Source: Atriophallophorus winterbourni (Eukaryota; Platyhelminthes; Trematoda; Plagiorchiida; Microphallidae). From it: 64,000 nt of DNA. The stretch spans positions 1 to 64,000 of the forward strand of contig JACCGJ010001824.1 in assembly GCA_013407085.1 (NCBI GenBank), written 5' to 3'. The position numbers and the translations under genes are program-made. The notes below the pieces were generated by a model. That model did not search any database and was not told where the DNA came from. It was given only the letters and a program-made list of their open reading frames with translations. This document shows, piece by piece, positions 1 through 64,000 of this stretch; the first letter of the stretch is position 1, and every line of letters starts with the position of its first letter.

Positions 1-700
1 AACCTTCACGATATTAGCATTTTCTCCATTTCATGTTTGATAGCATGCTGACAAACCTTATTCATGAAGAGGCCTGATATGCGAGCTATAGAATATGTTG
101 AATATATCAAGAGTAATCGCTGAAAAGGATCGACGAACTGTTCACCGATTTCGATTGGCATCGGTTGGATTCCCGCGCCCATTTTAATTACTCCGACACA
201 AGTAACCCAGATCTGTCTCACAATGAACAGACTTCATAGGAACAGCGTCAAGACAGTACGTTCTCATCAACGACCTATGTCCCATGTGCATTGCTGTAAA
301 CTTTGCTGGAGTTATTGATAGTTTCCAGCGGATGGACCGGTCTTGTAACTGATTCAATCACTTTTGCAGGTTTTTCTCATCCTCGCTTGTACCAACCTCG
401 CCACCACATCTTAGGGTCGCGAGTAAAAGACAAGCAGTTTTCATCTAATACAGTAGACAGATCATTGACGAAAACTTTGAACTGAAATGCTCCGAAAACT
501 GAACAGTGTGAAAAGCCAGTATCACAATGTGATAGTCAGCGAAGTCGAAACAAGTGTCTAGATTTTTCCGGAGGTTTGTTTCAAACCACACGACACTACC
601 AGCATTGATTTTTAGGAAGCACAGACATGCGCAAATGTGAATGAAACATGAGAGAGGTCTTCTCACCCAAAGGCGAGAGAGGTAATGCAGGTAGCATTTT
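1..700 (-). mobile_element. LINE reverse transcriptase fragment, runs off the window start
   Basis: Reading the minus strand in shifting frames gives the middle of a CR1/Jockey-type reverse transcriptase. A degraded version of the GVPQGSVLGP box (CDTGFSHCSVFGAF) is followed by FKVFVNDLS near 480, the decayed FADD region, SIRWKLS near 340, and SSHIRPL near 75, which is the usual start of the C-terminal HxRPxLEY motif. Stops and frameshifts show it is dead. The 3' part lies outside the window. The upstream limit near 700 is where recognisable similarity stops. It is separate from the next fragment, because that one holds its own C-terminus. Confidence 0.7.
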
Positions 701-1079
701 TAATCGATCTAAAAGACAGCAGTCCATTTCAAAATCTTCTAGACAAGAAACGCTTTATTGTGTTTCTAAAAGATGTTCAAAAAACTTTGTTTTTTTTGTC
801 AGTAAAAAGGTGAATTTATTCCTATGGGTAACGCTCCGATTACAGCACCTGCACCAATCTTCCATTCCATGTTTGAACGCGTTTACTGAAGCTGCCGTTT
901 CTAGCTCTGCAAAGAGTGGGTTCCACGCGTTCAATACACGGATGCTAAAGAAAAGTGTTCTGGACTCCAGCCTGAAGTGCTGCTTACTCGTGTACTAACC
1001 ACAGAGGAAAACCGAAGGAATTAATTGAATCTGACATAACTCAATCCCATGACAGTTTTAAAGGTCACTTTTAAGATCA

Positions 1080-1980
1080 CTTTTGAGCTCCCTCCTTCAA
1101 AGCGAAAAAAGTACTAATGCTAAGAGACGATTTTCATAGTTGATGTGTGCCAGCCTATCGAGCATGCCAGTGGCCAGCTTCTGTACCTCTTCTAGCTGCA
1201 CAATATCCGTCTGGTAATATTTACCCCAAGCCAGAATACAGTGTTATGGATGCGGCTTTGCCTAGTAGAGGGGTAGAAGCACCTCAGATTTTCTGCATGT
1301 GGGCCCCTTGAGCCGCACCAGCACATTAGGCGATTCACTTAAAGCTGGCAGGTCTATGATTCCTAAACCATTTTTAGAGTATACACTAAAAAGTTCCATG
1401 TGGGCTTAGAGAATTGAGACAATCATGCTACCTGAGAGTGTAGAGAGCAAGTGACTGTTCTTCAGGTTATTGCCACGGTCCCATGAAACTTCCATGCTGA
1501 GAGTTTAAGTGGCAAAAGCCTGAGTTTGTCTGAATCAAAAGCCTAACTAAAGTCAAAATACAAGAGTTCTACCGCCATACAATCATCAATCCTCTCAAGG
1601 ACCTCATTTATCAAGCACAACCAGTTAGTTAGTCATGGCCTACTTTAATAAAATCGTGTTGTGTTTTACTTCGGAGGGAATGTTTGTGAATGTATCCACA
1701 AATTTCGTCGCCGATCAACTTTTACATAACCTCACATACTAAGCCAATGAAGTTGACCGGCTGGTAATTTTTGTCTGCCAAATTAGCTTCTCCATCATGG
1801 ATAGGCATTACAACACCACTTCATAGGAAATATACCTCGTCTGAGGAAAGTTCTACAAGTTTTGTAATCGGGGAGGTTATTCTGAGATCTAGCAATTAGA
1901 ACCTTCGTGGATGCATGGTACCAGGTGCTGGCGATTTGTTGTATGCTATGTCTGCCAATATACGCTCGACATTTCGCACC
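1080..1980 (-). mobile_element. Decayed LINE reverse transcriptase with C-terminus
   Basis: The minus strand carries, in order, an RT N-terminal box (NYQPVNFIGLVCEV near 1760-1720, matching the usual NYRPVSLTSVVCKIME), a QHDFIKV stretch near 1650 (QHGF box), ELLYFDFS near 1580 (YLDFSKAFD box), and the C-terminal LEEVQKLATGMLDRLAHIN near 1190, ending in LFSL. The catalytic FADD region is not recognisable between about 1500 and 1260, so part of the domain is missing or heavily mutated. Many stops. A 5'-truncated, inactive APE-type LINE copy. Confidence 0.7.
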
Positions 1981-2479
1981 TATAATGCAAGAACGCTACA
2001 TTAAGGACGTTCAGTGAGTGCACAATGAGATGATGGCGCCGAGATGTGCGACTAAATATTTCGACGTTGAACACTTTAAAAATGCGCGGAAAACCTGTGA
2101 GCTTATTCTAAGCTCACAATGATGGCAGAACCATCGCTACTTCCTTAGATGCCTACTCCTTTTCGTATTGAGCCATTAGATTAAACGTAGCTGTAGTATC
2201 GTTTCGAATTAGTATTGTCCTGTTGGGATAGTCTCGTATCGAAGAAATTTGTAGCGCACCAACAAAGGCGGGCTGCTTAAATACCGTACGCTTTCGCCAT
2301 CGCTTTTTAGTTCATCAATTTTTTCTCACCCTACTTACAGTTCATACACGAGTCGCAACTGATGTATTTGTGAATATATCAAAAAAATTTAAATTCTTCG
2401 TATCACTGTATTTTCTACATAATGCATCCAAACTCATCCATCTCTCACCTTATTAAATTCTCAAAAATCAAACAAGAAA

Positions 2480-2930
2480 CTGCACAGTGAGCTTAGATAG
2501 TGATAATTCTATAATCTTGAATAAGTTGAGAAACTTAGAATCTGACATACTAAGTTTACTTAACGAAATAACAACTTCTCAAACATTCTTTGATTATCCT
2601 AAACCGTTTTTAAATTTTATAAATCCCAATTCTGTTATTGATAATGATATCATGATACAAGCAAATAAAATTGTGGAAACTCTATGCGCTGATATCAGAC
2701 AGAGAGAAACCCACTCTAAGAATATCATTCTATTTGAAGTAGCGAATAATTATCCCTTAAATGACTTGAAATTTGTATTCTCACTTCATAACGCATTCCG
2801 ATTGGTTGTGCTGATTTTCTCCGCTTACGCAAACACAGCACAAAACAGTGAACCCCAAATCTTATACGATTCGCGGACAAATATTTCGTGTCATATTTAC
2901 TACAGACTAAAATTGTTTTGAAATCCATAC
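2480..2930 (+). pseudogene. LINE ORF1-like remnant
   Basis: An open frame from 2487 starts with a leucine- and asparagine-rich stretch that could form a coiled coil. It then gives RETHSKNIILFEVANN near 2700, matching the (E)RExxKNNIIIFNVP block of ORF1 proteins in CR1-like LINEs. After about 2795 the homologous reading moves to another frame (GCADFLRLRKHSTKQ, then TPNLIRFADKY), so at least one frameshift breaks it. ORF1 proteins of this kind bind the element's RNA; that role is known from the family and not shown here. The endonuclease fragment directly downstream is on the same strand and probably belongs to the same element. Confidence 0.55.
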
Positions 2931-2939
2931 CTCGATCAG

Positions 2940-3297
2940 AAGTAGAACACTCATCATGTACTGTTTACCATCTTATCACTCCTAATGGGTTGCATTTATT
3001 ATCCACCGTCTTCAACTATCTCTAAATTTGATTCTCTAATTAATTCGTTCATTGAAGCATCCATACAACACGCGCAATACAAACTATATGTTGATGACTT
3101 TAATATGCCTAAGTTAAACTGGCACGGTCCTGCACATCGCAGTTGCCATACCCCTTTTATCAGAACGCTTGAGTTACTAGGAAATAAGCAATTTATTACC
3201 AAACCTCCAAGAAATGACAACATTCTAGGCTTATTCATCAATCTGAACCTGTCCTTAGCTCTTGCTGAACGCATCTATCGAATCTGGTAGAATCTGA
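2940..3297 (+). pseudogene. LINE APE-endonuclease fragment
   Basis: The frame from 2985 encodes the C-terminal half of an apurinic-type endonuclease. IYYPPSST corresponds to the YRPPSS block, VDDFNMPKLNW to the GDFNxPxLxW block (the catalytic D and N are kept, the G is lost), and NILGLFINLNLSLALAERIYRIW to the final strand before SDH. The N-terminal half with the catalytic E and the whole RT are absent. The sequence is abruptly replaced by a Ty3/Gypsy integrase remnant near 3340. It resembles the endonuclease of the LINE at 16.1-16.6 kb. Confidence 0.7.
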
Positions 3298-3339
3298 AGA
3301 ATGGAAACACTAAATTGTTATACGCTGATCTGAATCTAA

Positions 3340-4050
3340 ATCGAAAGTTGTTGAATAATTCTATCAACAGATGAAAGCCGCACTTAAATCACATGGTAAT
3401 ACGGAAAATTGGGCAGAGAACCTGCCTTTGATCCTTCTTGGTATACGTGCTACTGTCAAAGAAGATGTCGGTTGATCTACGGCAGATTTAGTTTACGGCA
3501 CTCCACTCCGACTTTCGGGTGATTTGATCGCATCCCATGATGTGGCAGCAGATATTACTGTTCCTAACTATTTCAGTCTCTTACGACCCTTCATGTGTTA
3601 ATTGCGTGCCACCACAAATGACCCATACATTCGTAACGTTTACTTGCCGAGTGATTTACATTCATCTGCTTTTGTTTTTATTCGAAATAATCCCAAGTGC
3701 AAACTTCCATACACTGGACCCTTCAAAGTGAGTAGACGCTATGCCAAAAACTTCGTCATCCAGAAAAATGTTGCTCAAAATACGGTTACTATTAAAGGCC
3801 GTTTTTATTGCAGCATTGTGTGACGAAACGCCACCCTCAAACGCTCAAATCCAAAATGGTACTCACGATGTTGACCGATTTTCTTTATACCCGCCCACTG
3901 CTATTATTCCCAGTGTGCCTCAGTCAACCAATTTAACTAAGCCGTTTGAACTCTCTCACACATCTTCTGTCTTACCCTCTTCAATTGAAGAAACTCGGTC
4001 AGGTCGAAGACTCAGGTGGCTTGCAAATTTTGCTGTCTACGCCGGTTAAC
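3340..4050 (+). pseudogene. Ty3/Gypsy integrase C-terminal remnant
   Basis: From about 3340 the plus strand reads VVE*FYQQMKAALKSHG, the remains of the VERFHRQLKAAL motif at the end of the integrase catalytic core. It continues with WAENLPLILLGIRATVKEDVG and ADLVYGTPLRLSGD, which is typical of Ty3/Gypsy integrases. A TGA interrupts it near 3473 and a frameshift follows. The region 3602-3823 then reads as the C-terminal chromatin- or DNA-binding domain (YTGPFKVSRR, TVTIKGR). The last part, TRSGRRLRWLANF near 3990-4030, is the tail often seen at the end of Gypsy Pol. No LTR was recognised beside it. Confidence 0.75.
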
Positions 4051-4339
4051 TTTTATTGGTTTCCAGTGTTTGACTCTCTTCTAACGCTCTAGGGAGGGAG
4101 TATCATTGTGTTTTCATCAGTGTATATTTAATTTTATTAATTTTTTTATACTACACTATTGTTATGTTTAAATGATACATGTAAATATGTAAACGAATTC
4201 AATACATTATTCATGCCGCTCACGTGTTCTTTTTGTGGACAAGTCTATCGTGTGTTATTCTTTGGGATATGTATGCCGTGTTACGTTGAAAAGTGTGTTC
4301 CGGCATACAATATTTGGAAGGCGTACGCAGTAAGTGATG

Positions 4340-4765
4340 GAATCTCCGCTAGATAAACACCTACAGTGTCTCAGGGTAATCTTGGGCATCCAATATGCTG
4401 ACCGTGTAATTAACGCTGCCGTTAGAGCGACATGCAACAGATTACCTCCTCTTTCCGTTCACATCAAACGGTGAAGACTACAGATGTTTGGCCGCATCCT
4501 TCGTAAGACAGACTCAGCTCACACCAAACTCGTTCTTGACCCCAAACCCATTCGTACCTGGCGTCTGCGACAGGGCAGTCATGTGAAAACCTGGCTGATG
4601 GATGTGAAGGAGGATGTAGACGTTCGGGAATAAGCACTGTCTACGGCTGTCTACCAGATGGGATCGTGACTGGATTAAGATCCGCAACGATCTCGCCTCC
4701 GGGCTGGGTTCGAAGCATCAATGAAGCTGGCTAATCCACCCATGGAGCCAGCCGCACAAAATTAA
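4340..4765 (+). mobile_element. RTE-type LINE, 3' terminal fragment
   Basis: This stretch is clearly homologous to 28480-28890: both share the order of RLPPLSVHIK, RxFGxxLRKTDxxxxKxVLDxKP, KTWLxxVKEDVD, and the ending RSINEAG followed by a stop and the AATCCA...GGxGCCAGCC...ACAAAA segment. This is the C-terminal tail of RTE-clade proteins. The frame is broken in several places, for example between the HIK and GRI parts near 4475. Only the last 400 bases of an element are present, as expected for strong 5' truncation. Confidence 0.7.
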
Positions 4766-4769
4766 AATC

Positions 4770-5230
4770 TAAAAAAGTAGGTATTACAAGATTTGTTGTA
4801 GCGGGACAAGGCGCAAATGAGGAAGCAAGCATGTAAAGACTCAATCTTGCGTCGCTGTGAAGTACGCAACGAGAGACTGGTGCTGACCACCATTGAGCTT
4901 TACCCATTTTGCGAACGGTTACAAGAGAAGAGAATCGATCCTGGAGTTAAAGAATGTTGCTCTCGATCTTCTTCAAAATTTAATACACATGGTTAATGCT
5001 TGGCCGTGGGACTAGTGCTGCTGCCTGAAGAAGGGTAGCGGGTCGATCTTATGGACGCGTCGTGATAGCCTAAGTGGGAGTTTACCAAAAGACAAGATTA
5101 ACTTGCAGGCCAACACAACATGGTTGCTCTTTCCTAATTGTGGCAGAAATACCACTTTTTATACCGCTTCCAACAGTTGATATAACTAGGTCGAGAGTTC
5201 ATGGATAGTGACCCTTGCTGTATCTAGTTG
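4770..5230. other. No gene recognised
   Basis: Nothing convincing in either strand. It could be the worn middle of the LINE whose endonuclease lies just above it on the minus strand. Confidence 0.4.
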
Positions 5231-6010
5231 TTTCGTTTACGTGTTTGTGAAATGAGTGTAGACAGTCCAGAAAGTCGTTCGCGATCCCTCGGTCATGTGA
5301 TGTTTGGTATTCCAAGTTCATGTAAACGAAAGTGCAGAATGGTCGCTAGTGCCAATCGGAGTATCAACTTCCAAATAAGGTATATATGTGCGTATATTGG
5401 AGTGAAATACATTCCAGCGTTGAAGATTGCTTTAAGACACATCGTGTTGAAAATCTCACTTGTTTAAAAAAAACCAATTTCCAGTGACAAATCAAGAATA
5501 TCATTTTGAAACCAACCGCTAGAATGTTCCATATTTATCCAGTCTATATCGGGCCTATTGAAGTCGTCAAGTATTAAACAATCATATGCAACACCGTGTT
5601 ATTTGATTTGCATGAGCACCTGGGGAAGATGTACATGCGGTGTGCGATATCTAACCCAAATCGTAGCAAACCAGCTGGTTCTTTTTACTTTACACCACAA
5701 AATCTCACCAATGCCGATTGCGCTCTGAAATCTATCGATAACTTCCACAACATGATTTTCTTTGAAATATATAGCAACGTCACCACTTAAACTTGAAGTC
5801 ATTCTGTCAGTTCTGTGCTAGCGGTATTGAGATATTGCTCAATAGGAATATAAAATATCATAATACAAGCATATCTCACAAATAGCAACGACGTCTGACT
5901 TGCCAGATGCTACTGCAACACTTAGTTCATCCCACTCGTTTCTCATGCACATTGCGTTAAAAAAGAATTTTAATTTACTTCAAACAACGAATAGGTCTGG
6001 TTGTATTGTC
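5230..6010 (-). pseudogene. LINE APE-endonuclease fragment
   Basis: On the minus strand, from about 5960 downward, the reading is NEWDELSVAVASGKSDVVAI (catalytic E region), then SLSGDVAIYFKENHVVEVID (the RxGGGVAIYVK block), EILWCKVKRTSW, a decayed GDFNxPDIDW block near 5545 (DDFNRPDIDW), and a final TSDHSALSF near 5290 that matches the catalytic SDH motif. Most endonuclease motifs are therefore recognisable, but at least three frameshifts and several stops separate them. No RT follows below 5230. Confidence 0.7.
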
Positions 6011-6199
6011 GAAATTTCCATCGAATGCTCGATCTTCACTTAACTTCTTAAAAATCCACTATACTTTGATCCGTGACTCGCGTTGGGGGAACAAGTATGG
6101 TGACATAATGGCATCAGAACTAATTTGCATTTTCGGTATAGCTACGAAGAAATTGCGCGTTTTTACAAACTACCGCCAGGACAATTTTTGCATGAATAA

Positions 6200-6890
6200 A
6201 TTATCGATTAGCGAACTGATGTGAATGCATTAGTGTATGCATTACAGAGACAATATACTGATCATGACAAATATACTATTATGAACAAAATTCTGTGAAT
6301 AAAGCAGGCTACAAGGATAAGAATAATTTATCGAGACATACTGCTTGATTTGGAAGCCGATTCCCGTACCTTAATGCCATTTCAATGAAGATGTGCGAAT
6401 ACAATTTTTCCTGACACTCCATTATCGAGCTGGAGTACACACACTTGATTAGACATCATTGAAAGTCTTCATGATTTTGAAGATTACGATCAAATCACCA
6501 CGTAATCGCCTCCTTTTCAGTTAGTTAAGCTCCAGACTTAGAAAACTTTCCTCGTTTGACTTACTCAATTGCTCTGGATTTATGCAAGTAATTAGGCATT
6601 GAACACATTCAAGCTGGACTTGAACACAATACTAGCAAACCGATTGCATTGTATAATGGTATGGAAACCTTCAGCAACATGAAACATAAGAGTGATCAGG
6701 AGAGATAAAATGTTTGTTCATAGCGTGTTGTACAGCAGTTGCACATTGATCAACCTATTTTAAGTCTGCTGTAACTAATTTGAACACCGCTGGCACCTCA
6801 TGAATCTTTATTATACCCTCTAGGTTTCAACGAATTGTGACAAGAGATAGCTCTTTTTTAAATTTAACTGGAACATTATAATGTTTTCTG
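6200..6890 (-). mobile_element. LINE C-terminal fragment
   Basis: The minus strand carries the end of a CR1-type RT: LSLEL followed by LKRRRLRGDLIVIFKIMKTF near 6540-6460, which is the LFSLxRRRLRGDLIEVFKIM box. Upstream (6700-6890) the sequence matches the corresponding part of the LINE at 51.4-51.6 kb, with a shared block around the words DQCATAVQHA and DQCSAAAQRA. It is a separate copy from the endonuclease piece at 5.2-6.0 kb, because the order of domains would otherwise be reversed. Confidence 0.65.
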
Positions 6891-6894
6891 TACA

Positions 6895-7860
6895 ATCCTG
6901 TTTGCTTTTGTTTCTACATATTTATAAATAACTGCGCGACTTGTTCGGAATAATCAATCGTTCCTTGGATCCCACGTTCATAATCATTGTGAACGAAACT
7001 CCCAATGTTGCAGATCACTTGATCGCCGACTGTGTAGAATTATTTGTCTGCTTAATCTACAAAAATAAAACTTTTCATCTATGGTTATTAGAAGATTTCT
7101 AATTTGTGATCTGCAATAAACAGTTCAATTGGAGTTGTTCAAAGTTATCGTGTACAAAATAATATTCTTAATCTGGACATCATTGTGATTGGGGCTTAGC
7201 TTATTTTGCTATTGCCTATTTCGATTTCACGCTGCAAAGCCACCACGCTCTGGTGAGCCTAAGACATTTTGCTCATACCATAATCCTGGTATTTAAAATT
7301 TGAAGTCTGATTTCTATATATTTAAAATCGTGGACACATGATCACGACTAGCATCAAACACCGTTCTTATCGGTGACATTTACTGACTAACTTAGTTGTA
7401 CTATATACCAGACTCTGGTTTTCTCAAGATGCCATTTCAGAGAATCAGCATGATACCAGCTAGAAGACAATGTATAGTTACGTCGTTGGAAAGTTTTTTC
7501 ACACAGTCGAGTTTAAAGCCATAGACGTCGTGCACATCAAACTGGCTAAAAATTGATACAAGTTACAGAGATCTGATTTGATTTTTACGAACAAATGTGT
7601 CCGATGAAAAGAATCTCCGCAAGCTGTTTACGCCATCGAATTCGGCGGCAACACATTATCACAAATTTCTTGACGTATGCTCGAATTAAAGTAAATCGGC
7701 GCCATATTACGTCACGGAAATTACGGCAGCAGTGATTGCTTAATGACGTACAAAAGACACTTTTAATATTCTAAAATGACTTTTATCTCAAAAAGCGCTA
7801 GAAATGAGTAAGTGCATACTCATATGAAATATTACGAGATTCGGTACTATCTCGCGGGAT
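6895..7860. other. No gene recognised
   Basis: AT-rich sequence without a recognisable domain, repeat pair or RNA gene on either strand. Confidence 0.4.
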
Positions 7861-7865
7861 CCTAA

Positions 7866-8237
7866 TTTACCTATTCTAACAATCTGTGCGGTAAACCCCT
7901 TATATCGGAGATTCTCGAGTTTTCAAACAGTAATCTTCTACCAGCGTATTCGAAAATCTGGTCAAGGCAACGCATGGTCGACTGCAAGACGCCGTTCTCC
8001 ATCGGACCGCTTAGACTGGCTTCAAATGAGCTGACTATCGCCATGCACGTGTTTGAACACCTAAGGAAGTTTGTGATCATCAGCCAATCGATTTTAAGAT
8101 CAGCTTTGCTTCTGAATATAATGGAAAAGGCATCGTGGATACTCGGTGGTCCAGTGAATGTTTTTCGTCGCATTACTGGACGAATTGGCGACATTGTTGC
8201 AATGCAGCACCAGCTATTCGAAGCTCAACTTAGTTAA
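7866..8237 (+). CDS. Unknown ORF, possibly an unrecognised element
   Basis: An open frame of about 124 codons follows a TAA near 7863; the first ATG is at 7974. It reads KPLISEILEFSNSNLLPAYS, then RMVDCKTPFSIGPLRL, and ends in HQLFEAQLS before a TAA. The opposite strand is open over nearly the same span (7871-8194), which is unusual in sequence this AT-rich. The local base composition is closer to coding DNA than its surroundings. I do not recognise a family in either direction. It could be an exon, a fragment of a transposon protein, or chance. No splice sites or neighbours help to decide. Confidence 0.2.
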   Translation, partial: FTYSNNLCGKPLISEILEFSNSNLLPAYSKIWSRQRMVDCKTPFSIGPLRLASNELTIAMHVFEHLRKFVIISQSILRSALLLNIMEKASWILGGPVNVFRRITGRIGDIVAMQHQLFEAQLS

Positions 8238-8239
8238 AT

Positions 8240-10740
8240 GACAGAGAAGAGGATTAGGTCAAGGTCAATCTTGGCTAAACCACATGTCCCTTAACAGCGT
8301 GCATTAAGGCATTCACACATGGTACAGGACACGCGATGCACAATGAACCACGTCCCACTGCTGTTCGCACTCACTAATCGATTTCGTCCCGAGGTCAATC
8401 TTTGAGAAAATAATTAAGTTCGCCCATAAAACCCGTAATAAAAGAGCAATCCTATTGGATAAACTCAATTATAAAGCATAAGGACGAAGATAAGTACACA
8501 CCTAGCTTTTATAGCTCAATCAATTAGCCACAACACTGAACTGAACAATTTTGTCCAGGTTGTCACTTCAAGCTGATTTGTTAATCGATTTCGTTGTCTG
8601 CGTGCTCATGATTTTGAATGTACATCTCTCTAACCGTTTCTAATAACACTTTATAAACTTGAATTATTACAGGTCACCGATTGATATCATCGTCTTTTTT
8701 GCGCTTCCTTGTCTTGCGTTATGTCGAGAAGTGGCGTTCTGCAGATCATTCGGAACTTCTAACGAGCACTCTCTATCATATATTTTTTTTCCCCACATAC
8801 GTGAGTGCTTATCAACGTATACCCGTTGCATTTGAACACATCCTCAAAACAGTAGTGACAATAATAATCTGCTAATTTTAATTTGTACGCATACAAAATG
8901 ACCCACAAGCACGTTAAAGTTGTATGACTCAAGTTTTCCACTATTAATTATAGCCACTTTCGCATTTAGGATATGCAAATTGTCAGCATGACATAATATG
9001 AATCTATTCGACAGGTTTTGCAACGGCTATACCACTATGGAGTTGTCGTTATTCCAGATAAATCCTCATTCCATGTGAAATCACGTTTTTTTAAAAAAAA
9101 CTGGGTGGATCTTACAGGAATTGATAGTATGAAAAGAAAAAATTCCTATATCTGAATACAACCTTGTTCGAGCTTACTATGGAAGCTTCTTCGATAGCTC
9201 GATATCGTCAAATATTATAGAGGCTCTATATCGTATTGCGTGAAGATAGCGCAGTCGCTCATCTCTTCACTTCGCTCTGAATAGTGAAATATCTTAATGG
9301 GTGTTGATGCTAAAAGCTTTCAAGAAACCTAAAACATCCCTCGGTGCTCTTAGGTGAAAGGAGGTAGTCACAAACCCATTGCCGTTTGTATTGCTGATTC
9401 TCCTGTTGATCCAACTTCACCAGCATATCTAAAAACCAGCTCCAATATGCAGTAAAGTTCTGGCCAGTTTCCCACATAGTTTGGTAATTTCGCATCCCAA
9501 AGTTTTTCGATCGTCTTCATAATTCGGAAGTTTCGAGTTGAGTGTACTGTCGCGCATTTCTGTTAATCGTTGTGGGGTTTGTTTTTGTACACTTAAAGGG
9601 TTTCCTCGCCGCTTGTACGAACGAACACTTGATTCGTGTATCCTGTTTTCTAGATCATTAAGAAAAAGCGTCCGGTGTTGAATTCAGTTTGGTTTCAATT
9701 GGTTGAAATTATGTGTGCTTTGTCTACTGGAATACAACTCCACATTTAAACATTGACTCCCAGAATTTTTCATATTTTTCCTGTGATACGGAATCACCAA
9801 ACAAACCGGAGTTATCTAAACAATATCACGGAAAAAAGTTTGATCCTCTTCAACCGAATACATTGCGATTGTTGGTTTTCTTATTTTCGACTTTGTCAAT
9901 ATTAAATTCACGCGGTCTAAATCATTACTGCCCATTATTCGAAATTAATCATTATAAGGAATATTAGCTTACCCGTAATGAACAATATACACCCAAACCT
10001 CTTGTAATCAACTCCAAATTTAACCACCGACATCCCAAGTTTTCGAGCGTTACGAGCATGAAATCTGGAAAAAGCTATGATTAGTTTCATCTGCGAGGTT
10101 GGTGAAAGTATAAATGCTCTAATTTTTATCCGATAGCGTCAATACTGGTCTATAACAATGTACACGAGTTCATTGCAGCGGATACTTTGCATACCCACTT
10201 AGGGAGCAATGACCCTATAAATGAAGAAGAATGATTCTGTTTGAAAAACTGGTCGTGGTGCGCTATGGGCAAATTGTGTACTGTATTCTAAGTAGAATGT
10301 GGAGGAAAATACGCGTGTATAAAATCTATAAGAAAATATATACTTCCGTATTATTGTGAGTGCTTCGCATTGCGTTACCGCTAACAATTATCATTTTTCT
10401 GCCATATAATTTTCTCGCTCGTATTGCTCGTTCGATATAAATCAAAGCAATCTAGTTTACCGAAAAGGAAGAGATTAGTAATCCGAAAACTTGTAATTTG
10501 TGGTCCCTCAACACGTGGGCTTTGTCAGACGTTCACGCAACGTTCGGGCGAGTGTGTGTTATGTTGTTTCAAACTAAACGGCACACGGCTTCATGTTGGA
10601 AAAAGTTAAGCAATATAAACTTACGTTCAGAATCATTACGGAATTATTTCGAAGGAAAATAATTCCTACAAACTTGCTTGGTTCAAGATACCGGATGCTG
10701 GCCACTTGTAGACCTGATATAAATATAGATATTTAAAAAT
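8240..10740. other. No gene recognised
   Basis: About 2.5 kb with only short open frames (for example 9310-9495 minus and 9713-9967 plus) and no motif I can assign. No second copy of any part was noticed in the window. Confidence 0.4.
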
Positions 10741-10859
10741 AATCTGAACCTGTCCATCATGACCTCATGTTGTCAATACTCATTGCTAGCTAAGTGGAAT
10801 TTAAGCTTCAGGAAAGAATAAAAGAATCATTTAATTCCGGTAACACTAAACTTGTCAGC

Positions 10860-11640
10860 CAAATATTAAGTATTTTTGTTTATCCGAGAGCTCTGTGTTA
10901 CCATACAATTATCGGTTTACGATACAGTTTTGTTCCTGAGATATATTAACGACTTACAAATTTTAGTACTATCTGCTGTGCTTGACTTCACAGAAAGCGC
11001 TAAGATTTGGCGTAATACGATATCCATAGCTGAATGCCTAACCTGCACTGAGAACTAGACATGATTCATGGCTGGTCTCAAAAACGAATCGCCGCCTTTT
11101 ACTATATAATGTAGCTTATTATCATTAAACACCCCACTCAACAACAATATTTCATCGGATATATTGTTATTTAAACCGTCTCGTTCGAAAAGGATGTGGA
11201 TCCGATTATTCAGCCAGAATAATGGAACGCGACGCAAAGCTAAAAGCAACTTGGATCTCCTCAGTAAAGCTTTCGATTTGTTTTGACGGCAATATCATTT
11301 GGAAATTAATTTCAAGTATCATCATTCCCCCTTCGAATATGCCATACAAGTATTAGTTTCATTGTTGAAATAATATATATTGGAAACTTCGAGGCGCCAA
11401 ACAAAAATCCACGCCCTCGGATTGTCTAACCATCCACGAAGAAGGCTTGCATGACTATAAAACGAAATTAGACAAATTTTATTGCATTATTCGTTTCCAG
11501 AACACTTATATACTGTTTAATCTATGTTCTTATATTGTTTATACACTTAAATTTCAATTTTTACCATCCTATGGTTGTTGTTAAGCTTGTTGCTTTTTAG
11601 ACCATTAAAAACCTTGAATTACCTTGAATTACTGAAGATA
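10860..11640 (+). mobile_element. LINE 3' fragment with terminal tail
   Basis: The plus strand reads LFLRYINDLQIL then TESAKIWRNTIS near 10930-11030, which is a decayed LFLIYINDLP...FADDxKIWR block of an APE-type LINE; the FADD itself is lost. After a poorly conserved stretch the copy ends at about 11570-11635 in the same 3' terminus seen elsewhere in the window: a TGCTTTTTAGACCATTAAA block followed by short ACCTTGAATT repeats. The tail fixes orientation and the 3' end. Confidence 0.6.
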
Positions 11641-11759
11641 CATTCATCCTAAAACAAATTATCACGAGGATCACTAATTTTCATTTGGACAGAAAGTAAT
11701 CAAACAGTAAACTACAGACTAAATACTCATTTGCGTTCATTTTCATTACACATACACCA

Positions 11760-11801
11760 CCCTACGATCGGTTTCGTGCTGTTTGTACTGCTCAGCTAGG
11801 G
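11760..11801 (-). ncRNA. Decayed hammerhead ribozyme, second copy
   Basis: Same architecture as the copy 230 bases away. The core reads CTGAGCA instead of CTGATGA, stem II is GTAC/GCAC with one mismatch, GAAA is kept (11775-11772), and stem III is ACC/GAT with a mismatch. Stem I (CCCTA against TAGGG) still pairs at five positions. The core changes should abolish cleavage, so this is a worn copy of the same motif. Confidence 0.6.
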
Positions 11802-11989
11802 ACAGTAAAATCAGGATCCGCATGGGCTTGAAACAGTGGAGGAATGGTAAACAAGGAGCGCTTGTATGCCACTGTTGGATAAGGCTGGTACGACCAACCT
11901 GTTAAATCACGTGTCCAAACACATGTTTAAATGGGTTAAACCTATAACCATGAACCAAAATACTCATTTGCATGCATTTCCATCACACA

Positions 11990-12031
11990 CCCCACGACCG
12001 GTTTCGTGCTGTTTGCACTCATCAGGCAGGA
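11990..12031 (-). ncRNA. Type I hammerhead ribozyme, intact core
   Basis: In minus-strand sense: stem I strand TCCTGC, the conserved CTGATGA (12025-12019), stem II GTGC/GCAC closed by an AAACA loop, the conserved GAAA (12005-12002), and a minimal stem III ACC/GGT with no loop, followed by C17 at 11996. Then comes the other stem I strand GTGGGG (11995-11990), which pairs over six positions with the first (three Watson-Crick, three wobble). Cleavage is predicted between 11996 and 11995. All core nucleotides of the family are present. A stem III this short is typical of hammerheads in Penelope-like elements and retrozymes, which often act as dimers. Confidence 0.75.
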
Positions 12032-12049
12032 ATATGAAATCCAGAATTT

Positions 12050-12400
12050 ATCCGCGGTTATAAAACATAACAATCATAGAATTGTCCACAGAAAACGACT
12101 AGCTTTCCGGTTATTTTTGTAGGGTTGGGTTCGGTTTTTAATGACTCCGACACCAAAATCCACGCTCATTTTCATCGTCCACTCGTCGCTTGACATTATT
12201 TTCTATGTAATATGATCAAGACGGTTGACCAGTCTCTAGGTGAAGAAAGGAACACTTTCGGTTATGTATTGTAATTAAACACTCTTTAAACCACTCTTTA
12301 AACTTCCTGTAGACTTTCGCATTGCTCAGAAGTTGATGTTAGAAATTATTATTCGGGATTTTTCACGAACAGCAAAAGCATTAATTAATTAATTGTTTTA
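12050..12400. other. No gene recognised
   Basis: AT-rich sequence between the hammerhead repeat and a LINE fragment; no feature seen. Confidence 0.4.
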
Positions 12401-12800
12401 TACAGTAGCGACAGCATAACCGGCTTTCGAGGACAGCGGAACTCACAACTCTTAGTTTATTAGAGACGTCATTGACGCAAGCTGGATTTCCCATCAGAAC
12501 ATAAATTTCGCTATCCAATCAAGCACAGATCTATATTTTAAATTCTAAGGGTAGTGATTCGGCGGTTATATGGTACGCGGCGAAAGACCTTCATAACGTT
12601 AATACAAATCACAATAACCGAACCACCTGCATCAATTATCTCGCACCAGAGCTTGCCCTCTGTTATTAGATTCGAAACACATAACCTAGTTTTAGTAAAC
12701 TCATGCTGTTCCGCGTTCAAACTTTTCGATTTAAAATGAAATTATCACATTTATCTGTCACTATTTGTTCCAACTTGTTTCAAACTATCTTTATATATAA
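12400..12800 (-). pseudogene. LINE reverse transcriptase fragment
   Basis: The minus strand frame at 12720-12540 reads QHEFTKTRLCVSNLI, a slightly mutated QHGFxKGRSCxSNLL box, followed by IIDAGGSVIVICINVMKVFRRVPYN, corresponding to VDAGxxVDVIYLDFSKAFDRVPHN. The catalytic first aspartate (LDF) is lost (INV). Neither the FADD box nor an endonuclease is found nearby, so only the first third of the RT survives. Confidence 0.65.
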
Positions 12801-12809
12801 TACGTTCGT

Positions 12810-13560
12810 TGTAAACTGATGAATTAGAATATCCTCCCTTGGACATCAGTTTGTGACCGTTTATTTTCAGCAATTCGGCACTCGAGCGAAATTCATGAAA
12901 TATTGGAATATACAAGAAACCGGAGCCTCAATGTTGTAGTCTCTGAGCAGACACAGGTGGGATCATTCCAATTTCATCTACGGTGTGGAAGTACAAATTT
13001 GCACTCGCAGACTTTTTGATCTTATTCCTCACTCTATTGTCGGATTTAGACAGTTCTTATATCATTGAACTTATCTTAACTTCCACAGTCGGAATACACC
13101 AATTTTAAGTCTGATAAATGTGTATCCTTGAAGATCAACATTTTCTAGTTTCAACCCAAAGTTAACAACGCGTACAACACTGCTTGCAATTCAGAATAAC
13201 GTACCAACGCAAACACCGTCAGGAAGTTCTTGTTATCTTAAATTTATTGACAGTTGTGTCAACACTGTCGGATTAAAACCCACAGAACAGCGTTACGTAA
13301 AAGTGTATGTCTTTTAGCATCCGTTGGATCGCACTGAATCTCATTCGTTCGTTGTTCACTCCACCGGCAGCCAACGATCGACCAACGGCCCAGTGTATCA
13401 ACTCGCTCTCGCAAAATAGTAACGATGGCGGATAACGTGACCTTAAACAGACCTGAAGACGAAAAGCTGTTAAGTACCAGTTAAATGTTACTTGTGTTCG
13501 ATTGCTATTCATGAGAACTATGAAAAATTAATATCATCCGAGACAGTGACTAATTAATAA
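12810..13560. other. No gene recognised
   Basis: No confident feature. A minus open frame at 13273-13512 has no recognisable domain. Confidence 0.4.
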
Positions 13561-13569
13561 TGGCAAATT

Positions 13570-14840
13570 ACCAGGCATCTGTTATACTTGTAATCCATGC
13601 AGAGAGAAAGTATCTAGTGATTTATCCAGAGTTGAAAACTCTGATCCACTTATGGAAAGACGTATGCTCGCTGTTCAGGTAAACCATAAACGGGTTGAAA
13701 ATGCGTTAGTGTCCTTTCAATCATTTCGTGTCAGAAAGCGCAAAAGCCAGTTGAAAACAGTCCTTAACCACGTGAACACTGCTTGCTTCAGAAATCAATC
13801 AAAGTCCCTTCCAACAACTCGGTACGACCAATGATACTGTGAAGCAGATCAGTAGTCAATCGAAAAAAGTGTTAAATTATCGGAGGATGTGTAGAAGCTA
13901 AAAGCGGAGAGTTTGAACACGAAAATTCTCGAAGAGACAAAAATGGAAGATCTGACGGTAATTTGTAGTAATATCATTGAATCAACTACGCCGTCGCTAA
14001 AGCAACGCGAAGCAGATGACAGGAAACATTGTAACGACCTTTGTCAAAGCTTATGTATCACTGCCTCTCCTGCGTCGTGGACCCGATTATTTAGACCCCC
14101 GAACTAACTTCATGCTAACTCACCGAGGTTACTACGTGTAGTACTAACGTCTGTGCAAGATGTAGAAAATATCTCGCTCGCCTCATCCATTTTAGTTGCA
14201 ATCAAATCCGCTGTAAGAATATTTCCCGATATTCCGTGGGAAGAATGACAAATTCGTCGTAATAATCCGGAACTAGCAAAAGAGGCTATAAATCGCCCAG
14301 TTGGTATCGTTCTTGGTGTGCCCAGTTCGAACGAAGAAGAATCTGGTAAGCAACTGCAGTGAATGAAGAATTTTGCGAGAAATCCTAGGTTTAAAGGACA
14401 TAATAACTATTCACGTAATGCGCCATAAGCCAAAAAAGTAAACGCAACTGCCTCCTCGAGTCAAGATATCATTCCGCACAGACGAAATGAATGATAGAAT
14501 ACTCGAGGCGTCATATCAATGCCGAAAACTAGCACATCCTGAAATTCGTATTCGGGCTGTATACGACATTAATCGCACGAACATGAATGTTCCCCAGATG
14601 ATTTCGCCACCCAGATATCCGCATGCACCCGAGACAAAAAATGTGAAGTAGCCGACCAATTCTGGGTTGGCGAATCCACTACTATGAGTTCTTTATCTGC
14701 CCCAAAAATAAAATCTCTAATATGCTGTTACACCCATGCTCAGGGCATTCTGAGCAAGTTTACTGAAATTTATTCACGTGCGACCTCTTGGGATTTGATT
14801 GCAGTGACAGAAACCTGGTTGAGTAATTCCGTTGTTCAGA
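13570..14840 (+). mobile_element. CR1-like LINE, 5' part: ORF1 and start of endonuclease
   Basis: Plus-strand reading gives a broken ORF1: CNPCRERKYLVIYPEL near 13600, a coiled-coil-like stretch near 13910-14000, and a C-terminal block near 14390-14640 (DIITIHVMRHKPK, PPRVKISFRT, CRKLAHPEIRIRAVYDI). From 14700 the endonuclease begins (CCYTHAQGILSKFTEIY, then WDLIAVTETWLSNS, holding the catalytic E of the VTETW motif). It stops near 14840, where a Penelope-like element is inserted in the opposite orientation, and resumes at about 16105. The element therefore predates that insertion. Stops and frameshifts are frequent. Confidence 0.65.
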
Positions 14841-16100
14841 TGGTGTTAGCCGAGCTTGTGTAGTTGTTGGTGGACGTTTCGTCATCAGGCTAGATGACAT
14901 CATCAGCAGAACTTCTTTCGAAGTGACTTGAAATTGGTATTCATTGGTTTTTATAAGGTCCGTCTGTCCATTCGCCATCACGCCCGTCGGTTGGTGGAAT
15001 TCATGTGTCCATCGCGTTTTCATTGGTCCATAGGTTGTAGCCAATTGAAGGTGCTGGTTAATCGATGTCGTTGTTGAGTGCCACGCTTCGATGAATTCTC
15101 GCGCTCGTCGGTCGTTTTCTTTGGCCAAAATCCTCGCGTTGTCCCAATCGAATTGATGTCCGAATTGATCAACATGTATTGAAATCAGTGACCTTGGGTC
15201 GTGCCTTCGTACAGCTAACCGGTGTTCGTGTATTCTTGTGCTTAGCTTGCGGCCGGTTTGTCCGATGTAGTTCTTCTCGCAATCTCTGCACGTAATCTTG
15301 TAGACAATATTCGATTGTTCTTCTTTCGCAAATTTGTCTTTCATATTGTTGAAGTGGTTGCGTAATATTGACACGGGTTTGTGCGCGACCTCTATTCCAA
15401 ATGGCCGAAGGACTCGAGCTGCGATTTCTGATATGTTCTGCACATACGAAAGAGCGCGTCTGACTCTGTTTTCATCATCGTTTCTGTGCTGGGTACGGTT
15501 GAACTTGTTGCGTAGTACGAAGCTTCTTGGGTATCCATTTCTCTGGAACACTTTGAACAAGTATTCTTCTTCTTGTCTTCTCAGTTCCGGCGTGCTGCAA
15601 TGTGTTGCAGCTCTTTTGAATAGCGTTCTAACGCAGCTGCGTTTATGGCTGGTTGGATGCTTGCTGTGATAGTTCAAGATTTGATCTGTGTGCGTGTTCT
15701 TCCTGTAGACACTGGTTTCCAAATTTCCTTCGCTTGTTCGTCTCACTTGAACGTCCAGGAATGTCAGGCAGCCGTCAGCTTCAGTTTCTCTGGTAAATTG
15801 GATTCCTCTGAATACACAGTTCAGTAGTCGATGTGATTCGTCCAGTTCAGTTCTTTTTATGATCACAAATGTATCGTCCACATAGCGGATCCATAAATTT
15901 GGCCGTATTATTGGTACAGCGATTCGTTCCAAACGTTGCATGACTGCTTCGGCAATTAGGCTGGAAATCGGTGATCCCATTGGTGTTCCTCGAATCTGCT
16001 CGTAGATTTTACCATTGAACTTGAAGTGTGTTTGCAGGCACAGCTCGATCAATTCCGTACACAATTCTGAACTCACAATCCCATACATAATGATTTACAG
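14760..16100 (-). mobile_element. Penelope-like element, 5'-truncated (RT and GIY-YIG)
   Basis: A 442-codon open frame starts at 16088. Residues 34-50 (RGTPMGSPISSLIAEAV) and 67-75 (IRYVDDTFV, the YVDD catalytic site) are the second half of a Penelope-type reverse transcriptase; the first half is missing. A linker rich in basic residues follows. Residues 261-345 are a GIY-YIG endonuclease: VYKITCRDCEKNYIGQTGR, then RIHEHR and REFIEAWH, with the expected Y, Y-I-G, R and E. An in-frame stop lies just upstream of the ATG, so this is truncation and not a missed start. The element portion probably ends near 14841; the last 25 or so codons read into the host LINE. It lies inside the endonuclease domain of a LINE on the plus strand. 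The ORF itself is undamaged. Confidence 0.85.
14873..14906 (-). ncRNA. Hammerhead-like core in the Penelope 3' region
   Basis: In minus-strand sense: CTGATGA (14906-14900), one extra T, a perfect six-base stem II GTCATC/GATGAC with a TAGCCT loop, then GAAA (14880-14877) and ACGTC, giving a minimal stem III and C17 at 14873. Penelope-like elements are known to carry type I hammerheads in their terminal repeats. Against it, a T sits between the core and stem II, and flanking sequences pair poorly as stem I (only two pairs). It also overlaps the coding sequence for about VLLMMSSSLMTKRP at the end of the ORF. Confidence 0.5.
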
Positions 16101-16104
16101 AAAA

Positions 16105-18672
16105 CATTTTACAGAAAACAAAAGGTGGCGATGTCCTCCTCTATTTATATGAAAGCATCAACTGCACCATACGTTTTTCTTCTGAGCTAGATGTCCTAGT
16201 GTTTAGCTCTATTGACCTGCACAATAACCGTAGGTGACTCATAGCATTGATTTATCGCCCTTCTTCATCATCTGCCGCGGACATTGCTCTAATTAACGCA
16301 ATGCATTTTGTCTTGAAGCTCCCCTACTCACATTCGCACCTGTTCGGCGATTGTAATGTACCGACAATTGCCACACGCATTACGGGTAATGATTTCTTCA
16401 AAAGCTTTCTTCAAGAAATGATGACTTGCGCCCTACTTTACAACATGTGCAACAGCCAACGCGATTTTTATCAGAACAAACCCATCTACCTTGGACCTCA
16501 TACTCACAAACTAAGAACTCATGATCTAATCTGTTTCTTATACAGCTCCACTAGGATTGAGTGATCATGTTGTCATGACACTTGATTATATCTATCAATA
16601 CCAGCCAGTAGAGAATAGTCAACGAACATATACAACTGTGAACCATGACTTTCTTTAAGCTTTTTATCACCGCCAATTGATGGGAATTCCTTGAACTCAC
16701 ATCAGCTCAGGAAATAAGGGAAACGTTTTACAACCAACTCCGTACCATCATTGATTTATCATCAAACATAAAAATAATAAGCGACAAACAGTGTCCAAAA
16801 AGCCTCTTAGGGGCAGTATGCGGAAATGTATGTGTAAACGTGACAAGACCTGGTATAAGTACTTGGTGCAACCAAACCTTATTGCAAATAAGTGTGTCTG
16901 CCTCATTCGAAATGATAGAAAATATTACCAAATCAGTCTAGTCAAAAAATTTGTTATGAATCCCACAGTATTGTACAAACACGCCAACGACCTCCGGAAT
17001 GTTAAAATGGGAATAAGGCCACTAGCCTCTGCTGCTGGCATAGTGACATCAATTAATGATTGTGTAAACGTTTTTCGACAATAATTTGCACCAGTAATCT
17101 CACAAGTGTTCGAACAGAGCTATGTTCCAGAAACTTGGAAAACTGCCTTGATTAGTCCCATCTACAAGGGTGGCGAGCGAAACAATCCGATAGGCTCACT
17201 AAACCTGATCTTACTGTCTTTACCTGATGACGGCAAACAGCCAGAAACCGGTAGTGGTCTGTAAGGGATGGGGATGTGATCACTACAGTACATATCGTCC
17301 GATAACTTTACTACCAGTGCTATCAAAAGTAATGGAGTCCATCATAGCTGATACCTTGTGGAATCACTTTAAGATTGATAATTTAATCTCCGAAGCACAG
17401 CGTGGATTCAGGAAAAAACGATCTTGCCTGACAAACTTGCTGTTAGCAAACGAAACCTGGTCTGAGCTACTGGACGCTGGCAACTCCTTAGACGTAATCT
17501 ATATTGATTTCTCAAAATCATTTGATCGTGTCAATCACGAACTGCACTTGTCGAAACTCTATGCATGAATTAACGAATTGTTAATATCTCGTGTGATGTA
17601 CGTGCGAGTGAAAAATGATATATCCGAGTCGACTCAAATTGCCCGTGGTGTCCCACAAGGATCAGCCCTCGAACAGCTCTTGTTTATAATATATATTAAC
17701 GACTTAGCTACTATAGTATAGTCACAAGTGCTTATTAATGCTGATGACGCAAAGCTTTGGCGCAGGATAAACTCCACAGCAGATATTCAGAACCTGCCTG
17801 ATACCCATTTAACGAAATACCACTGAATGCATCGAAATGCAGCTTATTATCACTCAACAAGTTCGACAGTCATGCAAAGCAATCAGGTCGTTTTGTAGCA
17901 TAATACAATAAGTAACATTGCTGATTCGCCTTCATATTTTTATGCCATCAGCAAACAGAAGCATCTTACAGTCGTTTCGTATTGGTAAATCGTTCATGGT
18001 ATACAAAAAGTCCTGTAAAAACATTAGCACTGCTCAGAAGGATCATCGGTAGGTTCCAGAAAGCAGGTACTCCCACGGATAATTAACACCCATATCAGGG
18101 CAACAATGGATTACGCTATTCAAGCATGGTCCCATGGTTGCAGAATGACATGGCCTTGCTGCAGTGCGTATACTACAACGCTACAAAACTGGTGACCGGA
18201 CCATACAACAGGCCATACGAGGAGAGGATTGCAACTCTGAAGCTATTTGACTTTTCGTAGCGTCGTGTCAGGGGTGACTTGATCCTGCTGTTCAAAATTC
18301 TGCATACAGTGGATCACCCACTTGAACTCCTGGATCATCGGCAAGAAGCACGTGCTAGAAGATCTCATGGCTAGAACTTACCTATTCCACACTCTAGATC
18401 AAATTGTTGAAGGTTCTTCTTTGCTGTTCGAGTTTGTTTTATATGGAACTCTCTGCCGTCGCATATCATGTGTGCATCAAGCCTAAACATGTTCATGGCT
18501 GAACTTTGCAAGTATATGTTGACCAAATCCCATCTCGTACCTCAAAACATAAGCTGACTTTCTTTATTGACAAAACTGCTTTGTTGTTTTTATGCATTCC
18601 CTATATATTTAATCTATATTTACTGTTAATGTATTTGCTTTGTTGGCCATTAATACTTTGAATTATTTTGAA
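16105..18672 (+). mobile_element. CR1-like LINE, 3' part: endonuclease end, RT and tail
   Basis: This continues the element cut by the Penelope insertion. LLYLYESINCTI follows at 16140, then ALIYRPSSSS and HLFGDCNVPTI (YRPPSS and GDFNxP blocks) at 16245-16370. RT boxes: WKTALISPIYKGGERNNP at 17140, TYRPITLLPVLSKVME at 17290, AQRGFRKKRSCLTNLLLA at 17395, IYIDFSKSFDRVNHE at 17500, GVPQGSALEQLLFIIYINDL at 17650 and NADDAKLWR at 17735, where FADD has become NADD. About 95 extra bases split the KGG and YRP boxes near 17190-17285. The C-terminal THIRATMDYAIQAW lies at 18090. The copy ends at about 18672 in TTGGCCATTAA followed by TTTGAATTATTTTGAATG. Confidence 0.75.
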
Positions 18673-19000
18673 TGTAGATCAGGAACAATATTGGTCCAAG
18701 CACCGATCCTTGTGGATCACCGCTAGTGACATCAATTTGCTTTGACAATAGGCCATCCACACGAACACTTATTTATCTGTTGCTAAGGTAATCACGAATC
18801 CATTCATATAATTTTCCAACAATATCCTGATTCTGTAGTTTTTCAATAGCAATTTATGATCGAGTCTGTCGAAAGCTTTAGAAATGTGAAGGTAGCATGC
18901 ATGAATACGTCCGCCTGCATCTATAACACTCGTCTAGTCGTCCAAACTTATTAGCAAGTTTGTTAGACAAGAATCCGTGTTGGAACCCGTGTTGAACAAA
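18672..19000 (-). pseudogene. LINE reverse transcriptase fragment
   Basis: From about 18990 downward the minus strand reads QHGFLSNKLANKF, then YLHISKAFDRLDHKLLL near 18880, and SVRVDGLLSK followed by VTSGDPQGSVLGPILFLI at 18740-18675. These are three consecutive RT boxes with few changes, although a frameshift separates the first from the second. The frame ends exactly where the tail of the neighbouring plus-strand LINE begins (18672), so that LINE probably inserted here and displaced the FADD part. The missing half was not found on the other side. Confidence 0.7.
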
Positions 19001-19004
19001 TGAC

Positions 19005-19350
19005 AGAAGAAAAAGAAGGACGAAGAGCTTTTCGAAACTTTTCGAAATTTCAGCTTCGGACCAGCGGTAAAACAAAACAAATACTTTACAAGTTAGACAT
19101 AACAGAAAAATATTCGTAGAAAATATACACATGATATCAACGAGATTAATTCGAACGTAATTGTTGCCTTTGGCAAAGGTATAGTGCCGTTTCGGGATTA
19201 TTCAATAATATCATCATAAGAAATAGAGCATGCGTGTGAAATGATCTTGATGTAATGTTTGAGTAACACAAAGTCTTTTGAAAAAAGTGCGGGGAAAATA
19301 ACAGATGAGCAGTTTCGAATATGAGGTAATATACGAGAGAATATGAAGTG
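19005..19350. other. No gene recognised
   Basis: Possibly a worn upstream part of the minus-strand LINE at 18.7-19.0 kb; no motif supports it. Confidence 0.35.
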
Positions 19351-19354
19351 AGAT

Positions 19355-19475
19355 TGAAACATTGGAGGAATGGTAAAAAAGTTGCGATTGTATGCCACTG
19401 AATGATAAGGTTGGTATGACCATGTGTCTACATAGGGTTTAAATCTATGATCATGAACAAAAATGCGCCCATGTA
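19355..19475 (-). repeat. Fragment of the hammerhead repeat body, without ribozyme
   Basis: The plus-strand sequence from GGAGGAATGGTAAA through TGTATGCCACTG, GATAAGGTTGGTATGACC and GATCATGAACAAAA follows the body of the tandem unit at 11840-11965 base for base with scattered changes. Homology stops before the hammerhead, so this copy lacks the ribozyme. RNA-sense orientation is minus, as at 11.7-12.0 kb. Confidence 0.6.
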
Positions 19476-19479
19476 TCAT

Positions 19480-20690
19480 ACAAAAATCTCACCAACGAGC
19501 ATTAGCGCTCTCGAAAGTTGACTTTCGATGGACTGAACAGATAAATGACCACCGCGGTTTTCATTATGCGTCTGTGGTTTGCCATTCCCGCGCATCGGAA
19601 ACAAAGCATACGTTGCATCCGATTGACGGACAGCATGCGACATCACGCGTATGGATAGCTGTCACTCATATGGTCGATCAGATAAAATCAGGTTAGCCGC
19701 ATTAAAGGGAGATGTGCTTTACCTGCCCCGGTCGTCACTCGCTTGTTTGTCTAAGCCAACAAGTGTTTCATTTCACTTCGTTTAGACCTCATCTTGTTCC
19801 ATTGAAACCAATCGAATTCACATATTCCCCGTCAATACGATGTTGTTCTTGTTGTTGTCTCGGGCCGTAACATGCCAATTTAAGTTGACCGCATGCTAGC
19901 CATAGACAGAAGCGCAGCGGGACATGTGCACATGTACAACGAACACGCTTTCGAAAGAATAACTTAATTATTATCGTTATTATTCAGCCCATTTGAATGT
20001 AATAATTAGTTTTCTGGCCGGGTTTTGTACATGATCTAATCTGAGCGGTGACGGTGGAGGGATTTCAAAAATCGAATACAAGAAAACCATACACGGATGG
20101 GTTACCTGCTGTGACCCGAGATATGGGTTGCTATGTTAAAGCAAAAACCTGTGGAGAAGTTAAACCCTCTCCAACCCAAACGTTCCATATGGTCCTCTTA
20201 TCAATTCATTTTATCAATGCATGCAAATCCATATGGACATCATGTCGGAAATGATTTTTTGTTTTTTATTTACAAAAGTCAACTCAATTCGCGGAAAATC
20301 AGCATGCGGAGTTTATCGCATCATTTTGGCTCAAAATCAACGAAAATTAAAACCAAAATTATTTGCGCTCTACTTCTTGTTAATAATAATAACAATACTG
20401 CAGACGATCGCAGGCTATTGCTTTTGCTGGGATTCTACAAGTGGAGTTATGTACCATTTATTTTAGCCATTGTAGAATAGCAAACCTTATACCGATCAAA
20501 GTAAAATGTAGCAGGTACTGGACCGCTGCCGATAGGCATTCCACACTGTTTTAGCAGCAGTGTTGCTGAATATGTTTGATTAATAATCTTAATTCAGAGG
20601 GTAGGGTGCGAGGTACAATTTATTAAACCTTTCGCGAAATACACATTTAGGGTAGGACAGCATTGAGCATTGGTTCATTATGCTATGCAG
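19480..20690. other. No gene recognised
   Basis: Open frames at 20048-20254 and 20133-20480 show no known domain. A short AAT/AAC run lies near 20383. Confidence 0.4.
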
Positions 20691-20890
20691 AAACTCGATC
20701 GAGATAAATAAGATGATGAGTGCAAACAGCACGAAACCGGCTGTGGAGTGTGTGTAATAGGAATGCATGCAAATATGCATTTTTGTTCATGATCATGAGT
20801 TCAAACCATATCCACATGTGTTTGGACACGTGATTGAACAGGTTGATTCTGCCAACCTTATCCAACAGTGGCATAAAAACGTAATTTGAA
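20690..20890 (+). repeat. Hammerhead-bearing repeat, plus-strand copy
   Basis: The sequence from the ribozyme at 20713 through GAATGCATGCAAAT, TTTGGACACGTGATT and CCTTATCCAACAGTGGCAT is the reverse complement of 11865-12025, with scattered changes. It extends past the body into unrelated sequence near 20885. The ribozyme (20713-20746) has ATGATGA in place of CTGATGA, intact GTGC/GCAC stem II with the AAACA loop, GAAA, and ACCGGCT in place of ACCGGTC, so it should be inactive. GAGTTCAAACC near 20798 is close to a pol III B box. Confidence 0.65.
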
Positions 20891-20894
20891 CTGA

Positions 20895-21195
20895 TTTGAA
20901 AGAATTTGGTGATTTCGTCTCCATCAGAGGTTGAAGACGATTTTGGTCTGAACAAAGTCTACGAGAAGACATCTAAGGCAATCGAACTTATCAATAGAAA
21001 TGATATATTTATCGCGGTTCAGTTTCACATTACATTGTTTGAAACGAGAGAGCGGAGCTCTAACATGCGTTGATTATGAATGATAATGTTGTCTTGATAA
21101 ACTGGGATACACTCAACAATGTTTATCATCACATCTTGAAACACAGTCGGTTAAACAGATTCTCTAAAGGGAATACACGTTTAACGATATCAAGA
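20895..21195. other. No gene recognised
   Basis: No feature seen. Confidence 0.35.
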
Positions 21196-21199
21196 TTAA

Positions 21200-21520
21200 A
21201 GAATTTATGGTCACGAAAAGCACATAGCTTCAAAATTACCATAGCATAGTAAATATTTGTTCATTAAAAAGAAATAACAATGTCACGAATTCTTACTATG
21301 AGTCAATGCGCAAGTGTCGTCAGATCGTTATGCTAAAAATACGTGTCCAAATTTTGAATGAAAGTTTCGACGCTGGGAGCGGTAACAATAGTTTCGGGGG
21401 GGGCATTCAAAAGGAAACAAACACGTACAGAATAAAAATATCGGCGTCAGATAATACGGGAATGGGTAGTGTCGCTGAGTGGCAGCGTGTATGTTGTGAC
21501 TCACAGTATTCGAGTTAATA
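21200..21520 (-). mobile_element. LINE 3' end (C-terminus and 3' UTR)
   Basis: On the minus strand, ETIVTAPSVETFIQNLDTYF near 21400-21345 matches the last motif of LINE ORF2 (VVxAPSVxxFKxxLDxH), preceded in another frame by FYSVRVCF. It is followed by the 3' UTR block also present at 25.38 and 25.95 kb (plus-strand reading: AAAAGCACATAGCTT then ACCATAGCATA). A run of eight G lies at the frame change near 21400. Confidence 0.6.
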
Positions 21521-21524
21521 TTTT

Positions 21525-22970
21525 AAAGGAGGATGTGGGGTATGTAATATTTTCTAAGTCAGCATCACATCACTCCGAAGGCTTCTTTGAAAGGGGGGTG
21601 GGGAGTCTCACATTCCTCGTACGTTAGTTTCCGGAAAACACTTACGAGCTTGGTTTCACGGTGGCATATTTTACCAAGCACTAGTATATCATTTTTAACC
21701 ACGGAATCCAATATTGAGATGTATGCTCCGTTGTTGTAATTAAGTAGGTCATCATGATTTTATGTAACGTTTCAGGCGAGAAGGTTCTGATATAATATAA
21801 ATGGTTTGTTAATGGCTGTATCTTTACAAGCGATATCTGTTAATCGGCATCCTTCAGTACGATTTTCGGAAAAGCATATGAACCATGTAAACGAGATAAT
21901 ATAGTCTCGGGCTCTTCGGCTGTACAATTTCGCTTCATCAGTTGATATCTTGATAAATGCTCCCTCTTGCAAATCATGTCACCAAAAGTTATTTCGTCAG
22001 CGATCGAATTAGACCCCATGGCCATGGGCGTTTGAGGCATGGTAACGTATGTATATCGATTAATGTGGACCATTCCTAAAGAAAAACTATGTTCTTATAA
22101 TAATCGATTTGTATTCAAAATGCACAGAAGTAGTCCGAACTACTAAACCCAATTCAGATTACACTGTTCCTGCATTACAAAAAGTGTTCAGCCGTGAATA
22201 TGTATTTATAGGTGTGAGTCGCAGTGAAAGCCATTTCTCTATGCGTTCCATGCATATTAAGAAATCCGAAATGTTGAGGGCATACCTTCATCAAGTAAGA
22301 ATCAACCCCGCGCAGTATTCGAAACAAGCGGCATTGAATTATATCTAAGTCGAATAACGGTATTATTGAATGTCAGTTGAACAATCACCACATCTATACA
22401 TCCTAGATAATACTGCAAAGAAAATAAAGCAATGCATACTACACATATTAATTTAAACTCCTGGTATTATGTACATTAAACTTTCACTCTCTTGACATTT
22501 GTCAAAAATTCTCTCGGAGTACTCGAAAATGACGTCGGTGGGGCCTAAGCAAATGTGAATGTTAAAGTGAAACACTCATTTATCAAGTGAGTACGAAACA
22601 ATTAGTGACCAATAATAAGTTAAAGGTGATCTTCATTAACCAAAATCACGATAAGTAGAAAATGCTAAACGTTTATTTATTTCTCAAGGTCAATTCACTA
22701 GTAGGCTTTGGTGCAAGGGAAATATCGTATACACTCAAAATATATATTGTTTGATCTGAGTACATAATACAAAACAAGCGTAAACAGCGTTGCACCCCTT
22801 GCAACAAGGATTCACTCGCATGCATGCATATGCATGTTAACAAGACAGGATTCAATCAAGATGCAGAGTACAAGTTTGAGTGATGTGCACAATGTGCAAA
22901 CTCCGCCAAGGACGGTCCCAAGCCCGTCTGAGAAAGGAGGAGGGTTGGGCTTAGAGCTAGCAACCCTATC
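21525..22970. other. No gene recognised
   Basis: Open frames at 21772-21972, 21840-22073 and 22109-22348 have no recognisable domain. Repeated TGCATGCATATGCATG words lie near 22820. Confidence 0.4.
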
Positions 22971-22974
22971 CCGT

Positions 22975-23262
22975 AAAACCTACATTGCTACGGAAACGAT
23001 GACAACAGATCCGTGGTTCGGTCATGTCTGCAGGATGGATCCCAGTTCGCATACAAAGGTAGCCATGCACTGGCATCCGCAAGGTAAACGAAAAAGGGGA
23101 CGGCCCAAGGAAACTTGGCGCAGAACGTTGGAACGCGAACTACATGCACAAGGATTCACGGTGCAGACGGCAACGGAAGCAGCGACAGACCGGAACCACT
23201 GGCGTGATGTTGTCTTCGCCTCATGTGCCACCCGGCACGGAGAGGACTGAATGAATGAAATG
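22975..23262 (+). mobile_element. RTE-type LINE C-terminus with short-repeat tail
   Basis: The plus frame reads DPWFGHVCRMDPSSHTKVAM, then GKRKRGRPKETWRRTLEREL, and DRNHWRDVVFASCATRHGED before a TGA at 23248. This is the conserved C-terminal tail found after the RT in RTE-like LINEs (WxGHVxRM...GKRxRGRPxxTWRRTxExEL...DRxxWRxxV). The frame is open and little damaged, so this may be a fairly young insertion, but only about 270 bases remain. It ends in ATGAATGAAATGAATG, a short tandem tail of the type RTE elements leave. It differs from the other RTE copies in this window. Confidence 0.75.
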
Positions 23263-23269
23263 AATGCAC

Positions 23270-24255
23270 AATGTGCAAATGCAATAATGCTTTTTATCAG
23301 CCGTCGTGGTTTTACTCGGCTATTGTCAACTCAGTTATTGGCAAAATTGCATATTTTACTGAAACAACTTCAGCTTCATTGTTGACGCTTAATCATTGAC
23401 ACCTGCGGATTTCTTGAAGTTCGCAAACCAGATTTTCATAACGTTTTTCGGTGCATATCTGTAAGGTTCGGATATTTTTGAGAACAAGCGATATTTACAT
23501 ATTCATTCCACAAGCAGACAGTTTAACGAAATGCAAGTCGGTCACAATAGAGCTTTTGCACGCTGTCAACACCATCTACGTTCAGCAGCCCAAAGCACTA
23601 CCGGCCGAGCACCGAATATCACCGTGAGCCCTGTGAGAGAGATTGTTCCTTCCGGATCGACGTTTCAGTAATTGGAAAAGCAATGGAGCATGAGATCGAC
23701 GTACGATTGCGAGCTACATCCAAGGTCGACCTCAACAAAAGGTGGCCGAAAATAATAATGACACTTAACACCAGAATAATATAAGTACTGATTCGGTGGC
23801 GTTTCAGGTGAACCATCTCTGACAATATGTTCAAGCTATTTCACAACAAAAATTTTGTTTAAAAGATAACTCATAATTCACTTTGTATTACAGACAACCA
23901 GTTCCGGCACTCACAAAATGTTGGCAATTAATTAAAACCATAAAATCAATGTTTGTTAGGATTTCATTGACAACAAACCAGCTTTGATGTGTAGTTAGAT
24001 TCCCATCCAGAATATCAATCCTGTCCCCATGAAAAATAATTAATCTAATTTTATGATACTACAGATATTTGTCTTTCATTTCAAAGCATTAGCATTTGTG
24101 TACAAACTTCCGTCGCAAATGAAATGTTAGCCAAACGTGTTACGGCATGTACTTGTTCACATTCCAATCATACATATTTAACAAATTATTAAACAAAACC
24201 AGTAAAAATCTAGAGTCCGTACTCTATCCAAGTATATAATTCTATTAAGAAAATA
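23270..24255. other. No gene recognised
   Basis: No confident feature on either strand. Confidence 0.4.
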
Positions 24256-24261
24256 ATAAAC

Positions 24262-24485
24262 ATGAGCTGTTATGCTAACCGTTGATGACATCATATTGAT
24301 TGGCCATCGGTAGTGAGCTGCATGCTGAACACGCTGGAATCTCACTACTATTTCTATTTCCTTTTTCATGTCTGTCTAGGCCTGGGCAACCTGAAAGTAT
24401 CTCAGCACACGTGCAGTCTCTTACTGTGCGGCACTTTGCCTGGATCAGGCTTGTGCTTTCATACCATACCATACCATATCAAGAA
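24262..24485 (+). mobile_element. SINE-like repeat, nearly full length
   Basis: This copy matches the 232-bp insertion at 60931-61162 from about the CTGTTATGCTAAC stretch through TTGATTGGCCATCGGTAGTG, AGCTGCATGC, CTCACTACTATTTCTATTTC, GTCTGTCTAGGCCTGGGCAA, and CACTTTGCCTGGATCAGGCT to TTGTGCTTTCATACCATACC. The end is a short CATAC tandem tail, as expected for retroposition. No ORF. No clear tRNA-like A and B boxes were found, so the head's origin is open. Confidence 0.75.
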
Positions 24486-24489
24486 ATCA

Positions 24490-25350
24490 TTAACGAATTT
24501 GAGATTGAGGCTACTAATGAGTAGCCGGTGTTCTATATATTATCGAGAAAAAGAAAAACCGGATTCAAGTTTTTCTATATTCATCTCAGCAGCAGACCGA
24601 GTTCGAAATGTAACCTTTATTTTTTTGTTCCGACGCCTTACCACTAAATGTATTCGTCCAGTTTTGGCTCACACTTGTCTCACATGGAAGGGTCAGATCT
24701 GGGGCTAATCGTTTAGGCGAAAAAACATGGCTAACTGCTTCACCAATGGTCGGGTATAAAACAGTGCTCAATTATACGTGTAAGCTTTTTAAATATTTTC
24801 AAAATCTACAAAATGTTGCTCGAATTCGATTTTTAACCCTCAGCCCCCAAGCAAATGGAAACCCAAGGTGACTTATTTACTTATCAGATACTAAACAGGA
24901 TTTCCTGTCATCTTAGATATCTAACCCAACGTCAAGCCATCAGTACGACGCAATGTTTCTCTCTTGTTCAGAATATCACATTACAGACAGAAGTATTACA
25001 GAGATTACTAATCGATGTGTGTATTTTCTTTAAAATTCGCTCCCAGCAGCTTTTGAACATTCAACGTCTTATTTTTGTTTAAACACAAACTTGATGCTTA
25101 TGTGCAAAATAATCCACGTCATTTCGACACAAGCTGTGAAAGAAGTACTCTGCCTTACCCTATTACATTTCAATTGTCTGGACTATTCTAAAAGTTTTCA
25201 TCTAATGCTTATAGCGAATATGCATGCTGCTGATATATTTAGCTTCCCATATTAATGGTGCACAACGTTTATCCTGCGTGGCCAATACCGTGGCTTATTA
25301 CTTGGAACCGGCAGAGATCCGATATCGAATGTATTGTGGTGTCCGAAGTC
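24490..25350. other. No gene recognised
   Basis: An open frame at 24855-25082 has no known domain; nothing else seen. Confidence 0.4.
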
Positions 25351-25351
25351 G

Positions 25352-25790
25352 CATTTCAATTCAATTCAATTTAATGGTCTAAAAAGCACATAGCTTTACA
25401 AAAACCACAGAATAATATGCGAATTACAATAACATAGGTAGTAAAACGGGGTTTGTTTGATTACTGATTAGTTCAGAAATCACGTAAAAATACATAGAGC
25501 AGAAATTGTTTTCAACCGGTTTGATAGGGTAAATATGTATAGTTTACTTCGATGCATTGGTTCAAAGCTCTATGATGCAGAATATATTGTTTCAATGTTT
25601 GGATTGGTCGACATGAAGTTGTCCAAGTTCGATTTGAATATATCCAAGTTGGGTGAATGTGCAACGTTACGGGTTAGGGAGTTCCAAGTAAAACATACGC
25701 GTACAGAATAAAAATACCTTCGACAGTTCAGCCTCGAGTCGGGAATAAGTACTGTATAGTTATGACTCCGGCTTGTTCGTGGTGGTAGTC
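25352..25790 (-). mobile_element. LINE 3' end (C-terminus, 3' UTR, GAATT tail)
   Basis: Minus strand: DSRLNCRRYFYSVRVCFTWN near 25750-25690 and DIFKSNLDNFMSTNPNIE near 25650-25600 form the end of ORF2 (YxxRVVxxWNxLP...VDxFKxxLD). The 3' UTR follows, and the copy ends at about 25352 with GACCATTAAATTGAATTGAA in minus-strand sense. A second, more diverged copy lies 560 bases away in the same orientation. Confidence 0.65.
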
Positions 25791-25924
25791 GTGTGAATAG
25801 TTTATTCAGGGGATGGTTGTGGGTATGCAGTATATTGGGTTGCTGGGGGCTATATCATCTCGGACGGATGGAACTTATTAAACCGTACGTCAGTTTGCCA
25901 AAGATCACACTGCACACCAACGCT

Positions 25925-26270
25925 ACAATTAATTCAATTCATAATTAATGGTCTAAAAAGCATATAGCTTGACAAAAACTACAGAATAATATGGGAATTA
26001 CAAATAACATGGGTAGAAAAACGGGATTTGTTTGCTTACTGAGCACTTCGGGAATCAAGTAAAAATCCCTTGGGCAGAAACTGTTTTCAAAGTTCAAAGC
26101 TTTTATGGTGTAAAATATATAGGTTCAAAGTTTGGATTGGTCAACATGAAATTGTCCAAATTTCGATTTGAATATTCCAAGTTGGGTGATGTGCAACATT
26201 ACAAGGTAGGAATTCGAGGTAAAGCATACTTTCTCCACGGAACGTTAAATAGATGTATAAAAGATTCGCT
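25925..26270 (-). mobile_element. LINE 3' end, second copy
   Basis: Homologous to 25352-25790: the plus-strand block AATGGTCTAAAAAGCATATA, the ACAGAATAATATG block, the AAGTTTGGATTGGTCAACAT block and the following AAATTGTCCAAATTTCGATT all recur in the same order. Coding remains are VCFTSNSYLVML and GIFKSKFGQF on the minus strand. The two copies are in direct orientation 560-590 bases apart, either from two insertions or from a local duplication. Confidence 0.6.
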
Positions 26271-26489
26271 TTATGAATCTTTGGGAAACTCAAACTTCAC
26301 AACCCCTAGGGGAATTTTAAAACACCAACAATGGCATAAAAATATTTTCGAATGAACATAGATTAGTAGTGATGATGGGTACTTTAGCAGGCCAAATAAT
26401 AGACTGAATTCGTCCGACCACTATATACTGGCGTCTGATTGAGATTACTTCTCATGTTGTGTCCACGTGGCCCTGCAACGTGTATTACA

Positions 26490-26655
26490 TCACAAGCCTG
26501 GGTATAGGTGAAATGCCGCAGAGCCGTTGACCGCATGCGGGATAAGACAGAGGAAAAATGGAAAACGGCAGTGGAAGTCCTGCGTGCTCCCGCCTGCAGG
26601 TCAATACTGGTGTTGTGGTTTTAACTGGGCAGTACAGTACAGCACGACACATTCG
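26490..26655 (-). mobile_element. SINE-like repeat, diverged, internal deletion
   Basis: Read on the plus strand, CACAAGCCTGGGTATAGGTG and AAATGCCGCAGAGCCGTTGA match the reverse complement of the SINE 3' half, and GGAAGTCCTGCGTGCTCCCG then CAGGTCAATAC match that of its 5' half. The section around the GGCCTGGGCAACC block is shortened. An older copy than those at 24.3 and 61.0 kb. Confidence 0.55.
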
Positions 26656-26977
26656 TGACTTGCAAAGTAAAGCCAAATGCATGAACAATTTAAACAAAAT
26701 CATAGTCTAGTCTAAAGTGACGGCCCGAAAATCAAACAATCCTTATAGTTCATCCTAATGAAGTGTATCGGCCGTTAATTAAAACAGGATATATGTTTAC
26801 CAGATTTACTCTTGGTAGAGCGCCATTTACTATATTGAAAATATCCATTAGTAAAAACGAACCGATGAAAAACAATCAGGAATGCACTCATTCTGTTGCT
26901 TGATAGGCTCAAGACACTCACTTTTTCCAGCAAAGTGAATCAAGTAGTCTGCTAATATTGAGGTAAAGTATCAAGAG

Positions 26978-27188
26978 CAATTATTCCCAATCACGGTGGC
27001 GCGGCATATCAGTGTGCATCAGAATGAATACGGATGTGCTGCAAACAGATAATAGGTGCAAGACCATTGAGTTCCTTTGTTTTAATGAACACAGTTCCGG
27101 GGAATGTATACTGACGTGATAGGTATGCCGTGAATGTTAAAGTCCTCAATAGTGTGCTACGGCTTGAAAAAGAGGTTGGGAACCACTG
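26978..27188. mobile_element. hAT-like MITE with 8-bp target duplication
   Basis: The right end, read on the minus strand, is CAGTGGTTCCCAACCTCTTT, the terminal inverted repeat typical of many animal hAT transposons. The left end, read on the plus strand, starts CAATTATTCCCAATC, a worn version of the same repeat. Flanks are ATCAAGAG (26970-26977) and CTCTAGAG (27189-27196), six of eight bases equal and fitting the nTnnnnAn target of hAT elements. The 211-base interior has no transposase; a chance open frame crosses it. The left repeat is degraded, so the copy is old. Confidence 0.6.
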
Positions 27189-27199
27189 CTCTAGAGGAA

Positions 27200-27735
27200 T
27201 CCTCGCAATATCATTGTCTTGTTCCCGACAATTTGACAGCAACTTAGGATGTGCACAACCCACTCGTATATATCTGAGTTTAGTCTCGTAGTTATACAAT
27301 ATAGCGATATAATGAATAAATTAAATCATGAATTCCAAATGTTAGGCATTTTATAACTCATCAAAATGGGTCTCGATATGCAAGATTAAGAAAATTTGAC
27401 GTCTCACTATGTCTGTAAACGAGTTTTCATGCAGAGATTGAGATTTATCCAAGTTTCCAGGGTTGTCACATCCTGGGGTTGTAGTAGGAATGAGCCCCTA
27501 CTATCCACAAAATAATCCGATGTGGCGTGCGTCTCAAATAGCCTCTGAAAACGAAGTTCAGCTCCTGGCCTGCACGAGTGGCTTCCACAAGCTTACTTAT
27601 AGGAAAATGGACGAAGGTGGGTAACTGTCGCCTTAAAACCAGCTTGTTCCGAGCATACGGAGCTCGTCAGCTACCAACAATCCATCTAAAGGAAGGAAAA
27701 CCCTGATCTGTCTGATGATGATCAATGATGACCTT
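27200..27735. other. No gene recognised
   Basis: May include the worn upstream part of the RTE fragment that becomes recognisable at 27.74 kb. Confidence 0.35.
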
Positions 27736-27739
27736 ACGC

Positions 27740-28890
27740 CGGATTTCGGACCACCGCGCTTGGTATCAACAGCAAACGATAACATGTTTTGTCGATTTCC
27801 GCTTTTGACTCTATAGACTGTAGTTGTTAATGGGACATTATGCCATCGGATTGGGTCCCCTTAACGCACGCTAGCCTAATTAGAACCTATTACAACTGTA
27901 CAATGGCTCGGGTTCGTGTCTACGGTGAAGAGTCTTGCGAATTTACCTTACACACATTAATCAGGCAAGGTTGTCCGTTATACCCGGTTCTGTTCAACTA
28001 TATCGTCGACTGGATTATGAACCAGTCATTAACGGACTATCAAGGGGTTCAAGCATCAACAGATATCTGGATCACATAATAATGTTGAAATGCTGCAAAT
28101 GCACTTTTATACCACATTGGTTGCTCTGCTGCATAAGTCAACCTCGAAATAAACACAGCGAAAAAAACCAAGGCACTTCTTTATACCGTTACACCAGGCG
28201 TCCAGCAATTAAACGTCCAGGGCTGTCCGATCGAGTATGCTCGTCTTCAAATACCTCGGTTGCAGCATGTTGCCCGATGGTCGGGCAAAAAACGAAGTGA
28301 AGTTAAAGGTTGATGGTGCGTGTAAAGTGTTTCTGCAGCTAAAAATTCGCATTTGGCGCATGCCCGGGATCAGCATCAGGATTAAAATACGTGTCAAAAA
28401 AGAAGCGATCCGCGCTGTAATGCTTTATAGATTTTTGACGTGCCCTTGAGGTCACTGGATGTATGATCATTAGAAGTTCGACTATTAAAGTCTTAGCATA
28501 ATATTGGGCATCCGATAAACTGAATGTGTATCTAACGCTGCTATTCGAATGCGATGCAACGGATTACCTCCGCTCTCCGTTCACATCAAGCGACGAAGAC
28601 TGCGCTGCTTTGGCCACTTCCACCGAAAGACAGATGCAGTGCTCACGAAACGCGTCCTCGACGTTAAATCCGATGGTAATTGGTATCGGCGACAAAGCGT
28701 TTAAGTGAAGACCTGGCTGTCAACTGTGAAGAAAAATGTAGACGCCCTGAGATTGCGTACCGTCCATGGCGTTCGAGGATGGGAACGCGACAGAATCACG
28801 ATCTCGCCTCCGATCGACGCGCATGGGCTGGCGTGATTCGAAACATCAATGAAGCTGGCTAATCCATCAGTGGGGCCAGCCACACAAAAG
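27740..28890 (+). mobile_element. RTE-type LINE fragment (RT to 3' end)
   Basis: Plus strand: WYQQQTITCFVDFRF near 27760 (the VDFRxAFDS box), TYYNCTMARVRVYGEES near 27890, LIRQGCPLYPVLFNYIVDWI near 27960 (the SGVRQGCPLSPxLFNxxID box), KYLGCSMLPDGRAKNEV near 28245 (the YLGS box), and LQLKIRIWRMPGISIRIKIR near 28340. The YADD box near 28100 is destroyed. The C-terminal tail from 28500 ends in NINEAG at 28858, the same ending as the fragment at 4.34-4.77 kb. Several frameshifts; inactive. The family differs from the nearly intact RTE at 29.4-32.4 kb. Confidence 0.75.
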
Positions 28891-28894
28891 TAAA

Positions 28895-29388
28895 GGGTCG
28901 ATTTTATGGATGTTATAAAATACCTCACTATTTGCGGCATTTTCTGAATGAGCAAAGCCTTCAAATCAAGTGATGGTTCTTAGTTGATCATCGCGTTTGG
29001 GTTAGACCCATCATTACTCATTATTGTTTAATATTTGAGCTAGTTCTATAAGGGGTACACGGATCACAAAACCACTATTCCAGAAAGCACGGAATACGGC
29101 AATCTGTTGGACTGCTCAAATTGGGATCATCCCGAATTTAGAATAACTTGGTCCAGCCGATACTATTAGGTTTCTACATAAAGGCAACAAGAATAAAATT
29201 ATTTTGGACAAAGAATGTTTATACAGTTAGGCCTTGTAGTTTATACTCAAGTTGGCGGAAGAGTATTAGTCGAATTTTAATCTGCGCCAAATATATCAAA
29301 CTGACAATGTACAACAGCAAATAATAAAAATGCCTTATTCTGACAATTCCGTCGATGGTTGTTTTATACACTAACGTCAATGTTTACT
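28895..29388. other. No gene recognised, ends at the assembly gap
   Basis: AT-rich; nothing assignable. The 3' end of the neighbouring RTE element should lie here or in the gap, but no tail is recognisable. Confidence 0.4.
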
Positions 29389-29408
29389 NNNNNNNNNNNN
29401 NNNNNNNN
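29389..29408. other. Assembly gap, 20 N
   Basis: A run of exactly twenty N, probably a placeholder of arbitrary length. It hides the end of the RTE protein and the element's 3' terminus. Confidence 0.95.
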
Positions 29409-32400
29409 GACTGGCCACCCGATCTTTTCTCCCAGCTTCTGTCAGGCTCTGCGAATAAGGCGCGGTACGGTAAACGGTGAGTAGGCATTCTTAATACATG
29501 TCCCAACCATCGCAAGCGAGCAAGCATCAGCATTTCTCTCAGTCCGTGGCCACCTGGTCCTAACACCCGCTTGCAGACATCTATATTTGTAAACGATGCT
29601 GCCACCGAATGCGAGCAATTCTACGCAGGCAACGGGTATCAAAAACAGAAAGCCGACGGACATCTTCCGCTCGGATAGACCAGGTTTCGCAGCCATAAAG
29701 GAGTGTAGCACGCACCACTGCGTTGTACACTCGGCCTTTAGTATGGAGTGAAACATCGCGTCGACGCCACAGGTGGCGAAGGTTAGCAAACGCTGCACCC
29801 GCTTTGCGAACACGATGTGAGATCTCGTCCTCGACACAACCTCCAGCGGAGATACAACTGCCAAGGTAAACAAAGCTGTCGACCAATTCAAGATTGACAT
29901 CGCACACAGTTAGGTTTGGAAGAGAGCCGCTCCAATCCTGGGTAAGTGTTTTACACTTGTTAGGCGCAAAGCACATGCCATACCTTGAAGCTTCAAGTGC
30001 CAGGCGGTCCAGGGCTTGTTGCATTATATGAGGGTCATCTCCCAGAAGTGCGATGTCATCGGCATACTCTAGATCGGTCGCTCGCTCACCCGGCAGAAGT
30101 TCAACACCTGTGCCCACCAGGCCAGCTAAAGCTTTTCTCAGGACATCGTCGATCGCGAAGTTAAAAAGGAACGGCGAGATAGGGCAGCCCTGCCGCACCC
30201 CGCTGGAGATATTGAACGAGGACGACAATTGTCCGTACGCTCGAACCCTGCCCGAAGTTTGGCAATATAATGCTTTCAAGATCCAAACATACTTCTCGGG
30301 CACTCCATGTCTCAGTAGACAGTTCCAAAGACTTTCACGATCGATTGAATCGAATGCCGCTCGGATGTCAAGGAATACCACGATAGTTGGTTTACGAAAA
30401 GTGTGGCGTTGCTCCAGTAACTGACGGAGTGTGAAAATTTGATCTATGCACCCTCGGCCGGCACGAAACCCAGTTTGCTCCTCACGGATTTGCTCTTCCC
30501 GTTTGGTACTCAATCGGTGAAGCAGAATGGACGCCAGTATTTTAGGAGCTACTGAAATGAGACTGATACCCCGATGATTTTCACAGGAATCGCGCCGTCC
30601 CTTTTTGAAAATAGGAGCAATTACTGATTCTCTCCAAGGGATCGGAACGCGTTCCTCAGCCCATATGTTGGCGAACAGCGCTTGAAGTTCGCGAACTAAA
30701 GCGAAACCGCCATCTTTGAACAATGACGGAAGCAAAGCATCAGCACCTGATGCCCGATGGCGCTTAAGGCTCCGGACTACACTGTAAATCTCTGATTGAG
30801 TCGGAGCCTCAAGAGAAATCGACCATGGGGTACAGTGTTCCGTATTCTCGATATCAGTGGGTGCAGAAGGCCAGTTAAACTGTGCTTCAAAATGTTCTGC
30901 CCATCGCTCCATGCGTCTGTGCATGTTAAAAACTGGCAAACCATCTGCTTCACGTATCAACTCACTGATGCCTGGTCGCCCGCTTCCAGTTGTTCTGATG
31001 AGTTGGAACAATTTTCTGAAATTGCCTACAGCTGCCGCAGATTCCATTTCCGTAGCCTTAGAACTCCACCAACTTTCCCTGTCGGTTCTCAAACTGGCAA
31101 CCAGTTTACGTTTAATAAGCCTTCGTGACGCATCATGTATGCTATCAGCAGAAAGCAACCGACGTTGGTCCATTAATTGGAGAGAATTCGCAGAAACCCA
31201 GTGCTGAGCTACACGGGAAGTCAACCCACAACTATCCAACGCGGCTGTTTCCAAGGAGGTTTGAATCCCACTCCATTGGTCATCGATACTATTTTGGGGA
31301 ACTGTAGACAGATGCAGACTCAAATTGGCCTGAAACCCTCGGAGAACCGGGAGATCGTTAAGCCTAGCAACATTCAACTGCCTTGCAACATTTCTACGTT
31401 TCCCACCAAAACGCATCGAGAGCTTAGCACAGACTAACGCATGATCGGACTCTAGACAGGTGCCCCAGTAGGAGCGGCAATCTTGCACACTCCCTCGCCA
31501 GGAGTAGCTGATAGCAATATGGTCAATTTGCGTGAACAAGGCCGCCGATGGAGATCTCCAAGTGGAGCAGTGGCGCTTCGAATGGCGGAAGTTAGTGCTG
31601 GCAAGGTACAGTCTGTGCTCTGAGCACAAGTTAAGCAATCTTTCGCCGTTGTCATTACGATGACAATCGAGACCAAATCGTCCACCCACGAAATGCTCGT
31701 TTAAGGATAGACGGCCAACACGTGCATTCATGTCTCCAGCTAGGACAACGATGTCACTCCTCGATGCAAGTCTAATGAGTTCTTGTAATCTTCCATAAAA
31801 CTCATCCTTGTCACGTTCAGAGCTACAGTTAGTCGGTGCATAGGCAGCAACCACAAACAGGTCGCGGGATTGGTTGCGAAATCGGCCTTTTTTGCACGAA
31901 CCCTGTAGTCTTACTGCACAAAGGCGACTGTCGACTGGGATCCAGTCTAACAGTGCGACCTCAGCTCGCTCACTCAAGACGATTCCGACACCAGCTTGAC
32001 CAGATACCATGGCATCGTCATCAGTGGACAAACGTAGATAGTGTGACTTACGTAAGTTAGAAGGGTTAGACAATCGTGTAACTGAGCTAGAGTTATGCAT
32101 GCGTGTTTCCGACAAACAGCACACATCGACGTCGAGGCTATCAAGCGTGCGAGCCAAGGCTGCCTGCTGTCCGATGCTAGCTAAAGTCCGTACATTAAAC
32201 GCAGCTAATTTGAATGGTACGCGTGGGCGGAAGAACGCTCTGGAGGCATTCGAAGCAGGCAAAATATTCGAAGTAGCTGAATTTGGAAACCTCGATGAAC
32301 AAGCTGCACTTCTGTCAGGGCTAACCAAAGAACCACAAAACGGAAAACAGTTATTGAAAAAGTTTGCATGCAGTGTGAGATCATGTAAAGCATTTTGAGC

Positions 32401-32409
32401 AGAGAGCAA
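29409..32409 (-). mobile_element. RTE-clade (SR2-like) LINE ORF, nearly intact
   Basis: A 942-codon frame encodes the endonuclease and reverse transcriptase of an RTE element. Endonuclease: AAFNVRTLASIG, VDVCCLSETRMH (catalytic E), VVAAYAPTN, VLAGDMNARVG (D, N), QIDHIAI and ESDHALVCAKL. Reverse transcriptase: APIFKKGRRDSCENHRGISL, FRAGRGCIDQIFTLRQLLEQ, VVFLDIRAAFDSIDR, SSGVRQGCPISPFLFNFAID, LEYADDIALLGDD (catalytic YADD) and SFVYLGSCIS. All catalytic residues are present. The frame stops at 29581, where one frame change occurs; the other frame carries on with NIDVCKRVLG and RLRWLGHVLRM, the RTE tail, up to the gap. No in-frame ATG precedes the endonuclease, and the frame stays open above 32409, so the true start is uncertain. 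RTE proteins nick DNA and copy their RNA at the nick. Confidence 0.9.
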
Positions 32410-32727
32410 AGAGCTTGAGAGCGCGAGAGCACGGGATCTGTCATTTTTACCTTTATTTTCATAATTGCTTGTGGGCGTGATACTACCCGGTTGCCCAGGC
32501 CGAAGTAGGGGGTTAGCTTAGGGGGCCCCACCCGGAGCCTTTGGCTAAAAAGCCTGAACCACAAGGCAGTGGCTTGAGACTGAGTTTGTCTGACCTCTAT
32601 CCATCGACCTTCCTGGTATGAGTATCTCTGCTGGCACCAAAAGGCACCACCCAGTATAGCTCAATGGGTCATGAAGGTACACAAACCATCGCACCACGTT
32701 AAGGTCCAGTCTCAGCGCGACGGGCCT
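32410..32727 (-). other. RTE 5' leader
   Basis: GC-richer than its surroundings and continuous with the ORF. In minus-strand sense it contains GGCCTGGGCAACC at about 32503-32491 followed by GTATCACGCCCAC, very close to the corresponding block of the SINE-like repeat (GGCCTGGGCAACC, five bases, GTATCTTAGCCCAC). The leader ends where a SINE 3' half begins in the opposite orientation. Confidence 0.55.
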
Positions 32728-32790
32728 TCTCTGACTGTACGGCACTTTGCCTGGATCAGGCTTGTGCTTTCATAAATACATATACAAACC
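32728..32790 (+). mobile_element. SINE-like repeat, 3' end only
   Basis: CTCTGACTGTACGGCACTTT and CTGGATCAGGCTTGTGCTTT followed by a CATAAATACATATAC tail match the last 60 bases of the SINE. It abuts the 5' end of the RTE element in opposite orientation. Confidence 0.75.
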
Positions 32791-32794
32791 TGAA

Positions 32795-33785
32795 CCTGTT
32801 TCACACATCGTCATAAAATTGATATATTCCAGTGGATAATTGAGCCGAGTTTCAGTGTGATGGACACAAACCACAATCAACTAATTTAATGCCAAAGATA
32901 TCGTCAGCTTGCTTATGCCTAGATAGATAAGGACTATGTAGTGGTGGTAAATAAAATTACCAGTGGTACCTGTGCAATAGTTTTTTTACCATCGCTCATT
33001 TGGGTTCAGCGAGAAGTAGCATGATCTCACATTTCAGTCGCCGAGCTAACACAGTGCAAAGTATATTTCAACATCAATTTCGAATCATCGTTGCTCACAC
33101 TGGTCAGATGTAGGAAATTACAGCCCTGGATGTAAGCTGTGCCGCTCAGTCATGGACTGCAGGTGGGGTGAGATACAATCAAGTTGTTTAGTTCAAAAGA
33201 AGAGAAAATCGCAGACTCACGCGTTGTACCGGTTGCAAATCTACATACCTGTGTTACCTGCAGAGTAGTGGCTTTGCACTATTGCCAACAATGGATCGAC
33301 GAGCCAGAGCATGGAGAGTTGCAATTTTGGTTACGAAATGCACGAGATCAATCGTCCATATCACGGATGTGTAGGTGCAAGAATATTTATAACTAGTACT
33401 TTATTACATCGATCGCCTTTGACAATAAACTGCATGGGAGGCCACGCCGCAATAATTCGACCGTGAACCAATTACCTTTCTAGTTCAGGACGACTTAACA
33501 GTAGCTCGGTCCACCCCGGTCTATGGTCACTGCAGTGATAACTTACATGTGCATGGTCAACACGATTAGATTTTATTTATATGAATTAAAAAAAACTAGT
33601 ATGAAAGAAGCGACTATTCAAAATAGCTTCTGAATTTGCACATTTAGTTAGTCCACGTGAAGTGTTCTGTTCGAAAATTAAATATCACGATACATTGTCG
33701 AAATCAATTAGATACTGTGAGATTAAATTAAATATCACTAATTCTGACCATCATTACACCGCTGAGATGAGCAATGGAATGATCG
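32795..33785. other. No gene recognised
   Basis: No confident feature; an open frame at 33184-33396 has no known domain. Confidence 0.4.
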
Positions 33786-33786
33786 T

Positions 33787-33890
33787 ATCTGTCTAGGCCT
33801 GGGCAACCTGACAGTATCTTAGCCCACGTGCAGTCTCAGACTGTACGGCCCTTTGTCTGGATGAGGCTTGTGCTATCATCATCATCAATG
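33787..33890 (+). mobile_element. SINE-like repeat, 3' half
   Basis: Starts at TATCTGTCTAGGCCTGGGCA and runs through CAGTATCTTAGCCCACGTGC, GACTGTACGGCCCTTTG and GAGGCTTGTGCTATCATCAT, ending in an ATC tandem tail instead of CATA. The start point is the same as in the copies near 59.73 and 63.7 kb, so this is a recurrent truncation or a distinct short subfamily. Confidence 0.75.
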
Positions 33891-34499
33891 CAATGATCTG
33901 TGACAAGGATTTGGATAGGTTGTCGTCTAAACCGACAGTTAGGCAAGAACCTGGAAATTCATCATGACCTCCGGTTGGTGCAAACGTCTTTGCTAGGTAT
34001 CCACAAGAATTAAAGAAACAAAGCCGTAAATAGATCATAAAGACATTTGTGGTTTCATCTTGATCTAAGAATTCGTGAAAGCATACTGGTAATGAAAACC
34101 TTACGTGATCGCTGTTGGCAGATAGTACGGAACAGTCCGCTTAACCTGTTTCTTATTGCATTGAGCTTTCACAAAACTGACAATTAAAACTCAATGGTAG
34201 GTAGGTAAATTCTCGGTAAAACATTGCTGTATATTGCAAATACACAGCAAAGTTGTCTGAAAATTCGACGGAAGTGAGCATCGATTGCAAACGGTAGGAA
34301 ATGCAATTTCAACATTTTGTTTCATTTGGAACGAAAGAACCCTACAATGGAATGTGGTAACATTTGAGTTCAGACTAAATAAGCCAGCTCAAATGCTATC
34401 CAGGCGAAAATGTGCAGGTCATGCTGATAGAAGGATGAACGCACGATTAATACGGAAACTTAGTGTGAATTGTTATTTAATAATTTCATGACCAACCTT

Positions 34500-34587
34500 T
34501 TTATTTGAAGGCATGTTCAAACGGACACCCTATCAGCCCACATCCAATAATAAGTTAAAAGACGTGAGCTTGATACCGAAATTTATT
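34500..34587 (-). promoter_or_regulatory. Candidate poly(A) signals of RPL15
   Basis: AATAAA on the minus strand occurs at 34587-34582, ten bases after the TAA stop, and again at 34505-34500. The first would give a very short 3' UTR, which is common for ribosomal-protein mRNAs. Confidence 0.5.
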
Positions 34588-34597
34588 AGTACGATTA

Positions 34598-35246
34598 TTA
34601 GCGCTTTCTTCTCATCGTAACTTCATTCACTCTCTTCCATGCCGCTCTTCTGGATCCACCGATAGTCTTATGGTACTTGTGGCCATGTCCAAGACCACGT
34701 GACTTTTTGCTTGCGGAAGTCAATCCACGCATTTCTCGATGTTTTTGATGAGCCTTGCAAATCCAACGAATGCTGGGATCGCGACGGATGGCTTTGTGGA
34801 ATGGGTCAATACAAATGACTTCGAAGAATTTGAATGTACTGTCCTCGCCAACCCAATAGGAGTTAAGAACTCTTAATGCGCCGCATTTACGGCCAACACG
34901 TTCCTTGAAAGTACTTAAGATTAAAAGTAGACCATACCTCAGCAATAGCTTGAATAGACCGCTGATTTTTCAATTGATTGACACCCTCATTCGTGGGTTT
35001 ACCATAAGTGGCACCTTTTGGAACAGGCTTTTTGCGATTTCCACGACGTATACGAACGCGATAAATAACATAACCCTGTTTGGCTTTATAGCCAAGTCTT
35101 CGAGCGCGATCAGGACGACTTGGACGCGAAGAACGGACAATAGCAGTAGTTTGACGGTATTCCCAACAACGTACGCGCCGTATAAAGCGCATCACATCGG
35201 ACTGTTTATGCCTGTACAACTCTTGCATATACTTATACGCACCCAT
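34598..35246 (-). CDS. RPL15: Ribosomal protein L15 (eL15), two exons
   Basis: A structural protein of the large 60S ribosomal subunit. Exon 1 is 35246-34938 (103 codons, [20 protein letters not shown] through [17 protein letters not shown] to SIQAIAE) and exon 2 is 34903-34598 ([61 protein letters not shown], ending MRRKR and TAA). The total is 204 residues, the usual eukaryotic length, with no damage. The start is fixed by the universal MGAYKY N-terminus. The single intron is 34 nt (34937-34904), phase 0, with GTATGG and TTTCAAG ends; exon joining restores the family sequence without a gap. Introns this small are common in flatworms. A pyrimidine tract sits just before the ATG. It is the only convincing host gene in the window. 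Confidence 0.97.
34904..34937 (-). other. 34-nt intron of RPL15
   Basis: Begins GTATGG after GCTGAG and ends TTTCAAG before GAACGT, in minus-strand sense. Length not divisible by three; removing it joins two otherwise frame-shifted halves of a conserved protein. Confidence 0.93.
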
Positions 35247-35249
35247 CGT

Positions 35250-35262
35250 GGAAAAAGAGAAG
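35250..35262 (-). promoter_or_regulatory. 5' TOP-like pyrimidine tract of RPL15
   Basis: CTTCTCTTTTTCC lies three bases before the ATG in minus-strand sense. Ribosomal-protein mRNAs of animals start with such a tract, which couples their translation to growth signalling. If transcription starts here, the 5' UTR is about 16 nt. It could also be the pyrimidine tract of an upstream splice or trans-splice acceptor, but no AG separates it from the start codon. Confidence 0.45.
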
Positions 35263-35269
35263 ACAAATT

Positions 35270-36955
35270 GCGCGCTTAAAATAGGATTTTTCAACTTGTT
35301 AAAACATTCATTGTATTTCAAACATTTTAGGCCCGTAAGATCTATTTTACTTCATTTTCGAACACCAAAATATAATTTCATCAAATGCTTGAGATTTGTT
35401 TCCAATGAAATCCGTTAAATAATGAATATTCATGTATTATTAAAGTGAGTTTTACGTTCATGAACAATAGAGAAATAGCGCAAGGTGTAAAAGAGTAATA
35501 GACTAAAATTTTGTTTCATTGCTGTTGAATGAAATGATGCATAATAACTAGAAACTTTGTCGTCGATAGGTAAATTACATGCTATATGTTACCTCTTCTT
35601 TGAAAAAATAGAAGAAGTTATTCTCGAACATCTTTCTTTATGTTGCTGTTTAAGACGTGCATGGAACTCTGTATTTTACCATTTTGTAGAGTTTTAGACC
35701 TGTGCATTATGGTAATAATTTGATTGACTTCCATGACAAATTAATGAATCTATTAATCCAAAGTATGATGTCGATCATTTGATTTGCAATTTTCAAGATT
35801 AGTTATATTGCGTTATACAAACCTATGTTAGTTTATGCTTCTTAGCAGGAAAATGAAATGACGGCTCTCATGTCGTCAACAAATAAGAACAGTTTGCTAT
35901 AATAAATAGCACCCTTGAACGTCATTTATATGAAACGGGGAATGCAACGGGACGAACACAGTCTGCGCTATCTACAACCATTGATGTCTTTGGAGTTTAA
36001 ACGAACGGTGTGAAAGTAATTTAACTGAGATTAATTACCTCCTATATCATATGATTTAAATGTTCATGATGATTTATCATATATAATATTTGAGTCTTCA
36101 GTTTTATCGACGAATCTCATTATAACTTATAAACATTTTTTGATGCTCGTGATAAATAATCTAAGTATTCGAGTTGAAATATAATGCAGCACATTTTTAT
36201 TGATCGGTGTTCAACTTCAGAATATCTTGCAGCATATTTTAACGTCATTCGTTTTTCTTCCCATTATGTAATTTTTGATATTTCTTTCTGTATTCACTTT
36301 TTTTAAAATACTCATGCTTTTGTTTAATCAATATTGTATCTAGTTCAAAATAATATGCATTGAAGTACATTTGTTTCGCCTTCTCTACGCTTATTGTGAC
36401 TTTTGATTGCTGGATTATTCATTTATACAGATAACAAAAAATACAATCACTTCATCATCCTCTTCATCTTTTTTACTCCAGTAGACGCCAATCGCCATTT
36501 GTATACTAGGAATACAAAGAAGAAAATATTCGTCCGTGTGTGGTGATATTTAGTTATTAATATAATATATATTGAAATATAATAAACCTCCTATCGACAA
36601 ACTGACTGTCGTAGCCGACTTAGTTCGCAATCATACCCGGTATCTTCTATTTTCACCTGCCCAAAACCACCATCGCATGCATCCAGAGGCTACCGTAACA
36701 ACGCCGTCCTCATTGTCAGTATATCAGAGGATAAGCACATCCGACAACTGCACCAGATACTTTGTCGGTTAAAGCAGTACGGTATTTTAATAAACCAAAG
36801 AATGTGCAAAATTTTTGATGCCGTATTACAAATCCTCGACCATGACCAGTTTCATCTAATGTGTGTTTACGATGAGTTTCAAACACGCAGCGAGTTACTT
36901 GCAATATACTTGTCTTTCATATATCCTAATTGTACCATATCCTAAAGGGCTATCC
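35270..36955. other. Upstream of RPL15, no gene recognised
   Basis: About 1.7 kb of AT-rich sequence, unusual here for having no recognisable element. It probably holds the RPL15 promoter. A 27-codon minus frame near 36500 and a plus frame at 36572-36772 have no known domain. Confidence 0.4.
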
Positions 36956-36996
36956 AGACTAATTATTCACCGCTTACATTCGTATTCAAATATATA

Positions 36997-37090
36997 AATA
37001 ATTTTATTCTTGGATATCCGATGGCATGCTAAACATTTTCTGTAAGTACCAAATGGTTTGTGCAATCAAATCAAGATATGTACGATCATG
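36997..37090 (+). repeat. Dispersed repeat, copy 1
   Basis: TAATTTTATTCTTGGATATC, then a GCATGCT word and TTTGTGCAATCAAATC recur at 45739-45820 with moderate divergence. Same orientation in both places. No coding remains; the parent element is unknown, possibly the LTR or 3' UTR of a neighbour. Confidence 0.5.
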
Positions 37091-37129
37091 AATACATTCT
37101 ATAGGAGAAATTTTCAGCGAAATTTTACT

Positions 37130-40100
37130 TTCCTCGCTTGGCGCCGCAAATCTCTGGCCAACCATGCCTCTGAGGTTCACGAGATCTCCGACTCGGAATG
37201 ACTCCGACAGACGTGACTTCTTTTTTTATTGCTATCGATCTTGTATCTTGCTCTACTAAATTGAGTCTTCGCCCAGCTTTATATTTCTTCTCTTCTCTCC
37301 TGTTCTGGGATTTCTCTATCCGTTCCCTACTTTATTGCAATATTCAACTGCTTTCGTGGTTCTCTAACGAAGATCAATTCAAACTGCACGGACTCGGTAG
37401 TCGCGTATTTTGTTGTGCGATAAGCCATCAGGACTTCCGGTAGATAAGCTTTCCAGTTTAACTGGTAAGTTTGCAACCACGTTTTCATAGTTTGATTGAA
37501 ACTCACTGCCATGCCGTTAGGCTGTGAGTGGTTCGGAGATATCCTTAGTCGCTTGATCCCACGCTGTTAAATTATTTCCTGGAAGTGCTGTAAATCAATA
37601 CAGAATCCTTAATCTTGCCATATTTCTCCTGAAATCCCGAATCGGGCAATCACATTTTTCGATAACGTATGGGGCCACTGTTTTTGAGATTGCATCGGGT
37701 TTTGAAACCTCTTGTACCCTGAGAGTGAAATGCCCCATCATCATGAGGATATACCGGTTACCTCTGTTGCTGGCTGGTAGGGGTCCGATTACGTTCAAGT
37801 CCCAAGCCTGTATTGGCCTCTTTGTTTCCACTTAAACCATAAGGAACGTTCCTTGTCTCTATTCTCTGGTCTTTTGATTGCAAGAACGAATTCTTTAACA
37901 TCAAAAGACATGTGGGGCCAAAATGCTTTTCACTCCAGTATCTCAGGAACTCGGTTTGCTCCAGCGTGATGTCCATTATGTGTCAGTTCCATCACGAGGG
38001 GTCTTACAACTTTAGAGATGTACGTTACCTTACTCGGTCGCAGTGAATCACCGCATTCCATTTTATTCATTACCTTCCCGTCCACTATAATGAGTCTGTT
38101 CCATGTGCCCAGTAACTACTTCAAACGCAGATGACTTTGACTGTAATACTTTCTCTAAATGGTACAATATCTCATTTGTTATTTTTCTGTCGGTAGCTCA
38201 CGATATTTCTGTTTAGCGGCCACGCTGATTTTACTGGGACTGCGGCTGCTTTTGTTTCATCTAATTCAGTGGTTGGCCGTGACAACGCATCAGACAGCTC
38301 GTTATCTCCCCACTTTACGTGCTCAATAGAGAAATGTTATTCATGTAGTCCGTGCGACCATGTTGCTAATCATCCTCTAGGGTATTGCTGTAATCAACAA
38401 TGTTAGGGATTGTGGTCTGACTTCACGTGAAAAGTTGTTCCGAGTGCCCAATTATTTGCCAAACATTCTTTCTCCGTAGTTCAGTATGTTTGATTTACCT
38501 CCGTCGACTGGCATATGCAAAGATTTCTGTGAATTGCGACAAAACGGCACCAATCGCAACATCGCCGTCATCAACAGAGACAGTGAACTCCTGTTTTACG
38601 TCCGGAATTGTTAGGCATTGCGGCCTTGTAGTCATCATTTCTTTGGGTTCCTTAAAAGCAATTTCCTCTTCGGTATTCCATTGTAACTTTACACTCTTTT
38701 TCAGTAGCACGAAAAGTGGCTGTGCTTTTTCCGAGATGTCTCTGATGAAGTTCAAGTCGTAGACGACCAATCCTAGAAATGATCTCGGTTTTTTTCGAGA
38801 TTGAAAAAAGAGAGTTTTTAATCTTTGACATTTACACTCACAATTTTTCGATTCCCCCGACCTTGTGGCCAATGCAATTGATTTTTTCGCGTAATTCGAC
38901 AAGTTTTGCTGTTTAACTTCAGTCCATCTTCAGATATCCTAATCAACAACCCTTCAGGTGTTACAGGTTCTGCTCAATTGTGCCGAGATGAGGACAACAT
39001 CGTCTTCATAGACAACGTCCCCTCGAGGCCGTTCAATATTTTGAGCAATTGTCGCCGAAACGTTGCTGGGGGGTTACAGAGACCAAACGGCAATAAGATA
39101 AATTTGTATCGTTTTCCATTCACGCAAGCGGCAGTTTTGTAGCGACCTCTTTTGCTATCGCAACATGTCAAAATGCGGAATTGAATTCAACAAGAATAGC
39201 ACTTACGCGATGCGTATTTGCGTTAAGTATTTCATCCGTGTGGAGCATGAGAAGTGTATCTTTGATCGTTATACGGTTCAACTCACGAGACTCAATGCAA
39301 ATCCGGCAACTTTCATCGGCTTTCTTTTCCATTAAAACAGGTGAACAATACCGGCAAGTGGACTTTTTCATGATACCTTTCTTAAACATTGCGTTCACTT
39401 GTTTTTTTTACTTCTCCGAACAATTTCAGGGGTACGCGTTTGTATACGGTGCCTCACTGCAGCAAAATCCGATGTTTATCCAGCCGCAATACCATATTCA
39501 TATTCTGAAGTGGAGAGCAAATCCGAAAATGTTCACATTTTTTGTCGCAAACTTATAATATTGCAGTCTCGCTGTGTCTCTCTGTCATGAACCTCTAAAC
39601 TTTGGTCGTTCACCGTCTAGTTGTAACGATCTGTTGTTGAAACTAATAACAGCTTTTATCTGATCAGAATATGGATACCGATAATCGTTTCGGAGACACT
39701 TTCAAAAACAAAGATTTCATGTGTCGAAATTCTTCTTTTAACCTACGTTAGAACGCGCCGCGGTCCTTGCGTTTTTCTTTACCATCTTTACGTATGAGCT
39801 ACTTTGAAAGCACTGGGCCGAAACAATGTGCTGTTCCGGCTCATTGTTTCCCAATGCTATACCCAATTTCAGATTTACTTGCTGGTTTGTTAGAGTTCTG
39901 CGAATAAAGCGGTCCATCAGTAATCTCTGCATGCTCGTCAAATCTATTTCGGGCTGACCACACTCCAACTTACTTCGCAGAAACTGATATTGAATAATTC
40001 TGTCCGCGGTGCCATCAAATTTTTGACCATAAACGTTTATCATTGCTCTTTGTCGGTCGTGTTCCCTTTTTAATTTTCGTGATTAGGACACTTTATCTAT

Positions 40101-40315
40101 CATAGTAAGTTTGTGAAAACTCGAATTTTCGGGTTAACTGAAACATAGCCCCGGCCCTACTCGCCAACTGCTTTTGGAGTGCAGCAATTGAATTAATGTT
40201 ACCATTAACGCCATTTAACTTTGCAACTGCTTGACAATCCTGCAGCCATTACTCGACGTTTTCATCAGCAAATTTGCTTGGCCATGGTAGCTTGCTGGTT
40301 ACGGTACCAGTGTAG
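37130..40315 (-). mobile_element. Ty3/Gypsy retrotransposon, decayed gag-pol
   Basis: Domains follow in normal order on the minus strand, in shifting frames. Gag-like: LPWPSKFADENVE and WLQDCQAVAKLNG near 40300-40220. RT: FSDLLSTSEYEYG near 39510, VLMEKKADESCRICIESREL near 39330, RYKFILLPFGLCNPPATFRR near 39115, and VYEDDVVLISAQL near 38995 (the YxDD site). RNase H: FLGLVVYDLNFIRDISEKAQ near 38780, then FTVSVDDGDVAIGAVLSQF. Integrase: a zinc-binding region (LTHNGHHAGANRV) near 37970, AWDLNVIGPLPASNRGNRYI near 37800, and LPEVLMAYRTTKYATTESVQ near 37430. Many stops and frameshifts. No matching LTR pair was found. A different copy from the integrase remnant at 3.34-4.05 kb. Confidence 0.8.
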
Positions 40316-40319
40316 GGAC

Positions 40320-40715
40320 AGAACTTTAATTACGTAAATTTTTAATCACAACTTTCTATTATTATTAATAATAGTGCATATTCTTGTTTTTATGAGCAAA
40401 TACATAAAATGTAACAGTAATTTTACAAATGTTATGGTCGAACATAATTACATTTTCTTTTCGTTAGCAACCGATAGAGATCTGTTGGGTAATATTCCTA
40501 CATATAGTAGCTTACGTAAAACAAAAAATGCATAGCTTAGTGAAAAAATGTAACAATTATCCAAAATAACTGTAAATGTGGGTAAGGGATTAATTGCCGT
40601 TTGGATAGGTCCGAATCAAACTGTACAATCATGAATAATGTTCAGTATGTAAGTTCAAAGAGGTATATTCGCATTGGGAATTCCAATCATCGCATCCATG
40701 AAACGAAATTGGCAT
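40320..40715. other. No gene recognised
   Basis: Expected place of the 5' LTR of the Gypsy element, but no partner sequence was found near 37.1 kb. Confidence 0.35.
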
Positions 40716-40719
40716 CATC

Positions 40720-41040
40720 ATTTCGATTCAATGTAATTCAAGTTTTTCATGGTATAAAAAGCAACAAGCTAAACAACAACCATAGAATAGTAAAAATTGA
40801 AATGTAAGTGTACAAAAAGATGAGAAATTAGATTAAGCCGTATACAAGTGTTCGGGAAACGAATAATTCAAAAAATCATTTAATTTTTTTAAATACATGC
40901 AAGCTAGTAAAGTGAGCAACGGTTGAAGGTAAACTTTTCCAAGTAAAACAGACACGGACAGAGTAAAATTAACTTCTACAGTTCAGGCGGGAATAGGGTA
41001 CCGCCGGCACATATCCATGGGTCCGATAATTTATTGTATC
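40720..41040 (-). mobile_element. LINE 3' end (C-terminus, 3' UTR, tail)
   Basis: Minus strand: RLNCRS then FYSVRVCFTWKSLPSTVAHF near 40995-40925, followed by HVFKKIK and the 3' UTR, ending near 40725 with the word TACCATG and AACTTGAATTACATTGAATC. Closely related to the two copies at 25.35-26.27 kb. A second LINE, in the same orientation, starts immediately above it. Confidence 0.65.
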
Positions 41041-41059
41041 CCTTAGCTTGAATAAATCC

Positions 41060-44000
41060 TGTGAGGGATAGTTCAAGGTATAGATGCGAAAGAATGTATT
41101 TTCTTGAATTTTACTAATTCTGAAAAATAACTTATCTATAAAAAAGTTATATGACTCTTAAAGATATTTTAGCTAAAAACCTTTAATGGTGTATAAGTAT
41201 AAATTATCTATAATTGTATTAATATTAAATATCTGGACTAATTTTATCGGTGTTAAAAATGATTTGAGTCGCTTTTTTATTCATTCAATGAAGTTCTCAG
41301 TCTTATATTATTAGGAAGTAAATTCCATAACCGAGAATATTTAGAAATCAAAAAATCTTTACGTATCCTATTGTGAATTTTCAGTATACATATTTTGTTT
41401 TTATGCCGAAGATTATATACTTCAGACTTATTGAAATCTGATTGCAAATCAAAATCCATCATTTCTTTTTTTCAATATTTTTTAAGAAAAGTAAAGGTTT
41501 TGTCGCATTCTGCGAAACCATAATGTTTTTGATCCTAGGATATCACATCTTTCCTTATATGAATGCTTACCAGAACTGGTGGGAATGGATCGCGTGAATG
41601 AACGTTGGAGGCCTTCTAAAGCATAACTATCAGACTGAGTAATTTTGCTATATATAATATTGCAGTAATCTAATGAAGGTAGTGTATGTAACTTGCAAAG
41701 CTCCAGCTTCAACTGGGGTAGAGAGTTTAAACTATTAAGTAAACCTATATTCTTTTTGTTTTAGATACCAAGTAACAAATTTGTTCATGAAATGAAAATG
41801 ATTAAGAATATTGAAAACCTTAATCACGCACACAATGTACTGGCTATAGTGTTGTATTATTTGAAATAATCCAATCGTTAGGTATGTTACATTTGAAATT
41901 CATGAAAGTAGATTTATTGGTAGAGAACTCAAGACCGTTCCGATTACTCCAATGACGTAGAACATCCAGGTCTTGGTTCAATTTCAATATATAGTCGCTA
42001 GTTTGGTTAGATAGAAAGGCTACGGAGAATTTCATATCATCTGCAAACAAAAAATCTTACAGTGTGGTATGACAGATAGTATATCGTTAATAAATATCAA
42101 GAAGAGTAATATACTTAATACGCTTCCTTGTATGACTCCGCTCAGAATTGACAAAGTTCGTGAATGGTAGCCATTTATATCTACAAATAAGGTGCGACCA
42201 GTGAGAAAAGATTCGAAAAACGAAAGCAGGTTTCTAAGAATCCCTACAGCAGAAAATTTTGCGAGGAGTAGATTATGCGGGACCCTGTCAAAGTCTTTAG
42301 TAATATCAATTGTTAGAGACATGTTAAGTGGCATGTAGCTTTTATACAATACCGATTTTCGTGACTGGAATTTGAGTTTTGTTTTGTTTTCTCTTCAGAA
42401 TTTAGAACTTAAACTTTGCTTTTTGTAATTGCCTTATTGGAAATCTTTTGTTCACATATTTGGTGAAGCTTTTTTTAATTCATTGTTTATGCCATTGTCG
42501 ATCATTGTTGTTGAATTTGGTTGCCATTTTGGGCACTTGTAATTGGCTTTTATTTTGACACCACTTTTGGGTGTCTTGTCTTTGATAGACATTTTAAACG
42601 GTAATTTTGGTAAATCCTTTCATTCTATTTATATCTCACGTCGTCATTGAACTTGTCTGCATTTGATATAATTGATTCTGGAGTAATTTAGCTCCACTGT
42701 TTGCTGAACGTTCCTATACAGTTGAGGTTTGTATAATCATCGTTGTTGTAATTGTTGCTAATTACAGTACCGTATAACATCCGAATTGTGGTTTGGAACT
42801 TGTCGAACTAAGAAACGGTTGGTATACGCGTTATTCACGTCACGGACGTTACATCAATGAATACAACTATGTTTTTAAGGCCTTAATTTAGTTATTGTGT
42901 CACGTAATTAAGAAATTCTAGTTGATGAGTGATGCAATATTTTCTGTCAAGAAATCCGTGCTGGTTTGACACGAAATAGTTTGGTGTCAGGTACGTTAGG
43001 CTGGCCTGCCTGTCAATGTTCTCAAATATTCTAGCTGGAAATTTTGTGATTAATGCGTCGATAATTCTTAATCGTATGTGGTGATCCGGACTTATGTCGA
43101 GGAATAACAATTAAATGTTGCCATTCTAAGGGAAAGTTTCCTGATTTCATAGATGCATTGAAGAGATAAAGTAGTAACAAGAAGAATTCTTCAGGTCCCA
43201 TTTTGCAACTTGGTGGGACGAAACATGTTTTTTGGAGATGGCAACTTGCTTACAAACCTCACGTATGTCAGAGAGTTTCATTGTAATGGTGTCTAACGTA
43301 TTGCATGATGGGTGTGTAATTAGATCTGGATAAGATTTGTTATTATATGAAGCACGGAAAAATACAAGAAATTCTTCGCAAACAGCAACAGTCTCAGTTA
43401 CTCCTTGCATCATTACCAGATTGATTTTGTTTGACGAATAGGTTATGCTATCTGAATTTCCCGATGTCCTAGCGTTCATTAATTTAGATAAGGCTTTCTG
43501 ATTTTCACTGGATTTGAGGCTTTACAGTTTATAATTTGTACTAGTGTGTCAGATTGTTCGTACGCATGCAGAAGAGAAGAGATGTCATATATTTACGAGC
43601 ACATGATGTCAAATAAGCAATGCGCTTTTTAAATTATGAGCGTACCTTCGTTTGGAGCGTTAAGCATGTCTAGTAGTAGATTTCTGTAGTAACTCGGTTG
43701 GTTTATTATGAAAGATTTCTGAGATTACATTAAAATTATCGGAAAAGAAAAATTCAGTCCAATCATCGTGTTTCATGAGGTTTTCAAAGATGTTCCAGTC
43801 AATGTGACAAATTATACGTGGTTTTCTAACACTAGTCATTACTACAACAACTCCATTCGAACGGTATAATATTATGATGGCCATTAAAAAATGATCGAAA
43901 ATATTGTCCTTCCGCGTTTGTTTATCAACAGAAAGTGAATGACCTAAAAGTTTGATGGCATTGGAAAAAATTAGGATTTACATCGGTACTTTCTACCCGG

Positions 44001-44890
44001 TTAAGTGTAGGCAGGTTAAAATTTCCTGCAATTAATTTATATCGGGAAGGGTGGAGAGAGGCTTCTATGAAGCAATCGATGAAGCGATGAAGCGATGGGT
44101 AGTAGATGCATCTAATTAAGAGATCAAAAGCCGGTAGCGACAGCCAAATAGAATTTTACGATATGATCAATGACGGATAAAATGATGATGTTTGACTGGA
44201 GGTTAGAATTAACATAAACAAGGCATCCTCCACCACGTTTTGAAACACGGTCTTTCTAAAAATGTGATAGTTTGGAATCAAATGTTCACAATCGGATTGT
44301 TCCTTTTTTGTCTAAGATTCAGTTATAAGAATAACATCTGCGGGGTTAGAAAGAAGATATTAACGTAACGGTAATATTTTGTTTTTTATGGGTCAAGCAA
44401 TATTAAGAATAAACCGAAAAGATGAGAGGAAATGGTCAGAGAATGGTTTATTATGTAATTGATCATTATGCGGCGCAGGTTGGTTCATATTAAAAACTTT
44501 TGTGGAGGGATTGGTTAATTTTTCATGTTTACGTAAGGGAACATAGAAGGGTGAGTGTGAAATAAGTTTATATATGGAAAACGGGTGTCAAGGGACCATC
44601 TATAATGTTTATAAATGCGGTGATGCATTGTATTAATTCAAAAATTGGCATGGACTCGGTCGATGGAATTAACATGTCAAGTTTCGATCTAATGGATTAG
44701 GCATTATACGTCGATTAAAGTTAGGATTATTTTTTTGTCAAAAGTTGAAGAATTTATAATAGAAGTTGGTGCGTGCAATAAGGAGCTGGTTTGTCGAAGC
44801 TTGGGCAACATGGTTCTTTTCTTTGTCTGAGAAGATGTGATAATTTTGGATGGGATAATGGGTTGTGTTGAATTATTGTTATTGTTATTG
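41060..44890 (-). mobile_element. Decayed LINE, endonuclease to C-terminus
   Basis: This copy keeps the full domain order. Endonuclease: the VILITES block near 44330, YKLIAGNFNLPTLNRV near 44020 (GDFN changed to GNFN), and a worn end near 43880-43700. RT: IIDALITKFPARIFENI near 43070, SNQHGFLDRKYCITHQLEFL near 42950, SLTIDITKDFDRVPHNLLLA near 42300, LSGVIQGSVLSILLFLIFIN near 42150, and MFADDMKFSVAF near 42045 (catalytic FADD present). C-terminus: LPSLDYCNIIYSK near 41680, ALEGLQRSFTRSI, and SKYSRLWNLLPNNIRLRTSL near 41340. Stops and frameshifts throughout. It differs in motif detail from the CR1-like copies at 52-62 kb. Confidence 0.75.
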
Positions 44891-44954
44891 TTATATTATA
44901 TTGTTACCTATATATTTTAAGAGCCAATCCACTTTTTTCTGGAGAATTTACTTT

Positions 44955-45345
44955 ATACAATTATTCGATCAATAGTTTATTACGGTATTAGATGGTAGAC
45001 GGTGGTTTTGGAAAAGAAAATTAAGAAGTGTTTGAGGTTCCAAGGACTTATAGCGGCCCACACTCGGGTTAAGCCCCATTATAAATGGATTTTGTGGCAT
45101 TTGAACAGGTAGGGCGTCAACCCGAGATACAGCTACCCACCACATCTCTTGGAACATGGTCAGTTGAAACCGCGTGTGTTCGGAATTCCGATACTGGGAT
45201 GTGGAACCGAGAGAAGCGGCTTCAAATAGCGTGCCTGGGAGAGTAGTCCATTGCTGCAAAATTTCACAGGGAAAAGGTCTGTCGACATTCAAGCCTGCTC
45301 TGTTGACGTAACAGTTTGAGCACATTTTCTCAGAGGTTAGTGCTA
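44955..45345 (-). repeat. Repeat with conserved peptide, copy 1
   Basis: A frame of 118 codons on the minus strand contains SQYRNSEHTRFQLTMF, MWWVAVSRVDALPVQMPQ and VGRYKSLEPQTLLNF, and ends in NTVINY at AATAAACTATTGA. The copy at 54400-54695 has the same peptide order on the plus strand. In the most conserved 18 codons most differences between the copies are synonymous. The 3' tail AATAAACTATTGATC recalls LINE tails in this window. No known domain is recognised; it may be the last part of an unrecognised element. Confidence 0.55.
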
Positions 45346-45419
45346 CAAATTATGTATCTCTAAGCGAAAACGTTTCTTTTTCGCATAAAAGATTTTGATT
45401 GAGACCAAGTATTCCGGAG

Positions 45420-45730
45420 TGAAATAATTCAGCTGGACCTGATGAAGTACATCTGAAAATTTTAAAATCGATAGGTAGTATACTAGGAGTGTTACTTTGT
45501 AGGGTTTAAAAAATTATTATGAAATAGCATCTTTCCAAATGGCTGGTAAAAGCCATTGTCGTATACATTTCAAATAAAGTTTGTGGGAAAATAATTAAAA
45601 TTTTTCGACCGGTTAGCTCGACTAGTGTTTAATGTTAAGCTTTGGAGTGACTTATTAGGGATTAGTTGCGCAGCAATGTATGTAAATTTCATTTTAAAGC
45701 ACGGTTCATCATGGCATTTTTAAATAAACA
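45420..45730 (+). pseudogene. LINE RT N-terminal fragment
   Basis: SAGPDEVHLKILKSIG near 45430 is the SAGPDxIHPxxLK motif at the start of the LINE RT domain. It is followed by worn sequence (WLVKAIVVYISNK) corresponding to WKxAxVxPIxKK. Nothing recognisable follows; the dispersed repeat at 45739 comes next. Confidence 0.6.
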
Positions 45731-45738
45731 AATAATTA

Positions 45739-45820
45739 ATTTTATTCTTGGACATCCGAAGCATGCTGAGCATGATCAATAATAGCCAAAAATATTTGTA
45801 CAATCAAATTGCTGTATGTA
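45739..45820 (+). repeat. Dispersed repeat, copy 2
   Basis: Partner of 36997-37090: ATTTTATTCTTGGACATCCG, AGCATGCTGAG and TTTGTACAATCAAATTG occur in the same order. Confidence 0.5.
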
Positions 45821-45829
45821 AAATAGCGA

Positions 45830-46335
45830 ATACTTTTTTAAGGTCACTTATGTAAGTGATCTGTTATTAGAAGATAGGTACTGGTATCACGAGAAAGGAA
45901 ACTCAATGAATTTTCCAGAAAGCTCAGAAGTTTAACAGATAATCTTCATCGAAGATACGTAATGTTCTTTGCTGTGGATTATCCTATATATTTCGTTTTA
46001 ATTGTTCAAAATACATTGGTTTATCCTGAATATGAACAGTTTTCTTGTCCGTCAACAATGGGAATTAATTGCGAGTTGAGAATTTGTGCTGGAAATACAC
46101 GAAAGCGAGTGAGTGTTCTTACGAATGTTGTGAGACTTAGTTTATTATCAATACCAAAGCATGCCATTATTATATAGATCATCAAGCAGAATATTTCGGT
46201 TGAAAAGAGCGCGTATTTTTTCTATTGTAAGTAATGAAGCCTGATGTGATTTGAATTCATGTAACTAGTATCTGAGACGCGTGGGTAGAGGTCTTCTACT
46301 TAGACATAAGTGAAGAGAAAAGCTTCCCGCTTTTT
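45830..46335. other. No gene recognised
   Basis: A frame at 45962-46177 has no known domain. Confidence 0.35.
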
Positions 46336-46339
46336 CCTA

Positions 46340-47340
46340 GTCGCAGTGACAAAAACCTGTTTACCGGATGACGGTCTGGATAACGTCTGACGTATAATAT
46401 CCCGTCGCATACGACGAGGATACAAAAGAACAGAGAACAAACATTGGCCGTGGGAGGCGCCTTATTAGAAGATATTTAATGACATAAGTTCTGGAGGCTC
46501 AGGGTAAGTATTTACAGTCCAGTACCGAATGGACAGATTAGCTTGTGGAATAAGCTGCCAGAGAACCTAATCGCTTGCTCGTCGGTCAAAGCCTTCAAAA
46601 TGTGTTTCGGATGCCACGTAGCATGATATATTTTGTCTTCTTTTCCTGAATTTGCAGTTCTCCTAACAGTGAATTTCGCATATGTTGTTCTTTTTTATTT
46701 ATATACGCATTTTACTCAAATTTAAAAAAGAAACAGAAATGCAATTATATAATGTCACGTTTCAAATGTATGTACGAATTTTTCCCTAGCAATGCTTTTC
46801 TCCGCTTGGTGAAGATAATCCCTTTCGGTTTTTTCAAAGTCGTAGCTACAAAATCCTGTGAACCGAAGGACATCTTGCTAATTACTGATGTTTCATCACT
46901 TGTCGCACATGACGAGGATACAAAATTACAAAATTAAGCTTTGGCAGTAGTAGGCAAAACTAAGAAGTTTTCCATCGACAGACATTCTTGACGCTCGATT
47001 GGCTAATCAGCTGCTTAGAGCTAACTGAATTTTCCGTTCCTATCAGTTCTATCCTTTTTGTTACTAGACGTATTCATACCATAATACAAGCAGTCATGAG
47101 ACAACATCTCTAGTATTGTGATCAAGCATAGTCACCTTATTTTGAAAAAGATATTGCTAAGCTTGAAGGTGTTCAACGCCTGACATCTTATATGACTGAG
47201 GAGCAATGAGCTAGTTTGTATGAGGAATGATTTTTGAGTCCAGATTTCTTCCCGCTGAAAAAAGAAGAAGTAAATTACTTTATTCATGTACAAACATTTT
47301 CAGCAATGATATTAATTCAACCACACAGAGAGTACTGTTT
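46340..47340 (+). mobile_element. Shuffled LINE fragments
   Basis: Pieces of LINE ORF2 in non-canonical order. An endonuclease start (VAVTKTCLPDDGLDNV) lies at 46350-46400. A C-terminal motif (RISLWNKLPENLIACSSVKA) lies at 46525-46585. A second endonuclease start (KSCEPKDILLITDVSSL) is at 46850-46905, and an RT end (SPYFEKDIAKLEGVQRLTSY) at 47130-47195. The two endonuclease pieces share the ACGAGGATACAAAA word at 46420 and 46910. At least two 5'- or 3'-deleted copies are laid end to end. Confidence 0.55.
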
Positions 47341-47369
47341 CAAAAAAGTTAGGTAAAAAATGTGGTGGA

Positions 47370-49000
47370 AATTCACACTGTCAGTCGCTTCCGTATATCA
47401 ATAAGTGACTTTCGATTGATCAACCAGATAACGGGAAAGGTAATGAGTCGAAAGAAATCATAAATTTTCAGTTCTTGAATAAAGAGCGATGTATTTACTT
47501 CGCGTAGATAAGCAGGATTTGCAAGGTATAAGTACCTCATGCAGTGGCTGTACATTATCGGAACGTACATGGAAGTATAGTTAAAGGAGCATACCTCGAA
47601 TTTATTCAGGAAAGGCAGAAATTAATTTTGCGATAACCTTAATACCTTTTTAAATCTTCAGGAAATCCTTTTCAATTAGACCAGGAAAAATTAATGGAAA
47701 TAAATAGACGAAGTAGGGAGCAGGTGTGACGGATATTGAACGCGGGCGTAGGGCATAGAAAGTTTGCCTTCGAACCTTTAGGCACTGTGCAGTCACATAA
47801 TCATTCCAGTTAAGTCTTAGTGAGAATATATCGCTCAGATACTCGAAAAAAGTCATTCTGCTAAACTCGGAGCCATTAAATAAAACCGGTGAAATTTCTT
47901 AAAGTAAGGTTTGACGTCGCCATTACATTTTGAAGGATTTACCGATCTTTCATGTAGGAGGCTATCCAGTAAAATATGTTAAGGGAGCCACCAGATTTAT
48001 ATAGATTTTTTAGTACAGAACTATTGGCAACACTGTTGAAAGCGTTAGTGTAATCAAGGAATCAAATTTGCACGGCGTTTTATTTTCAATCAAGCGAACA
48101 GGAAAGGTTGTTTGTTAGTACTGCAAGTGCGTCAAGCGTCAAACGATGTTTCGGATATGCAAAATGATGAGAAGCTCCGACCTCACAGCGCAAAACGACG
48201 CGTCAAAGCATAATAGATTCTAGCATTTTGAATGACTGCGACAAACAAGCGACGAGGCAGTACTTTCCAGGATCGATTTTGGGAATGGGAGTGATGCGTA
48301 CCAGTTTCTAACAGCCATGTAATACATATTTCTCCATGCATCTTTTGAAATAGATGAAATGGGCAGAGAAACATACGTGTGCATTTTTTTAGTAAAAGAG
48401 GAAAAGATTGTCAGATCCCGCAGTCCTTGAGCGGCTTGAAGAACGCACATGACTTCCGATGCGCTTGTGAAAGGTGTAGTTGGAAACAAAGAAGGGCTAA
48501 AATAAACTTGGTGAATGCATTGGCTTGGTAAGGGATGTAAAAGATTCATTTAAAGCATTATTATCAATGATAGTGGAGATGTATCTTCTGTCTTTTTCAC
48601 ACAATTGTGTGAGCGCGTTCAATATTAGACGACTGTTTTTTCTCATAATCGCATTCGCGTAGAACTTCCACAGACGTGGGATTTCGATCTTAATAGACAT
48701 AGACAGTTGCGAAACAATGTCTTGATGATGATTTCTCCACATTCAGTATTAGGAGGCGATTCGAATTGGTGGAGTTAAAACAATCAGGACGGAAAAATAG
48801 TTTATTTGGTACAACGAATATCAAAACAAAATTAAGGAACGAAGTTAATACCTCGCATTCATGTGAAAAGTCAATGTCCTGGAAGGTATTGAAGTAAGTT
48901 GAAAAGTGAACAATGTTCGTGAGAGACAAGAGTGGAAACATAGAAAGATTACAGTGATTGAAGTCTGCATTCATTAAAAGCAAAGGGATTTGATAATGGC
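47370..49000 (-). mobile_element. Decayed LINE reverse transcriptase
   Basis: Minus strand: VLQAAQGLRDLTIFSSFTKK near 48440-48380 corresponds to the VLxxLKxxxxxGPDGLP start of the RT, and WRNMYYMAVRNWYASLP near 48330 to LxxxLxTGxxPxxWK. The C-terminal block LNWNDYVTAQCLKVRRQTFY near 47810-47760 continues with the RSISVTPAPYFVYLFPLIFP stretch. Central RT boxes between 48200 and 47900 are barely readable. Its C-terminus differs from the CR1-like family, so it is a further LINE type. Confidence 0.6.
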
Positions 49001-49099
49001 AATTTAAATAAGAAATTCGTCAAAAAGGCCCGATAAGTGTCGGAATGACAGCTGGGGAAGACATACAGGTTTTTCAATATAAAAGATTGAAAATTCATC

Positions 49100-50625
49100 A
49101 CCGTTTAGAAACTTATTAGTACAACGCACCACACTTTAGCTAGGTGGAGGTTTATTAGGAAATGGTCACCACAGTACTGTGGCAGCTGGATAAAACTAAG
49201 TCAGCTGGCCCCGATGGTATTTATCCGGCAATTCTTCAACCACTAGCGACTATAATTATCCTAGCAATCAGCGATCGTTTTGCAGATACCTTACTCCATG
49301 GTATACTAACTGATGATTGTAAACCAGTGGCGATTGTAGCCAGGCACAAAAAGGGACCCAGTTCGAATATACGCAACTATAGAACAGTAAGCCTGACTAG
49401 CATTCTTGGCAATTGCTTCGAAGAATCCTTTGGCACCAGATATATAAACATTTGGTAACCATTTCCTTACTACTTGATGTCCAGCACGGATTCCTGAATG
49501 AAAGAAACTGCTTATCAATACTTTTGAGCTTTCTTGATGAAGTGACATTACTGATCGAAGGAGGAAAAGTAGTTGAAGTATGCTACCTTGAATTTTAGAA
49601 TTCCGTTTACTCAATAATCCATAGGTACATTGTGCACAAGCTATGGGTGTGTGGAATCACAGGTGAAGCATTCGATAATTAAACAGCTTCCTAACCACTC
49701 GCATTAACTATGTTTCAATTTAAGTTGTGTGCTCGGCGGAATCGGTGATACTTCAACGCTTAGTGCTTGGTTCACTCCTCCTTCTTGTATTAATAAACGG
49801 TATGGATGCGTGATTGAATTTACGTTGCTTCCTGTTTTCTGATATTAATACCCTAGGGTCCGAAAGTTGAGATACGCATATCTCAAATTTAGAAAAAGTA
49901 ATCAGATGGACATAGAAATAGGACATGCCACTAAAGTTGGAGAAGAGCTACGTTGTGATGACTGAATCGACGACGACACAACCAGAAGTCAGCGAAGGAA
50001 CCATTATAATAGCTGAGTCTCAGAAAGTGAAAGATCTCAGCAATACTATTACAGGAGATCTTAATGGTCTACTCAATGTGCCGAAGCAACAAACAAGGCT
50101 CCTATGGAACTGTTCAGACTACGCTCAGCGGTGTCATGCCGAAAATCTTTTACCTTTATTTCTCTATACAAGGTAGTCGTGCAACATCAATCAGAATACT
50201 GTGTTCAATCCTTGGGTACCGTACTTGAAAAAAGATATCGCATAACTCTAAAGGGTCCAGCGCCTTGCGATTAGGATGGTTGAAGGTCAAGCGGGTAAAA
50301 ACATGAGTCAAGACTCAAGGACCTCACTAAAAAGACGGCGGCTGCGAGGCAACCCAGTAGAATATTTTAGGCTTCCAAAGGGTCTCATTATGAATAATGA
50401 AGCTCGCCCCTAAAACGGCTACGAGCGGTAATTCAATGAAGCTTCTCAGGAGTAGATCCAGCTGTTGGTAAGTGATCAATATTTCAGCAATCGTGTGGTC
50501 AAATACTGGAATAAGCTCTTACATGGTATATTAAATCCCCTTACGTGGTTATCTTTAAGGGTAAATTAGACGCTAACCCTACAATATTTTCTAATATTGT
50601 CTAATAAAAACACTAAAAATCAAAC
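49100..50625 (+). mobile_element. 5'-truncated sister copy of the 55.7-59.7 kb LINE
   Basis: Homologous to 58110-59690 over its whole length. Starts near ACCGTTTAGAAACTTA and gives MVTTVLWQLDKTKSAGPDGI, TVSLTSILGNC, FLNERNCLSILLSFLDEVTL, EVCYLEF, then a worn GVPQGSVLG section and the C-terminal VEGQAGKN part. It ends in the same ATTGTCTAATAAAAA at about 50604. The A run corresponding to 58932-58935 has one more base here (near 49895), so this copy keeps the frame that the longer copy has lost at that point, although it is broken elsewhere. Classic 5' truncation by incomplete reverse transcription. Confidence 0.8.
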
Positions 50626-50629
50626 ATAT

Positions 50630-51000
50630 TCGTATTGTTCACTCACACTTTTGCATTTTATCCTAAATCGATGACCTCTCAACGTGCTAGTGAGATATAT
50701 ATCCGGAAAGAAGAGCGTGCTCAGTTCAGTTGAATTTCCACATAACGATTTGTTGCTGAGTCGCCAATCGAACGTCCACATTTCTTTTAGTATCATGCCA
50801 CAGAAAAGCGTCTACCACTTCAGAAAATATCTTCATGAATTTCTTCTGGTTTAAGAGTAATCTCGAATGCATCAGAAGATTTTCCCCAACCAACAGCTGT
50901 GGATTGAAAGAGTGCGTTCCAAAGACAACATGAAAATCTTACCACTTAATTAATTATGGATACTAATTCGGAAATAAAAAGGACACACAGAGTCCAGTCC
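50630..51000 (+). other. LINE downstream region, no gene
   Basis: GTTCACTCACACTTTTGCAT and GACCTCTCAACGTGCTAGTG (50637-50692) match 59826-59885, where a SINE separates them from the LINE. The shared stretch therefore belongs to the LINE 3' UTR or to a common flank. The rest has no feature. Confidence 0.45.
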
Positions 51001-51885
51001 CTTCGTGAGACCCCGAACGAAGTGGAACAAACAACTTATTTGAAAATAACATTCAAGTAATTTAGTAGCTTTTCACTGAATAAGTGCTTACGAACATTAA
51101 ACCTGACATTTCGCTTGTTCATTTTTAATTGTTGGCCTCGAGAACATGCATTTCACTTGGATGTACAGTACTGCAACCTGTCATGATATTTAAGGTTTCA
51201 ATCAGGTCCACAGGAAGCCGCCTTATTTTCAGTGAGAGAATATCAACACTCAGAAATCGTTTCTCATACGACCTGCATGATTACCCCTCAGTCATACGAG
51301 TAGATAGGCTGAAAAGAACTTCGAGCTTAGCAATATCTTTTTCCAAATAAGGTGACCGTGCTTGAACGCAAAACTCGAGATATGGTCTCACGAATGATTT
51401 TTACATTTGTATGATCAAAGGCGAAAAGATTCGCTCCTAGCGCGTTGTGCAGCAGCTGAACATTGATCAGTCCATTAAAAGTCCGATGAAACCTTTATAC
51501 CTAAGTCCTGAACTTTCGGCACCTGTTGGTCTCAAGTATACCATCTCGCCGAGCAAGCTCAAGCTTCTTAACGAATTGATACAAGAGATAGCGTTCAGTG
51601 AAGTTAACTGGTAGATCCCGTGTAGCATACCACTTGATGCCCTTTTCGATATACCTCAATAACATCCTTTTCATTCAGTGATTCGATATACTTGGCGTCA
51701 TCGGCAAAAATACAGCTGAGACACTTAAGCGAGGCTTCCGATTCATCGAAAATAAGGAAAAGTAGTGGTCCGAGTACTGAACCCTGTGGAACTCCGCTAA
51801 CAACTTTTACTTTCGGGAATACATAATGCCCATCCTGACACGAAAGTATATAATGCTTAAGAAGCCTATTATCCATCCACAGCTT
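51000..51885 (-). mobile_element. 5'-truncated LINE (RT centre to C-terminus)
   Basis: Minus strand: RLLKHYILSCQDGHYVFPKV, VSGVPQGSVLGPLLFLIFDE and LSCIFADDAKYIESL (catalytic FADD intact) at 51870-51660. The C-terminus follows in other frames: KSFVRPYLEFCVQARSPYLE near 51400, SYEKRFLSVDILSLKIRR near 51270, then LPVDLIETLNIMTG. Truncated at about 51885, where a LINE in the opposite orientation begins. The middle (51440-51600) is shared with the fragment at 6.7-6.86 kb. Confidence 0.75.
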
Positions 51886-51889
51886 GATC

Positions 51890-54400
51890 CCTTCCTTATT
51901 TCTTCACTTCGGCACTCTCTAAACAAACGATTTTCCCACATCCTAAGAATGGGAGGCTTCAATTGTCCTAGATTTTGTGGAGACCTTGTTTCTCAACCGT
52001 TTGCCGCTGAACTGTGTGACTTACTGGCAGACTATCCATTGTACAACCACGTTCGTGAAGCAACTCGGTTTCGGGACATGAATGCACCATCCATTCTGGA
52101 CTTTATCATCACAAATGAAGGGTTAATGATTGAGAAACTTTCCTTCACCCCTCCTCTCGGCCATAATGACCGTGTTGTTTTGACATTCACTTTCGTTACA
52201 TTCATGGACCACTTTAATGAAATCTGCCCACAAATTCGTTGGATTACCGACATTGGATTGTTCCACGAACTTGTTGCTGCCAATTCATGGGACTTCTAAA
52301 TGTCTGACAAGATCGATGTTGCTTGGACCACGTTTCTCACTCACTGGCACGATTTGCTGCGCGCTGCCGGCCACGAGAAGCCTTTTCGTCATAAGAAACC
52401 GGGCTCATTCCTTCGCAGCCGAACAAAGAAAGCCATAGAACAGTGAAACCTGGTATGGCGATCTTATCGGACAGGAAAAAACAAAAATGACTGGGGAAAC
52501 TACAGGACATTGCGAAACTATTGTACATACCTAAGCCGCCAAGACAAGACCCAATTTAAATTGCATATATCCAACAAGTTTATGAAGAACCCAAATAGCT
52601 TGTTCCACCTTGTGAACCAAAGATGCGTGGTCAAACTAGGAATTTCATCCCCAGTCAGCGCACACGGCCTCACATCGACCGCCTTAAAAGCTACAACTGT
52701 GCTGTCGCAACAATACGCTCCCATTTTTAACCCTACATATCCCGCGAAACTAACCCACTTTTATATTTTCCCTCGCGCGACGTGCAAGAGATGCCGGAAA
52801 TAAAGTTCACCCCTGAGGCAGTTCATCAGAAGATTCTGTGTCTGCGACAGTACTCCTCGTCAGGACTCGACCGCATCCATCCCAAAATCCTGAAAGTAGC
52901 CGCAGCACATACATTTCCTTTACTGGCGACTTACTTTCAACGTTGTTTGGACTCGGCTATCATTCCACAAGCCTGGAAGGAAGGTGTTGTAAGCCCTATA
53001 TTTAAAGGCGGCAGCCGGTCTGATCCTGCAAATTATCGCCCCATCGTGCTGTTATCAGTGATTTCTAAATTCATGGAGAGCATTGTCTCTGACCGCATTG
53101 TCTCGCATTTCGAAACGAATCGGATTTTAATCAAACAGCAACACGGTTTTCGGGCCAAACGTTCGTGCACCTCTAATTCGCTTCTCGCACGAGGTGAATG
53201 GACGAAATCCGTCGACGAAGGCACTGGTGTCGATGCAATATTTTTAAATTTCTCCAAGGCAATTGACCGTGTGCATCACGACATCCTTCTCCTTAAACTC
53301 GCTTTTTACGGCGTTGGATCATCCCTCGTATCATGGATGAAATACTTCCTATGCGATCGCTCTCTCTGTGTTTGTGTGCGCGACTGCTACTCAGCCCCTT
53401 TCCAATCAAGTGTGGTTTGCCGCAAGGTTCGGTTCTTGGCCCAAGACTCTTCATTATCTTCATCAACGATATCGGACAAGACATTGAATCCCCGTTCCTC
53501 CTCTTTGCTGATGATGTCAAACTTTGGCGCTCTCTTAAATCGGCTGATGATTCCCGTGTCTTACAAGACGACTTAGATCGCCTACATTGTTGGTCCTTAC
53601 GAAACTATCTTCCATTGAACGCATCAAAGTGCAGCGTTCTCCCCATCCGTCACTCAGCTTGTTTTACATACCGTTTGGGGCAAACAACACTTCAACGCGT
53701 TCGGCAAGAAAAGGATCTTGGACTTATCATTCAGCAAGACCTTGGTTGCACAGAACAATGCGAACGCGCAGCAGCTGCAGCCAACCGCAACACCGGCCTA
53801 CTTCGCCGCGCCCTCGGAAAGTTTGACCGGTTTCTCTTCCCGACTCTGTTGAACATTTACATCCGGTCACACTTGGAATACGCAGTGCAGGCTTGGCGGC
53901 CGTGGCTATGCAAGGACATGTCACTCCTCGAAAACGCCCAACGGCGTGCGACAAAGCTCGTCCGCGGTATGCGCCACTTGCCATACGAGGAGAGATTACA
54001 CCAATTAAACACACTCCGTTACGTACCGTTTTCTCCGTGGAGACATGATACTTACATACCGGATACTGAGAGACCCCTCCCATCCATGCAGCTTCCTGCT
54101 CGTCCCATCTATCAGCACAAATCTCCGAGGACATGGACTTTAACTGCTACATCAGCAAAGCCGACTTCAATGTCGCCGCAGGTTTTTCTCGGTGCGAGTC
54201 TGCAATCCAGGGAATGCTCTTTCATGCAAGCTTTTTGAATCCACTTCTTTCGGTTCCTTCAAAGGTCTCCTCGATTTCCACCTCCATGAAATCTCCCACT
54301 CCCAAGACACCAATACCCCCTCGTGGCAACGGTAAGTTCTCTTTCTGTGCCATTTGCATTTTCGTCACTACCCCTCTAACACTTCTCCAGTTTCATTGCT
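51890..54400 (+). mobile_element. CR1-like LINE (endonuclease end, RT, C-terminus)
   Basis: Starts inside the endonuclease (GGFNCPRFCGD for GDFNxP near 51955, HVREATRFRDMNAPSILDFI near 52050, PLGHNDRVVLTF for the SDH end). A linker with in-frame stops at 52298 and 52444 follows. RT from 52790: SSGLDRIHPKILKVAAAHTF, AWKEGVVSPIFKGGSRSDPA, NYRPIVLLSVISKFMES, QQHGFRAKRSCTSNSLLA and FLNFSKAIDRVHHDILLLK (the catalytic D of LDF is lost). After a frameshift near 53400 come CGLPQGSVLGPRLFIIFIND and PFLLFADDVKLWRSL. The C-terminus SHLEYAVQAWRPWLCKDMSL is well kept at 53870-53935. Same family as the copy at 60.4-62.0 kb. 5'-truncated, not active. Confidence 0.8.
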
Positions 54401-54695
54401 CTTCCAGATCCCAATATCGGAAGTCCAAGCGCACGCAGTCTCAGCTGACCCTGTTCCGGAGGATGTGGTGGGTAGCGGTGTCCCGGGTTGACGCCCCACC
54501 TGTCCAAATGCCACAAAAATCCACGGATGGTGCAGGCTAACGCGAATGTGGCTCGCTATAAGGCCTTGGAAACTCGAACATTTTACTATTCTTTTCTTTT
54601 CGATACACCGCACAATCCACCCTGCGGTTTGTACAGGCTCCCCGCTTTTTATACCGTATTAAACTATTGATTCATTGATCTATTGATCTATTGAT
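54400..54695 (+). repeat. Repeat with conserved peptide, copy 2
   Basis: Plus-strand counterpart of 44955-45345: SQYRKSKRTQSQLTLFRR, MWWVAVSRVDAPPVQMPQ, then, one frame over, VARYKALETRTFYYSFLF and VLNY. The frame change coincides with one extra A in the CCACAAAAA run near 54515. The copy ends in a tandem tail, ATTGATTCATTGATC followed by two TATTGATC units (54668-54696). Confidence 0.6.
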
Positions 54696-54759
54696 CCAGT
54701 TCCTCGGATGACCATCGATACCCATATAAACAAGTTTAGTTGCAAGTAATCTGTTGTTT

Positions 54760-54885
54760 TCCGAGTTAACCGTACAAACTGTATACTCAAAATCAATGTG
54801 CTGAGTGTCCAACCGTATGCCTTGAATGAAACTTGGGCGAGTTGTTTGCTTTTAGCCATCTTCAGCCTTGAGTAACTTGAAATTG
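54760..54885 (+). repeat. Dispersed repeat, partner at 59.93 kb
   Basis: AACTGTATACTCAAAATCAA, TGCTGAGTGTCCAACCGTAT and GCTTTTAGCCATCTTCAGCC recur at 59930-60045 in the same order and orientation. Non-coding. Confidence 0.55.
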
Positions 54886-55074
54886 CGAAGCGAAACCGCG
54901 TGATTTGAAAATAGTCCTGGGATGGGATCTGAATTCATTTGCAAATTTTGTATTTGCTGCCAATATTGTAGTTTTATTTATTATTGCACAACACAATAAA
55001 ATTGCTTCCAAAAATCACGAAGTGCTCTTTGTATAAGGATTTTGTAATTTTGGGTATTATTTTCTATTATTTTC

Positions 55075-55258
55075 TAACCTCGCCGATTCATCTCCCCCTG
55101 TATTGACTGTTATGATACATAACCACACCCTTTACTGAACTTTGGCGATTGACGCCGAACCCGCTGAACTCCACCCGACCCCCTGTACTGACTATCCTAT
55201 GGTTATATTTTAAGCTCATAGCTTTTGTACCATAATATACTATTGACTATTGATCGTC
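55075..55258 (+). mobile_element. CR1-like LINE 3' UTR, isolated
   Basis: Nearly identical to 61834-62012, the 3' UTR of the LINE there: AACCTCGCCGATTCATCTCC, TTGGCGATTGACGCCGAACC and ATATACTATTGACTATTG. Only the 3' UTR is present, so this is an extremely 5'-truncated insertion. High similarity indicates a young family. Confidence 0.7.
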
Positions 55259-55379
55259 AGTGAATGTGAAAATTCAGGTGGAATTTGCAGGCAGGTAAGT
55301 GAGTTACAAGACCAACGTGCTTCGGTGCAGCGCATAAGAAAGCATTCGAGGTCGTTTTGGTGTACCATTCGAATTTGTT

Positions 55380-55475
55380 GGACATTTTAACTTAGATTTC
55401 GTTGCCGATCACCTATTGCCATATTATTCTGTAGTTTTTTGTAAAGCTATATGCTTTTTAGACCATTAAAATTCG
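55380..55475 (+). mobile_element. LINE 3' UTR fragment
   Basis: CATATTATTCTGTAGTTTTT and AAAGCTATATGCTTTTTAGA followed by CCATTAAAATTC are the terminal block seen inverted at 25.38 and 25.95 kb and in direct orientation at 11.58 kb. Confidence 0.55.
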
Positions 55476-55701
55476 TTCCGTACCTATCTGAAATGAAGCT
55501 AGAGGTCATCAAGAATTTTTAAACTTATGTTCTCAAGTTTGTGTGTAAAGGATGTCTACCTGGTTGTATTTCCCACGCTCTTCCACATAATCTATTTCCA
55601 AATCGCTGTTCTCTGATTTTTGCTGTAAATTGTTAATCAATTTATCGCATTATATACACATCGTAACTAGAATCAACATATTCTATGACGTTTTTAAAAT
55701 T

Positions 55702-55727
55702 TATATATATATATATATATATATATT
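55702..55727. repeat. (TA)n microsatellite
   Basis: About thirteen TA units immediately upstream of the best preserved LINE. Confidence 0.9.
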
Positions 55728-55759
55728 TATTGTTATTCAAATTTTAAAAAAATCGAACT

Positions 55760-56877
55760 ATGCCTAAAGTTTCATATCCCTGCATTTCAATTGAATGTGG
55801 TAAGAAGGTTGTGAAAGGCATAGCTTGTGATGTGTGCCAGAGATGGGCGCATCCAAAATGCTCTGGCATTCTTGCCAAGCATTATGAAACTTATTGTAAA
55901 AATAGTTTCATGGAATGGGTATGTTGGGAGTGTAAGAGAAACGCCAGGGAAGTATTCCTGTGGACCTCCGCTAGTATTTTAAACAATGTTGAGGCAAATA
56001 GTAAGAGTTCTCCGTTGTCCTACGCCGAGGTCGTAAGAATAAGAACAACCCCGTGAACAAAACCCGGCCCTGCCCGCAGTACCATCAATAAGAATAAAAA
56101 AGCAACACAGGGGGGAAAAGAACCCAAAAAAAGAAAACCGTCGATAACGGTAAATGTCCGGTAATAACACAGCAAGCTAACTACGTTGCTTTAGAAAGGC
56201 AAATAAATGCCTTAGCTGAGCAAGTTAGTAAGCTTGCTGCACCCCACAAAATGGCGGAAACGAGGCCATCTCGTACTCTCCTCATACTAAATAGGGAAGA
56301 GCCGCTGATTCGCGAAAGCAAATCCCGGCGCCAAATGGACCGTTCCAGGGTTCAAGATATTTTGCGCATGGCAGGGCTAATTAACTGCCAGGTAAAAAGG
56401 GTCCATCGTGTAGGCCGGTGGAACCCAACTGTAAGTAGCGCTCGTCCGATCTTGGTAGAATTCATGAACCAGCAGGACAGGGATACGCTTCTTTTAAAAA
56501 GTGCTTACCTTGAGCGCTACACAAATGGGCGATTCAAAGTTGTCCAAGATAAGGGGCCTCAACCACATTTTCATGGAAAGCGTTCAAAACGCCCATGACT
56601 GGCTTGAAAACTCCCATAAAAGGGATCAACCTTAGCCACCATAAAATGTTTAAGTCATCTGCGGTAGTTGTCATTGAAGATGTACTCCAAAATGGGCCGC
56701 CAGTAGAATACGAGCGCATGAAAAACTCGCTTTTCAGTAAGCTTCTGAACGAGGAAAATCTATGTACAACTGCCATTAGGCCGGTGCAAGCTCGTTCGCA
56801 AGGGCAGTCTAGCCACTTATCAACTTCTCCGGTTTCAAAAAACGGGGTGCTCCCACCCCGAGTAAAGTTAGTTTAAA
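55760..56877 (+). pseudogene. ORF1 of the long CR1-like LINE (PHD-like finger)
   Basis: Starts at an ATG at 55760. Residues 8-60 hold spaced cysteines and a histidine (C-x5-C, IACDVCQRWAHPKCSGI, then VCWECK), a PHD/zinc-finger arrangement seen in ORF1 of CR1 elements. A TGA at 56054 interrupts; a lysine-rich stretch follows, then after a frame change VALERQINALAEQVSKLAA, a short coiled coil. From 56251: RTLLILNREEPLIRESKSRR, ILRMAGLINCQVKRVHRVGR and RPILVEFMNQQDRDTLLL, an ORF1 block shared by many flatworm LINEs. A last frame (56595-56876) overlaps the start of ORF2. Two or three breaks; otherwise well preserved. ORF1 proteins of this class bind the element RNA (family knowledge). Confidence 0.7.
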
Positions 56878-59673
56878 ATGTGCGCAGAATAGAAATACCC
56901 GTGTACTGTACACAAATGCTTGCAGTATACGTAATAAATGGGGCGAGCTGCAGCTTGCTGCACTGGAAAACCAGGTCGACATAATTGCCATCTCCGAATC
57001 ATGGTTGAAACCAGATGATCATGTTCCGTCATTTGTATCAACTAAGTATTCCATCTATCGTCAGGATAAGGATACTGGTGCTACGGGAGGGGGAGTGGCA
57101 ATTATGATAAACGAAGATCTCCCCCACCGTGAGACATCGATAAAGATCGCTTCTCACTCAATCCAACTAACATCGGTATTTCTTACTGTCGCTAGAAGAA
57201 GACTGGCACTTGCATGTGCTTATAGAAGCCCGACTGCTTCATCATTAGACGACCAATTACTGATGGACACATTGGAAGTACTAAAAGGGCAATGCAACGC
57301 ATTACTAATTGTCGGAGACTTCAATCTCCCGGGCATTGATTGGTGTACTGAAATTTCTTCACCAGGGTCAGTTGAGTCGCAATATCTAGACTGGTTTCAT
57401 GTCGGGGCCTTTTATCAACATGTCAGGGAACATACAAGGTTTAGGACAGGACATACTCCGTCAACTTTAGATTTGGTTCTATCGTCTCATGAAAGAGATA
57501 TTTATGGAATCAAATACCTTTCGCCACTAGGCAAGAGCGACCACGCTGTAATTCTTCTTGACTGGACTTTAGTGCATCCTAGTCCTCAAGTAAAGATGTC
57601 CCGCAACTTTGGTCGAATGGACATCGTCCAACTACAAACTAAAGCAATGAATCTAAGTTGGGAACCAGACGAATTAGAACCTAGTGTAGAAATCAGGTGG
57701 AATATTATAAAAGGGCACCTTTTACAACTACAGGATGATTTTGCTCCTCTACAACCAGTGAGAACGCGAGGAAAACCACCCTGGTGGAGCGCGTCTATTC
57801 GCAAGGCTATTAGATGCCGTGACCGTAGCTGGAGGGCGTACAAATTCTGTGGAACTCACAGATCTAGACTGCAGTACATACAGACCAGAAATTCAGCTGT
57901 TGCGCTGCAAAGGAAAGCTAAAAGGGACTTCGAATCCCGACTTGCCAAAAAAGCAAAGATTAACTTGAAAGCTTTTTATGGCTATGTTCAGTCCAAGCGA
58001 TCATTAAGAGAAGAAATAGGTACGTTAGTGCTGGACGATGGCAATACGGCTTTGACTGCACCGGAAAAAGCCGATGCGTTGCATTCATTCTTCTGCAGTG
58101 TTTATCGGCGCGATTCAGGTAACTGTTTAGAAACTCACGAGTGCAGAGCACCTCCCTTTAGCTCGGTGGAGGTTAATCAGGAAATGGTCACCACAGTTCT
58201 GTCGCAGCTGGACAAAACTAAGTCGGCTGGCCCCGACGGCATACATCCGGCTATTCTTCAACCGCTCGCGAATATAGTTAGCCTTGCAATCAGAAATCTT
58301 TTCGAAGCTACCTTACTCCAGGGTATACTACCGGATGATTGGAAACGAGCGGCGGTAATAGCCATATACAAAAAGGGTCCCATTTCGGATGTACGCAACT
58401 ACAGGCCAGTAAGCCTGACAAGCATTCTTTGCAAGTGCTTGGAAAAAATCATTCGGCACCAGGTATGTAAACATTTGGTAGCCAATTCCTTACTATCCGA
58501 TGCCCAGCACGGATTCTGGAAAGGAAGGTCCTGCCTAACCAATCTTTTAAGCTTTCTGGACGAAGTGACATTACGCCTCGATGAAGGGAGAGTAGTCGAA
58601 GTCTGCTATCTTGATTTTCAAAAGGCATTTGACTCGGTGAACCATAGGTACCTTCTGCACAAACTAAGTATGTGTGGCGTCACAGGTGACCTACATCGAT
58701 GGTTAGACAGCTTCTTAACTAATCGCACTAACTATGTTAGAATTGCAGGGGAGTGCTCGCAGGAATCACTGATTCTCAGTGGAGTGCCTCAAGGCTCGGT
58801 GCTTGGTCCATTACTTTTTCTTATTTTTGTAAACGACCTGGCAGCGTGCTTGAGTTCACGCTGCTTCCTGTTTGCTGATGATGTTAAGATCCTAGGAACC
58901 GACAGTAGAGATACGCTTATCTCTGATTTAGAAAAGTAATCGAGTGGACAAAGACCTGGGACTTGCCACTAAACCTGGGGAAGAGCTGTCTTCTGACGAC
59001 TGATTTAGCGACAACCCAACTAGAAGTTGGTGAAGGAACTATCAGAATAGCGGCTGCTCAGAAAGTGAAGGATCTTGGCATTACTATAACAGGCGATTTT
59101 AAATGGGCTACTCAATGTGCCGAAGCTGCAAACAAGGCTCGCAGAGAATTGTTCAGACTTCGCTCAGCGTTATCTTGCCGAAAACCTTCAATCTTCATCC
59201 CCTTATACAAAGTAGTCGTGCGGCCTCACTTGGAGTACTGCGTTCAATCCTGGGCACCGTACTTAAAAAAGGATATAGCATGTCTCGAAAGGGTCCAGCG
59301 CCTTGCGACTAGGATGGTTGAGGGTCAGGCAGGTAAAACTTATGAGGCTAGACTCAAGGACCTCGGTTTGTTCTCACTAAAGAGACGGCGGCTGCGAGGT
59401 GACCTAATAGAAGCCTTCAAGATTCTAAAGGGTCTTACAGGTGATAATATTACTGAAATCCTTAAACTTGCACCTAAAGCAGCTACAAGAGGTAATTCCA
59501 TGAAACTTCTTAAGAGTAGGCCCAGGTTGCTGGCACGTGAGCACTTTTTCAGCAACCGTGTGGTCAACTTCTGGAACAAGCTCCCAGATTGTATAGTAAG
59601 CCTCCCAAATGTGTTGAGCTTTAAAAGGGAATTAGACGTTAAATGGTCTATCATATTTCCGCATATTGTCTAA
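56830..59673 (+). mobile_element. ORF2 of the long CR1-like LINE (endonuclease and RT)
   Basis: Best preserved LINE protein here. Endonuclease: VLYTNACSIRNKWGELQ near 56905, VDIIAISESWLKPDD (catalytic E), GATGGGVAIMIN, LLIVGDFNLPGIDW and LGKSDHAVILLDW. Reverse transcriptase: KTKSAGPDGIHPAILQPLAN near 58215, NYRPVSLTSILCKCLE, AQHGFWKGRSCLTNLLSFLD, VCYLDFQKAFDSVNHR, ILSGVPQGSVLGPLLFLIFV and CFLFADDVKILG near 58870. The frame stops at 58937 where an A run is one base shorter than in the sister copy at 49.9 kb; the next frame continues with WTKTWDLPLNLGKS, VVRPHLEYCVQSWAPYLKKD and FFSNRVVNFWNKLPDCIVSL to a stop at 59671. The 3' end is ATTGTCTAATAAAAAACTTT. Catalytic residues are complete, so only that frameshift breaks ORF2. 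Confidence 0.88.
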
Positions 59674-59724
59674 TAAAAAACTTTATAAAAAAACAAAAAA
59701 ACGTATTTTTACATTTTTATCATA

Positions 59725-59825
59725 TCTGTCTAGGCCTGGACAACCTGACAGTAAATTAGCCCACATGCAGTCTATGACTGTGTTTCACTTTACCTCAACT
59801 AGGCTAGTGATTTCATACACCACAC
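59725..59825 (+). mobile_element. SINE-like repeat, 3' half, in a LINE 3' UTR
   Basis: ATCTGTCTAGGCCTGGACAA, CCTGACAGTAAATTAGCCC and CTAGTGATTTCATACACCAC. Flanks continue the sequence seen uninterrupted at 50610-50690, so it inserted into the LINE 3' region. More diverged than the other copies (for example GTGTTTCACTTTACCTC). Confidence 0.7.
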
Positions 59826-59929
59826 CTTGTTCACGCATATTATTGCATTGTTTCCTGAATAGCTGACCTCTCACCGTGCTGGTGAAGAGAAACCCTACCT
59901 TACTTTCCAGTTATTCGGAAGCAAGAACG

Positions 59930-60045
59930 TGTGAAAAGTACGAACTGTATACTCGATATCGAAGTGCCGGGTGCTCAACCGCATACCGTCGAAGGAAATC
60001 TGGGCGCGTGATTGGCTTTTAGCCACCTTCAGTCCTGTGCAACTT
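59930..60045 (+). repeat. Dispersed repeat, partner at 54.76 kb
   Basis: GAACTGTATACTCGATATCG, GGGTGCTCAACCGCATACCG and GGCTTTTAGCCACCTTCAGT, matching 54760-54885. Confidence 0.55.
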
Positions 60046-60129
60046 GAACTTGAACCTACATTTTGAGCATCTAAGACGCACGACTGATTCCTCTATGATC
60101 AGCTCAAAAACCTGTTCCGTGCCGAGGAG

Positions 60130-60400
60130 AACCTCATCGAAAGTGTTAAGCGACATGCAACCAGATTCTGCACCAGAATACGCAAGCTGCCATATTCCGA
60201 AAGATGTCTGAAGATGAATATCTTTGCACTAGTATACCACAGGGTTCCTGGTGACATGATATTTCTCTATCGATTATTTGGAAATATGAGTTTCCTGATC
60301 CTAGATTGTTTTTTACAGTCATCACTGAATGTCGAATAAAGGGTCACCAATTTCGGTTTCACGTTCAAGTCACCTGATACAGCGTGCTGTATCTTGAACC
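60130..60400 (+). mobile_element. LINE C-terminal fragment
   Basis: EENLIESVKRHATRFCTRIR then KLPYSERCLKMNIFAL and YHRVPGDMIFLYRLFGN form the LExVQRRATRxxxGxxxLPYExRLxxLNxFxLxYRRxRGDLIxxYRL box. The copy ends at about 60400 by direct joining to the RT of the next LINE; the reading frame runs across the junction. Confidence 0.65.
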
Positions 60401-62012
60401 TTTCCACTGGAGAAACTATCCTAAACTTGCTTCTGGCGCGGGACAGCTGGACCAAGGCTGTTGATGCGGGCCATGGTGTCGACGTTATATACTTGGATTT
60501 CTCCAAAGCTTTTGACCGTGTTAACCATGCTATTTTACTGCAAAAGCTTGGCCTACTTGGAATTGGTAACCCACTCTTGTCTTGGTTAGCCGAATTCCTC
60601 CGCTCCAGGACACTCAGCGTTCGCGTCAGACAATCGCTCTCCGATTGTTTTTCAATACATTGCGGATTACCCCAGGGCTCTGTACTCGGTCCGCGTCTGT
60701 TCTTGATGTTCATCAACGACATTGGAGCATGTGTGAACTCGCCGTTTCTGATGTTCGCAGATGATATCAAGCTATGGCGCATCCTCTCTTCCTCGAATGA
60801 TTGTGATGACCTGCAAGCCGATCTCACCTCACTTAATAACTGGGCAACGTCGAACCAGCTCCCTTTCAACCCACGAAAATGCCGATCTCTCCGCATCCGT
60901 CACTCTGGCGAACCTAGTTACAAGCTAGGGATGTGCAATCGTGCAGCATTTCTGTGCTGTGCGGCTAACATCTTGCTAAATTGATTGGCCAACGGTAGTG
61001 AGCTGCATGCGAGTACACGCTGGAGTCTCACTACCATTTCTATTTCTATTTACCCCCTCATATCTGTCTAGGTCTGGGCAACCTGACAGTATCGTAGTCC
61101 ACGTGCAGTCTGACTGTGCGGCACTTTGCCTGGATCAGGCTTGTGCTTTCATACATACATCATAGGGAACACCGAACTTTCGGTGAGTATGCTAGAAAAG
61201 GACCTCGGCGTATTGGTTCAAAGTGATCTTGGGTGCTCAACCCAATGTTCCCTCGCATCATCAGTCGCCAATCGCAACGTAGGGCTCCTCAAAAGGGTAT
61301 TCGGGTCTTTTGACCGCCGCCTCTTTTCCTCGCTCCTACACGCGTACATCAGACCCCACCTGGAATATGCGGTTTCCGTTTGGTCTCCATGGCTAAAGCG
61401 TGACCATCACGTCCTAGAGCAGGCTCGTCAAAGGACTCAGTTTACTGAACTATGAGGACCGCCTCCAGCAACTCAACGTGTTCCCGATCAGTTACCGTCG
61501 CATCCGAGGTGATCTGATACTGGTTTTCCAGATCCTTAAGGAGAACAAACATCCGTGCCATGGACTGCTTTTGATGGCACCCAGTTCCGGAACCCGGGGG
61601 CATGTTTTCAAACCAGCCCAGTCGGTTGAACTGCCGTAAATTTTTCTTTTCTGTCCGTACCCCTCGTTTTTGGAATGATCTACCAGTTTTTGTCGTAACC
61701 TCCCCATCGCTCTCGATTTTTAAAAAGCGACTTGACGCTTATCTCTATTTTTCTCAACAAGTTTAATGGATTCTCTTTTTTCTTCTTCCCGATACTGCAC
61801 TCATTTTCCTCTTCCTTTCCAAATACGTTTACGGAACCTCGCCGATTCATCTCCCCCTGTATCGACTGTTATGATACATAACCCCACCCTTTACTGAACT
61901 TTGGCGATTGACGCCGAACCCGCGGAACTCCACCCGACCCCTGTACTGACTATCCTATGGTTATATTTTAAGCTCATAGCTTTTTGTACCATAATATACT
62001 ATTGACTATTGT
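60400..62012 (+). mobile_element. CR1-like LINE, RT to 3' end, split by a SINE
   Basis: RT from NLLLARDSWTKAVDAGHGVD and VIYLDFSKAFDRVNHAILLQ (catalytic D present) to SIHCGLPQGSVLGPRLFLMF and PFLMFADDIKLWRILSS (FADD intact). It then reaches SGEPSYKLG, where a 232-bp SINE-like element interrupts. It resumes at 61163 with NTELSVSMLEKDLGVLVQSD, YIRPHLEYAVSVWSPWLKRD and, after a frameshift near 61435, NYEDRLQQLNVFPISYRRIR. The 3' UTR (61834-62012) equals the isolated copy at 55075-55258 and ends in ACTATTGACTATTG. 5'-truncated. Its RT frame is open up to the SINE, so the LINE was young when the SINE landed. Confidence 0.85.
60931..61162 (+). mobile_element. SINE-like element, complete, with target duplication
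   Basis: A 232-base insertion in a LINE reading frame, flanked by TAGGG at 60926-60930 and 61163-61167. Removing one flank and the insert restores LINE codons. The element starts ATGTGCAATCGTGCAGCATT, contains GTAGTGAGCTGCATGC and TAGGTCTGGGCAACCTGACA, and ends CTTGTGCTTTCATACATACA and TCA. No terminal inverted repeats, no ORF, and a short CATA tail, hence a retroposed SINE and not a DNA transposon. Other copies: 24262-24485, 26490-26655, 32728-32790, 33787-33890, 59725-59825, 63685-63885. Confidence 0.85.
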
Positions 62013-62029
62013 TCTCTATCGCTCTCCCC

Positions 62030-62760
62030 ATAACTCTTCTAAAAATGTTCAGCTATAGGTAAACATCACCCATGTTTATAACATTCTCATTCGCACGCCA
62101 TTATTATGATAGTTTTCAAGTTGCCGAACTTGTTTAGAATCCCCTCTTGCAGTCACCGATTTTCACTAGAATTGCTCGATCTTATACACCCACCCTTTGT
62201 TTAACCAATCGTTGGAACCCACACGCTTTCGTTCGCATAGTGGATCATCCCTGCTGGACCTCATTCTAACAGACTAAGAGTTAATGATTAAAACCGTAAA
62301 CGGTACCCACCCTTTGGCCGGAGTGCCCATGTGTTTTTCCATTTTGTACTTCATTATTGAGTTGACAGCCGCGAACATTCCCACACGCACCCGACGTCGT
62401 ACGGATTACGACTTCCTCAACATACTTATCTCGCACGAAGACTGGACTGTTGAATCTGCCCTAAATGCCGATGACGCATGGTATCAATTCTCGACCCAAC
62501 TTCACCGTTTGTATTCCTTATGTACAACACTCGAGGAAGTTGCTTTCAGCATGCCCACGACCAACTTTCTTCGTAACCGCACCAGGGAGTTGATACGCAA
62601 AAGAATCAGAATAGGTTGTTCACATCCATATTCGCTTCTATACTATGGGTACGCTACGGTTAGCCCATATCCTAACTCCAGACTAATATGTGCCGAGAAG
62701 AACCTCTGAAACATGTGGGGTAATAGTCGTAAACGAACGCTGAGTAACTCACGGCATCTT
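62030..62760 (+). pseudogene. LINE endonuclease C-terminal fragment
   Basis: HTLSFAYSGSSLLDLILTD near 62225-62275 matches the TRFRxxxxPSLLDLILTN motif. It is followed by ELMIKTVNGTHPL, TRRRTDYDFLNILISHEDWT near 62390-62450, and LHRLYSLCTTLEEVAFSMPT, the linker between endonuclease and RT (compare the copy at 52.1-52.4 kb). No RT follows. Confidence 0.65.
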
Positions 62761-62929
62761 AGTAGCGCTGTCTGTTCTCTGACAAACTTCTGCATCGAAG
62801 TTTAAAAATCCGTAATCAGCATTCCTAAATCTGTTTCCACTGTCACCGCTCTAATTGACTTACTTTTTAAAAGTATTTCCAAGCAATATCATTGGAGCCT
62901 AGGCACATGACGCTGACTTTTCCTCATTT

Positions 62930-63175
62930 GTAGGCAGGAACTAGCGAATCGTACATCTGAGTAACTCATCAACTGCTCGTTGCATCTGGTCGTAGCCATC
63001 ACGAGAACTGACAGATGCACACCGTTTCGGATCATCAGCGAATAATACACAATCGATGGCAACCGGGTCCATAATGTCGCTATTAATGTTCTTAATAACA
63101 GTGGACTAAGAACAGATCCTTGTTTTAACAGCTCACTGACACCGCTGTAGACAAAAGACCATTCACATTCACACA
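62930..63175 (-). pseudogene. LINE reverse transcriptase fragment
   Basis: Minus strand: SGVSELLKQGSVLSPLLLRT, a worn SGVPQGSVLSPLLFxxF box, then in the next frame LFADDPKRCASVSSRDGYDQ (catalytic FADD intact) and AVDELLRCTIR. Only about 240 bases. A different LINE type from the CR1-like copies nearby. Confidence 0.65.
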
Positions 63176-63199
63176 TTTTGATAAATAGAGTGTAAAAGC

Positions 63200-63680
63200 A
63201 ACGGATGAATACCGTACGGTCCTGGTGCCGATACCGACCTAAAGCGAATGGCTACTCGTGGTTTTCCAGCAGCTCGCGGGGCTAAGGAGCATGCGACGAT
63301 TCATGCGCAATTTCTATCTTTCCCTTTAAAGTTTAATTAGCCGACGATTTAACACGCTTCGACGCTCCGCGCATTCTCTGCACCCTCTTTGTACCCCTTC
63401 TCACTTATTCGAGTGAATGACGTTCGCTCTTTGATTGTTGCTAAGCTATGGGTAGAGAAACATGTACAACGTCGGGCTCGTCTATGGAGTGATCGCCGAC
63501 TACGTCGTTTGGATGTGAGTACGATCCATCTGCTGATCAAAATTCGTGTACCGGCTTGTTTCGATGCATCAATGAAGTCGAGTAATCCCATTCAAATACC
63601 GCACAAATTTATGAATGAAATTACAAGTCTAGATCCAGGCAAAGTGCCACACAGCCAATTGGGCTAAGGTAATGTACAGA
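63200..63680. other. Possible RTE 3' remnant, otherwise no gene
   Basis: TTTCGATGCATCAATGAAGT near 63560 resembles TTCGAAGCATCAATGAAGCT of the RTE ends at 4.7 and 28.8 kb, followed by AATCCCAT. The rest is not recognisable. Confidence 0.3.
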
Positions 63681-63684
63681 TGTC

Positions 63685-63790
63685 TAGGTCTGTCTAGGCC
63701 TGGGCAACCTGACAGTATCTTAGCCCACGTGCAGTCTCTGACTGTGCGGCACTTTGCCTGGAGCAGGTTTGTGATTTCATACATACAATG
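63685..63790 (+). mobile_element. SINE-like repeat, 3' half
   Basis: GTCTAGGCCTGGGCAACCTG, ACAGTATCTTAGCCCACGTG and CTTTGCCTGGAGCAGGTTTG, ending in a CATACATAC tail. The preceding GTCTAGGTCT is duplicated at the start. Confidence 0.75.
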
Positions 63791-63821
63791 TCAAGTTGCC
63801 CATGCTTGGGCGTGTTATAAA

Positions 63822-63885
63822 TGAAAAATGGCGGTGAGAATCCAGCGTGTTTCCGCATACAGCTCAATACCGTTATCAAATCAAT
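63822..63885 (-). mobile_element. SINE-like repeat, 5' half, inverted
   Basis: Plus-strand GGTGAGAATCCAGCGTGTTT and CCGCATACAGCTCAATACCG match the reverse complement of the SINE 5' half. It faces the 3' half 35 bases away. Confidence 0.6.
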
Positions 63886-64000
63886 CCCTTAAGAAATAAT
63901 TCCAAACAGTTTCGCCTGTGCACAGATGAAGAATGACTGACTTCTCATAGTTATAGGCGACGATCAGCGATTCTTCGATTTGGCTAGTTCATCTGTTGCT

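Follow-up and report, generated by a model that had tools for sequence, protein, structure and literature searches.

Metazoan non-LTR retrozymes, as described in the available part of Cervera and de la Pena (2020, PMC7229834), are small non-coding tandem repeats of about 170-400 nt which carry a type I hammerhead ribozyme, occur as dimers to long multimers and coexist with Penelope-like elements (PLEs); all of these traits are shared by the repeat family analysed here. That PLEs supply the enzyme which moves animal retrozymes is a proposal made in the same part of that source, where they are named as strong candidate helpers. PLEs and Terminons themselves were reported, in the portions of PMC7761336 and PMC6155905 available, to possess minimal hammerheads with a loopless or absent helix III, arranged in tandem and cleaving as dimers, and our family is alike in the first two respects and, by prediction, in the third. 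Hammerhead repeats of flatworms, as ours are, have also been described in schistosomes as Sm-alpha/Sj-alpha and W-elements, and for one W-element monomer a target-site duplication (TSD) was suggested (PMC2770079, PMC8490949, as far as the accessible text goes).

The window, by which we mean the whole analysed stretch of 64 kb, is contig C1607 of a genome of 537 Mb in 15,840 contigs. Positions 12031-11990 of its minus strand read TCCTGC-CTGATGA-GTGC-AAACA-GCAC-GAAA-CCGG-TC/GTGGGG, the slash marking the predicted cut. The earlier note had considered this an intact hammerhead, and indeed the core is complete, stem II consists of 4 bp, stem III is a loopless CCGG and stem I has the claimed six pairs, three of which are G-U. 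Scanned on both strands with a descriptor, the 64 kb returned this single site; as a control, 3 of 100 first-order Markov shuffles had any descriptor hit. The decayed second hammerhead was also found where it had been placed, 230 bp downstream in the same orientation, with a broken core. The statement that the repeat body matches nothing in the window was wrong, as three further copies are present. With units numbered so that u1 is the base directly after the cleavage site, the features around the hammerheads are:

11990 to 12031, minus strand: minimal type I hammerhead, intact, predicted cut at 11996/11995
11760 to 11801, minus strand: second hammerhead, decayed, with core CTGAGCA and a G-G clash at the base of stem I
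11721 to 12047, minus strand: repeat copy of 1.39 units (u179 to u38), 88% in the alignment to the family unit
11721 to 11723, minus strand: 3' end of the insertion at family end site 1, about 38 nt beyond the second (decayed) cleavage site
20714 to 20881, plus strand: second copy, hammerhead remnant and body (u202 to about u137), 81%
17204 to 17262, plus strand: third copy, hammerhead variant with GGC/GCC stem II and GUA cleavage triplet, 85%
19349 to 19464, minus strand: fourth copy, body without hammerhead, from the alignment to the unit

The third copy lies, by eye, inside LINE reverse-transcriptase sequence, and a similar hammerhead variant occurs in locus L004. Long LINE frames with endonuclease and reverse transcriptase domains were seen at 29581-32517 (minus strand) and 56813-58939 (plus strand), and a different dispersed repeat at 11445-11629 and 40726-40904 (84% identity, opposite orientation). 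Loci L009 and L051 were rejected as independent copies of the window, their identity of 99.7-99.9% over about 6.8 kb being that of a haplotig or duplicate. Where the window has 8788-8797 and L051 has 774-1458, the near-identical contig carries about 680 additional bases, perhaps a polymorphic insertion between haplotypes. No TSD of the window copy was detected (tested as L009), and the copy looks inactive. Its downstream ribozyme is broken, therefore release of unit RNA by this copy alone is not expected.

At the curated Rfam thresholds nothing in the window matched, and a permissive search detected both hammerheads below the cut-offs, the first with HH9 (25.4 bits, E 0.0017, cut-off 52) and the second with RF00163 (17.7 bits, E 0.81, cut-off 34). 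The window copy, with its loopless CCGG stem III, is missed at the Rfam cut-offs. According to the earlier note, a covariance score below threshold, or genome copies with a random core and never in tandem, would speak against the ribozyme. At the level of the family neither is the case: one of seven sister hammerheads from four loci reaches the RF00163 cut-off of 34 with 34.9 bits (the others score 32.9 to 21.4), and copies across the genome stand in tandem and keep their cores.

A search of the genome with the unit gave 3974 first-look candidates, of which 40 were scored and yielded 119 matches, so that thousands of family copies are plausible. The unit is a dispersed, non-coding repeat of about 230-237 bp which also occurs in tandem. 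Solo inserts comprise about 0.5-2.4 units, and arrays (L012, L018, L021, L026, L038, L040) reach about 14 units within the fetched stretches, which they often overrun; length and copy arrangement are thus those of the short tandem units of about 170-400 bp, in dimers to multimers, by which metazoan retrozymes are recognized. Loci such as L019, L037 and L047 each contain two recognisable hammerheads one unit apart, and the arrays contain many. The proposal that such a pair would release a unit-length RNA is in accordance with these loci and with the arrays as far as the family is concerned, and does not apply to the window copy. The consensus hammerhead from 82 units is CCTAC-CTGATGA-GTGC-AAACA-GCAC-GAAA-CCGG-TC/GTGGGG, with one further C in front, and each unit has one such type I hammerhead, as in metazoan non-LTR retrozymes. 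When two units are joined in tandem, the longest run without a stop codon measures 108 codons in the antisense and 82 in the sense direction; the unit has no long reading frame and neither the reverse transcriptase nor the GIY-YIG endonuclease that a PLE would have. Its GC content is 46.5% (43.7% in the window copy), compared with less than 45% given for metazoan retrozymes in the accessible part of PMC7229834. Among 25 dispersed units, mismatches to the consensus number 7/300 in the core and 348/4750 in the body, a body figure inflated by subfamily differences, hence these sequence counts only suggest constraint on core positions.

Since the CCGG stem III has no loop, it cannot form inside a single hammerhead. 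Two consensus hammerheads cofold into a double hammerhead through ACCGGU/ACCGGU at -40.1 kcal/mol, with 6 inter-strand pairs in stem III and 12 in stem I predicted, and the minimum free energy fold of the consensus monomer (-18.0) differs from a hammerhead. The consensus ribozyme is therefore predicted by folding to work as a dimer and not as a monomer. In the cofold of the window copy's own fragment the intermolecular stem III is kept and stem I is reduced to 1 + 1 pairs.

The ends of the dispersed copies are informative on how they were inserted. Of 47 3' ends, 34 fall in two intervals, u34-51 (28/47) and u143-155 (6/47), the two clusters lying roughly 40 nt and 147 nt beyond the cut (u40 and u147), while only 5/47 of the scattered 5' ends do so. 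The two intervals together cover 31 of 230 unit positions and were defined after viewing the data, so the 5' ends serve as their control. Some of the 13 remaining 3' ends (L017, L022, L027, L075) shift into or beside the clusters after trimming of TSDs by eye. The count omits segments of less than 84% identity, shorter than 50 bases or terminating at a stretch edge, and redundant loci were removed before it (L010, L015, L023, L030, L031, L032, L045, L048, L049, L051, L091); L048, another stretch of L020's contig, was among them though its status as a duplicate is unproven. The first sampling was biased to long copies (more than 1.3 units) and u40 ends, and the offsetting sample, anchored at u62-131, favours short u147 copies. 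Solo inserts end at either site, and the idea that u147 is reserved for the second strand was refuted by solo u147 inserts (L102, L109, L110, L114, L117, L122).

In the first sample a TSD score of at least 9 was reached by 11/22 insertions, compared with 10/462 cross-pairings; this sample retained L032, a near-duplicate of L013, beside L013, and without L032 the count is 10/21. In the second sample, in which 22 of 30 loci were tested, the remainder touching the stretch edge, and L123 (which resembles L043) was retained, the numbers were 9/22 and 18/462, with medians of 7 and, for the control, 6. About half of the insertions lack a clear TSD. Examples of TSDs are:

L019: TTAGTCACCC
L027: TGACTATCCATCT
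L036: TAAGGAATGAACA
L113: AAGCACAAAGTG

Target-primed reverse transcription is marked by such traces: 3' ends in clusters, 5' ends that vary, and TSDs. An insert that spans more than one unit and runs across the cleavage site requires a template that is circular, or else multimeric and uncut.

Many copies also lie beside an inverted one. Among 83 loci, pairs of copies on opposite strands, no more than 30 bases apart, were head-to-head in 25 cases and tail-to-tail in none, L121 and L123 having been additionally removed as redundant for this count. Pair ends were read by eye off the alignments, and 18 pairs were counted as clean. In 15/18 of these one outer end is near u40 and the other near u147; none has the same site twice (0/18), and three combine u41-48 with a different position, namely L013 (48/217), L104 (41/about 113) and L125 (42/88). 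If site choice is assumed to be independent and equal, 15 mixed pairs out of 15 clean two-site pairs give p of about 3e-5, a value that depends on that equality and on the selection of clean pairs. In the three exceptions target and RNA match, by eye, over 5-7 nt at the odd end, as they would if annealing had primed it. Of the seven pairs set aside, four (L041, L044, L112, L118) were degraded or ambiguous, and three (L103, L126, L129) reached or came close to the stretch edge with one end; in the alignments 0/7 of them show the mixed pattern, which is therefore seen in 15/25 of all pairs. Their ends are:

L041: 148/135
L044: 3/55
L112: about 154/124
L118: 149/133
L126: 136/near the stretch edge
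L103 and L129: u148-149/outside the stretch

L041 and L118 could be same-site pairs. Taken together, partial tandem copies, a head-to-head copy, TSDs and two 3' ends, all present in the window family, are the insertion habit of PLEs.

A PLE is also present in the window:

14831 to 16059, minus strand: PLE, 5'-truncated, Pfam RVT_1 E 3e-6, 27.6 bits (cut-off 29.6)
14873 to 14906, minus strand: hammerhead-like motif of the PLE, overlapping the ORF start, with a poor stem I and an extra U before stem II

Pfam matched the reverse transcriptase alone, and a GIY-YIG-like C-terminus was read by eye. Among the best 120 of 780 PLE relatives three carry the GIY-YIG domain PF01541, and where named these 120 are mostly from parasitic flatworms, with some from sharks. 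The hammerhead-like motif may be inactive. The window PLE has many relatives in the genome (95 scored matches, out of 13,403 candidates). Some of them, in L064-L069 (C13126, C2474, C6359, C13282, C14597, C9552), form head-to-tail arrays that repeat every 2531 bp or so, and several frames there are open for more than 800 codons. A strict hammerhead was found in none of 18 PLE loci scanned, all of one PLE family, which have the relaxed motif alone, at the ORF start. Counted from the C17-equivalent of this motif, 28 downstream ends of PLEs are at +42 to +47 in 10 copies and at +72 to +90 in 15, two continue in tandem (L057, L099) and one is at -138 (L061); all of these positions are approximate because the zero point is a poor hammerhead. 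The window PLE ends at +42. L069 holds a head-to-head PLE pair with ends at about +43 and at +82 to +87, for which no TSD was detected. The start sites of the PLE (CTGAACA) and of the retrozyme (TTTTG, CCTTG) have no clear common motif, and the window PLE may therefore not be the helper. We also considered whether the window element is a pseudo-LTR (pLTR) of the PLE 2.7 kb away and rejected it, as the remaining window copies are not placed on either side of that PLE and occur in both orientations.

The genome harbors another hammerhead family as well. Of 32 RF00163 matches (74 of 96,317 candidates scored), 27 are above the cut-off, and the eight fetched (L001-L008) belong to a Sm-alpha-like family with canonical type I hammerheads and CTCGAG in stem III, for example:

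L008, 1300 to 1650: Sm-alpha-like copy
L005, 1424 to 1871: Sm-alpha-like copy

At least one other RF00163 match, at C598, adjoins a copy of the window family. Most Sm-alpha-like ends are at +77 to +92 past the cut, those in L007 and L008 at +110 to +113, and in L002 and L005, by eye, near there. Head-to-head pairs were found in L001, L002, L005 and L007, by eye with two different ends in the last three and the same end twice in L001. The automatic TSD test scored 10 for L001 and 11 for L002, and found none in L005 (5) and L007 (7); longer TSD matches were read by eye farther out in the latter two. A tRNA-like head, GGTTCGAATC, was discerned by eye in this family, and ARAGORN reported none in the three Sm-alpha-like copies tested, nor in the window unit. 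Sm-alpha, to which the window repeat had been likened, is thus not its closest kin: a separate Sm-alpha-like family exists, and the unit has a different hammerhead, of the minimal PLE type.

We consider it probable that the window family is a non-autonomous retrozyme with a minimal PLE-type hammerhead, and that it moves by target-primed reverse transcription in the manner of PLEs, with circular or multimeric RNA as the template. The helper's identity, the circular RNA, cleavage as a dimer and ribozyme activity are parts of this reading which we infer. In oligomeric transcripts two hammerheads would pair through the palindromic ACCGGU and cut themselves into units, which a host ligase would circularise. 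A PLE-type enzyme would nick both target strands and begin reverse transcription at the internal sites u40 and u147, one start giving a solo insert and two starts a head-to-head pair, usually with one end per site. Copying for more than one round of the circle, or along a multimer, would give inserts longer than a unit. A stop about 40 nt past the cleavage site would leave the last hammerhead complete, and for that reason a new insert of more than about 1.2 units would have two ribozymes and could release unit RNA again. A more specific version, in which each circular RNA has two start sites, one for each protomer of a PLE dimer, and both nicked strands are extended round the same circle, is held only tentatively and is on balance doubtful. 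The pairs of end sites are about +43/+80 in the PLE, about +83/+110 in the Sm-alpha-like family and +40/+147 in the window family. If this version is true, the tendency to one end per site would account for three things at once: Penelope's optional tail, the inverted pairs, and the movement of three families with hammerheads. A need for cleavage or circles is opposed by findings in Anolis PAc, where elements with a mutated hammerhead could still insert and RNA that had not been processed appeared to be the chief substrate (PMC11167929). The set-aside pairs and the like start sites of the two strands in PAc also weigh against the two-site reading.

The same footprints could be left by LINE-type machinery with ordinary twin priming, the hammerhead serving RNA processing alone. 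LINE reverse transcriptases are present in the window, twin priming yields inverted and truncated L1 inserts with TSDs (PMC2837659, in the text available), and the odd ends of L013, L104 and L125 at short target-RNA matches, read by eye, are what it predicts; two internal 3' ends and mostly mixed pairs, however, fit the habits of PLEs better (PMC3846280, in its accessible part, and PMC11167929), and we regard LINE machinery as rather unlikely. It is improbable that the pieces are torn-off pseudo-LTRs of an undetected full-length PLE with a CCGG hammerhead. The repeat ends do act like PLE ends, and minimal loopless hammerheads are of PLE type (PMC7761336, from the part at hand), but arrays and dimers consist of the unit following itself head-to-tail, with no coding sequence, and the scanned PLE loci of the one family lack a strict hammerhead. 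Still less credible is a satellite spread by recombination or unequal exchange, with the dispersed pieces as array fragments: the long arrays of L012, L021 and L040 would be in its favour, and it is opposed by the clustered 3' ends, TSDs and head-to-head pairs of dispersed copies. The probability that the hammerhead match arose by chance is practically nil. Although the curated Rfam thresholds are unmet in the window, chance is refuted by the family alignment, with a core conserved over 82 units and a sister copy above the Rfam cut-off, and by the rarity of hits in shuffles.

We can conclude that the repeat in the window belongs, with near certainty, to a real retrozyme-like family carrying a PLE-type ribozyme motif, for which PLE-style insertion from two sites and on two strands is the reading we favour. 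In titles and beginnings of abstracts, a search with most of the subscription literature outside its reach, we found no published report of the two-site pattern in retrozyme insertions. The footprints translate into concrete predictions for PLEs as helpers: two defined start sites and extension of both target strands, for the most part with a different site on each. A possible reason also emerges from them why the tail of Penelope is optional and why a hammerhead is kept shortly upstream of the start site.

In comparison with metazoan retrozymes, the text available of PMC7229834 reports no clustered 3' ends, TSDs or inverted pairs, all of which are found here, and describes the hammerheads of most invertebrate retrozymes as cleaving well as monomers, whereas the loopless stem III of the window family is predicted to require a dimer, as in amphibians. 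Unlike PLEs and Terminons, the unit encodes no reverse transcriptase or endonuclease. Inserts of Penelope (PMC3846280, in the portion at hand) are a close parallel, with a partial tandem and an inverted copy, TSDs of 8-10 bp and an optional tail at one inverted pLTR, as is Anolis PAc, in which cutting and extension affect both strands of the target and the tail is bounded by two internal start sites (PMC11167929). The hammerhead-like motif of PAc overlaps the ORF start, in the same way as that of the window PLE (PMC11167929). PAc start sites show no strand difference (PMC11167929), unlike the mixed pairs of the window family. Finally, Penelope is autonomous, with start sites 30-40 apart, while the window family is a unit of about 230 nt with sites about 107 nt apart (PMC11167929 and the available part of PMC3846280).
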